From: Nigrospora sphaerica
Lineage: Eukaryota > Ascomycota > Sordariomycetes > Amphisphaeriales > Apiosporaceae
NCBI GenBank assembly: GCA_018287875.1
Contig: JAGVVL010000009.1
Location: 4,464,001 to 4,528,000, forward strand
DNA length: 64,000 nt
Direction of reading: 5' to 3'
Below, one piece after another: positions 1-64,000 of the stretch (the stretch's first letter is position 1; each line of letters starts with the position of its first letter). The notes beneath the pieces are model-generated. The model was given only the letters and a program-made list of their open reading frames with translations, searched no databases and was not told where the DNA came from. The position numbers and the translations under genes were made by a program.

Positions 1-384
1 GAACACAGTCTCGACCACCCCATACAGGCACTCTGCGAAGCGCGGTGCAAGGAACACATGGCGTCGCGCATGGTGGCAGTGAGGAGGGAGAGCAGGAGGA
101 GCAGGAGGAAGCTTTCGACGTCATGTGTGCGCCACGGGCTTCGACAGCTCGTGGCTCCCTTGGTGGCGCATGATCGGGCGCGGCGGCGCGATGCTCGAGA
201 CGCGGTGGCGTGACGGCCCCGTCGCCCTTCTTCGCCGCCACAATCGACGGCTTCCCCAGCTACGGCATTTTCAACGACCCCAACGCGGATATAAGAGAGA
301 GTGCGTGGCTGACTATTAATGTTTCCATGACCATGCCTATCTATACCTTGGTGACGAACACAGGCCACTCGCGCGGCAGCCTCC

Positions 385-1200
385 CTAAGCTGCAGTCAAA
401 CTGCCACTCCTTTCCTGGATGACATGGCGGATGTCGCAGTCTCGGACGACGGTAGCTAGGATCATGTAGACCTCGACCCGCGCCAGATGTTGCCCGGGGC
501 AAGGGGCGTAACCCAGGCCGAAATAGAGAGAAGGGAGCATGGTTATCGGAGACGATGAGGGGGCAGGCCGCGGCCAACGTCCCGGCAGCCAGGAGGCCTC
601 CTTCTCGGCAATATTGGCGTCGTTGAGCCAGCACTCGGGCCGGAACCGCGTGGCATCGGGAACCCATATATCCTCATCGAGCATCATGGTTCTACGTGCC
701 CGTTTTAAATTTGGCATATGAAAGGCTCAGGGCCAGAGCCACTCCCCCACCCCGAGAGGTGGCACCTACGGGACGTGGGCGGACAAGGCGGTGCTCGGGG
801 CGAAGGTGCGGCTGCTCATGGTGATGGCTTCGTCCGGGGGCACGACGCGCGCGGGCCCATGCCGAGGATGCTGAAAATGTGCGTGTCTTCTTTAAAACAG
901 GCCCGGGCCGGGCAGGCTTACCTTGGGGAACGTGGCCAAAAAGAGTTTCCGGGGCGCTTCGGTGTGGCTCATGCTCCCTTTCGGCCGACGCGATGGGACG
1001 AAGGGGCCGTACTTACGGTGCAGCGCCGTGATGGAAAGCGTCCCCCTTTCCAGGATGACCTCGCGCGTCTGCCAGAGCTGCGTCAGGGAGGCCAAGAAAG
1101 GGCCCAGCACATCACTGATGGGCGAGGGATATTGGCGGTGCAGAACCATGCTCATTACGGCCCCAGACAGACTGTCGCCAGCGCCTGCCAAGTCAAACAC
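385..1200 (-). pseudogene. Cytochrome P450 relic with central deletion
   Basis: Three P450 landmarks lie in order on the minus strand but in broken frames. An N-terminal piece (about 1200-892) has the entry motif LGPFLASLTQLW and the helix-C-like ALHRKYGPFV. A beta-sheet piece (about 867-772) reads PARVVPPDEAIT and runs into a stop. A C-terminal piece (717-385) has FRPECWL and the haem loop FGLGYAPCPGQHLA. The first two pieces are almost adjacent, so the usual 250 or so residues holding the I-helix and ExxR are missing. The Arg expected two residues before the haem Cys is also lost (Y-A-P-C). The frame also stays open upstream to about 1619, which may be a decayed membrane anchor. I read this as a dead gene and not an unspliced one. 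The family is clear; the exact ends are not. Confidence 0.75.
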
Positions 1201-1960
1201 GACAACGGGGCCGTAAGGCTACAGAAGCTATCCATTTCGACGACGCCTCGGCGTTGACGTGTGGAGACGATGGGGAATGATGCATTGCATCGATGCACAA
1301 CACCCCACGGCTATCTATTTTTCTACATGGCCAACGACCCATACCGATTCCTTTTCTTGCTGCCCAGACCATGGGGGATTCACGGGTTCGCAGTCCCGGC
1401 AACCCCAGCCTGCCAAGCCCATGACTTGAAAGCAGTGCAGCCGATTGCGGGTTCATACCTGGACCCTCGTACGACGGAGCCGACGATCACGCCCCGTGTC
1501 AGCACCGCGAACAGTATTCCGTACATGAACTCGGCTGCCGATGGCGAGATGAAGAATTGATGGACGGGGTAGCCAACATGGAGGCCGAAAGCCAAAATGC
1601 TCCAATTGGCCAATGGCATGGGTGTAATTGGCAGCCACGGCGCTAAGCGAGCGCGATGACCGTAATGAAGCTCCTTGTGCCTTTTTGTCGACGGCTGTCA
1701 GCTCGTGCCGACGAGGTAGCAACAGGGGGGGATGTATCGAGGACTGGCAATATGTCGCCTGGTACATACTTTAGGTGCATCTATTGTTAGCCGCGCGGAT
1801 AAAACCCACATGCATTCCATATTCCCTTCCTTGGAACGGGTACCCTCTCGTTAGGTCGCTGCAAAAGAACCCCCAAAGGCGACCAATTTTGGCCGGCCCA
1901 TGGGCGGAGAAACGGATCGACGGGCGCTCCCCAGGCCAAGGCCGCTTGGCAACTTGGCCA

Positions 1961-2055
1961 ACACACACACACACACACACACACAACACACACACACACA
2001 ACACACACACAACACACACACACCACACACACAACATACACACAACACACACACA
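1961..2055. repeat. (CA)n microsatellite, interrupted
   Basis: About 95 bp of AC dinucleotides interrupted by extra A or C bases (ACAACAC, ACCAC, ACATAC). On the minus strand it creates artificial Cys-Val open frames. Confidence 0.95.
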
Positions 2056-4020
2056 ATAACGGGTTACGCCTATGAAGCGCCCTCGACGGTTCACCGCGCT
2101 GACTGCATGCGCAGCCGCAGAACCGTGCGAAGAAGAATGGACGGCGGCGAGGACGGCACGGGGTGGTGTGGTGCATCCGTGATGGAGCTGGGCCCGAAGT
2201 ACGCAGGCTCATGTGACGGCAGCAGGGCAGTATTTTGTGGCCGGTGGTGTGCGTTACGGCCTCCAATCACAGCCCGTACGTCCCCCTTCCAAAGGCGAAA
2301 GAAAGACATCGTCATTCGCCCGGAACGGCAGACGCTCTCTGGCTCGGGGGGCGAAACGGAGAGGCGTCGCCCGGGCCTAGCCTCGCTTAGTCGCGACGAC
2401 GGCGCGACGGCGGCCGCGCGCGAGTTCCTACGGAAACCGTCATCTGAACCGCATCTGGTAAAGGGAGTATTGGGGCGACCGGCGCGGCGCCGCGCCGAGG
2501 CGGGACCGCTGGTGAAGGGCAGAGAAAAAGAAAGGAGACGGATGTTGGCAGCGTGAATGGGCGACCCAGACCTTGCGGGACGAGCGAGAACAAAACAAAT
2601 CACCCATGCCTTCGCAGTCCAGCCAAAGCCGCGGATGTGAGCCTCTCCTGAAGGGGCAGGGGATGGAGAGGGGCGGCATGAGGGGGGGAAACAGGGGGAA
2701 AGGAGGCCCCGTCGACGGCCTGTGGGGTTCCGGAGCCGTGGCCGGACGGGCCTGTGGGCTGATGAACCCTGCTGGAAGAGCTGGTTTTCCCAGGGCCATA
2801 CCGAAGGAGCCGGGGCGGCTCGGGCTTCTCTACTGAAGTACGCGCGGCAGTTGCTGCGGTCGATTTCTCCGTGCCCCCTAATGCTACACAAGAGGATAGG
2901 GAGGGCGGCCGAGCGGTGTGAGGGGGGAAAGGGCGGGATGGGAAGCTAGCTCGTGTATGCAGAGGGACAGTCATGAACAGCGTCGGTCCTAAACGGCCCG
3001 GCTGGGAATCAAGGGCCACTTGCATGCCCGTGCCGTTTGGCCACGACGACGATGGCTGAAGGGGCCGCGGGTAGGGCGTCGTTTCCGCCGTCATGGCAAG
3101 CCACCCGCCCGCTTTGGTTTGTACCGCGCTGCCTGCTTTTTACCTAAGAAGTGACAATGGACGTTCCGTAGTCTGAGCACTAACAGCGGTGTGGCAGCAG
3201 CTGGCGAGGGTGTTCCGAGGGCCCAGAGGCGATAGTGGGCAATAAAAAAACCCGTCCGTCGCACAAATGAACAAGAATGAAGGCAGACGCCAGGTGGGTA
3301 AGTGAAAGCAGGCAGTGCTGGGCCCGCCGAGGCAGTGTGGGTTACATTACTCTAAGTACATGTAGCAACGCATCCAGGGGATAGTTACAGCAGCTGTCGA
3401 ACACCTGGACCCATTCCATGCAGGCAAGCAGGGCCAACCGGGACGGCGAAATGCTTTGCGGCCTAGGCAAGCAAAAGCAAGCAAAAGCACAAACGCATGG
3501 TTGGTCGGCAGAGGGCTCAGACACATAAGACGTGTGGAAATTACGCTCACGTGACGGGCGCGCTGGTTTATGGTAGGGCCGCGCGTCGTCGCCTCACTCA
3601 TGTCGAAAGCGACGGGACGGATCCCTTTTGGCAATATCGGTAGCGCCTGTGCCGTAGCCCCCGGGAGGTTGAGCCAAGCAAACCGACCTGTCTCTCTGGG
3701 TTAGGTACAATAAGGCTTTAGGGAGATAGCTGCGCACGCCATACCCAGTGAAGGCATCTACCTCCTGTTAGTACTTCATACTGACGTAAAGGACGTAGTT
3801 AGGTAGGTCCTAATTTACTTCCATCCTTTACTGTGCCGCAAAGTAGTACTTCAGTACTCGAGTATAGTACTTACTTACCTAAGTACCTAGTTTCTCCCGT
3901 TATGCGCCCCCAAAATGTCCCGCGGCGGCGGCGACGGCGCGCGCGACCATGCGCAAACTTTCAATTCCGCCGCGCGACTGAGATCGGGGTAAATGATCTG
4001 TATAAGGTTCGTCTGGGCGG

Positions 4021-4045
4021 GATGGGATGGGATGGGATGGGATGG
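4021..4045. repeat. (GATGG)5 pentanucleotide repeat
   Basis: Five perfect copies of GATGG in the distal upstream region of the glucanase gene. Confidence 0.9.
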
Positions 4046-4774
4046 CCGCAGGGGGGCCTAAACCGGCTGGGGACCCTCACGGTCGCACCGCGCATGACCG
4101 TCCACGGCGCCGGGCCAGGGGCACAGTCAGTCAGTAAGGGCACATGCCTGACGCGGGCACGCGTGCGGTGGAACCTGACCAGCTTTTTACTGTTTACTGT
4201 TAACCTTGGTTGTCCACGGACGATATACATAGATCCGTTACCAAACAACCCAACGATTTGCTTTGGCACGCGCCGTAGCGTCCATGCCAGAGGTCGGATG
4301 AACACCCCTTTGTTTTGCCCTGAGCGCCACTGTCAGCCTGGTTGCTGCTTGGTTTTGGGCCGGAAATCAGGGACGGGGACTGGGAACTGGGCCGCCGTCT
4401 CCCACGTCACCCTGCGTCGTTAGACGCTCCCGACCAAGCAACAACCGGGGCCGCGTTGAGGCTGAGCCGCCGAGGTTCCGGTAAATACGAACAGGCCTGC
4501 CTTGCTCGCCCTGGTGGAGGCGCCCCCCCTCCCTCCCGGTGGTGCGCCGGCACACCCACAGAGAGGGCGCCTCGTTGACGAATCACCCCGTCCGGATGCC
4601 CGCTCAAGACCCGCTGTTTTCCCTGTGCGTCGCCCTGCTTAGCTCCGATCGCCACAGCCTGGCCGCCATCTTGCTTGTTGTCGGCGCATTCTAGAACCCG
4701 CTGATCACTCCTATTCTTCGCATCCCCCGTCCGCCCGGTGCTCGCCGTGGGCGGCCGTTGGGTGTCTTGGAGGG

Positions 4775-4782
4775 TTAAATAT
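4775..4782 (+). promoter_or_regulatory. TATA-like element of the GH17 gene
   Basis: TTAAATAT lies about 112 bp before the ATG and is followed by a pyrimidine-rich leader (about 4810-4855), a common arrangement for strongly expressed fungal cell-wall genes. Functional assignment is inference. Confidence 0.4.
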
Positions 4783-4893
4783 GAGGCACTTGGTTCCTCG
4801 AAACCGACGCTTACTCCTCCTCTTCCTCACCCACCTCCTCCTACCTCAGTCGCTCGCTAGCAACCTGTAATTATCTAATTAAATCCCTTCATT

Positions 4894-6000
4894 ATGCGTC
4901 TGTCCGCCACCGTCCTCGCCCTGGCCGCGGCCTCGGCCAACGCTGCCTGCCTCACCCGCGGCGTCAGCAACAGCACCGTCCCGACCGTGGGCCAGTCCGG
5001 CTCGACCCAGTCCGGCTCGGCTCTGAACTCCAAGGCCGTCGACGCCGAGACCGCCGCCGTCGCCGCGCCGGCCACCAACAACAAGCTGGCGGCGCCGCCG
5101 ACCAGCAACAAGCTGGCCAACCCCAAGAACATCAAGGGTTTCAACTACGGCAACCGCTTCATGAACGAGCAGCCCAAGAAGCAGGCCGATTTCGCCTACG
5201 AGTTCCGGCGCGCGCAGAACCTGCCGGGCACGAGCGGCTGGAACAGCGCCCGGCTCTACTCGATGCTGCAGTGGGGCAGCACCGATGTCATCTCGGCCAT
5301 CCCGGCCGCTATTGAGACCAAGACGTCGCTGCTGCTCGGCCTCTGGGTCTCGGGCGGGCCGGCGGCCATCGCCAATGAGCTCAACGCACTCAACGCGGCG
5401 ATCCGACAGTACGGCACCGCCTTCACCGACCTCGTCGTCGGCATCTCGGTCGGCAGCGAGGACCTCTACCGCGACGGCGCCGGCGAGGTCGGCACGGGCC
5501 CGCAGTACCTCATCGAGTGCATTGAGAAGGTCCGCGCCGCCATCGCGGGCACGGCGCTCGCCGGCGCGCCCGTCGGCCACGTCGACACTTACGACTCGTT
5601 CCTCAACGGCACGAACCGGGCCGTCATCGACCACCTCGACTGGCTTGGCTTCGACGGCTACCCCTACTGGGAGCTGACGCAGGACAACCGCATCGAGAAC
5701 GCGCACAACCGCTTCTACGACGGCTACGCCAAGACGGTCAACCTCGCCCAGGGCAAGCCCGTCTGGGTCACTGAGACCGGCTGGCCCACCATCGGCAAGA
5801 CGCAGAACCTCGCCGTCGCCAGCGTCGAAAACGCCCGCCGCTACTGGAAGGACGTCGCCTGCAGCCTCATCGAGCAGGGCGTCAACCTCTGGTGGTACGA
5901 CCTCCAGGAGTCCCAGTGGGGCCAGGCCAACCCCGACTTTGGCGTCTTCGGCGCCGGTGACCTCGGCCAGCTCCAGCCGCTCTACGACCTCAGCTGTTAA
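4894..6000 (+). CDS. Secreted GH17 beta-1,3-glucanase (cell wall)
   Basis: Single-exon gene of 368 residues. Residues 1 to about 18 form a signal peptide (MRLSATVLALAAASANA). A Ser/Thr/Ala-rich linker to about residue 82 precedes a GH17 TIM-barrel domain that opens with IKGFNYGNRF. The acid/base Glu is in VGISVGSE (Glu189) and the nucleophile in VTETGWP (Glu294). Late-barrel landmarks GFDGYPYWE and LWWYDLQES are present. There is no C-terminal hydrophobic GPI signal, so the product should be secreted or wall-associated. GH17 enzymes of this type cleave or transglycosylate beta-1,3-glucan during wall remodelling. The ATG follows an in-frame pyrimidine-rich leader and directly precedes the signal peptide. 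The long open frame opposite (4879-6054) is a composition shadow. No RIP or frameshift is seen. Confidence 0.95.
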   Translation: MRLSATVLALAAASANAACLTRGVSNSTVPTVGQSGSTQSGSALNSKAVDAETAAVAAPATNNKLAAPPTSNKLANPKNIKGFNYGNRFMNEQPKKQADFAYEFRRAQNLPGTSGWNSARLYSMLQWGSTDVISAIPAAIETKTSLLLGLWVSGGPAAIANELNALNAAIRQYGTAFTDLVVGISVGSEDLYRDGAGEVGTGPQYLIECIEKVRAAIAGTALAGAPVGHVDTYDSFLNGTNRAVIDHLDWLGFDGYPYWELTQDNRIENAHNRFYDGYAKTVNLAQGKPVWVTETGWPTIGKTQNLAVASVENARRYWKDVACSLIEQGVNLWWYDLQESQWGQANPDFGVFGAGDLGQLQPLYDLSC

Positions 6001-9000
6001 GTCGGGAGGAGGCTCTAAAGAAGGAAAAAAAAGGGAAAAACCAGACACCCGCATGCAATCCTGGATGAAGGGACCCCACGTTAGACTACATACAGAATAA
6101 TGTAATCACAGCCTAAGCCTGCTTTGCACCCAAATACCCTCGCACCGGCCCCTGAATGTGATATGCTCTGAATCATTCTCCGCCCTGCGCCCGACTCGGT
6201 TGCTCTCCGGCATGCCCTCATGCTCGCTCTTCAGTACGACCATATTCTAAATTCTCCCGATCCCAGCTATCGTATCTTCCGGATACTCAGCCCAGAAGTG
6301 AGCACACTCTCTGATGTGGACTCCGGGGTAGGCAGAAACCCACGCACCTTCCCAGAGTCTCAACTTTGGACGGTGGACGCAGAGCATCGCGCCTTCACCG
6401 TGCTGGTGATTGGTTGTATCATGTTCATAGGCGGAAGCGGCCAGCACCGTGGTAAGCGTTTGGCACTCGCTTGTGTAAGTAGGTAGGTCGCAGGTGGCGG
6501 GTGGAATGCGCAGCAAGGGAGCGAGATGCAGAGGACACATTCCTTCCTACACCTCCTGGACCCGGTCGACAAGAGTCCGTAGTTACGTCCTTTCCCGAAC
6601 AATCCCAAGCTCAACAAATGTCCAGAGGCACCACGGGCACTTACCATCCCGTCCCCGATGAATCACACCGCGTGGATGGAACCTGCTCCTTCGTCTGAAG
6701 TCGCTGTGTTGATGCCCTCGTATCATCTACCATGCCGGCCAAGCGCCTGCCCAGTTGTATCGGCGCAGCAGGTCGGGCGGGTGATGTGCCTGGGCCGGGG
6801 TTGCGGTGAAAGAGCCGACGCTCCGAGTGCGCTCCTCCTGGAAGGTGGCGTGCTGTTGCGACGGCTATGCCAAGAAGATGCCGCGGCCGGCACTTTCATC
6901 GCAGCCCATTCAATCCCTTCTCCGCCCCGCCTCCCCATTTCCCTCTCTGCCGCTCCGTGCTCTTCGAGGCGCGCCTCCCAAAGCGTCTAAAATGCATGTC
7001 CAGGCCGACGGTCCTGCGCCCTCGAGCCCGCGAACCGAAGCGCGGGAGCGGCCGTCGAGGATGAGGTGGCGACCCATCCTCGTTCCCCCGCCCGGCAGCG
7101 ACGTCGCGTCCTTGCCCCCGTGGGCGTGAGCGGAAGCCGACGGTTGGGCCCGGGCCCGGCGGCCCCGCTACATTGTGGTCCCGCCTTTCGTCGACGGGCG
7201 CCGTCCCCGGTTGTGCAGACGTGGGATTAAACGTTGCCCGCGCTTCATGCCGCGTAGTCCTGCAAACCTCAACGCGGGTGGATCACGGTGATTGGGGCAG
7301 GGCGGGAAGTCGAGGGCGCCGCCCGGCTCGTCCTTCGGCACCGGCGCATGCAGCCGGTGTGCCACGTCCAACTCCCGTGCGAGGCTAGGCCGCTTGCCAC
7401 ACCTTCACATGGGGCGTGAACGCAGAGCCGGACCGGAAAGCGCAATGTCGTCTGTGATCGAAGATTTGTCCGAGTGACGGCCATGGTAGCTGCCGCACAG
7501 CTGCAGGTGACGCCTTCAGCCCCGGTCCGGACAGCTCGTCGTCCTGACGCCGGGGGTTGCAGCGGACGTCTCGTTGCCGTCAATGTCGATAAGAGGGCCA
7601 ATCCGTCTGTTCCAATCCATAGTTGTAAAGGGTCAAGGGACGCAAGTTAGCAGCTCCCCCGGATGAAGCTGGAAGATGCTACCAGCTGTTACTGATCTCC
7701 CCATGCATCCATACCGACTAGGAACTGTGGAGGGTTGACTCCTGCGGAATACGCATTGATAGGGTGCGACGAGCAGAACGCAGACAGCTCTATTCCGTCC
7801 ATGCCATGTGCCACCGAGGAAGAACTAGGCGCGCGATGCTACGACGCCCGGAAGAGGCTCGATATGTCTTGGAGACTGGCGGCGGTGGCCCTCCTCCAGC
7901 GGTGACTTAGGCCATTTTCCCCGGTGGTGGCTACCGGCTAGAGTAGACGCCACGAAGCGGCACATGCGCGCGTCACATTACCCTGACTGCCGATGGACGA
8001 TCTCGCCCAGTACCTCGAGTATGTAGGGTTTGGGACAGAAACGTGTCGGATCCCATGCATCCATTGGTCATTGTTCGCGATTGGTCCAAGTAGGCAGGCC
8101 AGTCCTGCATGCCGATTTACATGCAGGCGGTCAATTAAGGGTTCTCCGCCCGTAGCGTTTCGTTGCGCGTTTTGTCAAAGGGCGACGACCCCGGGCTTAA
8201 GTAGGCCTCGTCCCTGCGGGGGGGACGACGATGGGACCGGCAGCCATGGACATATACTGATTACGTGCGTCCTCATCCGTTGGAGCCCTTTCGTGCCCCC
8301 GGATGCAGGGTTCGTCACGATGGTACTACGTAGGTTACGAAAGCGCCCTCGTCGTGATCGACGACGACCCTTGGCTGGGCCGGATCCGCAGCCGCGACTG
8401 GTCCTCCCGGAGCACCGGTGGCAGACCCCCCCCGTATTGGCAGTCGGGTGAAGCTGAGAGTTCCATCCAGTTTCAGGGCGATGCTCACCGCCCGCCACAC
8501 TCGGCTCATGGTCGTCATGCGTACAAGGCCCCTAAAGTTTGCAACCATACTACGGCTGCTTTTTTTTGTTTTGTATTATAAACAGGGCCCGAGCCGAGCC
8601 GGTTCCATTCGCCTCACTCCTCGGCTTCAGCGCCCATGCGGTTGGCGAAACCCACCCCCTCCCGTTTTATCTAGATGGTCGGCCGTGCTTATCAGTGGAC
8701 GCGAAGCCATATCCTGAGGGCTCCGGGACCAAGGCCTACGTGGCGCGGGGGTTTTCCGAAATGGTTGGACGGCTACTAGCAACGGCACCTGCGTGGCTGG
8801 CACGAGGCCGACCGTATGACTGACTGTACGCGACTTTGCTGGCCAAAAATACTACTAAATAACAGCAATTCCCCTCCCGGTTCGGAAGGAACAGAAGCGG
8901 AGGCGGCCCCGATACACACAGGGGGTTCGTCAGCACGGCCGTTCAATTGGACGGCGCCGTGCAGGCGCAGGACAGGCCATCCATAGCTTCGAACAGCTTC

Positions 9001-10940
9001 CGCCATCGTCCCCTCCTCCTCCCCCTCACCCAACAATCGACGACAGCCATGACAACATGCTGCACCATATCATGTGCCCCAAAGTGTTTGCAAAAGAAGC
9101 GGGCCGCCCGGTTGGGAACGCGCCCCCGAAAGCCCTGCGATGCCCGCCCCACGCCCGCGAATGACGAGCTGATAAGCCGTCGCGTGCGCGCCCTGCTGAT
9201 TCCCAGCCGGCCAGCGGGAAACGGGGGCGTGTCCCCGCGCGAGTTGAGTCCGCGTTCTGCCGGCCGGCCGGCACGCGGCTGATTGGTGGCGATGAGGGCG
9301 AGAACCATGGGCGACTGAGGATGCGCTGGTCGGTCCAACGGGCTACCGCTCTGTTGAAGGGATGGAGCCATGGCCGACAGAGCTAGAGCTTGGCGGGTCC
9401 TCCCTCCCGTCCGCGTGAGGAGGGCCATCGTCACAGGCCCGCCCGCGCGAGGCAAAAGCGCATATGATATCAGTCGGCGTGACTTTGCATGGCCCGGCTG
9501 GCCGTCGTAACCCCTCACCCTCTCCAGCGTTGAAACATGGTGGGACGGCGAATGGCACGAGCAGCAGCGCGAGGGCCCTCGGGAAAGAGGGGCGCTGGAT
9601 GGTGCTGGGGCTGGGTGATCTGTGTGGAGAGGGGGGGCGCTGCTGGTGGTAGGTGTGGTCCCTTCTGGAGGGGCCCTCTCGATTTCGAGATAGATCGACG
9701 AGATAGCCGCGTTTCCCGTTTTTTGCCCGGCCATCACCAGCCCATCACCCGTCGGCCGACAGCCTCGTCGTCGTCGTTGCCATGGCATCAATCCCGACCC
9801 TTCCTGTCGAGACCATCGTCAGGTAGGTCCATCTCCGGCGGGCCCCTCATCACACGGCCGGCCAGCAGCGATAAATATGACGGCGGGGACAGGCCAGGAC
9901 GGCGCCCCCGTTGTAAGCGCCCGAGGTGAGGGGTTACGGCTGTTTGCAACGCACAGTTGGCGAGGTTTTCTTGGTCGCGGCACGCGCTAGCCCCGTGATC
10001 TCGTCATCTGCCCGGCATACGAGGCTGAATGGATAGAAGGAAAAATTCTCTACGGTCCGCGAGGTGGAGGTCTTCTTTTTCCTCCCTCCTCTCCGGAATT
10101 GCTCGTGTTTTTCTCCCCCCCTCGAGCTCCCAGGTAGGCACGGGTTACACCGACGGCGGTAGTGGAGCCCGCACGACGACACTAAGGCCCAGAGCAGCAA
10201 GACGCGCTTCCCAATAGTCGCATGGGATGGTCACCTACAGAGCAGGAGCAACTAATACACGCAGGCAATGGCGGGAACGAGAGCAATCGCAAGGAGCTAT
10301 GGGGAAAGAGCAATCGCATGGAGGCGGGCACAAGCCCGAAATGGGTAGAGTCCAAAGCCCCATCTTCCTCTTTCGAAGACGCCAACACGAACGCCTCGGA
10401 CGCGACAAGGAAACCAAGCGTCATGATCGCCCCTCCGGCCGGCCGCTACGATACACGGTTTGGGCTCCATCCACCGCACCGGCGCTGCGCTGCTCCATAG
10501 GGGCTGCGTCGTGCCGAGCGAGTGGGGAGATACGCCCGCGCTCGAGACAGGCCATGGGCAGCCAACAAAAGCGCGCGCCGCCAAACACGGGCAGGGCGGG
10601 TGGCCATGTTGCATCCTGCGCTCCAATGGATTGCAATGGGGACCGGCGACGGCGACGCGCCCACTCACGACCCTGGCTGTCCCTCCCCCGGCGGACCCAG
10701 CTCATGCTCCCATGCCAGAGGGAGCCTATCGCCGCGACTTCACCGCTTGACACGTCCCCCAGCCGGGCTCTAGCTCCCCAGGCTGCCAGACCTGCCCGGC
10801 CATGCGCCATGCGAACAGAAAACATCCATCACGCAGAACCTGGTCCTGATCCCGGCCGGCGCGCTGCCTGCGCTCCCACTAGCACCCTGCCGCCGCTTCG
10901 TACATAGTGCACCCACGCGCAGGCTCCGACGCTGCCCGTC
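6001..10940. other. Long GC-rich intergenic region, no supported gene
   Basis: Nearly 5 kb with numerous overlapping open frames, none longer than about 280 codons and none with a recognisable domain, signal peptide or consistent codon bias. I found no tRNA or transposon in it. A lowly conserved multi-exon gene cannot be excluded by eye. Confidence 0.45.
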
Positions 10941-13523
10941 ATGCCCCTCTTGCCCCCCTTCCCCCCATCTGTCCCTCATTACTGCGCTGGCCGCGGCGGG
11001 ATTACACAATACTGGGACTACTGGGACACCCTCTCGGCTGTCCGCTTCGCTTTGGTATATGAGGTGGGGGAGACTGACTCTTCCGACACAGTCGTGGGCA
11101 GTTCAACATGTGGGCATGTAGTGATGAGTTGCGCCCAGTCGCTCCGACTCCAGACGTCGTCGGGTTGGGTGTACGTTGCCCGCTCCTTGCTTGTGGTTTA
11201 TGCTCCCCCTTCGTCGCCGCTTCTAACCCTGCCGCCCCCAGGTTCTCGTGGCCTTCGCCGGTTCCGCCGGTATTGCCATCGTAGCGCTGCTTCTCCAGTA
11301 CCTGTTCTTCTATCGCCCGCAGGCCGATGTGCGCCATGTACTGGACGCCGACGAGCCGTGGGCTGTCGCCCAGCGGCCCAATCCCATCGACGCCCTCCTG
11401 CTGTGGAGGTTGCGCGGTGCCCTCTGGCGTATCGGCATCCGCTGCGGTGACATGCGCACTCCGGAGCGCGAGTCGGGCTTCCGGCCTGTCCTGGAACGGG
11501 TGAGAGAGGCTGCCGCCGCTGTTCGCCGCCCGTCGAATCCCGTTTGCTGACCCGACCACAGTCCATCTTGAGCGTGGCCGACGTCCAGCTCGGCATGGGT
11601 CTCGCCCTGCTCATCTACGGCTACACGTCGTTGGCCTCGGGCATCTCCGCTTACAGCTGGTGGAACATTGTGGGCCTCGTATGGTTCGCCGTCATCACCA
11701 ACCTCGCAGCGCAGTCCTACCTGCGCAGATACTATCTCGAGAACCCCGGCCAGAGGCAGTGGCGCCTGTGGCTGCTCGTCACCATGATCGCCGCTTTGGT
11801 TGTGTCCATGGTACCCACGGTCCGCATGAAGAGGAGCCTGACCGACGACGTTGCCAACCCACACGAGCTGCTTACAACGCGAGCCTTGTGTTATTTCCCC
11901 TTCCCCGGCCGCAGCTTCGACTTCATCGAGGACGACCGGGACACTGCTTACTCCAGCGGATACGTCCTAGTCCTGGCCGCCCTGATCATCGTATCGGTGG
12001 CGCTTCTGCGGCAGTACGAAAAGCCCGGCAGCCTGCTGCACGGCTGGCGCGACATGTACCGGGGTGATATGCAGCGGCCGCTCGTGGGAGACCAGATCGA
12101 CTGCATCCGGTGCGAGCACCGCTTTTTACTGCTTGCCGTGCGACCCTACATGTCATTTTGGCTGGTTCTGCGGCTGTACGCAGATCTGGCCAACTCGATC
12201 CTGACTGAGGTGAGTGATTCCCATGTTGCATCTCTCCTGACCACCAAGCTAATTCATGCGCAGATAGCGTGCAGCATCATGTTATTAGCTTGGGTAACAA
12301 TTCGCTACGCCGATATCCGAAAAATCGACCCCGGTCTGAACACCGAATGGTCTCTGACACAAATCCTTGCATTGGTCATCTTTGCCGCGCCTCTGAAGGC
12401 TCTGGTAGATTTTGCTTGCCGTCTTATGATAGACCGCGCAGCCCGGCCCCGTGTCCGCTTCGTCAGGGCTACACTGCCCAAGTTCTCCGTCTTCGACTGG
12501 ATGCGCACAAGCCGGAAGACAGAGAACAAGGGCAAGGACCCTGAGGTGCTGCAGGACGGAAGACGGGACGAAGAAGAGAACGAGAGGCAGCAAGAAGACC
12601 AAGATCAAATCGAGGACGATGCCAGCGATATCACCCAGCTTTTGGTCACGCCGGCCACCAGCTTCCCCGAAACCCCGCTCACACGCGCGCGCACGCAGTC
12701 GGTCGGCAGTTCGGCCCTGTGGCCTGACCCGAGTGTGGCCGATTCACTTATAGCACCGTCCGAGGCTGAATTGGAAGGGATCGAAGAAGAGGAACAACAG
12801 AGGGAGTACGAAGAGGAACAGCGGGAGAACGACGAAGCCTTGGCCTGCGAAGACTTCTTCCTCGGTCTCCAGGGCCAGTTTTACTTCCAGACGACTTGGC
12901 TCCCCATTGGGCTGCAGGTCTTGGTTTTCGCGACGGTGCTGCACATGGTGCTCCTATTTGCGCTGCCTCGCATGGTCGAGATGGCACCATCTCGCGTCCT
13001 GGCACATACCGGGGCGTGGTATCTCCTCTACCAGCCTCTGTTGCTGTTTGTCTTCCTCCTCGCCAGCATGGTAGTGGAGGAGCGGTCCCAGCCGAGCGAG
13101 CGAGCGCGCAGTGCTTACCTGGCCCTAGGCGCGGCCGCGGCTTTGCTTTCAGCCGGTGCCGTGATTGACACCATCTTCGGTCTCGGTGGCACACCCATGT
13201 CTTATGTGGCTCTCAGTGCCCTGGGCCTGGCGCTGTTGACCTACGTCCTATACGGCTTTGTCGCCCGGCCCGGGCGTTTGGCCAAAGGCAAGGATCGCAG
13301 CTACATGGGCGAAGGCGACGTCGAGGAGCAACGCTCGTTGCTCTACAGCCCCGCCCCCACACAACAGAACAGCATACAGCAAGGTATGCCGCCGGGTAGC
13401 TCTCCTATCCGCCCATTTGCTGTGAGGAGAGCGATCCGATATCACGGACCGGCAAGGAGGCCTGGCGCCCCCAAGATGCAGTTCAGAAGCAAGTACGGCA
13501 GGACGTACGGCACCATGCTTTAG
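10941..13523 (+). CDS. Uncharacterised multi-pass integral membrane protein
   Basis: Four exons give an uninterrupted 759-residue protein: 10941-11054, 11242-11499, 11562-12209 and 12264-13523. All joins are phase 0. Introns have GTATAT, GTGAGA and GTGAGT donors and CAG acceptors, with branch-like CTAAC and CTGAC. The third intron (54 bp) is open in frame, so it could be missed. Many hydrophobic segments are visible, for example AGIAIVALLLQYLFFY near residue 50 and GLALLIYGYTSLASG near 135. A cytosolic-looking charged loop (about residues 310-440) contains runs of Glu/Gln, followed by three or four more membrane spans and a basic tail. I do not recognise a named family; similar architecture is common in uncharacterised fungal membrane proteins. 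The first exon and its ATG are the weakest part of the model. Confidence 0.7.
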
Positions 13524-15005
13524 CGACGTGACGGGAACGGGACACATTTTGGGACTCGAAACTGGGATTCGGATGGACTTGGTTTGGTGTTAGTGATGTT
13601 TCTTTTGTTATCTTTTGATCCGCATTTGGGCGACGTCAACCGGACGACTGCATGTCAGGAGTTGAGATGATGGCATGGGATGGATGATACACTCTCGGCG
13701 TTAGAAAGACTGGATACCCAATGAAGGCTCGACGCCACAGCTCATCGCGACGCTTTCCACACAGGCCTCTTCAAATTGGCCTGTGAAGCCCCAGGCTCCG
13801 CCCCAGAAGGGTTTTCTACCAGCACGTCCTCCAATTTTCACCTTGGTCTTATCTCCACAACGCCAACGGTCGTCCCAGCCACCCCGCCATCTCCCCACGC
13901 GATCGCTATGGACCCAGACTTGCAACGCAGACCCGTACTTAACCGTCGCGCTTGCGCCGCCCTTGTTAGAGTCGGTGAGCCTCGGTCTGTGGGTTTTGGG
14001 CCGGAGCGTCGCGGTTGGGTCCGCAAAACCGCCTCCCGAAGCCGCGCTCGTGGAATGGCTAGTCGGGTGGGCAGCCATGGGCTGGGAGAATACTTGCGTG
14101 GGCGGACAGACACGTGGGCACGCGCACGCCGGTCCTGACGCGCGGTGAGGGAAATGGACGGACGTCGTGGCTCCTGCCGTGGTTGCTACGTGTTCGTGTA
14201 TGACCTCTTGCCCAGCACCCGTTGCCTTGCTCTGGCTGGTACGGGCCCCGGTTCCGTGAGAGGACAGACGGCGGGCTCCTGTGGGTGGACGAGCCGGCAC
14301 TCATGACGATACGCGGTCGGCCTTCCAATGATCTCCTCCATGACCGCGCGCCGCGGTCCTGGTAGTGAAAATCCTCTGCCCATTTAGACGCACAGCTCCT
14401 CGCCTCTTCCACGCGATGCGCTTGCAGCAACGATATGGCAACCGTTTGCCCAGCTGTCGGTCCCCTCCGCCCGACCCTGCGCCACGCCCGCCTCGGTCTC
14501 GACGCCGATTCGTCTCTATAAGGCCTATCAGTGCCCCGTCGGGGGTGGAGCCGCTCGGTTTTCGGCCCTCGGTCTACGGACCCCTGGTTCGCGGGCTAGA
14601 CTGCACGAGGTCTAGAAGGCTTGCCCTCGCTTCTCCACCATAAGATCCCGAAAAACGGAGGCTGTAACCCCTGTTAGAGCCTTTCGCCAGCGCACGGGCT
14701 GAAGTCCACTGCCGATACGAATCCCATTCCGGCGTAGGCGAATCTCATCACGTACAGAAATTTTCTTCTCTCCCGGCCCCTTTCTCCGCGTTCGCTTGCG
14801 CCCCTTGTTCCCCGGCCTGAGTCACCCGGTGAAGACTACGCACGCCAGAGACCCCACGAAGGCCGCTCCGTTTTTGGTAGCCAACCGACTTGGCGTTTAT
14901 CATCAACCCAGCCCCAGCCTTTCCTCTCTATCCGCACTCAGCCGCCGCCCGTCAACCCACTACCAAGCCAAGGGCCGATATTGCCACCAGCTTCAGCTAC
15001 ACGGC
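13524..15005. other. Intergenic, no supported gene
   Basis: GC-rich spacer between the membrane-protein gene and the MFS gene. Open frames here are short, overlapping and unrecognisable. The last 250 bp are pyrimidine-rich and probably hold the MFS promoter and leader. Confidence 0.5.
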
Positions 15006-16702
15006 ATGGCTTCTCTTGTCTCGAGCATGGACTCGGGTCGTAATGTGTACGACGCCGACGTCACGGCCGAGGGCGACAACCGCCGTAAGTCCCACGATGA
15101 CATGATTACTGCACGGCCGTCCGGCAACACCGGTCTTCCCGCCGTTGCTGCCGCGTCTCCTACTGCCGCCGGCCCGATCGCTGAATCTCCGGAAAAGAGT
15201 CCTACTGCTGAGCCGGCCACGACCTCGGTGCTCTCCGTGAGCAGCGCCGACACCCCCAGAAATAGCGATGACGAGGACCACACAGCTCTGCCCAACGGTG
15301 GCACCCGCGCGTGGCTCATGATCCTCGGCACCTGGTGCTGCTCATTCTGCAGCTACGGGTGGATCAACAGTGAGTTCTCCCCTTATCGTTATAACACAGC
15401 CCTCCTTTCTGCTCAGAGACCACAGTCTTCAATCCTGCGGGGTCAGCAAGACCGCAACCATGCAAAGGCAAACAAGAGTCACGGTGGGCTGACTAGCAGG
15501 GGGGCGGGCCCGGCCGTGTCCCCCTTTTCACAGGCGTCGGCATCTTCCAGCAGTACTACGCGACGGGACCGCTACGGGACTACTCGGCCAGCCAGATCGC
15601 GTGGATTCCGTCACTGCAGATCTTCTTCATGGCATTCCTGGGCCCGCTGATTGGGCGTTTGAACGACCAGTACGGGCCACGGTGGCTGGTAGCGGGCGGG
15701 ACTTTTCTGCATGTTTTGGGGCTGATGATGGCGTCGCTCGCAACGCGGTACCATGAGATCCTGTTGGCGCAGGGCGTATGCAGCGCCATCGGCGTGGCGT
15801 GTGTGTTCCTGCCGGCGCTCATGAGCATCGCGGGCTGGTTCACCAACGAACGGCGCGGCCTCGCCTTCGGCCTCATCTCGACGGGCTCAAGCCTCGGCGG
15901 CGTCGTCTTCCCCCTCCTCATTGCCCATCTGCTCCGCACCGTCGGCTACGCTTGGACCATGCGCGCCTGTGCCTTTTTAATCCTCGCCCTCCTCGCCGTC
16001 GCTAACGCCTTCGTCCGCGCCCACACCCCGCCCTCGCCTCGGCAGGGGAAGGATGAGGACGATGTCGACGCAGAGAAAAAGAAGAAACAGGGCGGCGGCC
16101 TCGCCCGGATGCTCCGTCCCCTCGCCGAGAGACCGTTTCAGCTCCTCCTCCTCGGCCAGTTCCTCATCCCCTTCGGCATGTACGTTCCCATCACCTACCT
16201 GCCGACTGCCGCCGTCGCGGGCGGCATGGGGGAGGACTTGTCGCAGAACCTCGTGACGTTCTACAACGCGGCGAGCCTCGTGGGCCGCGCGAGCTCGGGC
16301 TACGCCTCAGATAAGTTGGGCAAGTTCAACGTGTTCTGCGGGGCGTGCCTGGCGTCGGGGGCGCTGGTGTTGGCGATGTGGATCCCGGGGCGCGGCGACG
16401 GCGTCGTCGTCGCCTTCGCCGTGCTATTCGGCCTCGCGAGCGGCGCCTACATCTCGCTCATGGCGGCCCTCGTCGCCCAGGTCAGCCCGCCCGCCGAGGT
16501 GGGCTACCGCAACGGCCTCTGCTTCCTCGCCAGCAGCATCGGCGGCCTCACCACGGCGCCCCTCGCCGGCGCCATCATGGCCGGCCCCGCCGGCTGGCCC
16601 GGCCTCAAGGCCTTTGCCGGCGTCATGATGATTGCCGGCACGCTCGTCACCGCCTTGGTCCGCTGCCTCGAGAGCGGCTGGGGCGTCACCGTGGTTTTTT
16701 AG
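15006..16702 (+). CDS. MFS transporter, monocarboxylate-porter type
   Basis: Two exons, 15006-15369 and 15534-16702, spliced at GTGAGT/CACAG in phase 1, give 510 residues. The N-terminal ~95 residues are Ser/Ala/Pro-rich and presumably cytosolic. The join rebuilds a typical first transmembrane helix (WCCSFCSYGWINSVGIFQQYY), the landmark of the fungal monocarboxylate-porter-like MFS branch, followed by the IGRLNDQYGPRW loop between helices 2 and 3. A charged central loop (KDEDDVDAEKKKKQ) separates the two six-helix halves. The family moves monocarboxylates, riboflavin or secondary metabolites across the plasma membrane; the substrate cannot be inferred here. The frame upstream is open, but the first ATG in good context with a coding-like codon pattern is 15006. 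Confidence 0.9.
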
Positions 16703-17304
16703 GCGGCGGCTGCCGCGCCGAGAGAGGGGGGGGCCTGGCGATCCCGAATGTGCCCTGCCAGTTGAAAATGCGTACAGTTGCCCAGAAAAACTACAGGAGC
16801 CTTTGTGGACTAGGTCGATGAGAAAGTGTTCCTGGGCTCGACGGCTACTCTCCTTTCCATCACGGTAATGACCAACATAGTCGGTGTGATGATGCTCGCC
16901 GACATTTTGGCATTTCGGGGCTGTGTTGAAATCGCCCGGTGTCAACAGGTCAATTATTGGGTCATAGAGATCTTTGACGGCCGAGGACATTACGACGTAT
17001 GCTCGAGAAACCCCGAACCATATCGAAAATACCGCACGAAACTTGTAAACATATAATCTAATCCATTCCGAGCCTACAAGTTGGAGGACTCGCCAGAACT
17101 CGTGTTCCCTTGACATCTTTGCTCGGAGTGGCTCGGTGGGAGCTGTGTTTGTCCTATGCCGGTTTATAACTTCATGTCACCCTTTATTCGTGCCAGGTTC
17201 ATCGTGAGTGGCTGCACGATATAGTAAGAAAACCACAGTTTCAGTCCATCGTAAGCCGGAAATATCATCTTAACAGTCAGTCGCTAGACTTGGTGAGAAA
17301 AGTT
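16703..17304. other. Intergenic, no supported gene
   Basis: Downstream region of the MFS gene. Minus-strand frames here are shadows of its 3' end. GC content falls towards the reductase pseudogene. Confidence 0.5.
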
Positions 17305-18029
17305 TTAGTATAGATCCCCTAGAGTCAGCAGCGCTTCTGCCACGCCATTCAACCCGACCGCCTGCACTCGAGTGGGAGGGAGTTTTAGCCATCTATCGGC
17401 AAGGCCCCCGCCGAGGTAGTGTGAATAAACGTAGCCCGTGTCGGTTCCTTGGGCTTCCGTCGATATCCAAGCTGATGTTGACGGGAAAGAAGATCGCCGT
17501 CGTGTGGGCGGGCGGGCTGGAGGCCTCAGGTTCCGGTGGTGCCGCCCGTTGCGCTTGATAAGCTGGACGGTGAAAGCTCCGGCAACGCTGGCGCCACCCC
17601 GGACTGCAACAGCAGGTAGGCTATCCGTGTTACGCGGGGATACCATATCTCTTTTCCCCTGAGGTCGCTTTGTACTCCCGGTCGTTGTCCAGCGGTAAGC
17701 CATGGCTCCGAGATGCCGAGACGCATGAACACCAGCATTGCTGCTGTCAGACCGGCCATGGGTAGCGTAGCAGCCTCGGCAAAAGTAACGCGATCCGGGA
17801 TAGAAGTTCTTTTCGGTGGCATAGAGCTCGGCGAGTTTCCTGATACAAGCGAAGCCGGTGTGTAGAGAATAACAAGAAAACCAATATAACCTCAACCTAA
17901 AGTATACCAATCTTTAAGATTGAACCTGGCGACCATGACCCTGATTTTCACCTCGCCATGGTTGGGCTCAGGCAGATCCGAGTTCACGCTGACCACCGAC
18001 GGCCCTTTACTGGCCAGTCCTTGTTTCAT
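17305..18029 (-). pseudogene. Broken medium-chain reductase (zinc-independent, toxD/enoyl-reductase-like)
   Basis: Minus-strand remnants of an MDR-superfamily NAD(P)H oxidoreductase appear in the correct order. From the ATG at 18029 the N-terminus reads MKQGLASKGPSVV and then DLPEPNHGEVKIRV. A following KDWYTLG runs into a stop. RVTFAEAATLPMAGLTAAML follows (about 17790-17735), then in another frame the nucleotide-binding VAGAFTVQLIKRNG (about 17580), and finally a C-terminal scrap VGLNGVAEALLTLGD. Stops, at least one frameshift and deletion of most of the Rossmann domain make it non-functional. Such reductases often sit in polyketide clusters, but no synthase is visible here. Confidence 0.75.
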
Positions 18030-19670
18030 GGCGATAAAAATAAGGAAAAAAAAGTACGCTTACTAAATTCTGCAATGTAGTATTGGGAATGTTCCTTAGC
18101 AAAAGAAGAAGACTCTATCGAAGCGTCACCTACAGGACAACTGATAAGCTATAACAGGGCAAAGACTGGACTCAATTTTCGGAGGCTTTGAAGGTAGCCG
18201 GATATATCAATTCGCTCGATTCTATACGCAGCCAACGTCTATGATAAGTTGGTTATGTATTCAAGTTATTCGATCCACGTTGAATGGCAAATCATGCCCC
18301 CGATAGTAGCGGCGTCTCTACGCCGCACTTAATTGTGAAACCAACTCTTAGGGCCTTTGTGGGAGATTTGCCGGGTGTTGGATATGTAGATTTGCCCGAG
18401 TCGACCGGCAGTTTAGGGCTTGGGTAACCTACCTTGACGATTTACACCAACAGCTAACTACCAAGGTTCTATCAACAGCCGTGCCGTTAGCGAATGCTGG
18501 TCCTAGAAGAAGGTGAGCAGGACACACACCATTAGCGCTGTCCTCTGCAGCTGTACACCCCTGTTTTTAAGTACTAAGGGATTTCTTGGGAGCAAAAAGT
18601 ACGGTAGTACTGCAAGCTGATATAAACACTCTGCCGCATCGCCACAGACCAGCCGAGGCCCTGCGCCGCCGTTTTGCCTTAAGGCACTTTACCCGACGTC
18701 GAAACCCTTGCATCTTCGTCGAGGTGGGGCAGATAGGCGCGTTAAGAAGGTTTGAGCACTTCTCCTGAGACTTGCTGTTTCTGCGCAGCCAGATATCAGA
18801 AGGGACGCTTCTAATATGATGGCCGATGCCTGGAAGCTATAAAGTAGATCTCCACGACGAACACAAGATATGACCGACTGGAGGGCATGAATTAATGAAG
18901 AGTGGCTGAAGATTTTGAGATGTACGCTAGAAGACACATGTGGAGTGCTTTTACGTGACTGGCCCAGGTATGCGGTCGGAAATCGTGTGATGAACCGACG
19001 AGAATGGCGCCTAAGGGAACGATCTAAACCCAGAGCACAGCGGTTGCCTCATGCAGTTGGCCGGGGATGCCGCGAATCGACACAAAGGCCGACAAGTCTA
19101 TAAACCTATGGTTCCTTACAACTGGAGGCGAAAGCACCCGGACAACCGTAGGACCGGTGTGAGCGGACCGGCTACGAAACGTATGTCGTGGCCCGCCGGG
19201 TTGAAGCCCCTGAAATTCAGAATTTTTGGCATGAAGCGGAAGGTTTTCGAGGATTAAGAGTGAGAACAAATTTATTGCTATCGAGGAGAACGTGGTGGGA
19301 GACATTAACCTGCAACACAATTGAACCAGCCAGTATCAAATCTTTTAACACCAAGTCCTGACCACCAAATTTAAAGCCAAGCTCATCCATGGAGCTGCTG
19401 CATAGAGAGGTGCCGCAGTGTAGCCAGTTATAGTACCGTGGGTACCGGCCTGGTCGGGGATCTGTCGCTGCCTACTGCAGACGAGTAACTTGATTCTTGC
19501 GGAGATCAAAGCACGAGGCACAGAGAGGCGAGAGGTTCCTAAATTCGGCTTACTTCTCTATATACTCAGAACTTATTATTTTGCTCAATCTGTCACGAGT
19601 TTTTGGACGATTATGTACAGGTGCCATCAACTGCGCCCCTAAGCGGCGTCTTGGCCCCCTTCCACGTCGC
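18030..19670. other. Intergenic, decayed sequence
   Basis: Lower-GC stretch with only short unrelated open frames (for example near 18.7-18.9 and 19.0-19.3 kb). No domain was recognised. It may include more remains of the region that held the broken reductase. Confidence 0.45.
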
Positions 19671-21612
19671 TCATTCGAGCTTCCGGACGTACTCGACGGG
19701 GCCGACATAGTGGTGGCGGGCCTTGACGGCGTAGTAGGCGAGGGAGCCGATGAGGACGGCACTGTAGATGACAATGTTCCAGTTCATGTCTTTAGCGACG
19801 GGGTTGGCAGTGGGGGGAAAAAAGGCGAAAACGAAGGCGACGACGAGGAAGAGCTCGGAGACAATGTTGATGAAAAGGCCCCAGTGGCCGAGGCTGAAGT
19901 GCGACGGCAGCAGCGGGTGCCCCGTGCCGCGCCGCCAGATCATGCAGCCAATACTGCACAGGTACGACGACAGCAGCGCCGTCGTCGTGAGCGACGTGAT
20001 GGAGTTAAGCGCCGTCGCCGACCCGATGTTGATCAGCGCCAGCAGCGATGTCACCACCATGGTCGCCGTGATGGAGTTGAGAGGCAGGTTGAGTTTGGGC
20101 TGGACATCTGCACGGAGGGGTCGTTATGTTAGACTAACGCGAGCCTGAAACCAAAAGGGGGGAAAGGTCAGTGTGGCTTACAGGATAACCAGGAGCTGAA
20201 CGGCAGAGCCTGGTCACGCGAGAAAGCCCAGAGCTGACGGGAGGCCGTGGCCACGGCCGTCAGGTTGGCAAAGACAGTCATGGCGACTACAAAAGAGCCC
20301 ATGGCTGTGGCGCCCGCTGTGGTCTGAATCGTGTTGTCGAACACGGCCAGAAAGGGATATCCTGTGGGCGACGCCAAGATTTCGTTCAAGTCGCCGAGGC
20401 AGAAGCAGAAGGTAATGACCATGATCCAGCCTGTCAGTTGAGTGGTTAGTCTTCCATTCCCCTTGCCCCTCAAACTTGTCTTAGAAAGGAAGGTATCGTA
20501 CCCAGAGCACCGTTGACGAGGGTCGTCGCAATCATGGACTTTGGCAAGGCCCGGGACGCATCCTGGAGCTCCTCGGACATGTGGACGGCAGCATCGGCGC
20601 CGTTCATGGGCAAAACGCCGGCAGTGATACCGACGAGGGCGCTGAGGCCAAGGCTGCTCCAGCCGCCGCCGTTGCTGAAGGTGGTGAAGACCTCGGAGGC
20701 GGGGGCCTTGGGGGCGAGGACCCAGAGGGTGACGATGACGCCGAAGAAGGCGAAGATGTGGATGACGAGGATGACGGCCTCGATCAAGGGCAGCTTGCGG
20801 GCGAGGGCGACGTTGAAGAAGACGGCGAAGGCGGCGACGGCGATGGTGAGCAGCGTGCCGTGCCAGCCCGAGGGCTCGTAGTTGGGGTAGTTGAGAACGA
20901 CGAGGCCCTGGATCTGGGTGCCTGCGAGGTAGGCGGTCGAGGCGGCGCTCGTCTGCCAGCCCAGCACGCACATCCAGCCCATGACGTAGCTCAGGAACTT
21001 TTGGTACCGCCGCGGCGCGAACTCGGACACCCAGTGGTACTGGCCGCCCGTCGTCGGCGCCATCGACCCCATCTCGGCCATGGACGTGTTGACGAAGACA
21101 AAGGCCACCCAGCAGATCAGGTACATCCAAATGAAGCCCGCCGTTCCGCCGTTGACGAGCGCGATGGACGCCACGCTCAGCGACGCCTCCCACGATTGCT
21201 GCAGGATCATGGAGAAGCCGAAAATGGACAGGAATCGGAAGTTTCTCTACATGATGGGACACACACTGGTCAGAATTCGCTACTACTACTGCTGCTGCTT
21301 CTGCTGCTGCTATGGCTATTGGGACATCGCGCGACATGCGACGGCATAACACGAACAATTCCAGCCCGCAAGACAGCAAGAACAGGGGTCTTAGAAAGGA
21401 GGGGGGGCCGGGGGTGGTCGTTTCGTGACCGTGAGTAGAAAGAGAGATGGGCGTAGACGTACTCGTAACTCTTGCACTTTGCCCAGGCGGTGCATATCAC
21501 GGCGATCCTGCGCGTTGGAATTTTTGGCGTCCTCGCCTTCATGATCCGAACCAGCGTCGGCGAGCATCTGGTCGAAGGCCATGGCGGCTTTGCTGTCTTC
21601 GGCAGCGGCCAT
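19671..21612 (-). CDS. APC-family amino-acid/GABA/choline-type permease
   Basis: Four exons on the minus strand (21612-21463, 21246-20502, 20430-20182, 20107-19671) splice to 526 residues, the usual size of fungal amino-acid permeases of the GABA/choline group. The start MAAAEDSKAAMAFDQ leads into a hydrophilic N-tail ending RRDMHRLGKVQELR, which joins in phase 0 to RNFRFLSIFGFSMILQQSWE. About twelve transmembrane helices follow, including GGTAGFIWMYLICWV and the MAPTTGGQYHWVSEFAP segment characteristic of the family. Further landmarks are PMNGADAAVHMSEE (helix 6-7 region) and SRQLWAFSRDQALPFSSW; the protein ends in VEYVRKLE. Donors are GTACGT, GTACGA and GTAAGC. The first intron contains a CTA/CTG triplet run. 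The product should be a plasma-membrane proton-coupled importer; the exact substrate is unknown. Confidence 0.93.
21281..21311. repeat. Trinucleotide run in permease intron 1
   Basis: About ten TAC/TGC-type triplets (reading CTACTACTACTGCTGCTG) lie inside the 216-bp first intron of the permease gene, so they do not affect the protein. Confidence 0.85.
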
Positions 21613-24035
21613 AGTTTGAAGGGGAGCGGGTGACCGTGCGGCGGGTGGTGGCGGCGCCCGGGGAAAGAATAAAATTTTTGTTTGCGATGGATTCAAAGCG
21701 CAGAGACGATCATTAGGAGGACAAGGAACGGAACAGCGACAGAGGGAACAGAAGAGTCAGACGGCACGGGCGGTATCAAAACGAGTTACGAGCCCCTGAG
21801 AAGACGAAACCCGTCTCTTCTCGTCCCTACATATGGCCCGGTTTCAAAGGCTCGGCTACGGCATGCCAGCCATGGGCTGCAGGGCAACACGGCGGGAGGC
21901 CAGGCTACTGTGGTGCATGGCAGCATGCATGGTCTCATGGCCTCATGGTTGTCGGTCAACGGGTCCCTGTAAAGCGGGTGCCGGTGGGGAGTATGCCTGA
22001 ACGGTCATATTCCTAATTCCGACCAGCCGGGCGCAAGGACTGGGGGCCAGACCGGAGATGGCACTTTTCGACTGGACATACTGGGCCGGGTGAAGACACA
22101 GCATGCATACTTGTTGGCTAAAGTACCGAGGGCGGATGGCTGGGGCCTGTGGCAACCCTCCCGTCCGATAGCCCTTTTGGCACACACGACAGCTTGTTTT
22201 CGGGGGCAAGCCCGAAGGGGGAGAAGCGGCCCGCTGGTTTGGCAGGCCTCTTCACCGGTGAGGGCCAATCGCGGAAGACCCTGGCGAGCGGAGACGGAGG
22301 GGGGGACCCCTGACCCCCGAGCAAAAACATACACAGCCTGGCCCTGCCCTGCCCGCCCAGCCGGCGAAGGCGCCTTTTGCCCCGTCGATCCCGGTCAGCC
22401 TTAATGACAAGCCGAGTCAGGCGGCGGGGTAGAGGACGAGAGGTATGCAAAAAGGAGAAAACGAGGGATCGAGTCCAAAAACCGCAGATAGTGACTCTGC
22501 CCTGGTGAAACCCAAGCGGCTTTCCGACCCGATTCTTTCTTTTCCCCCACCCCCTGTCCACGCCCGGGCCCATTACAGTCCGCTCCATACCAAAAACTCT
22601 GTTAATTGGAACCGCCATCTTGGCAAACCGGTCATTTGGCTGTCGCTACTTGTACTGTCGTAATTCGGACGGATCTCTTGAGTTTTGGTCCGCCCGACAA
22701 TACCATGCACACCCATCTAGCGCCCGTTTTCGCCCGCCCGTCCTTTGACCCGTCCTTGTGGCCCCCGTGGGCAAAATAGCCAATTGGCCGGGAACCGGTC
22801 GACAGGGTCTATTTCAGGTGCCCTGCTCGCGCTGCCCCCAGGCGGCAGTGGGGGTACATTCACTTTACCCCCACCCACGTTCGCGTCTCTTGCCTGGCTC
22901 AGTAGGTATCAACGCGATCCGTTCAAAATCTTGCATCACCTTTCCGTGTCGAATCTGGGGTGAAACGGGCTTTTCAATCCACCGTTCCAAGTCCTCCTCC
23001 TGCTCCTCCTCTTTACCTCCAGCCACCCCCTCCCCTCCAAGGCTACCTCTTGAGCGGGGATGGGGCAAGGAGCGCGAGGATGGCGAGGATGGCGAGGACG
23101 GCGAGGAGGGCGAGGAAGGCGAGGCAGAAGGGCAAGAGAAACCAGGCGCGAGGCCGGGTAGGGCAAGTAGCACAAGACATGTTACCCGCCCTAGCGTCGG
23201 CGGTTAGGCGATGGTCGGGCAAAATGCACAAGAGGAAGCTGAGAAACATAGGGAACCCTCGAGAGCCGGCTAAGCAAAGCCAAGCAAAGCCGGGATTCGG
23301 CGCAGGCAGGGGCCCGGCCCGAGATGACACACAGCTGCCTTTCGCCCCGTCGGTTCTTGTGAGGGCTTATTAGTGCATCATAATATTACCCGCGTCTGTT
23401 CCTGCTGCAGGTCGGCGGCCAAGCCGCAGCTTGCATCCTCCAATCCCGAGGGAACCTGTTGATATCGTCTAACCCAAAGCACGAGGCTGACACCCCTTGA
23501 AAAGGCCTGACGGGGAGATCCGCCCGACAGTTTTCTTTGCCCCGTTCTTATTGATACTTTCCCTGCTAACCCCGGCGGCGCCGTTTCGTGCTTAAAGTCC
23601 AGCACGATCCAGCCAGCGGCCGATGTACAGGGCTATAGCTTGGGAAACAGGTAGCGAGGCCAGGATGGTCTATGCCCCCGTGCATGGTTTTTGACCCCAA
23701 ATGCCATGTGTTTGGTTAAAAGATCACACGATCCGGATCGCGCGCCCGCCTGACTGTCTGTCGGGGTCGCCAGGTCAGATCTGGCTTTCTCGAACGACGA
23801 TCCACGATCCACGACGCCTTCGCCGAGCGCGTCACCGCATTCCATCCCACCTGTCTCTTAACCGCATCCCCCATTGCGACTGTCCCAAAAAAGCAAGAAG
23901 AGTCCTGCCGTCTTGCGGTTTATCGTGCGCCGGCCCGCTCCCGGTCAGGCTTGGGACGAAGAAACGGAAAACGGCCGACGACCCTCCTCACCTGCCACCC
24001 AAGGGGGAAAAGAAAAATAAAAAGAAAGGAAAAGC
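21613..24035. other. Intergenic, divergent promoter region
   Basis: Spacer of 2.4 kb between the divergently transcribed permease (minus) and rhodopsin-domain gene (plus). Open frames here are short and overlapping. It includes a GGCGAGGAN imperfect repeat. No RNA gene was seen. Confidence 0.5.
23076..23126. repeat. Imperfect 9-bp tandem repeat (GGCGAGGAN)
   Basis: Five to six degenerate copies of GGCGAGGAN. They generate low-complexity open frames (Pro-Ser on the minus strand, Glu-Asp-Gly on plus) with no other sign of coding. Confidence 0.8.
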
Positions 24036-25329
24036 ATGGACACGCCGCGGCCGGCCGACGACGGCAAGGCGCGCTTCTCACCCGTCACCGCGACGGACCA
24101 CGCGGGCGTACTCTGGATCGCAGCGATCCTGGGAATCATCTACACATCGCTGGCGTTGCTGGCGCGGGTGTGGATCAAGCGCAAGATGTACGGGCCCGAC
24201 GACGCACTAGTGGCGGCGGCGACGGCGGCTCACGTGGGCCACGCCGGCGCGCTCTTTGTCGGGCTCACGCACGGCCTCGGCAAGTTTGGCCCGCCGATGC
24301 CGCGGATCCAAGGGGAGGAGGGCCTAAGGGCGGCGACGGCGGCGACGGCGGCTGTGGCAGGCCGCGCCGTCCACGCCGCGCATCTGTTGGCTCTGCTCGC
24401 CCTTGGCCTCGCCAAGTGCTCCGTCCTCGCCCTCATGCTGCGCGTCTTCACACCCGAGGGCGGCCTTACCAAGGGCTACCGCACCTGTTTCGCCGTCATG
24501 CTCCTCTGCATCTTCTGGGCCGTGGGCGCCGTCGTCGCCGTCTCGATCCAATGCGATGGCGGGACCCTCCTGACGCCCCAGAATATGGTCTTTTGTCCTC
24601 ATCAGGTTAGTTAGTGCCGCAGTTCACCCCCCCGCGGCGTAGAACCACAGCACCCAAGTTTGTGGCGATCATCAGGCTGACGTGGGTTTCCAGTTCATCC
24701 GCTGGCAGATCATCACCAGTGTCGACGTCGCCACGGAGCTGCTCATTTGCCTACTGCCCATCGCGCTGACGTACATGCTGAACATGTCAGCGCACATGAA
24801 GGTGCAGGTAGCCTTCGCTTTCGGCTTCCGCGTGGTCCTGATACCCCTCTCGCTGCTGCACCTCAGCTTCTTCTCGGCCTACCCAGCTGCGGCCGAGCCG
24901 GCCTTTTACATTGTTGGAAGCCTGCTGTTTCAGCAGGCCATGCTAACGACGTCGCTCATCACGGCGACGGTGCCCAACCTCAAAGCCTTTATGAAGTCCT
25001 TCGATATGGGCTTCGGCCTCATGGCCGAGGCCCACGCCGTCGGGGCCCCTGCTTACGCCCTGCGCACCATCGGCGGCTCCGCCAGCTTGGGCACCGGCGC
25101 CTCCCGCGGCGGCGGCGGCGGTCTCTCCACCTCAGCCACCCGCAGGTCTCGCGTTAGCACTTCGACCGCCGCTCCGCGTCAGCGTCCCCTGCGACCCGAC
25201 GGCGTTCAAACCGAGACTGTCGTTAGTGCGAACGATATGTACGATGGTCCCGATTTAGCGAGAACGGGCAGCCAGGATCTGATCATCACGAAAGAGGTCG
25301 AGTGGCGCGTAAGGCATGACCCGTTATGA
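24036..25329 (+). CDS. Fungal rhodopsin-domain integral membrane protein
   Basis: Two exons, 24036-24605 and 24694-25329, spliced at GTTAGT/CCAG in phase 0, give 401 residues. The layout is that of the large fungal rhodopsin-domain (PTH11-like without CFEM) family: an outward N-tail, helix 1 (LWIAAILGIIYTSLALLARV), the signature WIKRKMYGPDDALV between helices 1 and 2, and a loop containing THGLGKFG. The join restores CPHQ-FIRWQIITSVDVATE, matching the conserved helix-5 entry, where the family typically has a W-x-x-x-T/D-x-x-T/D pattern. Helices 5-7 end near ATVPNLKAFMKSF. A Ser/Thr/Gly-rich cytosolic tail of about 130 residues contains polyglycine. Family members are plasma-membrane proteins, some implicated in surface sensing; the role here is unknown. 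It converges on the GNAT gene. Confidence 0.88.
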
Positions 25330-25532
25330 GCCCAAAGCAGGAGCATAGCATTGGAGGGGGGGGGAGCTTCCCGCTCCTGATACTCGGGAATGAAAATGGT
25401 CACCTCCTTGGGTCGCTGAGACCTTTTAACCACCACACGGTTTAATGTGGGCACTTTGGGGGAAGCGAATGATGCCGGCTATGCGAGTTGTTTTCCATGT
25501 CACCACCCAGCAAGACTTGCTATCCCAAGCGG

Positions 25533-26655
25533 CTAAACCCGATAGGCCTCGTCGGCCTTGGGCAGGCGCCACCAGATATTACAGCCCTTGACGCCGGCGG
25601 CCTCGAGGGGGTTGCCGTGGCCCATGCGGGCGTAGCCGTCGTGCAGGTCGAAGCCGCAGCGCTGGTAGAAGCCATCCTTGGCCCAGGCGCTGACGACGGC
25701 GGCGCAGACGCCCTCGCGGGCAGCCTCGTCGAGGCCCCAGCGCACCAGCCTCCGCCCGACGCCCCGGCCCTGCGCCGCCGGGTCGACGGCGCACCAGTCC
25801 AGGAACCAGCAGTTGGCGCGCGCGCCCGACCATAGGTGCGCAAAGTACGGGTGCGCCCGGTCGAGGACATCCTCGTAAGCCGGCGCCAGCGCCCGGTTCG
25901 GCCATAGCAGCTCGTGCAGCTTCATCGCCAGCGCCGAGAGTGGGCGGAGGAGGTTGCCTGTGGGGGTAGAGGGGGTTTGGTTAATCGACGATATGGAGAC
26001 GCGGACTTGGGGGCGGGCGCTCGCATGGAACCGATAAGATCAGACATATAGGTGTGTACATAGGTATATGCGTGTCAAAGGGTGGGAATTGGGCTAGATG
26101 CAGAACCGGGGTGGATGGATGCATGCCAGTCCAGGGGGTAGAGGGGGGTATGCTAACTACAGACCCCATCTCAGCCTTGCGGTCAGGTCATGCGGACGTC
26201 TCTCTTGGGGTGTAGCAGTCATAAAGGGGAGGCCATTCGGCTCCAGCAAGCACAGAGACAAGGATGAAAACAAACGTACGCGGGTCAAACCACCACAGGT
26301 CCAATTTGCGGGCACCGGGCCCCTGGCGCTCCCAATGGGCAAGGCCGAGAATAACCTCAGCGCCGTCGGGCTGACGCACCGTCGCGATGCGCCACCGGCG
26401 GCGGTAGTCCCAGAAGAGCACGCGCATGCGCCGCAGGTACCACAGGTCGCTGTCGTGCGGGAACTGGTACCGCCGCGGGTGCATCAGGTTCCCTAACAGG
26501 CAGTCGTCCCAGAAGGCCCGCGACAGCATGGCCGCAATGGCCGGCAGGTCGCCGTACCGCGCGTCCCGGACCATGATGGCGCCCGCCGGCTGCTGGGGCA
26601 CCATGGTAATGGGCGCCGTGTCCGTCGTGGGGGCGGTGGTGGCCATGGCGGACAT
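25533..26655 (-). CDS. GNAT-family N-acetyltransferase
   Basis: Two exons (26655-26280 and 25957-25533) joined in phase 1 give 266 residues; the 322-bp intron runs GTACGT to CCCACAG. The N-terminal part has the GNAT entry VRDARYGDLPAIAAMLSRAF with WDDCLLGNLM. The C-terminal half carries the acetyl-CoA pyrophosphate loop, CAVDPAAQGRGVGRRLV (Q-x-x-G-x-G pattern), then GLDEAAREGVCAAVVSAW and FYQRCGF, a standard beta-5/alpha-4 arrangement. It probably acetylates a small-molecule amine, since similar short fungal GNATs are mostly unassigned. The intron is long for this genome, so an extra small exon within it is possible. The stop is 203 bp from the stop of the convergent rhodopsin-domain gene. 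Confidence 0.88.
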
Positions 26656-28562
26656 TTTTCGTCAACGTTTCGACAGGGGGAGTGGCTGTAGGGGGCGGAT
26701 AGCGTGCCAGAAGGCGCGGGCAGGCTGGAACGAAAGAAAAGCTTCCGTGGCTCGTTCGGCTGCTCTTCAACACCGTCGTCTTTGCCTCGGATGGGAGGGA
26801 AAACCCGCGCTCGGCCTGGTGGTGATGCCCCCCTGCTCTCCTCCACTTTGGCCCCACGATGCCAGTAAAGAAGCCAGCACGGCTGGGCTACCCCTTCAGG
26901 GCAAGGTGCCCCGACAAGAACAGCGGGCCCCCGAAGCTTTGCAAATAAGTGAAATCACCATCCCTACCCGTGTAGCAGCGTTTCGGCTTGGTTAGTACGG
27001 TGTGCGGCTGCAATCTCGCTAGAAGAGGCGCGACTCACGATGCCAGTCTGGCCTAGTGTGGGTAGAGCCCCTTCGTCTTTTCCAGGCTCTAACAACAGGT
27101 AGCGTCGACGGGCGGGTAGGGCGCAGACTGACTACCACTCAAACGTTCGCATGCCTTCCAGTGCATCCCTGCCTCGGAGGGGATGGTCCGATTTCGCGCC
27201 GCAGCATTCACAGCGCAGCAGACCGAGCTGAGAGGACACGCACACGCGCACCCTCGAGAACCAACCAACGGTTGATCTCGGGTCGCACGGGGGAGACCTC
27301 GGCGCAAGGGCATGCGGGGAGAGACAGACCGAAGAATACCAGAAAAACAAGGCCCCATCCCGGAGCCTGGTTCGAAAAGGTCTCCAGTCTGTAGTGTGGG
27401 CGGACGAGTGAGACCGGGACGGTCCGAATGGGCCTGCCCGACAGTCCGTCCGTCCACACGATATCAGACCATGCACCTATGCATCCGGGGTGACAATGGG
27501 CGACCTTCAATGGTCCCGTAGGAGTGGAGTGAATTAAGTACCATGTACTAGTTGCTGTACCAGGGGCGTCAGGGTACATTAACTAGCTGGCTTGGACTCT
27601 CTTTTCCGGCTCCACTATGGACCATTACGTTGTCCACAGTAGGAAAAAAAACCTACGCTCGGATCACCCAGCCAGGCCTGAAGAGAAAAACTGTCAGAAT
27701 CTGTCAGCTAACCAAGAGGTCTTTTCGCCTGGGCTAGCTTAACTATGTCATTTTCAGCACCGTTTTGCGCCCCATCGCAGCATCCAGTAATGAGAACAAC
27801 ATGCCATAAGGAGAACAACATCCAATAAAGTGACCAAAATTTGCGTCCCGGCAGGATCTCGCGGACAAGCAACAAAATAGTGTGTACTCAGTAGTGAAGG
27901 TAGTGGGTCTGCCCGGAGGAAATAAGCCGTCGGGCTTCGTGAGCAAGTACCTACTCAATACACATACAATGTATAACTAGAACCGAATGGGCTACGCCAT
28001 AGCCCTGATCGGTAACGCGCCATGGCCCTGGTCGGTAACACGCCACGATTCTGCTGACGTCGGTACGGAGACACAAACATTAGCCTGAGAGGAGTCATGA
28101 CTCGCCGCCCGGCCACCGTATTCGTGGCTGATTAGCCAGCAGCCCCTGGGTGCCCAGAGTCACACTAGCTGTGGGCGAGACGTGAGGGAGAGAGAACTAC
28201 ACTGTGCTCTATGGAATGCACGGGAGATGAAATACTGTGCCGGCGATCCTTTGTGGGCGACACCTGCCTAAGCAGCCTCAATCGCTGGATCCAGATCTAT
28301 CAGGTGCCCGTGCAACGTCGCGATCCCATAAGAAGACATAACCTTCAAAGAGGATTCAATATCGCATATGAGGATATTCACAGGCGCGGTATCGACTGCC
28401 AGACCACATGAAAAGGCCACAGAGCAAGGGCTGCTAGAGAGCCGGGTTCACCAAGTCATTATTGTCGTTACTGCTGCGCTAAAGACTCCTTCCACGCTTG
28501 CACCCTTCCAACGGAAAACTTCAAACCTCTCTCATCAAGGTGCCTGAGGTGTGACATTCAAC
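26656..28562. other. Intergenic, no supported gene
   Basis: Composition shifts from GC-rich to mixed here. Open frames near 27.1-27.6 kb overlap on both strands and resemble nothing known. A 23-bp direct duplication is present at 27996-28041. Confidence 0.45.
27996..28041. repeat. 23-bp direct duplication
   Basis: Two adjacent copies of GCCATRGCCCTGRTCGGTAA plus CRC. They differ only by A/G transitions. Confidence 0.8.
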
Positions 28563-29462
28563 CTATGCACGGGTGGGAGGCTTCGGCCAAAGGCGGTTGC
28601 AGGTTACGGTGGTGTCGTCGACAATGGCACAATCCGTCTGCAAACCGCCCCGGACCGGATTCTCGCGCCAAGGTTCGTCGATATCCATAGCTTGGGCGCC
28701 ATCCAGGTTGAGAACCTCGCCGGATTTCGTAGTAGCGCTGATATCGCTGAATGTGACAGGGTCGAGGAAGTCGGTAAGAGGTTTGGGGTCGCCCATGCTC
28801 TTCAAGATGCCGACGACCCAGTTGGCTGTGTAGCCGCAAACGCCGTTGGGGTTATCCATACCACGGTAGACGGTCTGGCCGGTCCGCAGGTTCATCAGGC
28901 TGCCGTTCACCGAAATGCCGTTGGGAAGCACTTCCAGATCCATACGGATCTTGTCCCCGACAGCGATGGGGAAGCTCAGCACGTTTTCGTCGCCGCCGTT
29001 GTACAAGTCCCACCTCCAGCTCCCGCGGAACTGCGAGATGGGCTCTTGGGCCTCGGCTCGCGTCACTGCATGCCAGACGTGCACCGAGGGGCCGTCCTTG
29101 CTGCACGGCGGTAACCCATCGAGGCGCACGCCCATGTACATGCTCGAGGTCCAGTCGTCCTCTTGGCGACCGCGCCAGCTTGGTACAGTCACCGTGCCCG
29201 AGACCTTGTTGATACCCGTGCCGGATTTGGTGGCACCAGCCCAGTTCTCAAGCCTCAGCGAGTCACTGGATCTCTCGGCAAGCGGCAAGGATGTCTGTAC
29301 CATTAGTTTTCAGTGGTTAGAAAAGCATTAGCGCATGGGCATGGATGGACGGACCAAGATGCCATTGCCAAGCTCGATATCGGCGGGATCAAGGCCACGA
29401 GCCTCTCGTGCGTCGGTCAGACCTACGGCTGCAGCCCCCGCGAGCAGGATTGCAGGGAGCAT
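28563..29462 (-). CDS. Secreted G1 (eqolisin)-like protein, probably inactive
   Basis: Two exons (29462-29355 and 29294-28563) give 279 residues. The short intron has an unusual GTCCGT donor but a strong branch/acceptor (CTAAC, then GGTACAG). Residues 1-18 look like a signal peptide (MLPAILLAGAAAVGLTDA). The body matches the beta-sandwich of peptidase family G1 (aspergillo-/scytalidoglutamic peptidases): ENWAGATKSGTGINKVSGTVTVP-type opening split as ENWAGA and INKVSGTVTVP, then SMYMGVRLDGL, GDKIRMDLEV and YTANWVVGIL. The family's AEWIxE-type strand, which carries the catalytic Glu, here reads ANWVVGI. The strand expected to hold the catalytic Gln reads SVHVWHAV. Both acidic/amide residues therefore appear replaced. 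It may be a substrate-binding pseudoenzyme. It lies on the same strand as the repeat-precursor gene upstream. Confidence 0.8.
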
Positions 29463-30121
29463 GGTAGGTGATAGAGTTATTCAAAGCAGCGCAAAGAAAC
29501 TGAGGCCAGTCCGGCGAAGGATCGGCAACGTAGCGTCCAAGAATAGAGCGCAGAAGAGATGTCTCCAATGTGCTAATATGTCTTAATATTTCGAGCCTCT
29601 CTTTATACAGAGTCAATACCTCGGCTCCGGTCGGTATCTCGCCCGACCCCATGATCCGCAAAAGGAATGTCGCATCGGGACGTGCGGGGTTCTATGAATT
29701 CTATAGGTCACTTATGCTTTGACTAGTTAAAAGCCTCCCACAACGGCAGTTGTCTCCACTTTAGTTGCAAGATGAACCATACCTTCAGCCTCCTCTATTG
29801 GCGGCAGTAACGCATTGCCCCTTGGCACAATAAAAGATACGACCCAAAACAAGAAAGCGGACTCAGAGCAGATAACCAGGTTGCATAGACGGCGGACTAA
29901 GGAACCCCGGCTTTCTTTTTACGGTAACGGGTGCCCGCGGTCACATATACGAGAGGAGGCGTTCAGAGTTGTAGCAACGGATGTTATGTGTTTATCATAG
30001 CTGGCAAAGGTTGAGTAAGCCTGGTCAAGAAGTGCCCGGGAAGAGCAGCCATGACCAGTGGCGAGTTTCTTCGTTCTTGTTCTTATCAGAAACTGCCCGG
30101 CCCTCACAATCCCGTCTGATC
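29463..30121. other. Intergenic
   Basis: Holds the promoter of the G1-like gene and the 3' untranslated region of the repeat-peptide precursor. Nothing else was recognised. Confidence 0.5.
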
Positions 30122-30469
30122 CTACTTGCTTTCGTCAGAGGCCGCCAGGTCTCCTCCCCCGATACCGCAGGGTTCAGGCTCGCAAATCCCCCGCTTTTCG
30201 TGCTCGGGCGTGACCGCCAGCTCTGTCTCCCCGATACCACAGGGTTCTGGCTCGCAAATCCCCCGCTTTTCGTGTTCAGGCATGGCGGGAACCATGAGAT
30301 CATCTGCACCACAAAAAGGCTCGCAAATCGACCTGTCCCTGTGCTGTCACTTAGTATGAAATACCATGCAGTTCAGAGCTCGACTGAATACACACAAACG
30401 GTCGGGCAGTGCGACGCCAAGGGCTGAAGTGACCATGGCCATAAGGGTGAAAGTGTTGGTGAAACGCAT
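30122..30469 (-). CDS. Kex2-processed repeat peptide precursor (three repeats)
   Basis: Two exons, 30469-30396 and 30338-30122, are separated by a 57-bp intron (GTGTGT donor, CTAAGTGAC branch-like region, GCACAG acceptor) that removes an in-frame TGA. The product is 96 residues. Residues 1 to about 20 are a signal peptide (MRFTNTFTLMAMVTSALGVA). Three repeats follow: an ICEPFCGADD unit, then two units starting GICEPEPCGIG. The first two end in PEHEKR, a Lys-Arg site for the Kex2 protease; the last ends at the stop. Each repeat holds two cysteines (C-x3-C in the first, C-x4-C in the others) plus an acidic spacer. The layout is that of Kex2-processed repeat proteins, which include mating pheromone and dikaritin-type RiPP precursors. 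The core lacks the Trp-Cys...Cys-Trp pattern of alpha pheromones, and no UstYa-like gene is seen nearby. The mature product and function are unknown. A nearby AG offers an alternative acceptor that changes two residues only. Confidence 0.78.
30157..30281. repeat. 72-bp tandem repeat encoding precursor units
   Basis: Two near-identical 53-bp blocks (30157-30209 and 30229-30281) sit at a 72-bp period; a third, more diverged unit lies just above. The few differences between blocks are transitions or synonymous-looking changes in the precursor frame. The period is a multiple of three, as expected for repeats kept in coding frame. Confidence 0.85.
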
Positions 30470-30585
30470 GATTGTGCTGTTTTGAGCAAATTGTTCGAAG
30501 AGACTTGAAGAGATCAAAATGTGGTGTTGTTCTGCTGATGAAGCGTGGTGCGGAAGGGGTTACGAAAGACGATGGCGGTCGGGTG

Positions 30586-30592
30586 ATTTATA
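30586..30592 (-). promoter_or_regulatory. TATA box of the repeat-peptide precursor gene
   Basis: On the minus strand this reads TATAAAT, about 117 bp before the ATG. This is a plausible core promoter position given a leader of about 85 bases. Confidence 0.5.
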
Positions 30593-32469
30593 CTCCCAGG
30601 GCATCTGGCAACAATCCATCCTCTTGCTGACCTCTCCGTGTCCATGCACCGCGCTAGAGAAACTCCGGCGACCCAATGCTGTACGTCAGCGCTCCAATTG
30701 TCATGCACCGGTGGCCGAAACCTTCTATCAAAAACTCTTCCTGGATCCTTGTTTCCTCTCCGGAACGACGGGGAACCACAAGCTAGCCGTTGTGTATCTT
30801 CACAACACGGACAGGTCGGAAGTCTGGTAACTGTGTTGATCGGCTCGCGGGAAAGTCTCGGAGGATATATGTGGGGCCGGTCACGTCTCCGATACACATG
30901 TATTTGACTCGGACACCCGTCAGCAGACGGAAAGGTTCATAAACGAAACGCGCCCGAAAATGCATTACTTAATCGGTGTATTCCGCAAACACCAACGTTG
31001 GTGCGTTGTGAGTATCGCGGCTGACACGTGTTTCTCCGAGAACCACCCACCCGCGTTCTGCGTCTGGGGCTTCCTTGACTCGTGCTTGACTCGGGTCAAT
31101 CTGTACATTTCCAAAATAACCACCGAATTTACGCATTATCCTAACAGGTTCGGAAAATGCGAATTACAGCGCGTCCCCACTCGTACTTAAAATTTCAGAT
31201 GAGACTTGTTACTTAGAGCGTTCCGTACAGGACGTGCCGTACTTTAAAATATGGCGCAAGTCTTGTTAAGCCTCCCTTTTTATGACGCTGATATTTGACT
31301 GGTCAGATTAGGCTATAAAACTGAATTGGCATTTCCCGGGCCTGTGGGGATAGTCATGATACAGATGAAAGAAATGCATCGTACTCTCGCCTCTCTCAGC
31401 ATCGGATGTTCAGGCCGTCCTCATTCCAAGGCCGTTTCAACACTTTCACCAACTTGTTCCTGCCTCATTTTTCCAGTGACCTGAGACAAGTGTTGATATT
31501 CGTGCGCGACAGCTTCCCTTTAGATTATTTGTCCGATTCTGCACCCCTCCCCCAACCCCCGGTAGCAGTACAAGAATCAGGACTATGCCACACATTGAAA
31601 CTCCGTACGTGATCGTGGGCAGCGCTTGTGGCCTTGGGATCAGGTGTATATACTACAATGATTGTCAGAGGGGGGATCGATATACGAATGGATAAGAGGA
31701 ATTGTCACACTGGAGGAGGCGTGGCAAGCGAAAGGTTTAAGGCTATCCCATTGAAACAAAGGAAAAGTGCCAGACATGGCAGTCTATATACTCCGTAGCT
31801 GGGGATTGTTTCCCACATGCTCCTACAGCAGGTCCCTGTGGCTCCTCACGTGACCTAACTTGCGAATCTAGTGATAGCCTCATATTGCCACAGGAATTCT
31901 CTCCATTCGGGGCTGAGTGTAGGGCCCAGTAAGCGGTCTACCGATGTCTGGGTCTCCTCTCCTTCTTGTGGGTCCCCTGGTCTCCTAAGATATGTAAATC
32001 CCCTTTACTCGTGCCCTTCGCTCCGACTTTCCGGGGATCCGGATGTCTCACGCGCGACCTTTGACAACTATGCTTTTCTCAACCACAAGTTTTGCTTTGA
32101 GCTCTGACATGGCCCAGATGTTTTATTGACGATGCTAGCGGCTTTCTTATCAAGAGGCAGCCAGGAATCAAATATCAAATTAGCACCCATTGAATGTTAC
32201 GACATACTGCCCGCCCCATGGCTTGCACAAACGCGGCGTTGCATGAATCGTATCGTGATAAAAGTTTCCCTTAACGACATAGCTAATTTAACGATAGATG
32301 AGAAAGATACATTCTCAGAAGCATCAAGGCATAATAAGACTTTCCGCGGTGTCTTCAAAGAGAGTAGCCCTGTTCTGATCAGGCTTCTTAAGATTCGTGC
32401 ATCTGGCTTCCACTGTAGTCGGCATCACACGGTAGTCGCCCATGACAGATACTACCTCCGAGACGTCTT
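30593..32469. other. Intergenic with a dispersed repeat copy
   Basis: No gene was recognised between the precursor gene and the small secreted protein gene. It includes one copy (31157-31353) of a repeat found again at 62.3 kb. Short open frames are present, but without a signal peptide or domain. Confidence 0.5.
31157..31353 (+). repeat. Dispersed repeat, copy A
   Basis: About 197 bp align with 62279-62476 in the same orientation, from ATGCGAATTACAGCGCGTC to the closing GGATAG. Shared blocks include CAGATGAGACTTGTTAC, AGAGCGTTCCGTACAGG and AAGCCTCCCTTT-like words. No terminal inverted repeats or clear target-site duplication are seen, and no coding capacity. Confidence 0.85.
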
Positions 32470-32935
32470 TTACCAGCCCCCATTAGGGCAGTAAGCCCCG
32501 CTGGCGCCGCGCCAACCGCAGCACGAGCCGTCGCCGCCGCCGTTGCCAACCTAAGTTGACGAGTCGTCAGATAGAGACAATACAAGTATTGAAGGGGCTA
32601 TGGGAAGAATGCTGTACTTACACATGACCCAACCTGGCATTTGTAGTTGACTAAACCCCAGCGGCACGAGGTCCCGTTGCATGACTGTTGCCGTGATAAG
32701 GTTTGGATTAGTCGTTAATAACCGTTGCACAGAGAGGTATATAACAGATTCATGGGGCAGGATAGTCACATACGCCTGTGCTGGTGAAGTCTGAGGGACA
32801 CACCCTCTGGATGACGATCAGACCTGTATCCTCGGGGCTGCCCGAAACGGGCGAGGTCTCAGGTTCGGCCGGTGTCGGTGCGGCCGCCACAAAGACGAGC
32901 GCGAAGGCTATGGTGAGGAGAGTTGTACATTGCAT
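32470..32935 (-). CDS. Small secreted cysteine-rich protein
   Basis: Three exons (32935-32774, 32684-32622, 32550-32470) with GTATGT and GTAAGT donors and ACAG and TTAG acceptors. Both joins are phase 0, giving 101 residues. Residues 1-19 form a signal peptide (MQCTTLLTIAFALVFVAAA), followed by a Pro/Glu/Ser-rich spacer to about residue 40. The mature part has eight cysteines (VCPSD, SCNGTSC, YKC, GSC, SCC, YC), enough for four disulfides, and ends in GAYCPNGGW. The middle 21-residue exon begins and ends with Cys codons close to the splice sites. This is the profile of an apoplastic effector or antimicrobial-type protein. I recognise no specific family. A TATA box lies about 95 bp upstream of the ATG. 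Confidence 0.82.
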
Positions 32936-33025
32936 GATGGGCTGTTTGGTAACACAGTTGACAGAGAAGTGATTCTTGATGGGTTGATGAGGAATGGTTG
33001 TGCAAAGACCCGGAGGATATGCTCT

Positions 33026-33033
33026 TATTTATA
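33026..33033 (-). promoter_or_regulatory. TATA box of the cysteine-rich secreted protein gene
   Basis: Minus-strand TATAAATA about 91 bp upstream of the ATG, within a TATAAATAAG context. Confidence 0.5.
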
Positions 33034-35644
33034 GTGACTGCGTGCCTCTGGCACCTGGCAGAATTTTAAACCTCGGGTCGTCGACAGCCGCGAGAGGAGG
33101 CGAATAAGGAGGGACTTTCCACGACAAACTCGTGGACTCCGCCAACAATGACGAGAAGTGCCTCTTCTCACATCAGCTTGCCACCACATGCAGATGCAGC
33201 CCAGCTCGCGAATGCAAGAGCCAGCAGAGTAAGAAACGTAATGCAGCTCCCTCTCCGTCTTGGAGGACTATTGTACGGCTGGCCATTATCTGTAAGTCCA
33301 ACACCCTCTTGACTGCGAATACAACCGACTATAGGACGGCATCACGGCTCATGATGCGGTTAGTCTGTCAGAGCCGTGGACTTTGTTGCGGCACCCTCTG
33401 TGGTTGGTGGTGTTTGGTAAGAGAAATATGGGACCGTAATGCTGTTGGCGGAAGACACGGGCGCTTCTTGCATTGTATTGTCTGCAACATATAGTAGGTC
33501 ATCGGGCGGGCACTGGCCCCATTGGTTTTTGAATTGTGCCGAACAACCCCACAACCTGTCAGACATACCACACGGCCCCACATTCGGTCAGACATACATC
33601 CTCGCCTTCCTAGTTGGCTTTTAGCGTGCATGTTCTCCGAGGACACTAGAAGTTGGAAGTCGCAAAATGCTACCTCTGCCGACGTGCAGCTGCAAGTCTC
33701 CTGTTAACACCCAAAATCACTGGTCCCAAGGGGCTGGATTTTAGTCGTTGGCTCGTCTTCTGTCAGTCTAACCCCGATGGCGATCTTCACCCAAAACGCC
33801 ACTCATATGAACCCCGGGTATTGGGGTACCTTCAAATATCATAAGAGCGCTTCGAGACTCCACCTGCTTTGACCACGGAGGCTATGGGCTCGTGGCAGGC
33901 CGCAAGCTTGACAGGATCTACAGGTTCGGCCCATGTGCCGAACCCGAAGATGCCGTACCATGCATGTGATGTAAACTAGGGCATAGGAAAACAACAGGTA
34001 CTCCAAATACCACTCCATTGTCATTGGACTTAACTCTGAAGTCAGCGCGATATTGGCCCGTTGGCTTGACTTTCTACCTGATGACCATGGGGACGTCTGA
34101 CTCCCTTTCGTGAGCAAGGCACACTTGTAAGCCTTGGCGGTGCAAAGATGACGGCTGATGCACTGCAAAAAGGCTTGCCCCAGATTTTGGCAAGATCGAC
34201 GCATCGTTGAGAGGTTATGCTTCGCCACAGGCCTGACCATCTCTTTCCTTGGCCGACTTCTCATGTGACTCCAGCCTGTGTAGCTGGTAACCTGTTGCAT
34301 TAGACTTGCATATAGTACCACCATCAGCGGAGGTAACGGATCAGGAGTCAGCCTGTCTAGTTGATAGTCACTGATGGGACCTACTTGGCCAATCATCAGA
34401 TGGGAATGGTCAAAATACGGTTAGATGCATGGAAGTAAGCTGCCTTAGATCGGTCTGAAAAGAGCCCAGCCTTCCTATTCTGTGAAAACCCCGTGTCCAG
34501 TTTAGAGCGCGGTGGCCTGTGGTAAGATGATTCCAGGCGAACCGCGTAGTTTTATTGCCTTAGAACACTATGCAGTATACTGGAGTGAGACGAGAAACGG
34601 CGTAAGACCTGCCAAGCCTCCACGAGAACAACGGGTATCTGGGGGTGTCTAGTGTTTCGAAGTCCGTCTTGGCGCTGGCATTGCCACAATCACCCTCTTG
34701 TCTTCCTGCAAAGTGGTATAATGGCTAAGCACCACGCCGAAATGCTGATAGCCTCAGGGATGGCGTGCCAATGGTCCTGTACGATAAGCAGATTAAATGG
34801 GGAGTGCAAGCAGCGTCAGAACAACAGCGATGGCCAGTCAGTCAAACCGGGCGTTACTAGCGTTCGCGCAGACGAAGGAAAAGGTGATGCAATTGAAAAA
34901 GAGAGAAGGAGTCGCCTGCATCCCTCCGTTTTTTTTCTTACTAAAATGAAACATACAGATAGCGAGCTCGGCACTCCCCAAACCCGGTGTGATGAATGGC
35001 GTTCAATGGAGCGTGAAATGGGCGCGGCTCAAAGCCTTTTTCCCCTTGCTGGTTTCCTCACCCCACTGTCGCCCCCCTGCTGTCACCTGTCACCCATACC
35101 GTCCCTCTCGGTTGCATCCATCGTTGGTGTTGGACGGCTCGATCGCGCCCCGGGGTCACTGGAGGTGCGTATATAAACGGAATCTCCACTCTCAGGCCCA
35201 CTGCCTTCATTCTAACCCATTTTCATTTCTTTTCATTCTAGTAAATCAAAATCTTAACTCGACGCCACCCATATATTCAAGTCTCCTCATAATGGAGTGG
35301 GAACCCCCCCCCCCCCCTGCCAACCCCCCCCGGGTCCCCTGTAACGTCTTGGCTGACGAACCCGGGCGTGCTTCTGGAAATAAGGCCAGCTGCCATCTAA
35401 TATGTATCGCCACTACTTGGTGAATGCACGGCCAAATGGCGCTGGTGTAAATTAAGGCCGTTCGCGGCCTATGGCCCTCAGTGTTCTCTATAGATCTCAT
35501 CCACCCGCGCACCATGTAGGCTAGTAAAGTGGCTTGGGCACAATCGCCTTACGATGATTCCTGGTAAGTTTTCGTGATAGGTGCAGATGAGCTCATGGGG
35601 CCATGGTGAGGAAGACGCACCCCACGATATACCGGGAGCAAGGG
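33034..35644. other. Intergenic, possibly decayed sequence
   Basis: Mixed composition. It contains unrecognised open frames at 33839-34396 (minus) and 34652-35176 (plus), a TATATAA at about 35170 without an obvious gene behind it, and a C-run near 35300. No domain can be assigned. Confidence 0.4.
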
Positions 35645-35899
35645 TCAGAGCCGACGTATAAGGGGGTTCCATGGAAGCTGATCAATGATGGAACTCGCCT
35701 TGCTAATGCTTGGATTCGCGGTGCAGTCCTGGGTTACGGCGACAATGCTGCTTGATTGCGCGCCGTACCACAAGAGCACCTCGTCCACGTAAGCGGCCAA
35801 GTCGGACGACAGCGACGCGGGGGCGTGGGTCGGCATGGCGTAAGATTGGGAGGCGTCGCAGGCATAGCGGTAAGGTGATAAAATTGAACTTGGTGACAT
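35645..35899 (-). CDS. Hypothetical short protein or gene remnant
   Basis: An 84-codon open frame whose middle (about 35860-35710) has strongly GC-ending codons, unlike the surrounding mixed-composition DNA. It reads YACDASQSYAMPTHAP and then DLAAYVDEVLLWYG and VTQDCTANPS. A pyrimidine-rich leader precedes the ATG. The last 20 codons lose this bias, so the true gene may be spliced or truncated just before the transposon island. Not recognised; listed because of codon bias only. Confidence 0.25.
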   Translation of the reverse strand: MSPSSILSPYRYACDASQSYAMPTHAPASLSSDLAAYVDEVLLWYGAQSSSIVAVTQDCTANPSISKASSIIDQLPWNPLIRRL

Positions 35900-36137
35900 G
35901 TTGCTCTAGAGAGGTGGACATATAAAGTGCACAGATCGAGGAGAGAAGAGAGTGAGAGACACCAAAGGGGGGACTACTCCTTTGTCCACACCCGAGAAAG
36001 TGTGAAGTAGTGGGTGATACATAATCCTCAACGCCAATAAACCCACGGGTACTGATGCGTAAAAGGTAGGGGAGCTGCCAGTTGACAGATCCTGCTCTTG
36101 ATAGCCTATGTATGTCCACGGTATCCAGTTTAGCAGC

Positions 36138-36210
36138 CTCGGTTATTGTCCCCCCCGGTGGTGGCATGCATCACTAGATTATTGCCCCACCCGTGGTGGC
36201 ACGTATCAGG
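36138..36210. repeat. Short tandem duplication at the island edge
   Basis: Two copies of about 33 bp, each with ATTG, a C-rich stretch, then GTGGTGGCAYRYATCA, lie within 110 bp of the left end of the transposon island. Confidence 0.6.
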
Positions 36211-36245
36211 GAATTACATCTTGAGATTACCTAATGGTTTCGGTA

Positions 36246-36300
36246 AGCTAGGGGGTCCATCACGGGACAGGCCTATCAAACCGCCACGCGTTTAAAGACA
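36246..36300 (+). repeat. Left terminal inverted repeat of the island
   Basis: Pairs with 53225-53279. Shared words are AGCTAGGGGGTC, CACGGGACAG and AAACCGCCAC. Most mismatches over the first ~48 bp are transitions. Confidence 0.8.
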
Positions 36301-36840
36301 TCGCCATGTAACATTAAAGTAAATAAAGTCAACGTATGTGTTGGGTCAGTTGTACATGTGGGTCAGTCGTACACTTTTCAGCACCTTCACGGTAAATCAG
36401 TTAATTAAGTAATCACAAGGCCTTAAATGAATATAAATTAATTAAAACCTAGCTCTCTAAATATCTATCTATCTTTTTTATAGGTGCGCGTTTTATAACC
36501 GGCGTTTCTATAGTTACTATAAAACTGTATAGTTGCGCCCTTCTTACGCGACTACTACTTGTGCGTATTTCCTCTCTTAACTGCGTATTAACGACCCTTT
36601 AATTTAAAAGATCTTAAGCCTCGCCGATTTCGAGTGTTCCTCCTTACTATAGACGTGTTCTTTTCGCTCTTCAATGTTTTATAAGGCTAGAATTCGCCTT
36701 TTGAAGCGTCTTAACCTCCGCTAATAGAAGAGTATTCATGTATATTATTACTATTACACCTTTTACAATTTAGTCCACTGCTAATAATATCGGTATCGGA
36801 GAGCTTTCTTAATAACGGCTGACTCGATTCTTTATAAAAT

Positions 36841-37253
36841 GTAAGGGAGGAGGCGCTGAAGAGGTGCATCCGCAGGCTGGTCACCTGACCTGCGGTACAG
36901 ACCCACCGGCAGCCTACTAGCGAGGAGCGGGCGCACTGCTGGCGCCCGACCTGAACTTGGATTCTGCAAGAATCAGTCTTGCAGTGGAATTGAGCCTGCC
37001 CTTCGCTACCGTATAGATGACGTTAAGAGAAGAATCAGAATTGTAAGGATCCGGAGGAATCACAGTGGCACCGTCAGGTATAGGGTAACGAAGGGCAGGC
37101 TCAATTCCACTGCAAGACTGATTCTTGCAGAATCCAAGTTCAGGTTGGGCGCCAGCAGTGCGCCCGCTCCTTGCTAGTAAGCTGCCGGTGGGTCTGTACC
37201 GCAGGTCAGGTGACCAGCCTGCGGATGCACCTCTTCAGCGCCTCCTCCCTTAC
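36841..37253. mobile_element. 413-bp foldback (MITE-like) element
   Basis: Two arms of about 174 bp (36841-37014 and 37080-37253) are inverted complements with about five mismatches, four of them transitions. They surround a 65-bp centre. Termini read GTAAGGGAGGAGGCGC, and the element is flanked by ATAAAAT on both sides (36834-36840, 37254-37260), a 7-bp duplication. It is GC-rich compared with the surrounding island and has no coding capacity. The long arms and 7-bp duplication suggest a non-autonomous TIR element; the superfamily is unknown. Confidence 0.85.
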
Positions 37254-37774
37254 ATAAAATCAGTCTACAAAGTAGCTTTGCTTAGGTTATATGGCGTTTA
37301 AGAGGCTTATAGAATGCTTGTAGTTAAAAGGCTCCTAATAGGCAATAACGTCGATAACTTTATATCTAGCTTTATAAGCACTCTTTCTAGGTCGAGAGGG
37401 ACTAAACTGGCTTTAAAGAATACAGCTTTTATGTTTTCGGGTATAAAAATCTTTAAAAATACGGTTTAGAAGGTAATTAAAAACTTAGCCTTCTGTGAGA
37501 GGTTAGCTGGGAACCTCTCCCAGTACATAAGTCACGCTAATAGACTGGATCTTCGATCCAGTCTACCTAGTCTTTTGGCTCAGTGGTTAGCGTGCTGATG
37601 TCATCCCGTGACACCTTCATAATATAGTTAACAAGTAACTTTATAAACCCTTTGATTTCGCAACTGTACACTTACTTTAATAAGTTAAAACACTCAACGT
37701 TAAGTAGCTAAAGTAAATAAAATAAGTGCGGAGGTATAAAGACTATTATAATATTCTTCTCTTTATAAAAAGTT

Positions 37775-38150
37775 GTTAAAAGTATAGGGCTTACCCCTAT
37801 ACCGTTATCCTTCGTTAAGGACTTAGCTATACACTTATCGAAAAGCTAGTCCTTTAACCGAGACTGCCCTAAAAGCTCGGGTCACCTTACCCGACAGCAC
37901 GGGCCACCCTACCCTAAAGCTAGGGCCACTTTTCCTGTATACGTGGCCTACGCCACTCGGAACCTTCTATAAGTTTCTACGAGTTTCCACGTACTTCCAC
38001 GAGGTTCCACGAGCCTCCACGTGGTCCCACGAGGTTCCATAAGCGTCCACGTGCTTCTAAGCTACGTCACTGCTTACGCGTCCACTTACGCGTCCCCTCT
38101 TTGTATTACTAAGAGGATAAAGGGTTAAAAGGGTATAAATAAGGGATAAA
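37775..38150 (+). repeat. LTR-like fragment, copy 1
   Basis: Homologous, in inverted orientation, to 51721-52095. Shared blocks include GCTAGTCCTTTAACCGAG, repeated TTCCACGAG-type words, and TTTGTATTACTAAGAGGATAA. Continues into a TATA-containing segment ending in polypyrimidine tracts (to about 38340), as in a retroelement LTR. Confidence 0.65.
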
Positions 38151-38835
38151 TTTTCCTTCTTTATATACATAGTCTCGGAAATAAGCAAGCAACTTAGAGA
38201 TCTCACTCTCTACTCCTCTTAAGAGAAGTTCCTACTCTTCCGTGTTCCTTTATCCTTAAGGAACGGCCTCCGAGATCGAAAGAGCCCTTATAAAGAGGTT
38301 GCTTCCTCTTTCCGATCGAACCACCACTTCTAACAAAAATTTAAAATTCTGTTAAAACATAGCTCTTATACCCGTTAATTACTAACATTTAATATAAGCT
38401 TTTTATATATAACATAGTTTGTTTTTAAAATATTAAATCTAGTTTAAGCCTGTCTTATTATTAGTCTATCTATTTAAGGTAGGTTTAATAACCTAGTTAT
38501 ATAAAAGGGTACTATTAGTGTACTAATTAGTAAAGTAGTAGACGTCTTTTATAATAATAAATAGTAAAATATATTTACTATTTAAACAGATACCCTAAAC
38601 TATATTAACCCACTTACAATTACTAAGCTATACTTTCTTTTGCTTTTTAATATAATTAGCACTAGTTACAACTATTATAAACGTAATAGCCTATTATAAA
38701 GCCAGTCTTATTAAAGTTGTAAATGTCCTTATTTTAGATACTATATTTTGTCTTTACGCTTATAAGAAGCGCGAACTAGCCCGCAATCTTCTTAAGGTCT
38801 TTATAAAGGGCTCTTTTATAGTTGTATATATATAA

Positions 38836-39180
38836 AAAACGCGTCCAAAAGTTTAATTGTTGCTTTATGAAGGTCAAGGCCTAACGCGTCCTAACACGTA
38901 ACGCGTTGTACGCCGCGAGAATGTTATTCGCTATATCTTCTATATTGTAAAACCGCGGTAGAAATCCTCGCGTGTCTATGTTAATTATATGCTTAATAAT
39001 AACCTCCTCTTCTAGTTCCGTCAATCGGGCGCTAGCGGAGCGGATGTTTTATTAGGCGCGTTTTATATTCACTCTGTTAGAAAGAGTTATTAAAGGAATG
39101 TCGAAGATCTTTGCCGCCTTTCGAATAGATAATTTAAGGTCATACGTAATTATATAGACTGCTAAAAGGATTTGAGACTT
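38836..39180 (-). mobile_element. Pogo/Fot-type transposase relic (RIP-degraded)
   Basis: A minus-strand reading frame with three stops spells the helix-turn-helix N-terminus of pogo/Fot transposases. It reads YDLKLSIRKAAKIFDIP, then (after two stops) SARLTELEEEVIIKHI, DTRGFLPRFYNIEDIANNIL and NALRVRTR, a stop, then FIKQQLNFWTRF. These match the psq and CENP-B/Tc5-type DNA-binding domains in order. The DDE domain is not readable in the AT-rich DNA beyond. Stops are TAA or TAG, consistent with RIP. Confidence 0.8.
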
Positions 39181-39648
39181 TTTAAAGGCTTTCCTATATA
39201 TAATAGTAGAGTTATATGTTAAGAAAGTTAAAAAGCAAAAACTAGGGAAAAGTGTACAACTGACCTATATATACAACTAACTTAACATATACGTTATCTT
39301 AATAACTATAATAGATATAGATAAACCAATTAGCTTTAAAAGACTTTTATTTCTTCCTTTATATTAGAAATGCTTTCTATAATCGAATTTTCTAATGCAA
39401 TTAATAACGACTATATAATAACTATATTAGCCTTAGTATTAAGTGTTACTAAATCTTTTTAACTTTACAAACGTTTAATATAATTACAAATTGCTCTTAA
39501 GTAGTTTTTTAAACCTTACAATGTTTTAAAGCTTTTAAAGATTTAGGGTAGTAGCCAGTTAGTCGCGTTTATACTTGAGGCTAAAGATTTAAGTGCTTAT
39601 AAAATTTAAAGCCTTACCGGCTTCTTTAAAAGACTTAGCATAAGGTGG

Positions 39649-39670
39649 TATTATTATTATTATTATTATT
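39649..39670. repeat. (ATT)n tract, probable LINE 3' tail
   Basis: Seven ATT triplets that read (AAT)n on the LINE strand and lie just beyond its last recognisable coding motif. Simple-repeat tails are common for this class of LINE. Confidence 0.75.
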
Positions 39671-39699
39671 CTTACACCTAGCGACCTATTTAGGCTATA

Positions 39700-42600
39700 A
39701 GGACCCCCTGCGCATCTTAGCCTAGGAAAACCGTTCCAGGCTAACGTCCGGCCGGGTGAAAAACCTAGGTTCCGCTGCGTCGTACCGTTTTTATCTACTC
39801 TTTGACCTGCCATACCGAGATCGGGCTTAGCGCGCCCGCTTCCTAGCTGATAAGTTGATTCGCTAGCTGGAATATGTCTAGCCTTCCAGAGCAGAGTAGC
39901 CATCTCGCGATAATTCCTGCTTTTCCTGGGGTGTCGAGCATCCTGTCCGTGTCTACCGGTCCTCCTAGAGCTTAGACGAGATGCTCTCGTCTTTCTCTTT
40001 CCCGTGGGCAGAAAACGAGGATATGCCAGACGGTCTCCCTGCCCTGACCGCAGACGCACCAGGGGCTGTCGAAGCCTAGGACCCTACGCTTAAAAAGGAA
40101 GTCTCGTAGCCTAATCTTGCCGGTCCTCGCTTAGACGAGGATGGAGCTCTCGGCCTTATGGAGTCCCTTATAGAGCTTAAGGACGTGCTTATCTGGCGGT
40201 ATCTTGGTTGCTGCCGGTGTTTGTGTTATTCGATTTTGCTGCGCTTGTTGCCATCTTTAAAGCCAGTCTCTCTCCTCAGCCTTATATACTGAGTCTCTAG
40301 CTAGCCATTTATCTAGCCACCTCTTACGATCGGGAGCGTCGGGGCCTTTCGGTCTGCGCCGGCGAGTCGGTCTTGTTAGGATCCATCTAGCTGCGCTTTC
40401 GCATCTCGCTTGGATAAGTGATGCGATACGCGGCTGTTGGAGCCTCTCTTCCGATGCCGCCACCCTTCTGTTGAGCCACGTGTTTAAGGGGACACGTAAG
40501 CTTCCGTTTTTAATACTGTGGTGGCCGTGGCTTTAAAAGCTCCTGTGACCTTTCGGAGGCACTCTGTTTGGACGTCGTTAAGTGCCTTGGCTCTATTTTT
40601 CGAGATCTAGCGGTGCCACTCTGAAGCTCCATAGCCTATCGCAGACCGTACGACGGCTGTATAGACTTGGCGGGCTCGTTGGAGAGATACGCCCTATGTC
40701 GAGCCGGCTATCCGGTTTAAAGTATAGACCTGCGTTGCTATCTTCTTCGATATCGACTGGATGTGGACGTCCTAGCGGAGAAGTCTATCCACCTGGATGC
40801 TAAGGACGCGGCAGGAGTCTTCTGGTTCGATTTCGTGGCCTTCTAAGGCTATCTTTATATCCGGACCTTTCCGTCTTTGAGAAAAGTGGACTAGGTGATA
40901 TTTCTGTACTGCGAAGGTCATGCCGTAGCTGATTGCCTATTCCTTACAAATCCTGTGAGCGGCTTCCAGCTGCTTGCAAGTCTGCTCTAGGTTTAAGCTA
41001 AAGCCCACGAGGTTCGTGTCGTCTACGAAGGCTATAGTAGCTATCCTTAGTACAGCGTAGAGAGCCTTATAGAGACCGGCTATATAAAGGCAGAAAAGGA
41101 TAGGCGATAAGGGTGAGCCTTACAGGACGCCTGCCGGGATTGGGATCTCGTCCGATTCCTATCCGTCGAAGAATAACATGGTGGACCGGTTAGATAGGAA
41201 GCTTCGGATCTATCTGATAGTCTATATAGGGACCCTTAGCGCTCGCAGGTTAGCGAGGAGCCTTCTATAGTCGACCGAGTTGAAAGCACCCGAAATATCC
41301 AGCGATAGAAGGGTTGCTACGCCTTTATATTTCCAGGCTATGCGGACTAGGTCCGTTAGTAACTGTAAGGCCGTTTTTATAAGGCGGCCTTTCCGGTTGC
41401 CTATCTATTCGTCTAGGAGCAGTCCGTTCTCTTCGGTAAAGCTAGCTAACCGTTACGTTAATAGGCTCTCGATTGCTTTCCCTATAGTGTTAAGCAGCGC
41501 TATAGGTCTCTATCTGCCAGCTTAGTGATACTCGTTTGGCTGCTTTCCTGGCTTCCGGAGGATAACGGTGACTGCTTTCTGGAACGCTCTTGGATAGTAT
41601 CCTATATACTAGCACGCTTCCGCTAGGGAGGCCAGGGCCTGGAATAGGGGCTTTCTTAGGCGTTTAAGGAATCCATTCGGAAGCTGGTCTAGTTTAGGTG
41701 CCTTCTACTGGCCTGCCTTAGTAAGGACGTCTTGGACTTGTTCTGCTGTCACCTTGCTATTTATATCGAGAGGCGCTGCGAGCTAGTTCGTTATTCGGAA
41801 GCCGGTGTACATAGCCTTAAGGAGGGGATAGAACCTCTCTTAGAAGGCCTCTGTTTTCTCCTTATAGGTCGTTGCTTCGCTACGCGGTGTGTAGAGCGTA
41901 GGGACTGCCAGGGGTAATAGCGGTGCAGCTCTTTCTATTCTTACCTATCTCGCAATATTCCAGACGCCAGCTGGCTAGCTAGACGCCTCGTGGAGTATAT
42001 ATCTTTAGGACGCTGTCTTAGCTTCTTGGATTGCTTTCTTCTTTAAGAGAGTTGACTACCAGAGGGCTCGCTAAGCTGCGTCCGTCCTATCGGAAAGCCA
42101 TATCCGCTAGGCTCTTCGCTCTTTCTCTATAGCTTCTTCTGTCTCGCGGTTCCACTAGGCTTTACCTCTCCCTTTAGAGTAGCGGAGGGGGCAACTAAGT
42201 CGGCTATCCGAGTTAATTCCTTAGTTAACGTTTCGGTATAGCTATCGATTTCTTCTAGTATCTCGAGTTGCCCTGGCTATGGTAGGTGTGCTGCTTCTGC
42301 CTTCGCCTGGTTATAGTCAGCTGTTTTCCAGCTACGTCGTGGCTTGCCTTGGCGGTCTATACAAGGTCCAGCCACGCGTATCACCTAGGGAGGTGATCGG
42401 ATCTAGCAAATAGGGCATACCCGTTGTAGGCAGCTCGGAGATCGTCCGTGGCCCACGCTAAGTCGATCGTGGAGTCCATGCACCCTCTTCGTGTCTATGT
42501 CGGTGTTCTAGGGGGTGTGATCAGCTGGAGTCTCTAGGATTCTGCTAGCTGGAGCAGCTTATCAGCTGCCCTATAGGGTCGGACGTTGTATCCTCCCCAG

Positions 42601-43060
42601 ACAGGGTGGTGGACGTTGAAGTCTCCCACGAGGACTGTTCGTCTTAGCTAAGGTTCGGTATAGAGGGCTTCGATAGCGGGCAGGTCCGATCTGCTGGTGG
42701 ACCCTAGGGAGGCGAGTATATGTAGACGACTGTTATAGGACCGTCTGGTAGTTGGATTATGATACAACACCTATTTAGCTGCGCCTTATATGTCTACTAC
42801 GCTAGGGTGTACTTCTTATTAATATAGATGTATACCCTACCTCCCTTAGTTACGTAGAGTAGGTAGTATAGAGAGGATCTCGGGTAGTAGGTGGTCGGCA
42901 TATTTAGGTTTTGCTAGGGCTCTTAGATAGCTAGGATGTCGTACTCTTCGGAGATAGTATCGACTACCAGGATCTGTGCTTTCTTACTTTTCTGCGTGTT
43001 CCAGTGTAGGATCCTTAACGCTGTTATAGTCGAGCGTGGATGCTGTTTAATGTTGACTCC
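39700..43060 (-). pseudogene. LINE ORF2: endonuclease-reverse transcriptase, broken
   Basis: Endonuclease signature GDFNVHHPVWGG followed by CMDSTIDLAWATDDLRAA. Reverse transcriptase core FVDDTN. C-terminal SPWCVCGQGRETVWHIL. Frequent stops across the region; inferred cause is RIP of CpA sites. Not functional. Confidence 0.8.
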
Positions 43061-44532
43061 GGTGTTTCGATGTCCATGTCGTCTATCTCTTCGTGGGTTC
43101 TGCTACGGGCTCTGCCAGTGCTTCTAGTACGGCAGCTGGTTGCTCGACACTTCCGCGGTTATACTGTCTGCTAATTTTCAGCTGTTGGCTTAGGGTGTTC
43201 TTACGAGGGCAGTGCAAATCCCTTCGGTCTTGTAATATAAGTAGCCTTAGCGATCTGGACCTGCTCTTGGCGGACTGGACACTCCTTAGACCACGCAGTA
43301 TGTGGTCCTCGGTATACTGGACAGCAATATCGGCTCTGATTCTCCGTTTCCAGGCATTCTTTTTCCTTATACTTAGTCGAGGAGCAGAGCCTGTATCGTT
43401 GTGCATAGCAGCAGACTCGGGCAATGTGTCCATATCGATAGCAATAGTAACACTACTTAAGCTGCGCTCCTTTAACGAAAGGCTCGCATAGATAATAACT
43501 ATACTGCTAGATGAGGCCGTCTCGGTATAGTTGTTCTGCTTGTTAGACCGTGGCGACTGCGATATATAGAGTTGTGACCTTCCTAAACGACGTCTTAGCG
43601 TTGCGAGGGAGCTTCGCTTTTAGGACATCGATGGGGCCGCCAGGCTGGTTTCGGAGTTGGGCTTCTAGCTGCCCCTGGCTCACCTCTATAGCTTCCTTGT
43701 TGATACCGTAGGCTACCACTAGGATCTTTCTCTTCTAAATGGAGGCATTCTCTCCGAAGGCCTCGGCAGTCTAGTTTAAGTCGGCTTCTAGGGTTTGTTT
43801 TTCCGCCGCTGTCTTACATATGATGGCGTAGTCTCCGCTAAGGAGCTTACGTGCTGCTACTGCTGCCTCTCTCCCTACGGCGGCGTTGACCTTACGAACG
43901 ATCTCTACGTAGGTGCGTCCTTCTATCTCTGTGGCCTTAATAGTGATCTCTTGTTCCTAACAGGGAGGAAGCGCCTTAGCTATTTGAGGGGCTCTAGGTA
44001 AGGGAGCGGTAGTTATAGCGGTGGTAGTAGCAGCGTATATCTTAAGGGCCTTGATATCCTTATAGATAGCCTGGAGCGTGTTCTCGATAGTATCGATGTA
44101 TCTCTTAATGCTAGTCTGGCTATCTGGTTCCTTAACTGCCGCCTCTAAGACTGGGATGGCGGCTTATATGGCTGCGACCAAGGTCGCAACGTCGGAATCA
44201 CCAGCTAAGAAGCGTTTAAGGCTGATTACGGTGCTGCGAATGGCTTCTGGACTGCGTCCAGGTGCCGTGTTGCTGCTTAGCGATGGTGTTCTTGAGTCCG
44301 GAGGTGACGGCTCGGGGGGTGGGGCGGGCCTATGGCGGCTCCCGCCACCCGCGCTTTGCCTCGAGGGTGGTGAATTGACCATTTCTAGGCTAAATGAAGC
44401 CCTAGGAACAGTTTCTGGGCTATCCGGTAGCTTACAGATTCGTGGTTGTGAAGTTATCGCTATGTGGGGTCGGTTTCGAAAAGTTTTTTGAGCTTCCACT
44501 GTAAAGATAAGACAACAATAAGATATGTTCAC
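43061..44532 (-). pseudogene. LINE ORF1: gag-like nucleic-acid-binding protein, broken
   Basis: The N-terminal part is Pro/Ser-rich (about 44450-44250). The C-terminal part has CCHC knuckles: CYYCYRYGHIARVC is a clean C-x2-C-x4-H-x4-C, followed by a decayed second unit containing YRGPHTAWSKECPVRQ. About ten in-frame stops. Confidence 0.75.
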
Positions 44533-44679
44533 TTCTTTTTATCTTTTAAGACCATCACTTATAACCGTTTTTATCCCAGTTATTGTCTTAGTTGGACCTC
44601 GCTTTTACTTGGGTGATAGATGTACCCTTAATTAAGGACTTGCACGTCTTAAATCGAGGGTATGTCTATTATATTATTA

Positions 44680-44715
44680 GGGATCGACCTCACGACCGCG
44701 TCTTTCCACTAGGCA
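44680..44715 (-). repeat. tRNA-like (SINE-type) remnant, copy 1
   Basis: On the minus strand it reads GCCTAGTGGAAAGAC, then GGTCGTGAGGTCGATCCC, resembling the D-arm (A box) and T-arm (B box) of a tRNA with the anticodon region missing. A diverged copy lies at 45013-45050. Confidence 0.35.
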
Positions 44716-45012
44716 CTACACCTAGTGTTTATCTATTCTAATACATATCTTAGAAGACTTCTATTCGCACTTAATATTGAGACCGGGCTAGGGCTCTTAC
44801 GTAAGCCTTAATCAAGGGTTTACACAAGTATAAGTTAGGCTTCGGTAGTCCAGTTTATAGCTAAAGACACAGCGTGCTTTTTCCTCCTTTTAATACACTG
44901 CTACTCTTATTACGGCACTTCACGCTTATTTTTCGTGACTATTTTGAGCTTCTTTTACTTCCCTACGTTAAGGATCATCTTAATTAACGATATCCTCACC
45001 TGATTATCCCTT

Positions 45013-45050
45013 GGGATCGACCTTACGACCGTGTCTTTCTATTAGACTCA
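45013..45050 (-). repeat. tRNA-like (SINE-type) remnant, copy 2
   Basis: Same arrangement as 44680-44715, with transition differences typical of RIP (GGTCGTAAGGTCGATCCC). Both copies share a TTAATTAA word at similar distance. Confidence 0.35.
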
Positions 45051-45750
45051 CTATAGTTTGGGGTTTCTTAGTTCTATGGCTCCCCTATAGGCTCGAACTG
45101 TGAACCTCTTAATTAACAGTCAAAACTAACTAGGATAGATAGTAACAACTAATTAAACAGAATAAATATAGAGAATTAAGGAAAATATAAGGTAAGAGCT
45201 GGAAGTCGGGAATGATAAGTACTCCTAGCATAGATAAAAATATTGTTACCCCTCCCTACGAAAAGAAACATTATAAGGCAGTGGAGATTATTAATTAAAT
45301 AACGTAGAACATAATAAATAAGAAAGCCGAAAGATACCGGGCTAATGTCGGTGTCTAAAGAAATACCTCGGTATAGAAACAACAGGAACTTACGCTAACT
45401 ATAGCTAACCTAGTTAACGAATTAACCTGCCTAATATAGCAACTTATAGAGAGGCTAATAGGAGTTACTGTATTACTCCTAATATTCTTAATTGGGACCA
45501 GCTTCTATACCTTTAAGACGCTATAATAGATAACACAAATAAGACTAATGATTTTAATAGAGATATATAAAGTTATCGGTAAGTAAACAGATTAAGGGAT
45601 TCCGGTACGCGAATACCGACATTTAAGGCTAGTTAAGAAGCAAGTCATATACCGGTTCTCGAGGAACCGATTAGCTATCTTAAGACGACTATATAAGAAT
45701 CCTCCTAGACAATAGAAAAACAACATAAGCACCAGATTTAACAGATAAGC

Positions 45751-46074
45751 TGTTACAGGTTGGGACCTGGGAGATAGGCTCAGGCGCACCTGGCCTGAGC
45801 GTCTCACGAACCCCTCATATGAGGCTCCGAGTAGGTCTCTCCATTCGAACGCCAGGCTAGTGGTCAAGACCTAGGAGGGGAGCTGAGCAGCGATCCGAAC
45901 GTTCCGATCCGAACGTTCCGGTCCGAACGTTCCTATCCAAACGTTCCGGTCCAGTCTCGCAAGATTTAACGAGACGCTGCGCCCGGCCTCCTGAAGACGG
46001 TTCTCTTCTCTCTTCCCATCTAGAAAATAAACAGCATTTGGCCCTTCGATAGTGCTTTAAGGCTCAGCCTCTCA
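45751..46074 (+). repeat. 5' LTR of the Gypsy element
   Basis: 324 bp, starting TGTTACAGG and ending GCCTCTCA (TG...CA). Contains four tandem ~14-bp units with GAACGTTC palindromes at about 45893-45955. Confidence 0.92.
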
Positions 46075-46150
46075 TATATTTTCTAGATCACTTTTCTTTT
46101 CTTTTCTATACCTTCCGAGAGACGTGCGGACGTCTCAAAAGGCTATTTCA

Positions 46151-47266
46151 ATGGAATCTTAAACCGACGAAACGATGGCCGGCTAAGTGCTAAGACCCCC
46201 CTAATCCTCAGAAGAATGGGCCGCTCTTGTCTTCCAGATGCAGCAAGACATTATAAACCTTTAACACGACCGACAGGCGTCTCAGTAGACTATCGCGAGC
46301 CTCTAACAACAGATTACCGAAAGCTAAGGCACGATATAAGAGACGACTGGCCTTACAATAGCGCCCGCCTCGGGCAGCTCGATCCAGACCGAGAACACCC
46401 CAAGTAGCGGGCCCTCGATCGTAGTCGCTCGCGAGCCCGATATAAGGCCTAAACGAAAACCTCTCGCTTAGCCCGCAAAGTTCGAAGGCGACAAGACATA
46501 CTTCCCAGCATGGAAGGTTTCAATGGAACATAAGCTGCAAGCAGACGCCGAGATCATTGGATCCCAAGAGGACCGCTAGTACTCTATTTACTAGAACTTA
46601 AGAGAAGCTCCTCAAAGAGTCGTGAGCGCCTTCTTCCTCTCGGGCGGTCCTAGCCACGCGAAGAACCCAGACGAGTTCCTCGAGTACCTCGAGAACAAAT
46701 ACCTCGACCGGAACAAGCAGCAAGCCGCTACTGTCTGGCTTAAGGAGATGAAGCAAGGAAAGAAACAGCCGTTCCATAAGTACTACATGAGCTTCGAGAA
46801 GGCCCTCGCGGAGGCTGGTGGAATCGATTGGCCCGACGCTGTTAAAAGGACGTTCCTCGAGGGAGGCCTAAACGAACAGCTTAAGAGGATTCTAATACCC
46901 GTCTCACTACCGGAAGGATACACAGATATAGTGAACCAGCTTATGTTAACAGCCTCGAGGCTGGAAACCACCTACTCCCTTACTTATGGGAACCCTACGC
47001 TAGCGCCTACAGGACGCATAAGCCCCGCGTAGAGCTCGCACACGAAAGACGCCTCCGGAGACACGGTCATGACTAGGATGAACCCCTTCGATAAGAAGAA
47101 GCCTAGGGGACAAGGCCAGAGCAGGTCGTCTCACACGAAGGCCGCGTGGGCCTCCCCCGAAGAGATGCAAAAGCGAAGAGACAACGGCTTATGCTTAAGA
47201 TGCGGGAAGCAAGGGCATAGAATAATAACGTGCAAGCTAAGGCCTGCGAAACGCCCTAACATATAA
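46151..47266 (+). pseudogene. Gypsy gag, interrupted by stops
   Basis: Same frame throughout. The N-terminal third has many TAA/TAG stops. An open stretch (46622-47032) with DEFLEYLENKY and FLEGGLNEQLKRIL is typical of Ty3 capsid. The C-terminus has a zinc knuckle CLRCGKQGHRIITC. The start codon at 46151 is inferred. Confidence 0.8.
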
Positions 47267-47382
47267 GTGCACAGCATGAAGGCCGAGCAAGACGTTAGCG
47301 AGAGCAGTGGAGTCGAGATATCGGATTCGGAAAAAGAGTAACCTCTGGGGGAAGTCGTCCTCAGAGGTCAACAGCAGCCACC

Positions 47383-50300
47383 TTGTCGCTACCGAAGATA
47401 GAGAAGCTTATGAATGGTTCGGCACTCACTATTGAAGGCCTCGTGAACAATAAAAAGATTATTCCTATCTTAGCCGACACCAGATGCGACTGCTACGTAG
47501 CAATCAGCGAAAAACTAGCTCGACAGCTAGACCTACTAAGGATCCCAACACGACCTCGAGTATTACGCGAAGCTACCTCTACAAAAAGCTTGCAGAAACA
47601 AGACCCTCGTATCTCGGAGATCGCTTACTTAGAGATCGACCTCGAAGGGTTCTCTCAAAGAATCTATGGATACGTGGTACCAGGCTTAAACCATTCCCTT
47701 ATACTTGGGAAGCCCTGGTTCGAGAAACATCGGGTAGTGTACGACGCTGTAGCACGCGAACTCCTTATAAGGTCTTAAGGAGAGTTTCGTATACGAGATA
47801 TAGAAGCTGCGAAGAGCTCTTCTATCGAGCCGCCTAAAGAGATAGGAGCGGCCTCCATCGGAACGCTTATAAGACGAGCAAGATGCTCGCAAGGCCCACA
47901 CGAGATACGGGTGTTCGCAGCCTCATTAGCGGACATCAAAAAGGCCCTCGGACCTAAGGATAAACAAGTGCCGTACAAGAAACTCCCGAAGGAGTTACGG
48001 AAGTGGAAGGACCTATTCGACCCAGCAGCCGACAACTGCTTACCACCACACCGGCCAGGGGTAGACCACACGATCCCCTTAACGAAGGGAACCGATGGTA
48101 AGGAACCAGAGGTGCCTTGGGGCCCCTTATATGGGATGTCGCGCGAAGAGCTCTTAGTGCTACGGAAGACCTTAACGGACCTACTGGATAAGAACTATAT
48201 CCGAGCGAGCAGCTCCGCCGGAGGAGCTCCCGTGCTGTTCGTGAAAAAGCCGGGAGGCGGACTACGCTTTTGCTGCGATTTCAGAGCGCTCAACGCGATT
48301 ACGAAGAGAGACAGATACCCTCTGCCGCTGATCCGAGAGACACTCACGACGCTCTTAAGAGTGCGCTGGCTCACGAAGCTCGATATCCGAGCGGCGTTTC
48401 ACAAGATCCGAATTGCTGCGGGCGAGGAATGGAAGACAGCCTTTAGGACCAGGTTCGGCCTATACGAGTGGCTCGTGACGCCATTCGGATTAGCTGGGGC
48501 ACCAGCTACGTTCTAACGATATATTAACTACACCTTAAGGGACTTACTAGACTATTCCTGTTCAGCTTACATAGACGACATCCTTATTTACTCTTCAAGG
48601 AGTAGGGAGGACCATATGAAAGAAGTCGAGAAGGTCCTAAGCCGCTTACAAGACGCTAGCCTAGGTCTCGACCTAGGCAAATGCGAGTTCGCGGTGAAGG
48701 AAACTAAGTACCTAGGGTTCATTATCGAAGCAGGCAAGGGAGTACAAATGGACCCTTAGAAGGTACTCGCGATCTAAGAGTGGGAAGCTCCTAAGACGCT
48801 TAAAGGAGTACGCAGCTTCTTAGGATTCGCAAACTTTTACCGAACGTTCATACCCGAGTATTTAGCGATTGCACGGCCGCTAACCGCCCTAACTAAGAAA
48901 GGAACCCCGTTCCAATAGGAACGAGAGCAACAGGGCGCTTTCGAGCACCTTAAGAGACGTTTTATCGAAGCTCCAGTCCTAGCCCAGTGGGACGCAGACC
49001 GATAAACGGTAGTCGAGACGGACTGCTTAGGACACAGCCTCGGAGGCTGTTTATCACAGTATAGCGAAGACAGTCTGCTACACCCAATAGCATACCACTC
49101 CCGGAAGCTCTCCCTAGCAGAGTTCAACTACGAGATCCACGATAAAGAACTCCTAGCGGTGATAGACTGCCTTAGCGCGTGGGACGGGATGCTAAGGAGC
49201 GTACGAGAGCCCTTCGAGATCCTAACGGACCACAAGAACCTCGAATACTTCCGAAAGGTAAGACACCTCACAGAGAGACAAGCTCGCTGGGCAGTTAAGC
49301 TCGAGAGGTACTCTTATAAGCTCCATTACCGACCAGGGAGGCTAGCAGACAGGCCCGATGCGCTGTCTAGAAGAGAGCAAGATAAACCGGATGGGTACGA
49401 CGACGAGAGAACGAAAGGCCGTTACCAACAGCTCCTTAAGGACGAGGGAGATCCTCGCGAGAAGCAACCAGCGGAGGAGGAGGAGAGTGAGGACCTCGGT
49501 GTTGGAGTCCTAAACATCGATAGCTAGCAATTCCTATCAGGAGACGAGTGCTTCGCCCATAAAGACCTTCAGACGCTCTGGAACCAAGCCATCGAGAAGG
49601 ATTCCGATTACCGAACTATGGTGGCAGACCTCCGTACGAAGCAGCAGTCCTTTGCTCCTAGCCTAAAAGGCGTCGTATCGATATCGGAGTGCAAGCTAGA
49701 CCCGGAAGGAAGAGTCAGGTTTCGCAACAGAATCTGGATACCGGCGTACGAGCCCCTCAGGACGGCCTTAATCCAGAACGCCCACGACTCGCACGCTTCA
49801 GGACACCCAGGAAGGGACGGAACGATTAGCATCCTAAACCGAAGCTTCTTTTGGCCTGGCCTTACATTAGCAGTTCGTCAATTCCTAAGGAACTGCGACA
49901 CCTGCGGCAAAAAGAGAGTCTGGAGAGACGCAAAGCAAGGGCTTCTAAAGCCGCTACCTGTCCCGGATAGGTTCCACGTAGAGATCTCGATCGACTTCAT
50001 GACGGATTTACTAACTACGTGCGAGACCGACCCGAGCTTCCTAATGGTGATCACCGACAGGCTATCTAAAGAGGTAACCTTAGAGGCTATGACAACGATG
50101 GAAGCGGAAGCCTGCGCCGAGACCTTCGTGAGAGCCTTCTGGCGGTTCCACGGATTCCCAAGAGCCATCACGAGTGATAGGGGCTCTAACTGGACTGGCC
50201 GATTCTGGACGCGACTTTGCTAGCTTACATCAATGGATCAGAGGCTAAGCACCGCCTTCCACCCTGAGACTGACGGAGCAACTGAACGAGCTAATCAGGA

Positions 50301-51087
50301 GGTTCTCGCGTACTTACGTTCCTATACAGCTCTAACCCAGCACGACTAGGCTAAGCTACTCCCAGGAGCTCAGCTAGCGATTAATAATAGAGACTCGAGA
50401 GCTATTGGGGTCAGTCCGTTCTTTCTCTTACACGGATACCATATCGAACCAATCCAAGTCATCGAGAGATCGCCACAAAGTTCGAGGGATCCACGTACTA
50501 GAGCCGAACACTTCGTCCAGAGACTGAAGGACGCTGGAGATTTCGCCTAAGCCGCTATAATAGCCGCCTAACAAGCCTAGGAGGACCTCGCGAACCGTAA
50601 AAGGACCGCCGCACGCGAATACCGAGTAGGGGATAAGGTTTGGCTTTCCCTTAAGAACTTTAACCTGGACGTCCCTTCGAAAAAGCTAACCTGGTTACAC
50701 ACGAAATACACCGTTACGAAGGTTATCAGCTCTCACGTTTACGAACTGGACGTCCCACAAGGAGTATGGCCAAGGTTCCATATGGACCTTATAAGACCTG
50801 CGTACGAGGATCCTCTACCCTCCCAGAAGACAACGGACTATCAACCGCCACCGGCTTTTGCAGATAACAGTAACCCGGATAACAACAAGTGGGAAGTCGA
50901 GAATATTTCAAGAGCCCGTACGAAAAGACGCGGAAGGGGCTCATACCGACAGGTCCTAGTCAAATGGAGAGGCTACGCAGAACCAACTTGGGAGCCTCTA
51001 GAGAACTTAAAAGATACTCAAGCGTTAAACGAGTTCGAAGCAAAATACGGACCAGCGACGGATTTCGATGGCGAAAAAACCCGCTAG
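47383..51087 (+). pseudogene. Gypsy pol with chromodomain, interrupted by stops
   Basis: One frame holds, in order: protease with ILADTRCD (the DTG Gly changed to Arg); reverse transcriptase with WLTKLDIRAAFHKIRI, TPFGLAGAPATF and [10 protein letters not shown]; RNase H with ETDCLGHSLGG and LTDHKNLEYF; integrase with HDSHASGHPG, CDTCGKK and SIDFMTDLL, ITSDRGSNW; and a chromodomain, YRQVLVKWRGYAEPTWEPLE. About a dozen in-frame TAA/TAG stops at positions expected to be Gln or Trp point to RIP. Non-functional as read. Confidence 0.9.
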
Positions 51088-51152
51088 CCAAAGAAGAACT
51101 AGGCTAGCCGAAGGCCGGAAGGAGCACAAGTAGGGAACTGATGGGTTAAGAA

Positions 51153-51349
51153 GAGGAGACGTACGGGAGGAGACGTACGGGAGGAGACGTACGGGAGGAG
51201 ACGTACGGGAGGAGACGTACGGGAGGAGACGTACGGGAGGAGACGTACGGGAGGAGACGTACGGGAGGAGACGTACGGGAGGAGACGTACGGGAGGAGAC
51301 GTACGGGAGGAGACGTACGGGAGGAGACGTACGGGAGGAGACGTACAGG
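51153..51349 (+). repeat. 14-bp minisatellite, 14 copies
   Basis: Fourteen near-perfect copies of GAGGAGACGTACGG between the pol stop and the 3' polypurine tract. Each unit holds the palindrome CGTACG except the last, which has GTACAG. Confidence 0.95.
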
Positions 51350-51384
51350 GGGTTATAGAAAGAAAAAGGGGGAGAAGGGGGTGA

Positions 51385-51712
51385 TGTTACAGGTTGGGAC
51401 CTGGGAGATAGGCTCAGGCGCACCTGGCCTGAGCGTCTCACGAACCCCTCATATGAGGCTCCGAGTAGGTCTCTCCATTCGAACGCCAGGCTAGTGGTCA
51501 AGACCTAGGAGGGGGGAGCTGAGCAGCGATCCGAACGTTCCGATCCGAACGTTCCGGTCCGAACGTTCCTATCCGAACGTTCCGGTCCAGTCTCGCAAGA
51601 TTTAACGAGACGCTGCGCCCGGCCTCCTGAAGACGGTTCTCTTCTCTCTTTCCCATCTAGAAAATAAACAGCATTTGGCCCCTTCGATAGTGCTTCAAGG
51701 CTCAGCCTCTCA
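51385..51712 (+). repeat. 3' LTR of the Gypsy element
   Basis: 328 bp; identical ends to the 5' LTR. The four-base length difference is explained by extra G/C/T bases in homopolymer runs. Confidence 0.92.
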
Positions 51713-51720
51713 CAGATTCA

Positions 51721-52095
51721 GCCTTTACTTATACCCGTTAAACCCTTATCCTCTTAGTAATACAAAGAAGAGGACGCGTAAGTGATTGCATAAGTGATTA
51801 CGTGGCTTAGAAGCATATAAAACCTTATAGAGGTTCGTGAAGCCTCATAGGGGCTCGTGGGAGCTTCAGGGAGCCACGTAGAAACTTGTGGAAACTCGTG
51901 GAAACTTACAGAAGCTTTCGCGTGGCGTACGCCACGCTTGTGAGTAAAGCGGGCCATGCTTGTGGGTAAGCTGGCCCGTGCTCCAGGGTAGGCTGGCCCG
52001 AGCTTTAGGATAGGCTCGGTTAAAGGACTAGCTTTCCGTTAAGTGCATAGCTTAGTCCGTAGTGACAGAGAACGGTATAGGATAAGTCCTATACC
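51721..52095 (-). repeat. LTR-like fragment, copy 2 (inverted)
   Basis: Reverse complement of the 37775-38150 fragment, truncated eight bases from the end of the Gypsy element. This suggests the Gypsy inserted in or beside an older LTR. Confidence 0.65.
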
Positions 52096-53224
52096 TGCAA
52101 CACTTTTTGACGTTATTGTTAAATTAAACACGTAAACTTAGCAAAGGTATTTTTGGTATGCGCGCTTTAATACTGGAAAAGTGCTAAGGTTTAAAGGCTA
52201 AAGAACTTACGAGGTGTGTGCCGGAAGAAAGTTTAGCTAGACCTTAGCTTTAAAACACTTTAATATGAAATCCTTGCTATAGTGACTAACATCGCCGTTA
52301 AGAATAAGATGACGCCACTAATTAAGGTCCTTTAAAGCAGTCTATAGTAAGAACACTTATCTTAGCTAACGTAGGGTAATTAAATTAAAGGTTTAAACGG
52401 CTTTTAAAGCTATAAATTACAAGTTTACGTAGTTCTCTTCGTTTAGCTATGTGGTAAACCATTACTATTAGACCTATATACCCTTAAAGATAAATAAGAG
52501 AGATAAAGCGCGATTAGTTATAAAGATAGACTTTAAAAACGTCGTTCACTCGCTTTTCGTGGTTTATAAAGTAAAGACCTCCGTAAGAGTAGAGGGTCTA
52601 ATAACGAAAAGATAGTCTTTAAGGCTAATTTAAGCGCTAACTTTGTTGAAGTTTTATGTGTGCTCTTTAAGGATGTCGCGGATGCGCTCACCGTTTAGCC
52701 TTGAGAAGAATTCCTCGATGTCTTTGCGTGTGGCGCTAGAAATCCATTTTCCTCAAGAGTATAGTCTTTAGCTGCGGCTAGCGCTTAAATAAACGGCGAT
52801 GCCACTTATCTCCGATAGTGTGGCTGCTGCCGGACTAGTGTATAATTAACTACGCAAAGAGCTTAAAGCGGTTATACTAAGGAGCCTAGCTAAGTATAGC
52901 CTAGAGCAACACTAACTAGACTAGCTAGTGCTCTTAAACCTCACTAAGGGCTTAACAATGCCCTTAAGTAGTGTGTTCAAAAAGCTTACACTCGAAACGA
53001 GACGTGAGGTAGTGTCTAGAGATCCTGTGTTACTTAGCGACAGACCAAATGCTATCTACTTAGTAGACTTAGAAGAGAGCGGTAACTAGCTACAGTTCAC
53101 CCATTAAAATAGGTATTAAACGAAAGAGCAGAGAGTGATAGTTCGAATTGTATACCGTTTACTTAAATTTAAGCGTAGGTGGCTAATATATCTAGTGTTA
53201 AAGTTAAAAAGAAACACCATAAAT

Positions 53225-53279
53225 AGTCGCCAGACGTGTGGCGGTTTAATGGGTCTGTCCCGTGGTAGACCCCCTAGCT
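53225..53279 (-). repeat. Right terminal inverted repeat of the island
   Basis: Complement of 36246-36300; contains GTGGCGGTTT and CTGTCCCGTG, ends in GACCCCCTAGCT, and is followed by TA. Confidence 0.8.
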
Positions 53280-54463
53280 TATCATGGATATTAGTCCTAG
53301 CGTCCGGGCTTCTCCCCCCCCCCCCCCATTTATTGGAGGGTAGGCTTGCGCCGTCACCATCGTGACACGGCGGTAGATCCGCTACAAGGGTACGACCTCC
53401 CTAACGGCGTCGGGGTTGATTTAGGCCGTTGATTTTGGGATTCAGGCCTCAAATGACAGCGGCAGCGTGTAGCTTTGCATGGCGACCCATGGGGTTTGCC
53501 GTGGGCTCGGGAGATGAGGATAGAGATAATAGGTGGATGAAGATGAGTCATAGGGGCGGCACTCTGTGTATACCAGGGAGTATCTACGTACATCAGTACT
53601 GGATACCGCTTAAAAGTATTCAAGCCAGCTCCGGATTCCACTAAAATAGCTAAATATACGAAATCTTAAAGGAAACAGCAGCTTTGGGCACAAATCACTT
53701 TTGTTAATAATGTGGAAGTTGGGATTGACTAGCCAACCTTTGCGTTTAAAGACAGGTTGACTATAGAGAACAATCTCGGCCGAGGTATACATTACTTGGC
53801 TTAGAGCCGCGAGGAACAGTACTCACTGATTCTCACTTGCAGCATTTTGGAGTCATAGAGTTAAGTACAGCTATGGGGGAAAGCGGGGTGCGGAGGGGTG
53901 AAATCTGATGTGATTGTGATATTGAATTCTTTACGTCCGCTGGGCTTAGTGATGCACCTATGCTCGACGATTTCAAAACGCCCAGTTGATGGAGAGGTTA
54001 AATACTAAGAAGAGACCGAGCGGTAATGTTTGCTCCATAGAATATCTTAAGGTGTGATTACACTACTGATACTGGAAACTTTCAATTATAGGTGTTCAAA
54101 AGCCTGGTCAACACTTACTCTCGCTATGCAAACTTACACTTTATTCACGAAACTCCAGCGGTCAATCCGCCTCGTATATTGGCAGGTCACCGCGGAGCCA
54201 GAAACAAGGTCGGTGCCAACTGCGACGGACAGCTATGAAGATTATGTATTGCTGTTCTAGTATGATAACTCGACAATTTTTATACCTACTATACTCTTCG
54301 CCTCGCTATACCTAACTCAGAGCTGCACAGAATTCGACATAACGGTCCTGTGGTACCAAAACGGATCCGCAATTACCCTGCAGCAACTGCACCTTATATG
54401 CGACATTTAATACAACTACTCTTACAAAGTTCCCGTTCAATCACTCCCCTGCGAGCTTCAAAC
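53280..54463. other. Intergenic, island border to MATE gene
   Basis: Begins with a C-run (about 53314) just outside the island. Only short unrelated open frames were found. Composition returns gradually to balanced. The last part is the 3' flank of the MATE gene. Confidence 0.5.
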
Positions 54464-56264
54464 CTAACCCAACGCATTCCTGTATGTTGCCTCTTCTGCC
54501 GCCTTTCTCCAATTCGCCAGGAACAGGTAGATATACTCTACCGAGGCCGCGCTGCATGATGGTCAATTATAACTCAAGGCAACAGAAGTAGCAACGAATA
54601 ACTTACAACACTAGACCGATGGTAAAGCCCGTATAAAGACCCTTGATCTTCATATCGAGGAGGAATCCGAAGACGTAGGACAAAGGGATCGATACAAACC
54701 AGTGGGCCACGACATTGGTCGGACCGCCAACCCGCTGCCTCCCAATGCCCCGTAATATTCCGTGTGCCGCAAGGGCAAGGGCGTCACCGACCATGAGCAT
54801 ACCTAGGAACGGCATCGCATGTACCGCAATGGCTATCACCTCAGGGCTGTCGGAGAACAGTAGCGGCAGTTTGGTCCTTATAGCGACAAAAAACGACAAA
54901 AGGATGCAGCCAGAGCCGCAGGATGCGACAACTCCCTGTCTGTAATTAGTAATGAAGCCTGAAGAGGCTCAAGTGCCAAAAGGAAACCCACCACCCTTGA
55001 CACCACCTTTGCGGCGCGCACACGACCAGCGCCAATCAGGTTGCCTATCCTCGTCGACACAGCGATCGAGAGAGCAAAGGGGACCTGAAACGACGCCGTC
55101 GAAATTGTCGTCAGGAGACTCTGTGCCGCAAGATATTCGGTGCCGAATTGGCTAGCCATGATGACGATGGCCTCAAAGGCCAACCACTCAGCCTCGATCA
55201 TCAACATATCCGGGATAGCGATTGTCGCCATGACCCCCCAGTTCGAAAAGGCCTTCTTCCAGGTGGCGATACCCCCCCAGCACTGCGACCCGTCCACAAA
55301 GCGCACGTAAAGGACCAGTAAAGTCGGCAGAAGCGTCCGCGTGATGACGACTGCGATGGGTGCCCCTATGAACCCCACGCGCGATACCAAACCGTACATC
55401 AGTGCGTAGTGAATTGGGGCGGCGACGAGGAGAATATAAGTGGTCGCGCGGAAGAGGCCTTGAGCCTGCAAGAAGCGCTTACCAGACTCGAAGACGACGT
55501 AGCCTGGGATAGCACCGATCAAGATGCGGAGGTACAAGCTCGCGTAGTGGGCAGTCTCGGGCTCGGTGACAAGGTGGACGAGGATGGCCTTGGAGTTGAC
55601 CCAGAGCACGGCAACGGGGACGGATAGACACAGCAGCAGTAGGACCATTCTCTGGCAGTAAAGCCCGACGAGATGCTTGTGGCCGTACCCATATGCCTGC
55701 GCGCAAAGAGTGTCGAGGCTCGTGGCGAGGCCTTGGTAGATAGTAAAACAGCTTATCGCAGCGGAGATATTGGCCACTATAGAACATTGCCGAGGCTCTT
55801 AGTTAGTAATCTGGGTTTGATGCTCTAAAGTTCATTGCGGATGGGACCGGGTTACGAGTAACCTCCCTGCTCCTTCATGTCACTGAGCGCATTCTGATGC
55901 CTTTTCCGACTTTTCCTCTTTGGACTCACGTACATGCCACAGCACCAAGCTGAGTGGTTCCCAGCCTACCAACGGCGACGATGCTCGCGATGTCGACTGA
56001 GTACTGTAGAAGGAAGGTGAGCACGAGCGGCGCGGCGTCCACAAAGACGACCCTGGCCTCGTGCGCGAATGAGAAGGATGCGTCATCGTCCGTCTCTGTC
56101 TCTTGTCGTCGATTTGCCTCGCTATCACCTCGCAGAAGCGGCGACCTCTCGCCTGTTGACACTATGCTGTCTGTACCGGTGCGGAAAAGATATGTAAACC
56201 ATGACGATGGGCGCCAGTGACCCTCTTTGCTGTCAGGACCTTCGGTGACCTTGGAAGGCATCAT
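54464..56264 (-). CDS. MATE-family multidrug/toxin efflux transporter
   Basis: Four exons (56264-55934, 55776-54992, 54935-54607, 54551-54464) splice in frame to 510 residues; donors are GTACGT, GTGGGT and GTAAGT. The N-terminal ~75 residues are hydrophilic. Helix 1 then begins APLVLTFLLQYSVDIASIV, with VGRLGTTQLGAVALANIS created by the first splice. The MATE hallmark ATSLDTLCAQAYGYGHKHLVG follows. The second half has SFQVPFALSIAVSTRIGNLIGAG, the matching repeat motif, and ends in a short tail, FLANWRKAAEEATYRNALG, found only after the last intron. The family exports drugs, toxins or metabolites by cation exchange at plasma or vacuolar membranes. The 56-bp second intron is the least certain. 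A P450 and an NMO gene follow upstream. Confidence 0.9.
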
Positions 56265-57954
56265 TCGGTGTGAGGGGGAGGGTTGGCAGTTGGCAGTGGA
56301 TCGAGGTAGGTCCGCTTCTTCCCTTGTTGCGTCGAAAAATCACGCTCAGCTTCGGCTTAGTTCCTGCGAGAATCAGCTTCCGAGTTACTGGCGGTAGGGC
56401 CAAGCTATCTTGTTGTCGGGGGAATGGCGCAGGAACCAAGATGTGAATATGTCCCCTCTAACCTGCTGTGCATACGTTTCAGGAAATCCATGAATTGAAA
56501 TTTTACGTTTGGGGGTGTTATATCAGGTAGTAATCGTCATGACGCTCGGATAAGCGGACTTCCATCGCCATCGTGTTTCTTCTGCTTAGACAGCGGATCC
56601 GGAAAAAGCAGAGCGGCAGGGTGGGCCTCAGCTGAAAAGACTAGTGGTGGCAATAAAACCCGAGCGGGGGGCGCTGCGGATGGCGAAGCAATTTCGGGAC
56701 AGCACACAGAAACACTTTTCCTTTGTTCTGACGCGGAGCCGCGTCGTGATCTACGTATCCGTCCTCGAATTGGTCCTTTGCATTCAGCTTGATTAGGACT
56801 GTCATCCCAGTAGTCCGTGTAATTAATTAGAGTTTTTTTTTCTTTGGCGCATAGGCGGGACGGCAGAGCTCTCTGAATCTGGGCTTTCAGCTGCTACCTG
56901 CTCAATTGAGTTGGCTTGTATTGAAGTACTCAAGTGATTGTCTCTCAGCCGCAGCTTTAGCCGCTTGTAAACACAATCGTCGGAATGAATGGGTCTTGCA
57001 GATGATCATCTGCCACGACAGAAACCGAAAAGCTTTGTAACATAGCTTTCTGCCTGACGGGCAGTAGCATTACTCTACGGTGCAATCGAACAGGGAAAAT
57101 GCTGCGCGTGCAGAGTGTGAATCCACACCGGCATACGCGCTATTAGTGTAGATCTCCGAGCAGCACAGCAAGACATGGAACTCGGCCAATCACAAGCCGT
57201 CAAAGTTTCAGTTTTAGAGAGGTGCTCACCCATTACGTACAATGGGCAGCGGGTCACAATTCCGATTTTAATCATACGCCGCGGAAACCGCCAGACTACA
57301 AATGCTGGTGTTTTAGTGACCATGCTAGCCGCTAAAACTTCAAAACTCTATTATGTGACATGGTTTATCCAGGCTGGCTCTGAACCAATTGGGAACATTG
57401 CTGGCACTGTCGCACGAGCCTATCTAAGATGTTGTTACATACCTCGCTGCCGCTCTCTCGGGGGCATTGTTATCACGATCTGAACCTACACGCTACTGTT
57501 TTACGGCTTCTAGTAAAGTTGCGGCTGGAGGAACCCTCAAGAGATATATCCGTATGGCATGTGCCGCGGGCTAGGTATTATTGAATTCGAAGTACTGCAT
57601 GAGCTCATCGATGTACATCTTACGGCGCAGATAGTTTATCTCGCATTCGCATGGTTTATTTAAGTACTATCATACGACACACTCTCAATCATCGTCCGCG
57701 CAGCACATTTTACCCCTATGACGGTGTATAGCAAACCACTATCGGTATATAAGCAAATTCAAGGAAACTGACTGCGTATTAAGCGTATGGTTCTATCTGC
57801 TATCGGAAAATCTAAGAATTAAAATCCAAACAAAAAATCTATAAAGTGACTTTTAAGTAAGAAAAAGGAGGGCAGTTGTGGTCAAGTGAAAATGATAAGG
57901 CAGACGCAAGCACCCAAGACGCGTGTGTCAGGCTATACATGTCGCAGGTCGAAC
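56265..57954. other. Intergenic with a possible gene relic
   Basis: No complete gene. A minus-strand scrap at about 57655-57570 reads CECEINYLRRKMYIDELMQY and ends in a stop, like the C-terminus of a lost gene. The 57175-57483 open frame on plus is unrecognised. Confidence 0.4.
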
Positions 57955-59520
57955 TCAAGATGATTCATACTTCAACTCGATCTTGTCGTTCACCACACGC
58001 GCATTGAACCACTCGACCACGCTTACTTTGCCTAGCGGAGTGGCGCCCTCGAGCGTGCCGCTCCGCGCCACCTCCCTCATGCACCAGTAGAGCTCCGCCG
58101 AGGCCAGGTTCCTAGCGATGCATCCTCTTGCACCCATGCCGAAAGGCATGCAGTCGCGGTTCATAATCTCGAGCTGCTCCGGGCCGGCGTCGAGCCACCT
58201 CTCGGGGCGGTAGGTCATCGGGTTTGGGAACACGGCGGGGTTGTGATGGAGCTCCCACATGGAGCAGCCAACGTGAGTGCCGGGCGGGAAGTAGTGGCCG
58301 TCAAAGACCCAGCCGGACTTGGGGACAACACGCACGAGCCTCGTCGGGTTCGCCATAGCTAGGCGAAGACCCTCAGTAATGACAGCGCGGAGCACAGGGA
58401 GAGTCTCTGGGTTGGCCTTGGGGTCGCTGGCGTCGACCTCGCGCCGGAGGCGGGCCAGCATGTCGGGGTGGCCAGAAAGGCAGTGCATCATGAAAGCCAG
58501 GTTCATGGGCGTCGAGTCAGTCCCGGCAAAGATAAGGTCCTTGCAATGGGCGTGAATTTCGGCTGGGGAGAAGGAGGCTGATAGGAGGCGGGTCTGGAAC
58601 GTTCCAACGTCCGGGACTTTGCCTTCAACCAACGGCAGCTGCTCAGCTTGGTCAACGACGCCCCAGACAAAGTCATCGACCTTCTTCTGGCTGACAAGCG
58701 CCTCGTGGTCGGGGGACACGGTATCACAGAGCCAGTTAACCCAATTGAAGACGCCGCGCTCAAGATACCACAAGCGGCCAATAGAGGCGAACGCATGAAC
58801 GAAGGCCGAAGCCGTGAGCTGCGGACCCTTGGAGCTCTTCGGCTTGGCCGCACCGACCAGGTCCTCGTCGCACCCGCCGTAGAGGGTTCCAAACAGATAC
58901 TCGCTGATGATATCGATGGCCAAGCCCCGGGTAACGTTAAGGATGTCGACCGTGCCCGTCAGATCGCCCTCGCGCTGAGAGGCCCGCGACTTCTCCCTCT
59001 CCAGACGCGCCACCATCCGCTTGCTGCATGAATCAAAAACATCGGCGCCCCGACGCAGTGCCGCCGAGCTGAAGATTGGTGACATGGCCCGCGCCCGCGG
59101 GGTGCGATAGTCTGGGTCGGTGGCAGAGAAGACAGTAGCGTGCCCGTCAATGTCGAAGTTGCGGTAGAAGTCAGGCTTAAGGAACCCCTGGCCCGCAGTG
59201 TTCGTCGTGGGCGAGCCCGTGTAAATTTCGTGGAGGGCCCGGCCAGACTGGATGTGAACCGAGTTGGGACCGGAGCGGACGATGTTGCCATAACGGCCAT
59301 GTTCGATATGGAGTTGGGAGCATTCTTTCCCGATGTTGGAGTAGTAAATCAACCATAACGAAGAGACCTTAGCGAGAAAAGGCCCTGGAACATTGTACAG
59401 TGGGTGCAAAGGTGAGAGGCGGTAGGCAATCTTGATACCGACGCTTCCAAGCACTAAGAGTGTCGCCAGGAGGTATAGATCGGGGGAAAGCAGGACGGAG
59501 AGATATGCGTGTAGAGCCAT
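57955..59520 (-). CDS. Cytochrome P450 monooxygenase
   Basis: Intronless. The reading frame is open from 59577 (540 residues), but the Met at 59520 (521 residues) is preferred. It directly starts the membrane anchor (MALHAYLSVLLSPDLYLLAT), and a TATAAG at 59596-59591 lies too close to 59577. Landmarks in order: proline-rich hinge LYNVPGPFLAKV; oxygen-binding I-helix FAGTDSTPMN; EGLR of the ExxR triad; RPERWLDAG; haem loop FGMGARGCIARNLA with ligand Cys467. The usual Gly two residues after the Cys is Ala, as in several fungal P450 families. It should be an ER-anchored monooxygenase using a P450 reductase; the substrate is unknown. It is divergent from the NMO gene and downstream of MATE, suggesting joint detoxification or biosynthesis. 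Confidence 0.93.
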   Translation of the reverse strand: MALHAYLSVLLSPDLYLLATLLVLGSVGIKIAYRLSPLHPLYNVPGPFLAKVSSLWLIYYSNIGKECSQLHIEHGRYGNIVRSGPNSVHIQSGRALHEIYTGSPTTNTAGQGFLKPDFYRNFDIDGHATVFSATDPDYRTPRARAMSPIFSSAALRRGADVFDSCSKRMVARLEREKSRASQREGDLTGTVDILNVTRGLAIDIISEYLFGTLYGGCDEDLVGAAKPKSSKGPQLTASAFVHAFASIGRLWYLERGVFNWVNWLCDTVSPDHEALVSQKKVDDFVWGVVDQAEQLPLVEGKVPDVGTFQTRLLSASFSPAEIHAHCKDLIFAGTDSTPMNLAFMMHCLSGHPDMLARLRREVDASDPKANPETLPVLRAVITEGLRLAMANPTRLVRVVPKSGWVFDGHYFPPGTHVGCSMWELHHNPAVFPNPMTYRPERWLDAGPEQLEIMNRDCMPFGMGARGCIARNLASAELYWCMREVARSGTLEGATPLGKVSVVEWFNARVVNDKIELKYESS

Positions 59521-59590
59521 GCTGACGTTGCGCCGTAACGAAGCTGGTGTTTGGCAATGGATATCACTATTGCACACAGGTGGTATGGCC

Positions 59591-59596
59591 GCTTAT
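59591..59596 (-). promoter_or_regulatory. TATA element of the P450 gene
   Basis: Minus-strand TATAAG, about 71 bp before the Met at 59520 and 14 bp before the alternative Met at 59577, which supports the downstream start. Confidence 0.4.
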
Positions 59597-61021
59597 ATGG
59601 GCATCGGACATGCTCTCTCCATGGGTTGCTTTTGCCTCTCTTCTCACTATCTACAAAGGCTCTAATTTCTCTAATGTCTCCCAATAATTTGCAGTGTTTC
59701 GTTTTTCTTTCTCGCTCAGGGCGGAACAAAAAAGTAGGTGAAGAAAAGATCTTCGAGCTGGTCAAGGCTCTGGTAAAGGTGGCGGAGAACAATCTTGAAG
59801 TTCACCGTCTCCTATAGCGAGGGACAATATAGCGGCCCATGAGAGCTGCCATTGCCAGCTGTGGCCGAATGTGATTGTACATGCAGCCAACCCAGATGTA
59901 CAATCTGCCTCACAAATCAAGAACCTATTCCATTTACTCTCGCCTCCACCACCTGAATTCCCTAGGGGCGTCTAACCGGCCTGTACGTCGGGAAATGGAG
60001 TTTTACGCACTGATTAACATTGGCAAGAAAGCATACATGCCAAGCTGAAGCTTCCAGTATCGCTTAGGTAACCACACGTTACTTTTTCTTTGCCTTTCGT
60101 TTCCCGCGCAGCTCAATGTGATTTTTACAGTCGCCATCGAGGTTCAGCTCGCAAGATTTACGACAGCATGCTGATCATGCCCCTAAATGGTCCACCGCTG
60201 CTCCTATGCGTACACGGCTCAAGATGACGGATACTAAGGAAGTGGCCGTAGCCGTGGCGGCTCGGCTCGCCGATGCACGACACAGCACACGGCCTGACCA
60301 CATAATTGGCTTCGGCTGCTCCCGTGCAGGCACGGCACGGGCTGGTACCGTCACGGGATCGGGGCGACGCGGGCTTGGTGTGACGTGTAATCAAGGCGGC
60401 ACGGAAGAAATGGCAAATCATAAGTGCGGCACAGAATAGAGGCTAGCCAACAAGCAAGAACCCGAAAAGATTTCACCATCCTTTTACTATAGCGCATATG
60501 CCCACAAGTGGCGGTGTATTGGTTTGGGAAGTTGTTTGGAACTCGCGTGGCCAGTTACAACCTGGTGATGAGACCAACTTGCCAGCGGTGAGGGTTTAAA
60601 AGCAAAGACAGCCACGCCACCGCCAAGATTCCAGCTGCGCTGTTCGGCGCCACAATCACGGGTATCCAAAGACAGCGCCTGAAAGACACTCGATACTTCC
60701 AGTGCATTCAGGGTCCAACTAGGTATCCAGAGATGTGCACAGGAGTGTAGCTTTTCGTCTTTGTGTTATGCCGCCAAACGTCACGAATGCGTGTGATGGC
60801 ACTCTACGTAGCTCATGAGTTGGTCACACGACAGATCTCAAGTGCTACCAAATTCCATATAATTGGGAAAAGTCCCACCAGTCTCGCAATTCAGTTTTTC
60901 ATCATTCGGTACTCTCATATCCAGCCGTTGGCTAACAAAAGTCAAATCTCTTACCACCAGCTTCATCCTCAGTAAACACACATTTCAACTAGCAACGCTC
61001 CCTAGGCGATCCTGATTCAAA
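59597..61021. other. Intergenic, shared divergent promoter region
   Basis: 1.4 kb between the divergent P450 and NMO genes. No gene or RNA was recognised; it may carry regulatory sites for both. Confidence 0.5.
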
Positions 61022-62080
61022 ATGTCTCAAGAAGGCTTCAACACGATCAAATCCTATCTGCCATGGATCCAAAGCCCCCTCGTCATCAATGCACCGATGG
61101 GCGGCTTTGCCGGCCCAAAACTCGCCTCTGAAGTCACCTTTGCGGGCGGACACGGCCAAATCGGGTCTATGAGCAAGCCCAAGAAGCTCGAGGAGCAGCT
61201 CAAGAAAGCCCGTCAGACTTTCAAGGACCACGACTACTACAAGTCAACGGGGATGTTGCCCATCAGCGTTGGCTTTTTGATGTATATCGGCGGCCTTGAG
61301 AAACTCTTGCCCCTCATCCGCGAGTACAAGCCCGCGGTCGTCTGGCTCTTTGCGGCCGTCACCCTCGAAGACTACGTGCCCTGGTCGGCGCAGATGCGTG
61401 AGGCCTCCCCCAAGAGCAAGATCTGGATCCAGACAGGGTCGGTCAAGAACGCGCTGTGGCTGGGCCACCACGCCAAGCCGGATGCGCTGGTGATCCAGGG
61501 CCACGACGCCGGCGGACATGGCTACGAAGTCGGCGCGGGCATTATCAGCCTGCTTCCCGAAGTAGTCGACGCCTTCTCGACGTCGGGTCTAAGGCACATT
61601 CCCCTCCTCGCGGCGGGCGGCATTGCTGACGGGCGCGGAGTGGCTGCGGCCCTGTCGCTCGGTGCGGCGGGCATTGTCATGGGCACGCGCTTCCTGGCTG
61701 CGCCCGAAACCAAGGTGCACGCCCAATTCCATGACAAGGTCATCACAACAAGTGACGGTGGCCAGTTGACCGTCAAGACCAAGGTCTTCGACGCGTACAA
61801 CGGACCTAACGAGTGGCCCCACCGTTTCGACTCCCGCGGCCTCATCACGCCTACCTACCTCGAGCATGCTGACGCCGTAGAGCTGGCTAAGATTGAGGGT
61901 CTCCACGGCGAGGGCGTTATTATGTCCCCCGAGCAGATGGGTAAGAAGTATGCCGTGCTCTGGATGGGCACAGCTGTCGGCCTTGTCCGGAAGAGTCAGC
62001 CGGCCCGGGAGATTGTCAAGGAGGTTCGAGAGGGGACTAAGAAGGCATTAGCTGTCGCCAAGGCCTACACTGATCTGTAG
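61022..62080 (+). CDS. Nitronate monooxygenase (2-nitropropane dioxygenase family)
   Basis: Intronless, 352 residues, the usual family length. An FMN-dependent TIM barrel: IQSPLVINAPMGGFAGPKLA at the N-terminus; GHDAGGHGYE with the conserved catalytic-type His166; AAGGIADGRGVAAALSLGA and GIVMGTRFLAAPE for FMN phosphate binding. The family oxidises alkyl nitronates such as propionate 3-nitronate to carbonyl products and nitrite, using O2, in the cytosol. No signal peptide. The ATG is preceded by an A-rich context (CAAAATG). The neighbours (P450, MATE and carboxylesterase) fit a role in detoxifying or tailoring a small molecule; this is inference. Confidence 0.94.
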   Translation: MSQEGFNTIKSYLPWIQSPLVINAPMGGFAGPKLASEVTFAGGHGQIGSMSKPKKLEEQLKKARQTFKDHDYYKSTGMLPISVGFLMYIGGLEKLLPLIREYKPAVVWLFAAVTLEDYVPWSAQMREASPKSKIWIQTGSVKNALWLGHHAKPDALVIQGHDAGGHGYEVGAGIISLLPEVVDAFSTSGLRHIPLLAAGGIADGRGVAAALSLGAAGIVMGTRFLAAPETKVHAQFHDKVITTSDGGQLTVKTKVFDAYNGPNEWPHRFDSRGLITPTYLEHADAVELAKIEGLHGEGVIMSPEQMGKKYAVLWMGTAVGLVRKSQPAREIVKEVREGTKKALAVAKAYTDL

Positions 62081-63037
62081 TACTGAGCAGATGGAGCGAG
62101 TAAACTGGTCAGCCCGGTCGGGCATGTCAGGAGCTTGCTTGTGATTAAGGAACAACGGAATCTTCAATGGAAAGACTCGACCAAGAACATCGAACAGCAC
62201 ATTTAGCCCTTACGTGACCTACTTGATTTGCCACGTCCTTTCACGTCACATAATCACCCATCACACCTGGTGGCCAAGATGCGAATTATAGCGCGTCACT
62301 ACCTATACTTTAGAGTCTCAGATGAGACTTGTTACCTAGAGCGTTCCGTACAGGCTGTGCCGTACCCAAAGTGTGGCTTAAGTCTCTTTGAGCCTCCCTT
62401 TCTGTGACGCTGTTTTTTGATTGGTCAGAGTAGGCTACAAAACTAAAATCCGCATTTCCTGTGCCTGTTGGGATAGGAGTCTCCAGGAGGCGGAGAGTGG
62501 GCACTGTCGGAACCTGTGCCTACTCCGAAGTGAAGAAACTAAATAATGTGAGAGCCCTTCATAGCGTCTCAGGGAATCGTAGCGAACATCTGCGACGTCC
62601 GCTCTAATATTAACGCACCCTCCCATACCTGCAGTCGCACGTCATTGAGGCGCCGATGATAGTACTAGGAGCTGGTTAAGGATTCCAAGTTGTGGTTCAT
62701 GTCCAAGACGACGATAACGGCGTGATTCTCCGATACTAGCGACGTGGAGCGCCCATATTTCCGGTGCTAAACTGTAGCCACAATGCCGGAAGGATCAGGA
62801 ACCTTGAAGGTGTAATAGCACCTTCTCGATTAGGAACGTAGATGGGGTTCAAAGTACATCGGTTTGCGGGGACGAAGGATTGTCAGTAATTAGCCCAACT
62901 TGGCAAGGGGGGTTCCCCAGTTGGCGATAAGAGAATGAGTGTCTGCGGACTACATAAGTGCAGCGCCACCCCTTCCTACGAAGCAGTCTGCACATGTACG
63001 CACAGCGGTTGTGCTACGGGTTATTGAGCTGCTCAAG
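62081..63037. other. Intergenic with a dispersed repeat copy
   Basis: Holds copy B of the dispersed repeat (62279-62476) and presumably the carboxylesterase promoter (TATA-poor; TACATAAG near 62952). No gene. Confidence 0.5.
62279..62476 (+). repeat. Dispersed repeat, copy B
   Basis: Partner of 31157-31353 in the same orientation. Roughly four in five bases match by eye, with a mix of transitions and small indels. Not coding. Confidence 0.85.
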
Positions 63038-64000
63038 ATGAAGCGCGCAATCTTCACTCTCCTGGCACTGGCGACGGATGCCGTCCTTTACCAAGAGGCC
63101 GACAACTGCACCAGCTCGGACCAGCTCACCGTCCAAACCTCGACGGGCACGTTCACCGGGCTCATCGACCCCGAGTTCCCGCACACGCGCCAATTCCGCG
63201 CGATCCCCTTCGCCGAGCCCCCGGTGCTGTCACGTCGCTGGCAGCCGCCGCAGAAGCTCGCGGCATCGCCGGGCGAGCGCCACGACGCCACGCGGTTCCC
63301 GCCGTCGTGCCCGCAATTCGTCTCGGCGGTGCCGTCCTTCTGGAACGGTGACTACACGCGCGGCAACACGATCTACAACGGCGACCAGAACGACACATCG
63401 GGCCTCGTGGGCGAAGCCACGTCCGAGGACTGCCTGTACCTGGCGGTGTGGGCGCCGACGGCCGGCGCCGCCGCAACGCCCCGGCCCGCCGCCGGCCTGC
63501 CTGTGCTCTTCTTTATGACGGGCGGCGGCTTCATCATGGGCGGCATCGACATCCCGTGGCAGATGCCGACGGGTTGGGTCGAGCGGTCGCAGGCGCACAT
63601 AGTCGTCACCATCAACTACCGCCTCAACGTCTTCGGCTTCCCGAACGCGCGCGGCCTCGCAGGCGGCCCGCAGAACCTCGGCATCCTCGACCAGCGCGCC
63701 GCCCTCGAGTGGGTCCGCGACAACATCGCGGCCTTCGGCGGCGACCCGGCCCGCATCACGCAGTGGGGCCGGTCGGCCGGCTCCATCGCCGCCGACGTCC
63801 ACGCCTACGCCTTCGCCAACAACCCCATCGCCCAGGCGCACATCCTGCAGTCGGGCACCATTTTCTCGGGCGCCAAGATCCAGGACCCGACATACTCCAA
63901 CTTCAGCTTTGTGGCGCGCCACTTCGGCTGCGCATCCGCCTGCGACGAGGACGGGGCGGCTGAGCTGGCCTGCATGCGCCGGGTGCCGTTCGCGCGGCTC
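63038..64000 (+). CDS. Type-B carboxylesterase/lipase, 3' truncated by window end
   Basis: Frame open from the ATG at 63038 to the last base (321 codons). Family members are usually 530-580 residues, so about 40 percent is missing. Residues 1-16 look like a short signal sequence (MKRAIFTLLALATDAV). Type-B landmarks: FRAIPFAEPP, SEDCLYLAVWAP, the oxyanion-hole MTGGGFIMGG, NYRLNVFGFP, ALEWVRDNIAAFGGDP, and the nucleophile elbow WGRSAGS (Ser246 in G-x-S-x-G). The Glu and His of the triad would lie beyond the window. Probably secreted; hydrolyses carboxylic esters. Two close Cys (CASAC) may form a disulfide. Same strand as the NMO gene. Confidence 0.92.
   Translation, partial: MKRAIFTLLALATDAVLYQEADNCTSSDQLTVQTSTGTFTGLIDPEFPHTRQFRAIPFAEPPVLSRRWQPPQKLAASPGERHDATRFPPSCPQFVSAVPSFWNGDYTRGNTIYNGDQNDTSGLVGEATSEDCLYLAVWAPTAGAAATPRPAAGLPVLFFMTGGGFIMGGIDIPWQMPTGWVERSQAHIVVTINYRLNVFGFPNARGLAGGPQNLGILDQRAALEWVRDNIAAFGGDPARITQWGRSAGSIAADVHAYAFANNPIAQAHILQSGTIFSGAKIQDPTYSNFSFVARHFGCASACDEDGAAELACMRRVPFARL

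Follow-up and report, generated by a model that had tools for sequence, protein, structure and literature searches.

Does a short repeated stretch on the minus strand of a Nigrospora sphaerica contig encode a secreted peptide precursor and, if it does, to which of the known kinds does that precursor belong? A preliminary description had seen in it a spliced Kex2-repeat gene for a secreted peptide with a two-cysteine core. We looked at the locus within a window of 64,000 nucleotides, which is the whole stretch of DNA analysed, and against the rest of the genome. In our judgement the locus is very probably a working gene. Our best explanation, which we consider rather likely, is a small intron-containing gene for a secretory KEP-type precursor that gives simple disulfide-ring peptides.

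The gene model and its reading frame

Read on the minus strand from 30469 to 30122, with a 57-nt intron taken out, the locus gives a predicted protein of 96 amino acids. The spliced frame is without an internal stop, and the protein has cysteines at positions 30, 34, 53, 58, 77 and 82 and Lys-Arg pairs at 49-50 and 73-74. Its features, with the analysis from which each was read, are as follows.

30587..30592, minus strand: TATA-like motif TATAAA, a candidate promoter element, 123 nt upstream of the ATG
30396..30469, minus strand: exon 1, with its ATG (A at -3), a signal-like N-terminus and the first residues beyond it (spliced model, hydropathy)
30339..30395, minus strand: predicted intron, 57 nt, GTGTGT...CACAG (GT..AG); 48- and 63-nt alternatives are frame-preserving too
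30122..30338, minus strand: exon 2, with three two-cysteine units, two Lys-Arg sites and the stop codon (spliced model)
30263..30331, minus strand: unit 1, SICEPFCG, a diverged linker and PEHEKR (unit alignment)
30191..30262, minus strand: unit 2, GICEPEPCG, a linker and PEHEKR (unit alignment)
30125..30190, minus strand: unit 3, GICEPEPCG, a linker and an acidic C-terminus without a dibasic site (unit alignment)

If the intron (30395-30339, minus strand) is retained, the frame runs into a TGA. Over the range of donors and acceptors that we enumerated, three splice choices preserve the frame, with introns of 57, 63 or 48 nt; all three share the signal-like N-terminus and the cores and vary only in a short linker, which leaves the precise junction tentative. 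A hydrophobic stretch, the hydropathy peak, spans roughly residues 7-20, with small residues near position 20. Each unit has exactly two cysteines, the protein has no tyrosine or tryptophan, and its last residues are ESK. Both Lys-Arg pairs are followed by GI; they are the only two Kex2 sites, no dibasic site preceding unit 1. What the preliminary description had reported of the locus can all be found in the sequence: the coordinates, the 57-nt GT..AG intron, the TGA of the unspliced frame, the three cores and two PEHEKR closings. The overlapping open frame that it placed on the minus strand exists as well (30025-30312, 95 aa from GTG).

The repeats are a real duplication at the level of DNA: copies spaced 72 nt apart are 86% identical across 71 nt, and TRF detects them too. 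What matters more is where the copies differ. Between units 1 and 2 the nucleotides for ICEP are identical at 11 of 12 positions, those for CG at 6 of 6 and those for PEHEKR at 16 of 18, and these three segments pooled hold three silent and no replacement codons, whereas the linker is identical at only 10 of 27 nt, with nine replacement codons and no silent one. The middle of the core varies, from F in unit 1 to EP in units 2 and 3 (one replacement plus a one-codon length change), and the closing PEHEKR is missing from unit 3. Between units 2 and 3, over a 52-nt block from PEHEKR through the core, four of the five changed codons are silent in the Lys-Arg frame, against none and one of five in the other two minus-strand frames. 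The antisense frame of 30126-30359 (plus strand) has four of five silent as well, and the remaining two antisense frames have none and one. A simulation, post hoc and of one frame only, made four random substitutions all silent in 0.46% of runs. The conserved segments would thus be the core and the Kex2 site, with linkers free to diverge, and this pattern is the best evidence for the Lys-Arg reading frame.

The same pattern bears on a small secreted protein that is uncut at its Lys-Arg pairs, or loses only a pro-part, and so stays a single cysteine-rich chain of three linked mini-loops. That the sites number only two would suit such a chain, and so would the presence, about 2.0 kb upstream, of a further likely small secreted protein that has eight cysteines; but PEHEKR is kept nearly as well as the core, with 16/18 nt identical between units 1 and 2 and only 10/27 in the linker, and we think the uncut chain unlikely.

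Might there be no working gene at all, only a frame that happens to be open across a duplicated 72-bp stretch, or an older KEP gene in decay? The codon score is weak enough to invite the thought. Exon 2 scores -0.13, just above the 95th percentile of the noncoding reference (-0.15; 636 local segments, mean -0.48) and below the 5th percentile of the coding one (0.07; 66 segments, mean 0.45, scored with their own training table). Its in-register antisense frame does better, at -0.07, and the antisense changes are, as we have seen, equally silent. Several overlapping frames are open, among them two plus-strand frames across the repeats, 29981-30427 (148 aa from ATG) and 30126-30359 (77 aa from TTG), neither of them mentioned in the preliminary description, and the protein database searches described below found no relatives. 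Yet ICEP, CG and PEHEKR have changed only silently, a plausible intron brings a hydrophobic N-terminus into a stop-free frame behind a TATA-like motif, and neither the codon score nor the antisense silent changes explain why conservation of an antisense frame should stop at the Lys-Arg codons. The locus is also one of just two places to emerge when the window was scanned in all six frames for stop-to-stop stretches of 40 aa or more that have at least two KR/RR sites and a repeated 8-aa word containing such a site. That scan returned four rows, for the precursor repeats and for a 14-nt minisatellite at about 51.1-51.5 kb that is open in three frames. An empty or decayed locus strikes us as improbable, and the spliced Kex2-repeat secreted precursor that was first proposed still appears the best reading of the spliced model and its conservation. 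The minisatellite itself is perfect, 13.9 copies at 51153-51346 with a 100% match (TRF).

Relatives and neighbourhood

The gene seems to stand alone in its genome, whose ITS looks similar to that of Apiospora/Arthrinium (Apiosporaceae, Sordariomycetes). Across the 51.6 Mb and 33 contigs the 96-aa protein matches its own two exons only (E<=10), and no second copy was found. The pattern CEPxPCG occurs at five places, two of them in the precursor gene, and its reversed control at two; the other three places, when translated, have no repeat or Lys-Arg context and were taken as chance. Protein database searches with the precursor gave 0 of 12 and 0 of 4 candidates at E<=10. The adjacent A4 peptidase, used as a control query, gave 276 candidates, six of which reach E<=1e-20 (identities 82, 79, 54, 53, 53 and 45%); the two that are named come from Gaeumannomyces and Magnaporthiopsis, and none of the six is a named Apiospora protein. 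The database thus has few close relatives, which makes the negative result for the precursor a weak one. Pfam offered DUF4074 (E 0.078) and a beta-defensin (E 0.096), both below curated cut-offs and taken as chance, and neither NCBIfam nor PDB sequences gave a match at E<=10. The strings CEPEPCG, CEPFCG, ICEPEPC and PEHEKR are absent from the open-licence full texts searched, and in the broader open-licence literature no title or abstract opening among the best matches describes the gene.

Its surroundings hold the following.

28563-29309, minus strand: gene of an A4 (glutamic) peptidase, on the downstream side of the precursor gene and 0.7 kb away (profile match)
~32470-32935, minus strand: likely small secreted protein, ~101 aa, with eight cysteines after a signal-like start and two introns (no Pfam match)
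49528-50223, strand not given: retroelement integrase domains (Pfam)
54.9-62.1 kb of the window, strand not given: MATE transporter, P450 and nitronate monooxygenase (profile matches)

The A4 peptidase gene probably has a further exon upstream, reaching 29462 and carrying a signal-like start, and with it an intron and secretion. For the eight-cysteine protein, contigs C12 (8400404-8400730) and C1 (8807987-8808280) each give a partial match at E<=0.01, which suggests a small family. No Pfam match came from the four open frames examined between 29975 and 36170, out of a set with four more long ones at 34.6-43.6 kb. A different 14-nt unit, CGATCCGAACGTTC, lies at 45891-45952 and again at 51527-51588, flanking the retroelement region (TRF). 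The precursor gene is about 148 kb from the end of the contig, which is 4,641,982 nt long and terminates in TTAGGGTTAG, a stretch too short to prove a telomere. In A. malaysiana, effectors are reported mainly from gene-sparse regions (PMC12202052).

Dikaritin precursors (ustiloxin, phomopsin, asperipin-2a) share with ours Kex2-separated repeated cores and a signal peptide (here signal-like), and the gene could on that plan encode a dikaritin-type RiPP precursor, its core cross-linked by UstYa-type oxidases from other loci of the genome. UstYa matches number 52 genome-wide, counted as exon pieces rather than genes, and the MATE transporter, P450 and nitronate monooxygenase are some 24-32 kb away in the window. 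Only two of the 52 are on this contig, however, at 867 kb and 3,764 kb, with the precursor gene at 4,494 kb, so that the nearer is about 730 kb off; among KEP genes with UstYa neighbours the average distance is given as 3.09 genes (PMC7329392). A retroelement integrase frame stands between the precursor gene and the P450 region, whose three genes are too distant to count as a cluster with it without further evidence. Unlike dikaritins, too, the precursor has no UstYa/DUF3328 match in its vicinity and no tyrosine, lacks tryptophan besides, and has two cysteines per core; tyrosine is reported in 65.6% of the repeats of UstYa-linked KEPs, typical but not universal (PMC7329392). We regard a dikaritin here as very unlikely, and with the nearest match on the contig so remote the core does lie outside the dikaritin setting, as had been suggested. 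Elsewhere in the genome three groups, each of several UstYa matches, C12:7720327-7726256, C9:394779-403762 and C10:3524938-3531198, are candidate dikaritin-type RiPP loci in their own right.

Proposed processing and role

For the KEP-type precursor we infer splicing, secretion, cleavage, disulfide formation and function from sequence, and the scheme would be a simple one. Signal peptidase would take off about 20 N-terminal residues. Kex2 would cleave after both Lys-Arg pairs and Kex1 would trim the pairs; the genome has one kexin P-domain match, at C33:3209788. Three acidic peptides of about 21-28 residues would be released: unit 1 would yield 28 residues, or 21 on loss of its N-terminal extension, unit 2 would yield 22 and unit 3 would yield 21-22. 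Each would combine a single small disulfide ring (Cys-x3-Cys for the first peptide, Cys-x4-Cys for the second and third) with a linear acidic tail. Calculated masses of the disulfide forms are 3153.403 Da for unit 1 with its extension and 2287.926 Da once that is gone, 2307.003 Da for unit 2, and 2101.893 Da for unit 3, falling to 1973.798 Da on trimming of its final Lys; reduced forms would be 2.016 Da heavier. Since no UstYa-type tailoring gene was found nearby, the ring would be an ordinary disulfide made in the secretory pathway. The preliminary description had spoken of cyclic or disulfide-bonded peptides; with two cysteines in every unit the disulfide is plausible, but cyclic in the dikaritin sense hardly suits a gene that is so far from a UstYa match and has neither Tyr nor Trp to offer.

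As for what the peptides might do, the likeliest role would be that of an extracellular signal, or an agent directed toward other organisms, evolving fast in one lineage. In Coprinopsis cinerea, deletion of six KEP genes is reported to have had no apparent phenotype, and the authors suggest a role towards the biotic environment; KEPs of C. cinerea have been expressed in Pichia pastoris (PMC9769878). That result, as reported there, counsels caution against expecting a simple growth phenotype from a KEP-type gene.

Comparison with known precursor types

Alpha-type pheromone precursors, for which PMC3068285 prints the consensus WCXXGXXCW, resemble ours in plan, being secreted, Kex2-cut and composed of repeated units, and PMC6339444 describes two conserved cysteines in alpha-type pheromones of Sordariomycetes and Leotiomycetes. 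Could the gene then encode an alpha-type mating pheromone that has diverged strongly and serves as ligand for the fungus's own STE2 receptor? The two-cysteine units, the Kex2 sites and the absence of any UstYa match nearby fit that class. The genome has one STE2 match, and four exact, intron-blind patterns revealed no canonical alpha-pheromone repeat array in it. The strict pattern occurs at one place (reversed-pattern control 0), that without the first Trp at 16 (control 38), that with any two residues after Gly at 11 (control 6) and that without the last Trp at 10 (control 8). The ten places of the last pattern were translated and none is inside a Lys-Arg repeat. Those of the other patterns were judged by position only, save one shared with these ten, and no pair from the same search lies within 5 kb.

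The cores themselves, ICEPFCG and ICEPEPCG, depart from WCxx(x)GxxCW. Unlike alpha-type pheromones they have no tryptophan, a cysteine spacing of 3-4 and not 6, and a glycine after the second cysteine, and the Lys-Arg pairs are not followed by the XA or XP dipeptides of the STE13 signature. The earlier judgement that the core falls outside the alpha-pheromone pattern is borne out by this misfit with the consensus as printed in PMC3068285. A true pheromone gene may, moreover, have slipped past patterns of this kind. We hold a diverged pheromone to be highly improbable. More specifically, the lineage's alpha pheromone might have been replaced by, or have diverged into, a Trp-less Cys-x4-Cys ring without STE13 trimming, read by an ordinary STE2 and encoded by this gene. 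We find that extremely improbable, and we rate it so low because a canonical gene may have escaped the exact, intron-blind patterns. The undetected canonical array in a STE2-bearing genome deserves a separate look. The hybrid-type pheromone HPP1 (PMC3068285) is like our precursor in its three copies of a Cys motif, its two Kex2-like sites and its shortness; its motifs, (LI)GC(TS)VM, have one cysteine, and it is described with a C-terminal CAAX, whereas our precursor ends in ESK, has no CAAX and begins with a signal-like N-terminus.

The closest likeness of the preferred KEP-type reading is of course to KEPs as PMC6339444 and PMC7329392 describe them, in the hydrophobic N-terminus, in short units that are nearly identical and have Lys-Arg between them, and in a compact, small precursor; like them, ours has no domain over a Pfam cut-off. 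Near-identical motifs separated by dibasic sites define a KEP, and here there are three units and two Lys-Arg sites. The pipeline of PMC6339444 asks for at least four fragments at KR/RR and our precursor gives three; that cut is an operational one, so we call the gene KEP-type and not a catalogued KEP. The same paper explains its three-repeat minimum as a guard against false positives and notes that some alpha-pheromone precursors contain fewer repeats than the majority of KEPs. PMC7329392 asks for three or more tandem repeats, each at least 8 aa long, between Kex2 sites; the precursor has three repeats longer than 8 aa, but only one with Lys-Arg on both sides, and its standing under that survey is doubtful. 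In the main text of PMC6339444 the named motifs are EDYXI, DADAATXYV[A/V]D, YVW[G/A][G/S], SPPHKT, QKLKVD and XSDW, and ICEPxxCG is not one of them.

How new, then, is it? PMC7329392 counts 7878 KEPs in 1345 of 1461 strains, of which 2560 are without a homologue, and on those figures a new homologue-free core is to be expected. The suggestion of a new peptide family therefore asks more of the data than one gene with no relative found can give. Our understanding of how such peptides are made is unchanged. If the gene is expressed, a two-cysteine core would be added to the catalogue of fungal Kex2-processed peptides, and the gene also illustrates precursors that the cut-offs of published surveys may pass over: short ones, with only three fragments and a signal peptide behind an intron. 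From its sequence, the precursor appears to be new in itself but to belong to a kind of fungal peptide precursor that is widespread and has been described before.
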